From positions 1-7,617 of the forward strand of contig JACOVN010000128.1 in NCBI GenBank assembly GCA_016177315.1: a stretch of DNA of 7,617 nt, read 5' to 3'. This document shows, piece after piece, positions 1-7,617 of the stretch; within the stretch, counting starts at the first letter, position 1, and every line of letters begins with the position of its first letter. Both the position numbers and the translations under genes were made by a program. The notes beneath the pieces are model-generated. The model did no database searches. It was not told where the DNA came from and was given only the letters and a program-made list of their open reading frames with translations. This stretch comes from Candidatus Woesearchaeota archaeon (GTDB taxonomy: Archaea; Nanobdellota; Nanobdellia; Woesearchaeales; UBA12501).

Positions 1-21
1 CCTATTTATTAATCTTTTTAT

Positions 22-46
22 CGAAAATGGGCTAAATCCATTTTCG
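22..46. repeat. Perfect 9-bp inverted repeat upstream of the ATPase gene
   Basis: CGAAAATGG at 22-30 and CCATTTTCG at 38-46 are exact reverse complements around a 7-nt spacer (gctaaat), with a possible T-G extension at 21/47. It lies about 45 nt upstream of the ATPase start codon and is followed by AT-rich DNA. It could be a regulator-binding palindrome or the terminator hairpin of a gene left of the window. The sequence alone does not decide, and no regulator is encoded nearby. Confidence 0.6.
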
Positions 47-47
47 G

Positions 48-77
48 AAATATTTTGTCCCTCAGGTAAAAATATTT
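48..77 (+). promoter_or_regulatory. Probable AT-rich promoter of the ATPase gene
   Basis: Two TATA-like stretches, aaatatttt at 48-56 and taaaaatattta at 67-78, precede the ATG at 92. No purine-rich Shine-Dalgarno sequence is visible, so the transcript is probably leaderless or has a very short leader. The first box would place transcription start near 78. The second is a little too close to the ATG for the usual archaeal spacing of about 25 nt. Assignment is by composition and position only. Confidence 0.4.
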
Positions 78-91
78 ATGCCAGAGAAACG

Positions 92-2377
92 ATGAATGGG
101 AAAAAAGGGGTATTTGACATAGAGGTGGTAAGGGAAGGAGATGAGGTTATCCTCCACGTTAACGCAGAGCACTCTACCATCCCCCCTTCTATTGAGGATT
201 CTCCCCTCATCATGGGAAAGACTGTGGAACAATTGGCAGAGATTAGGAATGCCACGAAGATTGTCTTCTACCAGAAGCGAGATTATGAGTACGATTACGA
301 CCAAACCAAACTGTTGCGGGAGATTGCTGAACTGTACAACCGACTCTTGAAACAGAAAGACCTTTTCAGCTATCAGGCTCTAAGTCAAGGGGGGAAGTGT
401 GAGAAGTACTGTAATGCTTGGTACATGGAATTGCAAAGCATCATCTTCCGGTTCTTGAAAGGAGACCCCTTGGGAGCGTATGTGGAGCTCAAGAGAATCC
501 AAAGGGCAGAGAGAATTCGATTGCAGAAATTAGCAGAGCCCCAATACGAAAACTGCGTTAAGCATTACCTCTCTCTGCTGGAATACTTACTCCAGTCCCT
601 GGAGAAAACCAAATTAATCCAAATTGCCATGCCCCACCTGCCGGGGTACAAGGTTGGAAACCGGGATGTCTATCGGGAAATTTTCCACCCCATTATCAAG
701 CCTGACTTCATGTTCACGAAATTGATGGCCAACTACCCGCCGGAAGGAGAGGAAATTGACAACTACACTACCGGGGAGAATACAGAAGTGACCGTGTTCA
801 AATTCCCGGATGATGTCTTTTATCTCTACCACATCATGCCACCGGAATTCAAATTGTCGGAAGATCAGTATGAAATCCTCGACATGGCAAGGAGGATTAT
901 GGCAGAGCATAAGCCAACCAGGGAGGAATTTGTCAATCCCAAGAGAATGAGGGAAGTATTCTACAATGTTGGTCATGATTTGATTGAGGAACTTACCAAC
1001 TACCGGAATTTGCAGTTCAAGAGCAAGGAGATTGTGGAACTGGCAAAAATTCTGGTTCGATATACTGTTGGTTTTGGGTTGATTGAGGTTTTATTGCAAG
1101 ACGAGAAGATTCAGGATATTTCCGTGAACAGTCCCCTGGGAAGAGTGCCTCTCTTTGTGGTGCACGGGGATTTCTTCGATTGCAAGACAAACATCATTCC
1201 CATGCGGGGCGAGGCAGAATCATGGGCAACCAAGCTGAGGATGATTTCTGGCAGGCCCTTGGACGAAGCCAACCCTATTTTGGATACAGAATTGGAACTG
1301 CCTGGCGCAAATTCAAGAATTGCCGTCATTGCCCCTCCCCTGAGTCCTTCTGGTTTGGCATTTTCCTTCCGGAGGCACAGGGACAGGCCATGGACACTCC
1401 CCCTCTTCATGAAGTACAAAATGCTTAATTCCTTGGCTGCAGGCATTATCTCTTTCCTGGTGGACGGAACGAGAACGGTGTTGATTGCCGGAACGAGAAG
1501 CAGCGGAAAAACCTCCTTTTTGTCGAGCATTTTAGTGGAGATTATGCGGAGGTACAGGATGATTACCATTGAGGATACCTTGGAATTGCCTGTCAGCGCC
1601 CTGCGGGATTTGGGCTATAACATCCAGAGCATGAAAGTCGCTTCTGCCTTAGTGAAAGGCTCTTCCGAAGTCTCCGCCTCGGATGGCATTCGTTCCACCT
1701 TACGATTGGGAGATTCCGCCTTAATCATTGGCGAGGTAAGGAGCACAGAGGCAAAATCTCTGTACGAGGCAATGCGAGTAGGTGCAGCAGCCAATGTCGT
1801 TGCAGGAACCATTCATGGCGACTCTCCCTATGGGGTCTTTGATAGAGTGGTGAATGACATTGGAGTGCCAAAAACGAGTTTCAAGGCAACGGATGTGGTT
1901 ATTGTCGCTAACCCCATTCGCGCAGCGGATGGCATTCATAAGAATAGGAGGATTACGCAGATAACCGAAGTGAGGAAGCACTGGGTGGACGACCCCCTCG
2001 TGGAAGGAGGCTTCGTGGATTTGATGAAGTACGATGCAGCTCAGGATGATCTGCTCGCAAGCCCAGACCTGATCCATGGGGAGAGTGAAGTTCTCAAGGC
2101 CATTGCAGCCAATGTAAAGGAATTTGCTGGCAACTGGGACGCGATGTGGCAGAATATAGAATTACGGGCAAGAATCAAGCAAACGCAGATGGAGTATGCC
2201 AATAAAGTGAACAATATGGAACTGCTGGAAGCCCCCTTCACCATGCAGTGCAACGATATCTTCCACTTGCTTTCTGATAAGGTCAGCCAAGAAGTGGGGT
2301 ATTTAGATCCCAAGCGGATTTTCTTTGAGTGGGAGGAGTGGCTGAAGAGGGAAGTGAAGAAGCGAAGCCCGACATGA
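92..2377 (+). CDS. Type II/IV secretion (pilus/archaellum-type) ATPase, GspE/FlaI family
   Basis: This cytoplasmic hexameric motor ATPase powers assembly of a pilus-like filament or secretion through a partner membrane platform. Seen in the 761-aa product: a variable N-terminal region (about 1-250); the family N1 domain with the conserved DISVNSP stretch near 342-348; and the C-terminal ATPase core with Walker A GTRSSGKT (467-474), Asp box TIEDTLELP (about 492-500), Walker B LIIGEVR (544-550, catalytic Glu548) and His box GTIHGD (572-577, His575). All catalytic motifs are intact. It is longer than archaellum FlaI (about 550 aa), the excess being N-terminal. The ATG at 92 is chosen because an ATG at 78 is out of frame and stops within five codons. 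The T2SSF platform gene downstream is the expected partner. Whether the machine is a pilus, an archaellum-like motor or a secretion system cannot be told without the pilins. Confidence 0.93.
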   Translation: MNGKKGVFDIEVVREGDEVILHVNAEHSTIPPSIEDSPLIMGKTVEQLAEIRNATKIVFYQKRDYEYDYDQTKLLREIAELYNRLLKQKDLFSYQALSQGGKCEKYCNAWYMELQSIIFRFLKGDPLGAYVELKRIQRAERIRLQKLAEPQYENCVKHYLSLLEYLLQSLEKTKLIQIAMPHLPGYKVGNRDVYREIFHPIIKPDFMFTKLMANYPPEGEEIDNYTTGENTEVTVFKFPDDVFYLYHIMPPEFKLSEDQYEILDMARRIMAEHKPTREEFVNPKRMREVFYNVGHDLIEELTNYRNLQFKSKEIVELAKILVRYTVGFGLIEVLLQDEKIQDISVNSPLGRVPLFVVHGDFFDCKTNIIPMRGEAESWATKLRMISGRPLDEANPILDTELELPGANSRIAVIAPPLSPSGLAFSFRRHRDRPWTLPLFMKYKMLNSLAAGIISFLVDGTRTVLIAGTRSSGKTSFLSSILVEIMRRYRMITIEDTLELPVSALRDLGYNIQSMKVASALVKGSSEVSASDGIRSTLRLGDSALIIGEVRSTEAKSLYEAMRVGAAANVVAGTIHGDSPYGVFDRVVNDIGVPKTSFKATDVVIVANPIRAADGIHKNRRITQITEVRKHWVDDPLVEGGFVDLMKYDAAQDDLLASPDLIHGESEVLKAIAANVKEFAGNWDAMWQNIELRARIKQTQMEYANKVNNMELLEAPFTMQCNDIFHLLSDKVSQEVGYLDPKRIFFEWEEWLKREVKKRSPT

Positions 2378-2405
2378 CTCTTTTCCTTATGCATGCTCCG
2401 TAATC

Positions 2406-2413
2406 TTTATAAA
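2406..2413 (+). promoter_or_regulatory. TATA box (TTTATAAA) for the 71-aa gene
   Basis: A near-consensus archaeal TATA box begins about 30 nt after the ATPase stop codon. With the usual spacing of about 25 nt, transcription would start near 2432-2438, leaving a leader of roughly 100 nt before the favoured start codon at 2534. The T-rich stretch between the ATPase stop and this box (cttttcctt) may serve as the ATPase terminator. The small gene therefore appears to be its own unit, possibly continuing into the platform gene. Confidence 0.6.
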
Positions 2414-2500
2414 TGCGTCTTTTCGTTATATCATATACAGAAAACCTTAGGGTAGGAAAGGCGCAGGATGCTCGCGAAAGGCAGATATACCATTTTCTCG

Positions 2501-2514
2501 TTCACCTTGGTGAA
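2501..2514 (+). promoter_or_regulatory. Leader hairpin just before the ribosome binding site
   Basis: TTCACC and GGTGAA form a short perfect stem (most plausibly TTCAC/GTGAA closing a CTTG loop) ending 8 nt before the AGGAGG at 2523. It sits in the untranslated leader if translation starts at 2534, so it could modulate ribosome access. It would be coding if the alternative start at 2468 is used. No known riboswitch fold is recognised. Confidence 0.35.
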
Positions 2515-2522
2515 TCTCCGTC

Positions 2523-2528
2523 AGGAGG
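2523..2528 (+). promoter_or_regulatory. Strong Shine-Dalgarno (AGGAGG) deciding the start at 2534
   Basis: AGGAGG with a 5-nt spacer (agaag) precedes the ATG at 2534. It is the only clear ribosome binding site in the window, and it favours 2534 over the in-frame upstream ATG at 2468. Confidence 0.75.
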
Positions 2529-2533
2529 AGAAG

Positions 2534-2749
2534 ATGATTCTCAAGCGGATTCTCTATGGCTACAGGACAGAAAAGATGGTAAAGGGGAAGCGCTACCAGA
2601 GCGAGCAGCAGGGTGTCGTGGAGGAGCGGAAAGGCACAAGCCTTGGAAAAGGAGCTGTCCTGATTCCTGCTGCATACGCCAATGTGCTGAGGGGCATTTT
2701 CCGGAAGCATAAGGTGCAATACCATACCATCGAGGTGATGAAGGCATGA
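2534..2749 (+). CDS. Small basic protein (71 aa), function unknown
   Basis: I do not recognise the family. The 71-aa product is rich in Lys and Arg, with an N-terminal ILKRILYGYRTEK stretch, a central KGKRYQSEQQG segment, a glycine/alanine turn (LGKGAVLIPAAYA) and a C-terminal stretch of mixed charge (FRKHKVQYHTIEV). It has no membrane segment or signal peptide and looks like a compact alpha/beta fold. The ATG at 2534 is preferred because of the AGGAGG at 2523. An in-frame ATG at 2468 would give 93 aa, but the added 22 residues look less protein-like and overlap the leader hairpin. It lies between the pilus ATPase and the platform gene, so a role in that machine is possible but unproven. A competing frame at 2413-2712 gives a low-complexity, non-protein-like translation. 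Confidence 0.7.
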   Translation: MILKRILYGYRTEKMVKGKRYQSEQQGVVEERKGTSLGKGAVLIPAAYANVLRGIFRKHKVQYHTIEVMKA

Positions 2750-2760
2750 TTCTTGATATC

Positions 2761-2820
2761 ATATTCCGAATTGCAGAACAGGAACAAGAGAACAATAAAT
2801 TCGTAGTATTATATTCCGAA
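2761..2820 (+). repeat. 10-bp direct repeat ATATTCCGAA, 50 bp apart, in the platform-gene promoter
   Basis: The identical decamer ATATTCCGAA occurs at 2761-2770 and 2811-2820, the second copy ending one base before the ATG at 2822. Similar AT-rich bases precede both (gatatc and tagtatt). The 50-bp period is close to five helical turns, which would put both copies on the same DNA face if they bind a regulator. It may also be a small local duplication. Confidence 0.6.
2791..2799 (+). promoter_or_regulatory. TATA-like box for a leaderless platform-gene transcript
   Basis: An ataaatt element lies within 2791-2799, roughly 24-30 nt upstream of the ATG at 2822, the right distance for transcription to start at or next to the start codon. 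No Shine-Dalgarno sequence is present, which agrees with a leaderless mRNA. Confidence 0.5.
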
Positions 2821-2821
2821 C

Positions 2822-5104
2822 ATGGCACTGTTTAAGAAAAAGAAAAAAGGAGAGGAAGGGCAGGTCGAGGAAACGCCTGCAACAGCCAGGAAGAGAGAGA
2901 TAGAGGATTTGATGCAGCGCTACAAGGAGAAGCTGAAGGAGGAGCTGGAGACGACTTCTCCTATTGCAACAGAAATCGAGTTGAAGCCCATTCCCTCTAT
3001 CGAGTACCAGCAGTTCAAGTCTGCGTATCTACCAAAGCGACTGAATTGGTATGAAAAGGGTTGCAGCCTGGCTGAACGGATTCTCCGGATAACACCCGAC
3101 CAGAAGAAAACTGCTGGCTACGAGGAAGCCATCGATATCAGCCACCTCGAAATCACTCCTGCAGGCGCAGTAAGCTTTGCCATTATCTTCCCTGTCCTGT
3201 TCATGGTCCTGGGAAGCTTGGTCAGCTTCTTCCTGCTCCAGTCCAATTTCTTCCTGGCCTTCTTCCTCATCATCGGTTTATCCCTGATTCTTCCGCTAGC
3301 CAAGCTTCCTTTCTTCATTGCGAATGGCTGGAGAATGAAGGCATCCAACCAGATGGTATTGTGCATTTTCTATTTGGTAACGTATATGCGGCATACCTCC
3401 AATTTAGAGCGGGCAGTGGAATTTGCCTCCACGCATTTAACTCCCCCGCTAAGCCTGGATCTGAAAAAGGTGCTGTGGAATGTCGAGACAGGAAGGTATG
3501 ATACTATTAAGGAAAGTTTGGATATGTACCTCAACACGTGGAGGAGGTGGAATCTGGAATTCATCGAAGCAATGCACCTCATTGAAAGTTCTCTGTATGA
3601 GCCTTCTGAAGAGAGCAGAATTGGCCTATTGGACAAATCCCTGAACGTGATTCTGGAGGAGACCTATGAGAAAATGCTCCACTATGCCCAGAACTTGAAG
3701 GGCCCTATTACCATGTTGCACATGCTGGGCATTATCCTCCCCATCCTCGGCTTAGTCATACTTCCCTTGGTCGTGAGCTTCATGTGCGGCGTGCAATGGT
3801 ACCATTTGGCTGCCCTCTACAACATCGCCTTGCCCGTTGGCTTGTACTATCTCGGAAAGAGCATTCTCTCGAAGCGACCAACAGGATATGGAGATACGGA
3901 CATTGCTGAGCAAAATCCGGAATTGAAGAAGTACCGGAATTTTATCATCCATCTTGGAAAAGCAGAGATCAAAGTCAAGCCATTGTTCATTGCACTCTTC
4001 GTTGGCTGCTCCTTGGTGCTGTTCGGTTTCCTCCCCATCCTGCTCCATTGGTTCAATCCAGGCTGGGACATGATCCTTACCACGGAGAATGATGTGAAGA
4101 CGATTTACTCCTACACAGATCAGGATGCTAGCTATTACTTCTTAGAGTACAAGGAATCGAAAGGCTGTCCGCCTGGTGAGGGGAATGTGGGAACGATTCT
4201 GGGACCTTATGGTTTAGGTGCAACACTCTTCAGCCTGCTGGTAATCTTAGGTGCAGCGGCCGGGATTGGATTGTATTGCAAGCTGAAATCCCAGAATGTC
4301 ATTAAGATCAGGGCAAGGGCAAAACAGCTAGAACAGGAATTTGCCTCTGCATTGTTCCAATTAGGCAACAGGCTTGGAGATGGCTTGCCAGCAGAAATTG
4401 CCTTTGGCAGGGTTGCAGAGGTGATGGAAGGCACCATGTCAGGGAATTTCTTCAACATTGTTTCCTCCAATATTTCGAGGCTCGGCATGAGTGTCGAACA
4501 AGCTATCTTTGATCCCCAGCATGGAGCCATTGTCTATTACCCCTCTCCGGTTATTGATAGCTCGATGAAAGTGTTAGTGGAGAGCGCCAAGAAAGGACCG
4601 AGGATTGCTGCTCAGGCCTTGCTGAATGTTTCCCGATACATCAAGGAAATCCATCGGGTAGACGAGCGATTAAAAGATTTGATGTCGGACATCATTTCTT
4701 CTTTGCAGAGCCAGATCAAGTTCTTGACACCTGCCATAGCAGGCATCGTGATTGGCCTAACTTCCATGATCACCACTATTCTTGGAAAGCTGAGCGGTCA
4801 ATTAGCGAGGTTGGAAAGTCCGCAAGCAGGAGCAGGCCTAGCAGATGTCACTTCTTTATTTAGTGATGGTATCCCTGCCTATTTCTTCCAGATTGTGGTT
4901 GGAATTTATGTGGTGCAGATTGTCTATATTATGACCATTTTGGTGAATGGCATTGAGAATGGAGAGGATAAACTGAATGAGCGATTCTTATTGGGAGTGA
5001 ATACCCTCAAGAGCAGCTTCATTTATGTACTCATTGCCATGGTAGTGATTATGCTGTTCAACATCATTGCAGCCAGCATTCTGGGGACGATTGGGGGGTT
5101 TTAG
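2822..5104 (+). CDS. T2SSF-type membrane platform protein (FlaJ/TadC/PilC-like), double domain
   Basis: This is the inner-membrane platform on which the cognate ATPase acts to build or retract a pilus-like filament or drive secretion. The 760-aa product starts with a lysine-rich cytosolic tail (FKKKKKG) and a charged, helix-prone region (20-45). About nine membrane segments follow, near 117-138, 143-165, 297-320, 327-345, 386-406, 464-485, 632-655, 686-708 and 731-753. Two cytosolic helical blocks (about 172-295 and 490-630) sit between membrane pairs, the duplicated T2SSF architecture. Parallel landmarks are LERAVEFASTHL near 195-206 and DGLPAEIAFGRV near 520-531. An extracytoplasmic loop of about 55 residues (407-462), rich in Tyr and Asp with Cys449, lies in the middle. 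The ATPase gene upstream is the likely partner. At 760 aa it is longer than archaellum FlaJ (about 550-600). The ATG at 2822 lacks a Shine-Dalgarno sequence. Confidence 0.88.
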   Translation: MALFKKKKKGEEGQVEETPATARKREIEDLMQRYKEKLKEELETTSPIATEIELKPIPSIEYQQFKSAYLPKRLNWYEKGCSLAERILRITPDQKKTAGYEEAIDISHLEITPAGAVSFAIIFPVLFMVLGSLVSFFLLQSNFFLAFFLIIGLSLILPLAKLPFFIANGWRMKASNQMVLCIFYLVTYMRHTSNLERAVEFASTHLTPPLSLDLKKVLWNVETGRYDTIKESLDMYLNTWRRWNLEFIEAMHLIESSLYEPSEESRIGLLDKSLNVILEETYEKMLHYAQNLKGPITMLHMLGIILPILGLVILPLVVSFMCGVQWYHLAALYNIALPVGLYYLGKSILSKRPTGYGDTDIAEQNPELKKYRNFIIHLGKAEIKVKPLFIALFVGCSLVLFGFLPILLHWFNPGWDMILTTENDVKTIYSYTDQDASYYFLEYKESKGCPPGEGNVGTILGPYGLGATLFSLLVILGAAAGIGLYCKLKSQNVIKIRARAKQLEQEFASALFQLGNRLGDGLPAEIAFGRVAEVMEGTMSGNFFNIVSSNISRLGMSVEQAIFDPQHGAIVYYPSPVIDSSMKVLVESAKKGPRIAAQALLNVSRYIKEIHRVDERLKDLMSDIISSLQSQIKFLTPAIAGIVIGLTSMITTILGKLSGQLARLESPQAGAGLADVTSLFSDGIPAYFFQIVVGIYVVQIVYIMTILVNGIENGEDKLNERFLLGVNTLKSSFIYVLIAMVVIMLFNIIAASILGTIGGF

Positions 5105-5145
5105 AGAGAAAACAATGAATAAAATCTTGTGTCATGGTAAATAAT

Positions 5146-5199
5146 AAAATGATATCGCATTGTGGTACTGGAGCGAAGCGAAAGTACCACGATCATTTT
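5146..5199. repeat. Nested inverted repeat between convergent transcription units
   Basis: The inner arms GTGGTACT (5162-5169) and AGTACCAC (5183-5190) pair perfectly around a 13-nt purine-rich loop. The outer arms AAAATGAT (5146-5153) and ATCATTTT (5192-5199) also pair perfectly, leaving eight unpaired bases on the left and one on the right. It lies 42 nt after the platform-gene stop and 25 nt past the tRNA 3' end. The position suggests a bidirectional terminator or mRNA 3'-end stabiliser. A small repeated element is the alternative. Confidence 0.6.
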
Positions 5200-5207
5200 G
5201 ATTAAAC

Positions 5208-5213
5208 TTTTTT
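5208..5213 (+). terminator. T6 run, probable terminator of the platform gene
   Basis: TTTTTT follows the inverted repeat by 8 nt on the plus strand, about 100 nt after the stop codon. Oligo-T tracts are the usual intrinsic archaeal termination signal. Confidence 0.45.
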
Positions 5214-5218
5214 AAAAA
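5214..5218 (-). terminator. T5 run, probable terminator of the tRNA
   Basis: On the minus strand TTTTT begins 6 nt after the discriminator base A73 of the tRNA, a normal position for an archaeal tRNA terminator. It abuts the plus-strand T6 run, so the two form one back-to-back termination zone. Confidence 0.5.
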
Positions 5219-5237
5219 TTTTATGGGGCAGGGGAGA

Positions 5238-5257
5238 TTTTCCAGGGTCAAGCCCTT
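5238..5257 (-). other. tRNA intron 5, T loop (after position 59), 20 nt
   Basis: The T stem GGGAG/CTCCC encloses 27 nt instead of seven, so 20 nt must be removed to leave TTCAAAT. Exon TTCA (5263-5260) pairs with intron TGGA (5244-5241), including one T-G pair. The inner helix is only GGG/CCC with loop CTTGA, and the bulges are runs of A, so the cut cannot be placed to the base: shifts of one or two positions give the same mature sequence. Position 59/60 is a known non-canonical archaeal tRNA intron site. Confidence 0.82.
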
Positions 5258-5272
5258 TTTGAACTCCCGACA

Positions 5273-5301
5273 TTCCATACCGGAGAGGTTCCTCTCCGAT
5301 T
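5273..5301 (-). other. tRNA intron 4, variable loop (after position 44), 29 nt
   Basis: The BHB motif is canonical. Exon CCGT (5307-5304, positions 39-42) pairs with intron ATGG (5278-5275), including one G-T pair. The 5' bulge is GGA (5303-5301, cut after GG) and the 3' bulge is AAT (5274-5272, cut after AA). The inner helix is nine pairs, ATCGGAGAG (5300-5292) with CTCTCCGGT (5287-5279), closed by a GAAC loop. Removal leaves a normal five-base variable loop, GTGTC. Confidence 0.88.
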
Positions 5302-5308
5302 CCACGGT

Positions 5309-5328
5309 TCCGGGGAGCTCCTGGCTCA
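5309..5328 (-). other. tRNA intron 3, canonical position 37/38, 20 nt
   Basis: This is the usual archaeal intron site, directly 3' of the anticodon. The intron holds a GAGC (5327-5324) / GCTC (5318-5315) hairpin with loop CAGGA. Pairing of exon CTG (positions 32-34) with intron CGG (5312-5310) gives only a three-pair central helix with one T-G pair, so the BHB is relaxed. The cut could shift by one base: loop CTGAAGA if the intron is 5328-5309, CTGAAGT if it is 5327-5308. The 20-nt length is fixed by the seven-base loop. Confidence 0.8.
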
Positions 5329-5338
5329 CTTCAGCCGT

Positions 5339-5360
5339 CTGAGCTGCATTGTTCATGCAA
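5339..5360 (-). other. tRNA intron 2, anticodon stem (after position 27), 22 nt
   Basis: The BHB motif is canonical. Exon GAGC (5366-5363, positions 22-25) pairs with intron GCTC (5344-5341). The 5' bulge is ACT (5362-5360, cut after AC) and the 3' bulge is AGA (5340-5338, cut after AG). The inner helix is TGCAT/ATGCA (5359-5355 and 5349-5345) with loop GAACA. Removal creates the CACGG strand that pairs fully with CCGTG. The intron GCTC copies the 5' D-stem strand, so the BHB and the D arm compete for the same exon bases. Confidence 0.9.
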
Positions 5361-5384
5361 GTGCTCTCCCAGGTTGAGCTACTG

Positions 5385-5414
5385 TTATGGTCTTAGAGCA
5401 TTTCTCTCTAAAAT
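5385..5414 (-). other. tRNA intron 1, acceptor stem (after position 4), 30 nt
   Basis: The BHB motif is canonical. ATGG (5420-5417: two leader bases plus G1 and G2) pairs with intron CCAT (5390-5387). The 5' bulge is GGA (5416-5414, cut after GG) and the 3' bulge is AAC (5386-5384, cut after AA). The inner helix TTTTAGAG (5413-5406) pairs with CTCTAAGA (5398-5391), including one T-G pair. Removal joins GGGG to CAG, and the result pairs 7/7 with the 3' acceptor strand. Without removal only three of seven acceptor pairs form. Confidence 0.9.
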
Positions 5415-5456
5415 CCCCATTGTGCTCAGCCGTATTCGGTGGATTGGAGAACAAGC

Positions 5457-5464
5457 ATTTATAA
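5457..5464 (-). promoter_or_regulatory. TATA box (TTATAAAT) of the tRNA, overlapping the permease stop codon
   Basis: On the minus strand TTATAAAT is centred about 42 nt before G1 of the tRNA. This predicts transcription start near 5434 and a leader of roughly 16 nt. The box includes the TAA stop codon of the permease gene (5461-5459). It allows the tRNA to be transcribed on its own, although read-through from the permease gene is also possible. Confidence 0.65.
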
Positions 5465-6808
5465 TGTTTTTGCTTTCCCCTTTACCTCTCCAAACCTTCT
5501 CACGACAGCATAAAGTACGAACCCAAGGATAGAATATGCTATTCCTCCCAGAATGACTTTGGGCTGGAGATTTATGGCAAGGAAAAGAACTGCGAGAATA
5601 CCCAAGAATGGAAGCACGGCAAATCTCCCGATGTTCAAGGGGGCTTTAAAGGGCCGCTTTACCTTAGGCAATTTGTACCGCAATACGATCAAGGCAAGAT
5701 TCACAATAACAAAAGAAAGGAATATTCCAAAGTTGCTGAACTCTGCCACTAAATCAATCTTCCTCGGCAGAATGAAGAGGAAGGTTAAGAGCATGGAGGC
5801 AAAGACAGCAATATAGGGTGTTCTCCTGCTTACGTGAACCCAGGTAAAGGGCTTCAATAATTTATATTCGTGGGACATGCCATACAATGTCCTGGAAGCA
5901 GCAACCAGCGACATGAGGATGGTATTGCCGGTAGAGAAAAGCGCAATGACTGCCAAGAGAACGAAAGCATTGCTCCCGAGAATAGCAGCAGCAACATCTG
6001 CTAATGGCGCAGCAGATTTTCCTAATGTTTCCCAGCCAACCACGCTTACGGCAGCCATGGCAACCAGAATATAGAGCAAGGTGGAAATGGCAATGGAAAG
6101 CAAGAGTGCCCGTGGAATAGTCTTGGTAGGATTCTTCGTTTCCTCAGATAATTTAACGACACTCTCAAAGCCGATGTAGGCAAAGAATACCAAAGCAGCA
6201 GCATGGAATACTCCAGAAAAGCCCTGCGCCATTTCCATATAATTAACTTTTCCAAAATAGGGCAAGGCGATGAAGATGATAATAAAAAGGCCGACGGTTT
6301 CCAGAATAGTAAAAATAACGTTCATCCATTTGGAATCCTTGATGCCATGAAAATTGATGAAGCTAAAGAAAAAAGTAGCAAGCAGAGCAATGAGCAGTAT
6401 ACTATTGGTTCCAAATAATTTTGAGAAATAGCCTGCAAAGCCCAGAGCAACAGCTGCGCCAGTAATGATCTGTGCTAGCACTGCAAGATAGCCAACGAAA
6501 AAGGCAATGGCTCTTCCAAAGGCATGTTCGGCATAGACATACTCTCCAGCATCAGAAGGAAAGATAGAGCTTAGCTCTGCATAGCTGATGCCAGTAAAAA
6601 CCGCTGCTAAGGCAGAGAGGAGGAAGGAAAGCCAGACAGCATTGCCAGCAGTTCCTGCTGCCATGCCAATCAGAACATAAATGCCAGCTCCAAGGATAAT
6701 GCCCACACCACAGGCAGTTGCCTGGAAGAGGTTGAGGTCTCTCCTTAAGGTCAGTTTCTTTTTGGAGTGAAGGAATCTCTTCCGGTGATGCTCTCGGTGC
6801 TCTTTCAT
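5459..6808 (-). CDS. APC-superfamily amino acid permease
   Basis: This cytoplasmic-membrane transporter takes up or exchanges amino acids or polyamines using an ion gradient or antiport. The 449-aa product has a basic N-terminal tail (many His, Lys and Arg in 1-25) and about 12 hydrophobic segments. Family marks are the TM1 substrate-binding stretch GVGIILGAGIYVLIG (34-48, with the unwound GAG), the TM6 stretch FFAYIGFESV (208-217) followed by SEETKNPTKTIPRA (221-234), and the SRTLYGMSHE loop (305-314). Length and motifs fit an intact APC permease (TC 2.A.3). Substrate cannot be assigned. The ATG at 6808 is preceded by a purine-rich stretch too close for a good Shine-Dalgarno, so translation is probably leaderless. 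It lies 51 nt after the nitrite reductase gene and 40 nt before the tRNA on the same strand. A DPANN-type organism with few biosynthetic genes would depend on such uptake, but that is inference. Confidence 0.92.
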   Translation of the reverse strand: MKEHREHHRKRFLHSKKKLTLRRDLNLFQATACGVGIILGAGIYVLIGMAAGTAGNAVWLSFLLSALAAVFTGISYAELSSIFPSDAGEYVYAEHAFGRAIAFFVGYLAVLAQIITGAAVALGFAGYFSKLFGTNSILLIALLATFFFSFINFHGIKDSKWMNVIFTILETVGLFIIIFIALPYFGKVNYMEMAQGFSGVFHAAALVFFAYIGFESVVKLSEETKNPTKTIPRALLLSIAISTLLYILVAMAAVSVVGWETLGKSAAPLADVAAAILGSNAFVLLAVIALFSTGNTILMSLVAASRTLYGMSHEYKLLKPFTWVHVSRRTPYIAVFASMLLTFLFILPRKIDLVAEFSNFGIFLSFVIVNLALIVLRYKLPKVKRPFKAPLNIGRFAVLPFLGILAVLFLAINLQPKVILGGIAYSILGFVLYAVVRRFGEVKGKAKTL

Positions 6809-6859
6809 GGCCTCTTTTTCCCTTTTTACATTACTTAGTATGCATTATCCCTTGTTCCA
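6809..6859 (-). promoter_or_regulatory. Short gap between nitrite reductase and permease, possible weak promoter
   Basis: The 51-nt minus-strand gap is AT-rich with two TATA-like stretches (ATAATGCAT within 6840-6850 and GTAAAAA within 6823-6829). No hairpin or strong T-run is seen, so read-through from the nitrite reductase gene is possible. Neither box is a good consensus. Confidence 0.3.
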
Positions 6860-7617
6860 TTATTCTACTTTTGCATAAATCTCAGGATTTTCAGAGCCTT
6901 CCACTTGTAGTAATCCCCATGCTCCCCTATCCAGCCTTGCTAAAGCATGATCTACCAACACATACTTGCCAGGCACCTCGAGCTGGAACTCTGCGATGGA
7001 TGCGCCTCCTGCTGGGATGGCTGTTGTCTGCACATTTTTTATGGTCGAGGTAGAGGCTTCCGGATATACTGTATCAAAAATTTCTCCAATGACGTGGAAG
7101 GAAGATATTTTTGAAACACCCCCATTACCAACATATACTCTTATCTTTTCCCCGACATTTGCGGTGAGCGGATAATCCACTAATGCATGTACCCTTCCGT
7201 TAAACAGCACATACTCTGGCTTTTCCTCCAACATTTTCCCTACAGAGAACTCCTGTAGTCCTTTCTCTCCCATTACTCCTTCTGTGTAGAGCTCTCCCTG
7301 CATAACATAAAACTCCTTGTCTACTCTTGGCATTCCTTCTTTCGGCTCTACAAGAATCAAGCCATACATGCCATTGGCCATGTGCATGGGAACATTGGGT
7401 GTTGCGCAGTGGTACACATACAAACCAGGATTCAAAGCCTTGAATTTCATGGTTTTGCTCTGCCCAGGCTCGACATGCGTCAAGACAGCCCCTCCTCCAG
7501 GCCCTGTGACAGCATGGAGATCGATGGAATGATTGTGGATGCTGGAGTTGTGATTGGTTAACGTCAATTCCACGGTATCCCCTTCCCTGACTCTTAGGAA
7601 TGGTCCAGGTACTGTTC
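6860..7617 (-). CDS. nirK: Copper nitrite reductase, NirK/AniA type (5' end cut by the window)
   Basis: The enzyme reduces nitrite to nitric oxide outside the membrane, normally as a trimer of two-cupredoxin subunits. The frame is open to the window edge: 252 complete codons, with VPGPFLRVREGDT upstream of the first GTG, so the true start and any signal peptide lie beyond 7617. Numbering from the first full codon, the type 1 copper ligands are His29, Cys70, His78 and Met83, and the type 2 ligands are His34, His69 and His223. Catalytic Asp32 (HSIDLH), His174 and Ile176 (SSFHVIGEIFD) are present. The eight-residue Cys70-His78 spacing and the MHMANGMYGLILVEPKEG and SSFHVIGEIFD stretches match the Neisseria AniA subgroup more than classical denitrifier NirK. 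All residues needed for activity are there, which argues against a plain multicopper oxidase. The role could be nitrite respiration or detoxification. Confidence 0.92.
   Translation of the reverse strand, partial: TVPGPFLRVREGDTVELTLTNHNSSIHNHSIDLHAVTGPGGGAVLTHVEPGQSKTMKFKALNPGLYVYHCATPNVPMHMANGMYGLILVEPKEGMPRVDKEFYVMQGELYTEGVMGEKGLQEFSVGKMLEEKPEYVLFNGRVHALVDYPLTANVGEKIRVYVGNGGVSKISSFHVIGEIFDTVYPEASTSTIKNVQTTAIPAGGASIAEFQLEVPGKYVLVDHALARLDRGAWGLLQVEGSENPEIYAKVE

What the first reader, a model, noticed from the sequence alone, without database searches (positions are those of the whole stretch)
5224..5418. A tRNA-Phe gene split by five introns
Seen in sequence: one contiguous minus-strand locus yields a complete 74-nt tRNA only after five segments (30, 22, 20, 29 and 20 nt, 62% of the gene) are removed, with 7/7 acceptor, 4/4 D, 5/5 anticodon and 5/5 T-stem pairs. 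Known: archaeal tRNAs can carry several introns, with up to three per gene reported in Thermoproteales as far as I recall. Inference: this gene exceeds the described range and would be missed or called a pseudogene by default tRNA searches.
Basis: partly seen in the sequence, partly recalled or inferred. Interest (0 to 1): 0.95.

Follow-up and report, generated by a model that had tools for sequence, protein, structure and literature searches.

The report
Five-intron tRNA gene with splicing leader
A tiny uncultured archaeon carries a phenylalanine tRNA gene cut into six pieces by five short inserts, two more than the surveys I read report for any archaeal tRNA gene, and a short stretch just ahead of the gene likely folds back onto it to help remove the first insert.

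Summary
Confirmed and extended. The minus strand 5418-5224 reads as a perfect 74-nt tRNA-Phe(GAA) only when five segments (30, 22, 20, 29, 20 nt; positions 4/5, 27/28, 37/38, 44/45, 59/60) are removed. Of 32 removal combinations only the full one gives tRNA-Phe, and 0 of 1000 shuffles score near it. An intronless gene at the same locus in a same-family genome matches the spliced product at 72 of 74 bases, which fixes the exons. Introns 1, 2 and 4 have complete 4-bp central BHB helices; intron 5 has 3 of 4 pairs, intron 3 only 2 of 4. Of 154 distinct tRNA-Phe genes parsed in the order, one other has four introns and no other has five; the papers I read put the archaeal maximum at three. New here: 13 of 13 genes with the 4/5 intron carry a 5' leader complementary (7-8 of 8 bases) to their own D-arm, against 3 of 141 others at that place, and their TATA boxes lie about 12 nt further upstream. 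I infer that the leader builds the outer helix of the first splice site, so intron 1 would be cut before leader removal. There are no RNA data; splicing is predicted.

The parts
5458..5465 (-). TATA-like box ATTATAAA, 47 nt upstream of G1 (predicted promoter)
   Evidence: relatives with the 4/5 intron: median 46 nt (box recognised in 11 of 13); others: median 34 (101 of 141)
5424..5431 (-). 5' leader element GGCTGAGC, complementary (7 of 8) to the gene's own D-arm positions 10-17
   Evidence: (pair probabilities 0.88-1.0 except the C/A mismatch)
5415..5418 (-). exon 1 (tRNA positions 1-4, GGGG)
5385..5414 (-). intron 1, position 4/5, 30 nt; central helix ATGG/CCAT uses leader bases -2,-1 and G1,G2 (4 of 4), inner stem 8 bp
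5361..5384 (-). exon 2 (positions 5-27); D-arm 5' strand 5379-5372 can pair with the leader in the precursor
5339..5360 (-). intron 2, position 27/28, 22 nt; central helix GAGC/GCTC 4 of 4, inner stem 5
5329..5338 (-). exon 3 (positions 28-37, with anticodon GAA)
5309..5328 (-). intron 3, canonical position 37/38, 20 nt; weak central helix (2 of 4), inner stem 4 bp
5302..5308 (-). exon 4 (positions 38-44)
5273..5301 (-). intron 4, position 44/45, 29 nt; central helix CCGU/AUGG 4 of 4, inner stem 9 bp
5258..5272 (-). exon 5 (positions 45-59)
5238..5257 (-). intron 5, position 59/60 in the T-loop, 20 nt; central helix 3 of 4, inner stem 4; cut placed within an A run
5224..5237 (-). exon 6 (positions 60-73); no CCA encoded
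2822..5104 (+). 760-aa protein beside a type II/IV secretion ATPase gene, convergent with the tRNA gene (about 120 nt between them); its homologues mark the syntenic locus in relatives
   Evidence: no Pfam family of its own; FlaJ-like is my label from recall

Best explanation
The minus-strand locus 5418-5224 is predicted to be the working tRNA-Phe(GAA) gene of a woesearchaeal (DPANN) archaeon, whose six exons are likely joined after the tRNA splicing endonuclease cuts out five BHB-type introns, the first of them with the help of a transcribed 5' leader that would pair with the gene's own D-arm. In the precursor the D-arm is pulled apart: its 5' strand pairs with the leader (outer helix of the intron-1 site), its 3' strand GAGC pairs with a GCTC copy inside intron 2, and the 3' anticodon strand pairs with intron 4 (shown as complementarity and in the predicted fold; pairing in the cell is inferred). 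Removing introns 1, 2 and 4 would free these strands to form the cloverleaf, after which introns 3 and 5 would sit on ready-made anticodon and T stems. Because the intron-1 site uses leader bases -2 and -1 and the leader helix, intron 1 would have to be cut before RNase P removes the leader (inferred). The same positions are used, in other combinations, across the order, with rapid turnover; this gene holds five of them at once.
For: Perfect 74-nt cloverleaf only with all five removed; 0 of 1000 shuffles. Intronless orthologue beside the same neighbour gene in G308 (same family), 72 of 74 identical to the spliced product. Each of the five positions is used in other genes of the order: 37/38 in 62, 59/60 in 32, 4/5 in 13, 27/28 in 9, 44/45 in 3 of 154 distinct genes, window included. 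Central BHB helices 4/4 for introns 1, 2, 4 and 3/4 for intron 5. Leader:D-arm match of 7-8 of 8 starting at -12 to -15 in 13 of 13 genes with the 4/5 intron, 3 of 141 without; D-arm base 16 is C opposite leader G in 9 genes, A opposite U in 4; the 13 genes lie in 9 families. TATA boxes of 4/5 genes lie at median 46 against 34 nt. The precursor fold is stable (z -3.5, 0 of 200 shuffles as stable), with the leader helix at probability 0.88-1.0 (one mismatch) and the intron 2 and 4 central helices at 0.87-0.92. A splicing endonuclease gene is present, in two pieces at contig ends.
Against: Intron 3 has only 2 of 4 central pairs, among the weakest of 62 introns at 37/38 (6 of 62 have 2 or fewer). 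In the unspliced fold the central helices of intron 1 (probability about 0.1), 3 and 5 (about 0) are not favoured, and intron 3 pairs with T-arm exon bases instead. The leader 8-mers were picked by best match, so the pair counts lean towards the helix; in the untrimmed alignment 77% of leader-helix cells pair and 13 of 500 shuffles reach the percentage paired, 49 of 500 the covariation score. Only two pairs change on both sides, a number that shuffles reach in 245 of 500. Statistics are not corrected for kinship. Only (alpha-beta)2 and epsilon2 endonucleases are said to cut relaxed sites efficiently (PMC6379350, passages), whereas I find a single alpha-type gene in this family. No transcript data.
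Confidence: 0.85

Rival explanations
1. The leader complementarity is not a splicing guide but a by-product: a conserved promoter or start-site element, or a leftover of a duplicated D-arm segment, in genes that inherited leader and 4/5 intron together; intron 1 would be cut with the ATGG/CCAT helix alone.
For: Leader and intron sequence are both conserved among the 13 genes, so they may simply be inherited as a block; three genes have the leader match without the 4/5 intron (L222, L225, L239).
Against: 13 of 13 against 3 of 141; the leader tracks D-arm base 16 (G with C in 9, U with A in 4); TATA boxes are shifted upstream, which would put the element inside the transcript; the three exceptions have the element at -12 or -13, as expected if an intron was lost and the leader stayed.
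Confidence: 0.2
2. The locus is a decaying pseudogene or an assembly chimera, and another tRNA-Phe gene serves the cell.
For: The assembly is 79% complete and in 167 contigs, so a second copy cannot be ruled out; intron 3 has a poor BHB.
Against: All 21 stem pairs intact, 72 of 74 identity to an intronless orthologue at the same locus, TATA-like box and T-rich trailer, a tRNA-Phe within 3 kb of the same gene in 28 of 80 named loci, many of which end at a contig end, single match of the Phe D-arm pattern in the assembly.
Confidence: 0.05
3. Fewer than five introns are spliced, or the region around introns 3 and 4 is joined differently from the model.
For: Weak intron-3 motif; in the fold, intron 3 pairs with T-arm bases instead.
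Against: Keeping any one intron leaves no tRNA-Phe call; the spliced anticodon arm and variable loop of the window are identical to those of L083, which has only the 37/38 intron.
Confidence: 0.08
4. The gene is expressed as separate pieces and trans-spliced (split tRNA).
For: Leader pairing with a tRNA strand resembles the leader pairing of split tRNA halves.
Against: All six exons lie in order on one strand within 195 nt, with a TATA-like box upstream of exon 1; promoters between exons were not looked for.
Confidence: 0.02

Closest known systems
Three-intron tRNA genes of Thermoproteales (e.g. Pyrobaculum calidifontis tRNA-Glu(UUC), P. islandicum tRNA-Pro(UGG); PMC4390854, passages)
   Same: Several short BHB introns at canonical and non-canonical positions in one contiguous tRNA gene
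   Different: Five rather than three; a DPANN lineage; an acceptor-stem 4/5 intron whose site uses the 5' leader
Split tRNAs of Nanoarchaeum equitans and Desulfurococcales (PMC3218864, PMC4033280, passages)
   Same: Leader sequences outside the mature tRNA pair to build a BHB
   Different: Here the pairing is in cis between the 5' leader and the D-arm, and the gene is not split
Multi-intron tRNA genes of algae (Cyanidioschyzon merolae tRNA-Ile(UAU) with three, abstract in the listing of PMC9602550; another alga with two and three per gene in a passage of PMC4090602)
   Same: Introns in D-, anticodon and T-arms of one gene
   Different: Eukaryotic; three introns; no leader helix mentioned in what I saw
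tRNA-Phe genes of other genomes of the order (this work)
   Same: Shared intron positions, closely similar mature tRNA, in part the same locus
   Different: 0 to 4 introns; one gene (L170) has four (4/5, 27/28, 37/38, 46/47)

Membership tests
Archaeal BHB-intron tRNA genes | Removal of the introns restores a complete cloverleaf | tested here: met
Archaeal BHB-intron tRNA genes | Each splice junction lies in two 3-nt bulges around a 4-bp helix | tested here: inconclusive
   met for introns 1, 2, 4 (4/4), nearly for 5 (3/4), not for intron 3 (2/4)
Archaeal BHB-intron tRNA genes | tRNA splicing endonuclease in the genome | tested here: met
   PF01974 C-terminal piece C42:1-156 and PF02778 N-terminal piece C87:51-245, one gene broken by contig ends as I read it
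Archaeal BHB-intron tRNA genes | Spliced RNA and excised introns seen | not testable with these tools
   no RNA data
Broad-specificity endonuclease ((alpha-beta)2 or epsilon2) expected for relaxed sites | A second (beta) subunit or fused three-unit enzyme | tested here: not met
   one PF01974 match in each of 9 of 10 family genomes, none in the tenth; two intact frames read are 175 and 176 aa, a third 242 aa from its first start; second PF02778 matches in G304 and G306 are far below cut-off; a strongly diverged beta subunit would be missed
Split or permuted tRNA | Halves encoded apart or in reversed order | tested here: not met
   six exons in order on one strand within 195 nt
Group I or group II self-splicing introns | Catalytic RNA core of 200 nt or more (recalled) | tested here: not met
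   20-30 nt introns; no Rfam match to such a family in the window

The most novel reading that the evidence does not exclude
A new cis-acting splicing device: in woesearchaeal tRNA-Phe genes with an acceptor-stem intron, a short 5' leader is kept and transcribed as a splicing guide that base-pairs with the tRNA's own D-arm to build the splice site, forcing splicing before leader removal; the window gene adds this to four further introns, two of which copy D- and anticodon-arm strands, giving an obligatory stepwise refolding from an alternative fold to the cloverleaf, and the largest number of introns known in one tRNA gene.
Probability: 0.6. Interest if true: 0.88.

Novelty: new variant of a known kind. 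Interest (0 to 1): 0.8.

Why it matters
If spliced as predicted, it raises the reported intron load of an archaeal tRNA gene from three to five and shows that an essential tRNA can be invisible to common finders. It opens two testable questions: whether an untranslated leader can act as an intron-specific guide in cis, linking splicing order to RNase P processing; and how an organism with apparently one alpha-type endonuclease cuts relaxed sites that are said to need two-subunit or three-unit enzymes. The order-wide series of 0 to 5 introns at shared positions, with possible relic leaders, offers a natural record of tRNA intron gain and loss.

Tried and rejected
Considered and dropped: (1) Other boundaries: by hand, the 44/45 placement of intron 4 beats 43/44 because it gives a 4/4 helix and a 9-bp inner stem; cutting intron 3 at 36/37 or 38/39 pairs no better. 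(2) A first pair count used a structure string three columns off and is discarded; replace it. (3) One search used three wrong intron offsets (its product differs from the tRNA); one search replaces it. (4) Parser artefacts: L102 (intronless, terminal misparse, left out of the counts), L158 (counted as three, more likely one long 59/60 intron), L238 (1/2) and L250 (36/37 plus 37/38) are doubtful; L215 and L170 needed the looser threshold, in which L215 then has one intron. (5) 12 D-arm matches gave no accepted Phe parse: nine other isotypes or unresolved (L104, L109, L110, L113-L117, L202), two at contig ends (L118, which shows a 4/5-like intron, and L163), and L102. (6) Not every D-arm match was fetched: second matches in several genomes and many GGCAGAGC-type matches were skipped, one match cut by a contig end (G052) was skipped, one search used a narrower pattern, and the listing was cut short. 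(7) 182 of 352 order genomes had no match to the D-arm pattern; genes with D-arm introns or other D-arms are invisible to this survey. (8) Gain against loss was not resolved: a quick tree of the neighbour protein for 29 loci needs at least 11 changes for the 37/38 intron and 8 for 59/60, so turnover is fast, direction unknown.

Full report
What is there. The window is contig C40 of a 908,737-base, 167-contig assembly that is 79% complete. Homologues of its 760-aa protein (2822-5104) come mostly from genomes named Woesearchaeota or Nanoarchaeota, with a few labelled Euryarchaeota, DPANN, archaeon or once Patescibacteria (80 loci); same-family genomes G300 and G302 carry tRNA genes identical to those of named Woesearchaeota records. 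So this is a DPANN archaeon of that order. On the minus strand, about 120 nt from that gene's end and just downstream of an amino-acid permease gene (5459-6808), lies the reported locus.

Removing 30, 22, 20, 29 and 20 nt leaves a 74-nt tRNA with all 21 stem pairs formed and anticodon GAA. A parser written for intron-bearing tRNA-Phe finds this as its best solution (17.8; next 13.2). With the D-arm kept and the flanks shuffled, 60 of 1000 shuffles gave any parse, best 7.1. ARAGORN reads tRNA-Phe in 1 of the 32 ways of removing subsets of the introns, namely when all five are out; four other subsets give calls of other identities in at least one of two modes. On the raw sequence ARAGORN and the Rfam tRNA model see nothing here.

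The boundaries are confirmed by relatives. G308, in the same family, has an intronless tRNA-Phe beside the same gene (60% identical over 447 residues); it equals the window's spliced product at 72 of 74 positions. The window's spliced anticodon arm and variable loop are identical to those of L083, which has only a 37/38 intron.

Survey. I searched 352 genomes of the order with a Phe D-arm pattern; 170 matched. From most, not all, of the matches I fetched loci, joined them with the 80 named loci, and parsed 181 genes, 154 of them distinct: 60 without introns, 49 with one, 26 with two, 17 with three, one with four (L170), one with five (the window); 12 matches gave no accepted parse. A few parses are doubtful (see Tried and rejected), none of them at four or five. 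Positions used: 37/38 in 62 genes, 59/60 in 32, 46/47 in 17, 4/5 in 13, 27/28 in 9, 30/31 in 8, 36/37 in 7, 53/54 in 5, 44/45 in 3, others in 5. Within the window's family of 10 genomes, eight have a match: 5 introns in the window, one in five genomes (4/5; 59/60 twice; 37/38 twice), none in two. In the neighbour-protein tree of 29 loci, near sisters L016 and L084 differ in which intron they hold.

The leader. All 13 genes with the 4/5 intron have an 8-nt element, starting 13 to 15 nt upstream of G1, that pairs at 7 or 8 positions with their own D-arm bases 10-17; of 141 other genes, 3 do at -12 to -15, and 6 of 139 anywhere from -26 to -2. In the trimmed alignment the leader helix is paired in 95% of cells; for leader helix and central helix together it is 91.7%, against 12.8 to 44.8% for slid versions. 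Base 16 of the D-arm is C opposite G in 9 genes and A opposite U in 4. Cells paired, doubly changed cells and covariation score exceed all 500 shuffles; the number of doubly changed pairs does not (245 of 500 reach it). The 8-mers had been picked for their match, so this leans towards the helix. The untrimmed alignment gives 77% for the leader helix and 79.5% for both against 21.8 to 43.6% slid; 13 of 500 shuffles reach the percentage paired and 49 the covariation score. The 13 genes spread over 9 families. TATA-like boxes are recognised in 11 of 13 and lie at a median of 46 nt; in the others in 101 of 141, median 34 (Mann-Whitney p 3e-5, not corrected for kinship). The three exceptions L222, L225 and L239 have the element at -12 or -13 without the intron, which I read as relics of intron loss; in L225 the box looks close by eye, so the element may no longer be transcribed.

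How it would work. Taking cuts after the second base of each 3-nt bulge (recalled geometry), central helices are 4/4 for introns 1, 2 and 4, 3/4 for intron 5 and 2/4 for intron 3. Intron 1's helix ATGG/CCAT uses leader bases -2 and -1. Intron 2 carries GCTC, a copy of the D-arm 5' strand; intron 4 carries AUGG, which binds the 3' anticodon strand. The predicted precursor fold (-78.9 kcal/mol, z -3.5) contains the leader helix and the central helices of introns 2 and 4 at high probability, and not the cloverleaf; it does not favour the central helices of introns 1, 3 and 5, and pairs intron 3 with T-arm exon bases. I infer that 1, 2 and 4 go first, that the cloverleaf then forms, and that 3 and 5 follow on the anticodon and T stems. 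Intron 3 remains the weak point.

The enzyme. Nine of ten family genomes have one match to the catalytic endonuclease domain, the tenth (79% complete) none. Two intact frames are 175 and 176 aa, a third 242 aa from its first start. The nearest solved chain is 3iey_A, an entry listed for Nanoarchaeum equitans in PMC6379350 (passages), whose enzyme has a second subunit. No second subunit was found here, which points to a homotetramer, the type described there as narrow; the tension with relaxed sites is unresolved. In the window's genome the gene lies in two pieces at contig ends.

What is known. Published statements put the archaeal maximum at three introns per tRNA gene: PMC8450103, PMC4390854, PMC3293823 and PMC4033280, all seen as passages. 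Searches for 'four introns' with pre-tRNA and archaea (0 papers), Woesearchaeota with tRNA and introns (4 papers, listing), DPANN with tRNA introns (1; 15 of 19 listed), multiple introns with BHB (16 of 17 listed) and leader with BHB (15 and 12 of 17 listed; passages of PMC3218864) showed me no report of an archaeal tRNA gene with more than three introns or of a leader paired with its own D-arm. I saw listings and passages, not whole texts, and the library lacks most subscription papers and all preprints. So the kind (BHB-intron tRNA gene) is known; the number and the leader are new as far as I could check.

Noticed in passing
L287 (G000:C53, at a contig end): A tRNA-Leu-like gene with several introns, cut by the contig end; its leader ACCAGG pairs with CCTGGT of its own D-arm around an intron near position 8/9 (my hand reading; the pairing is in the predicted fold), and its TATA box is about 64 nt upstream: possibly a second leader-guided gene in another isotype.
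   Followed up: partly
L295 (G000:C142, near contig start): Another heavily interrupted tRNA-like gene (acceptor GAGGGGG/CCCCCTC, more than 100 extra nt) not found by the Rfam model.
   Followed up: no
G000 whole assembly: The Rfam tRNA model finds only 12 tRNA places (11 over cut-off) in a 79% complete genome, so many tRNA genes may be hidden by introns.
   Followed up: partly
L170 (G103): A four-intron tRNA-Phe (4/5, 27/28, 37/38, 46/47), also above the published maximum.
   Followed up: yes
L004 1501-1584 and L011 1501-1615: Two tRNA genes with GTGCRA instead of GTTCRA in the T-loop, i.e. G where U55 is nearly universal.
   Followed up: no
L008, L009, L012, next to tRNA genes: A palindrome AAATTTTTNNNAAAAATTT sits beside three tRNA genes of this genome; only the 35 held loci of this genome (window included) were looked at.
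   Followed up: no
window 5155-5200: A hairpin-forming stretch GTGGTACT...AGTACCAC about 35 nt downstream of the tRNA, flanked by AATGAT/ATCATT.
   Followed up: no
L131 (G308) compared with L130 (G307), same genus: Two genomes of one genus have quite different tRNA-Phe sequences, and G308's is nearer to the window's (72/74): possible exchange or replacement of the tRNA gene within a conserved locus.
   Followed up: partly
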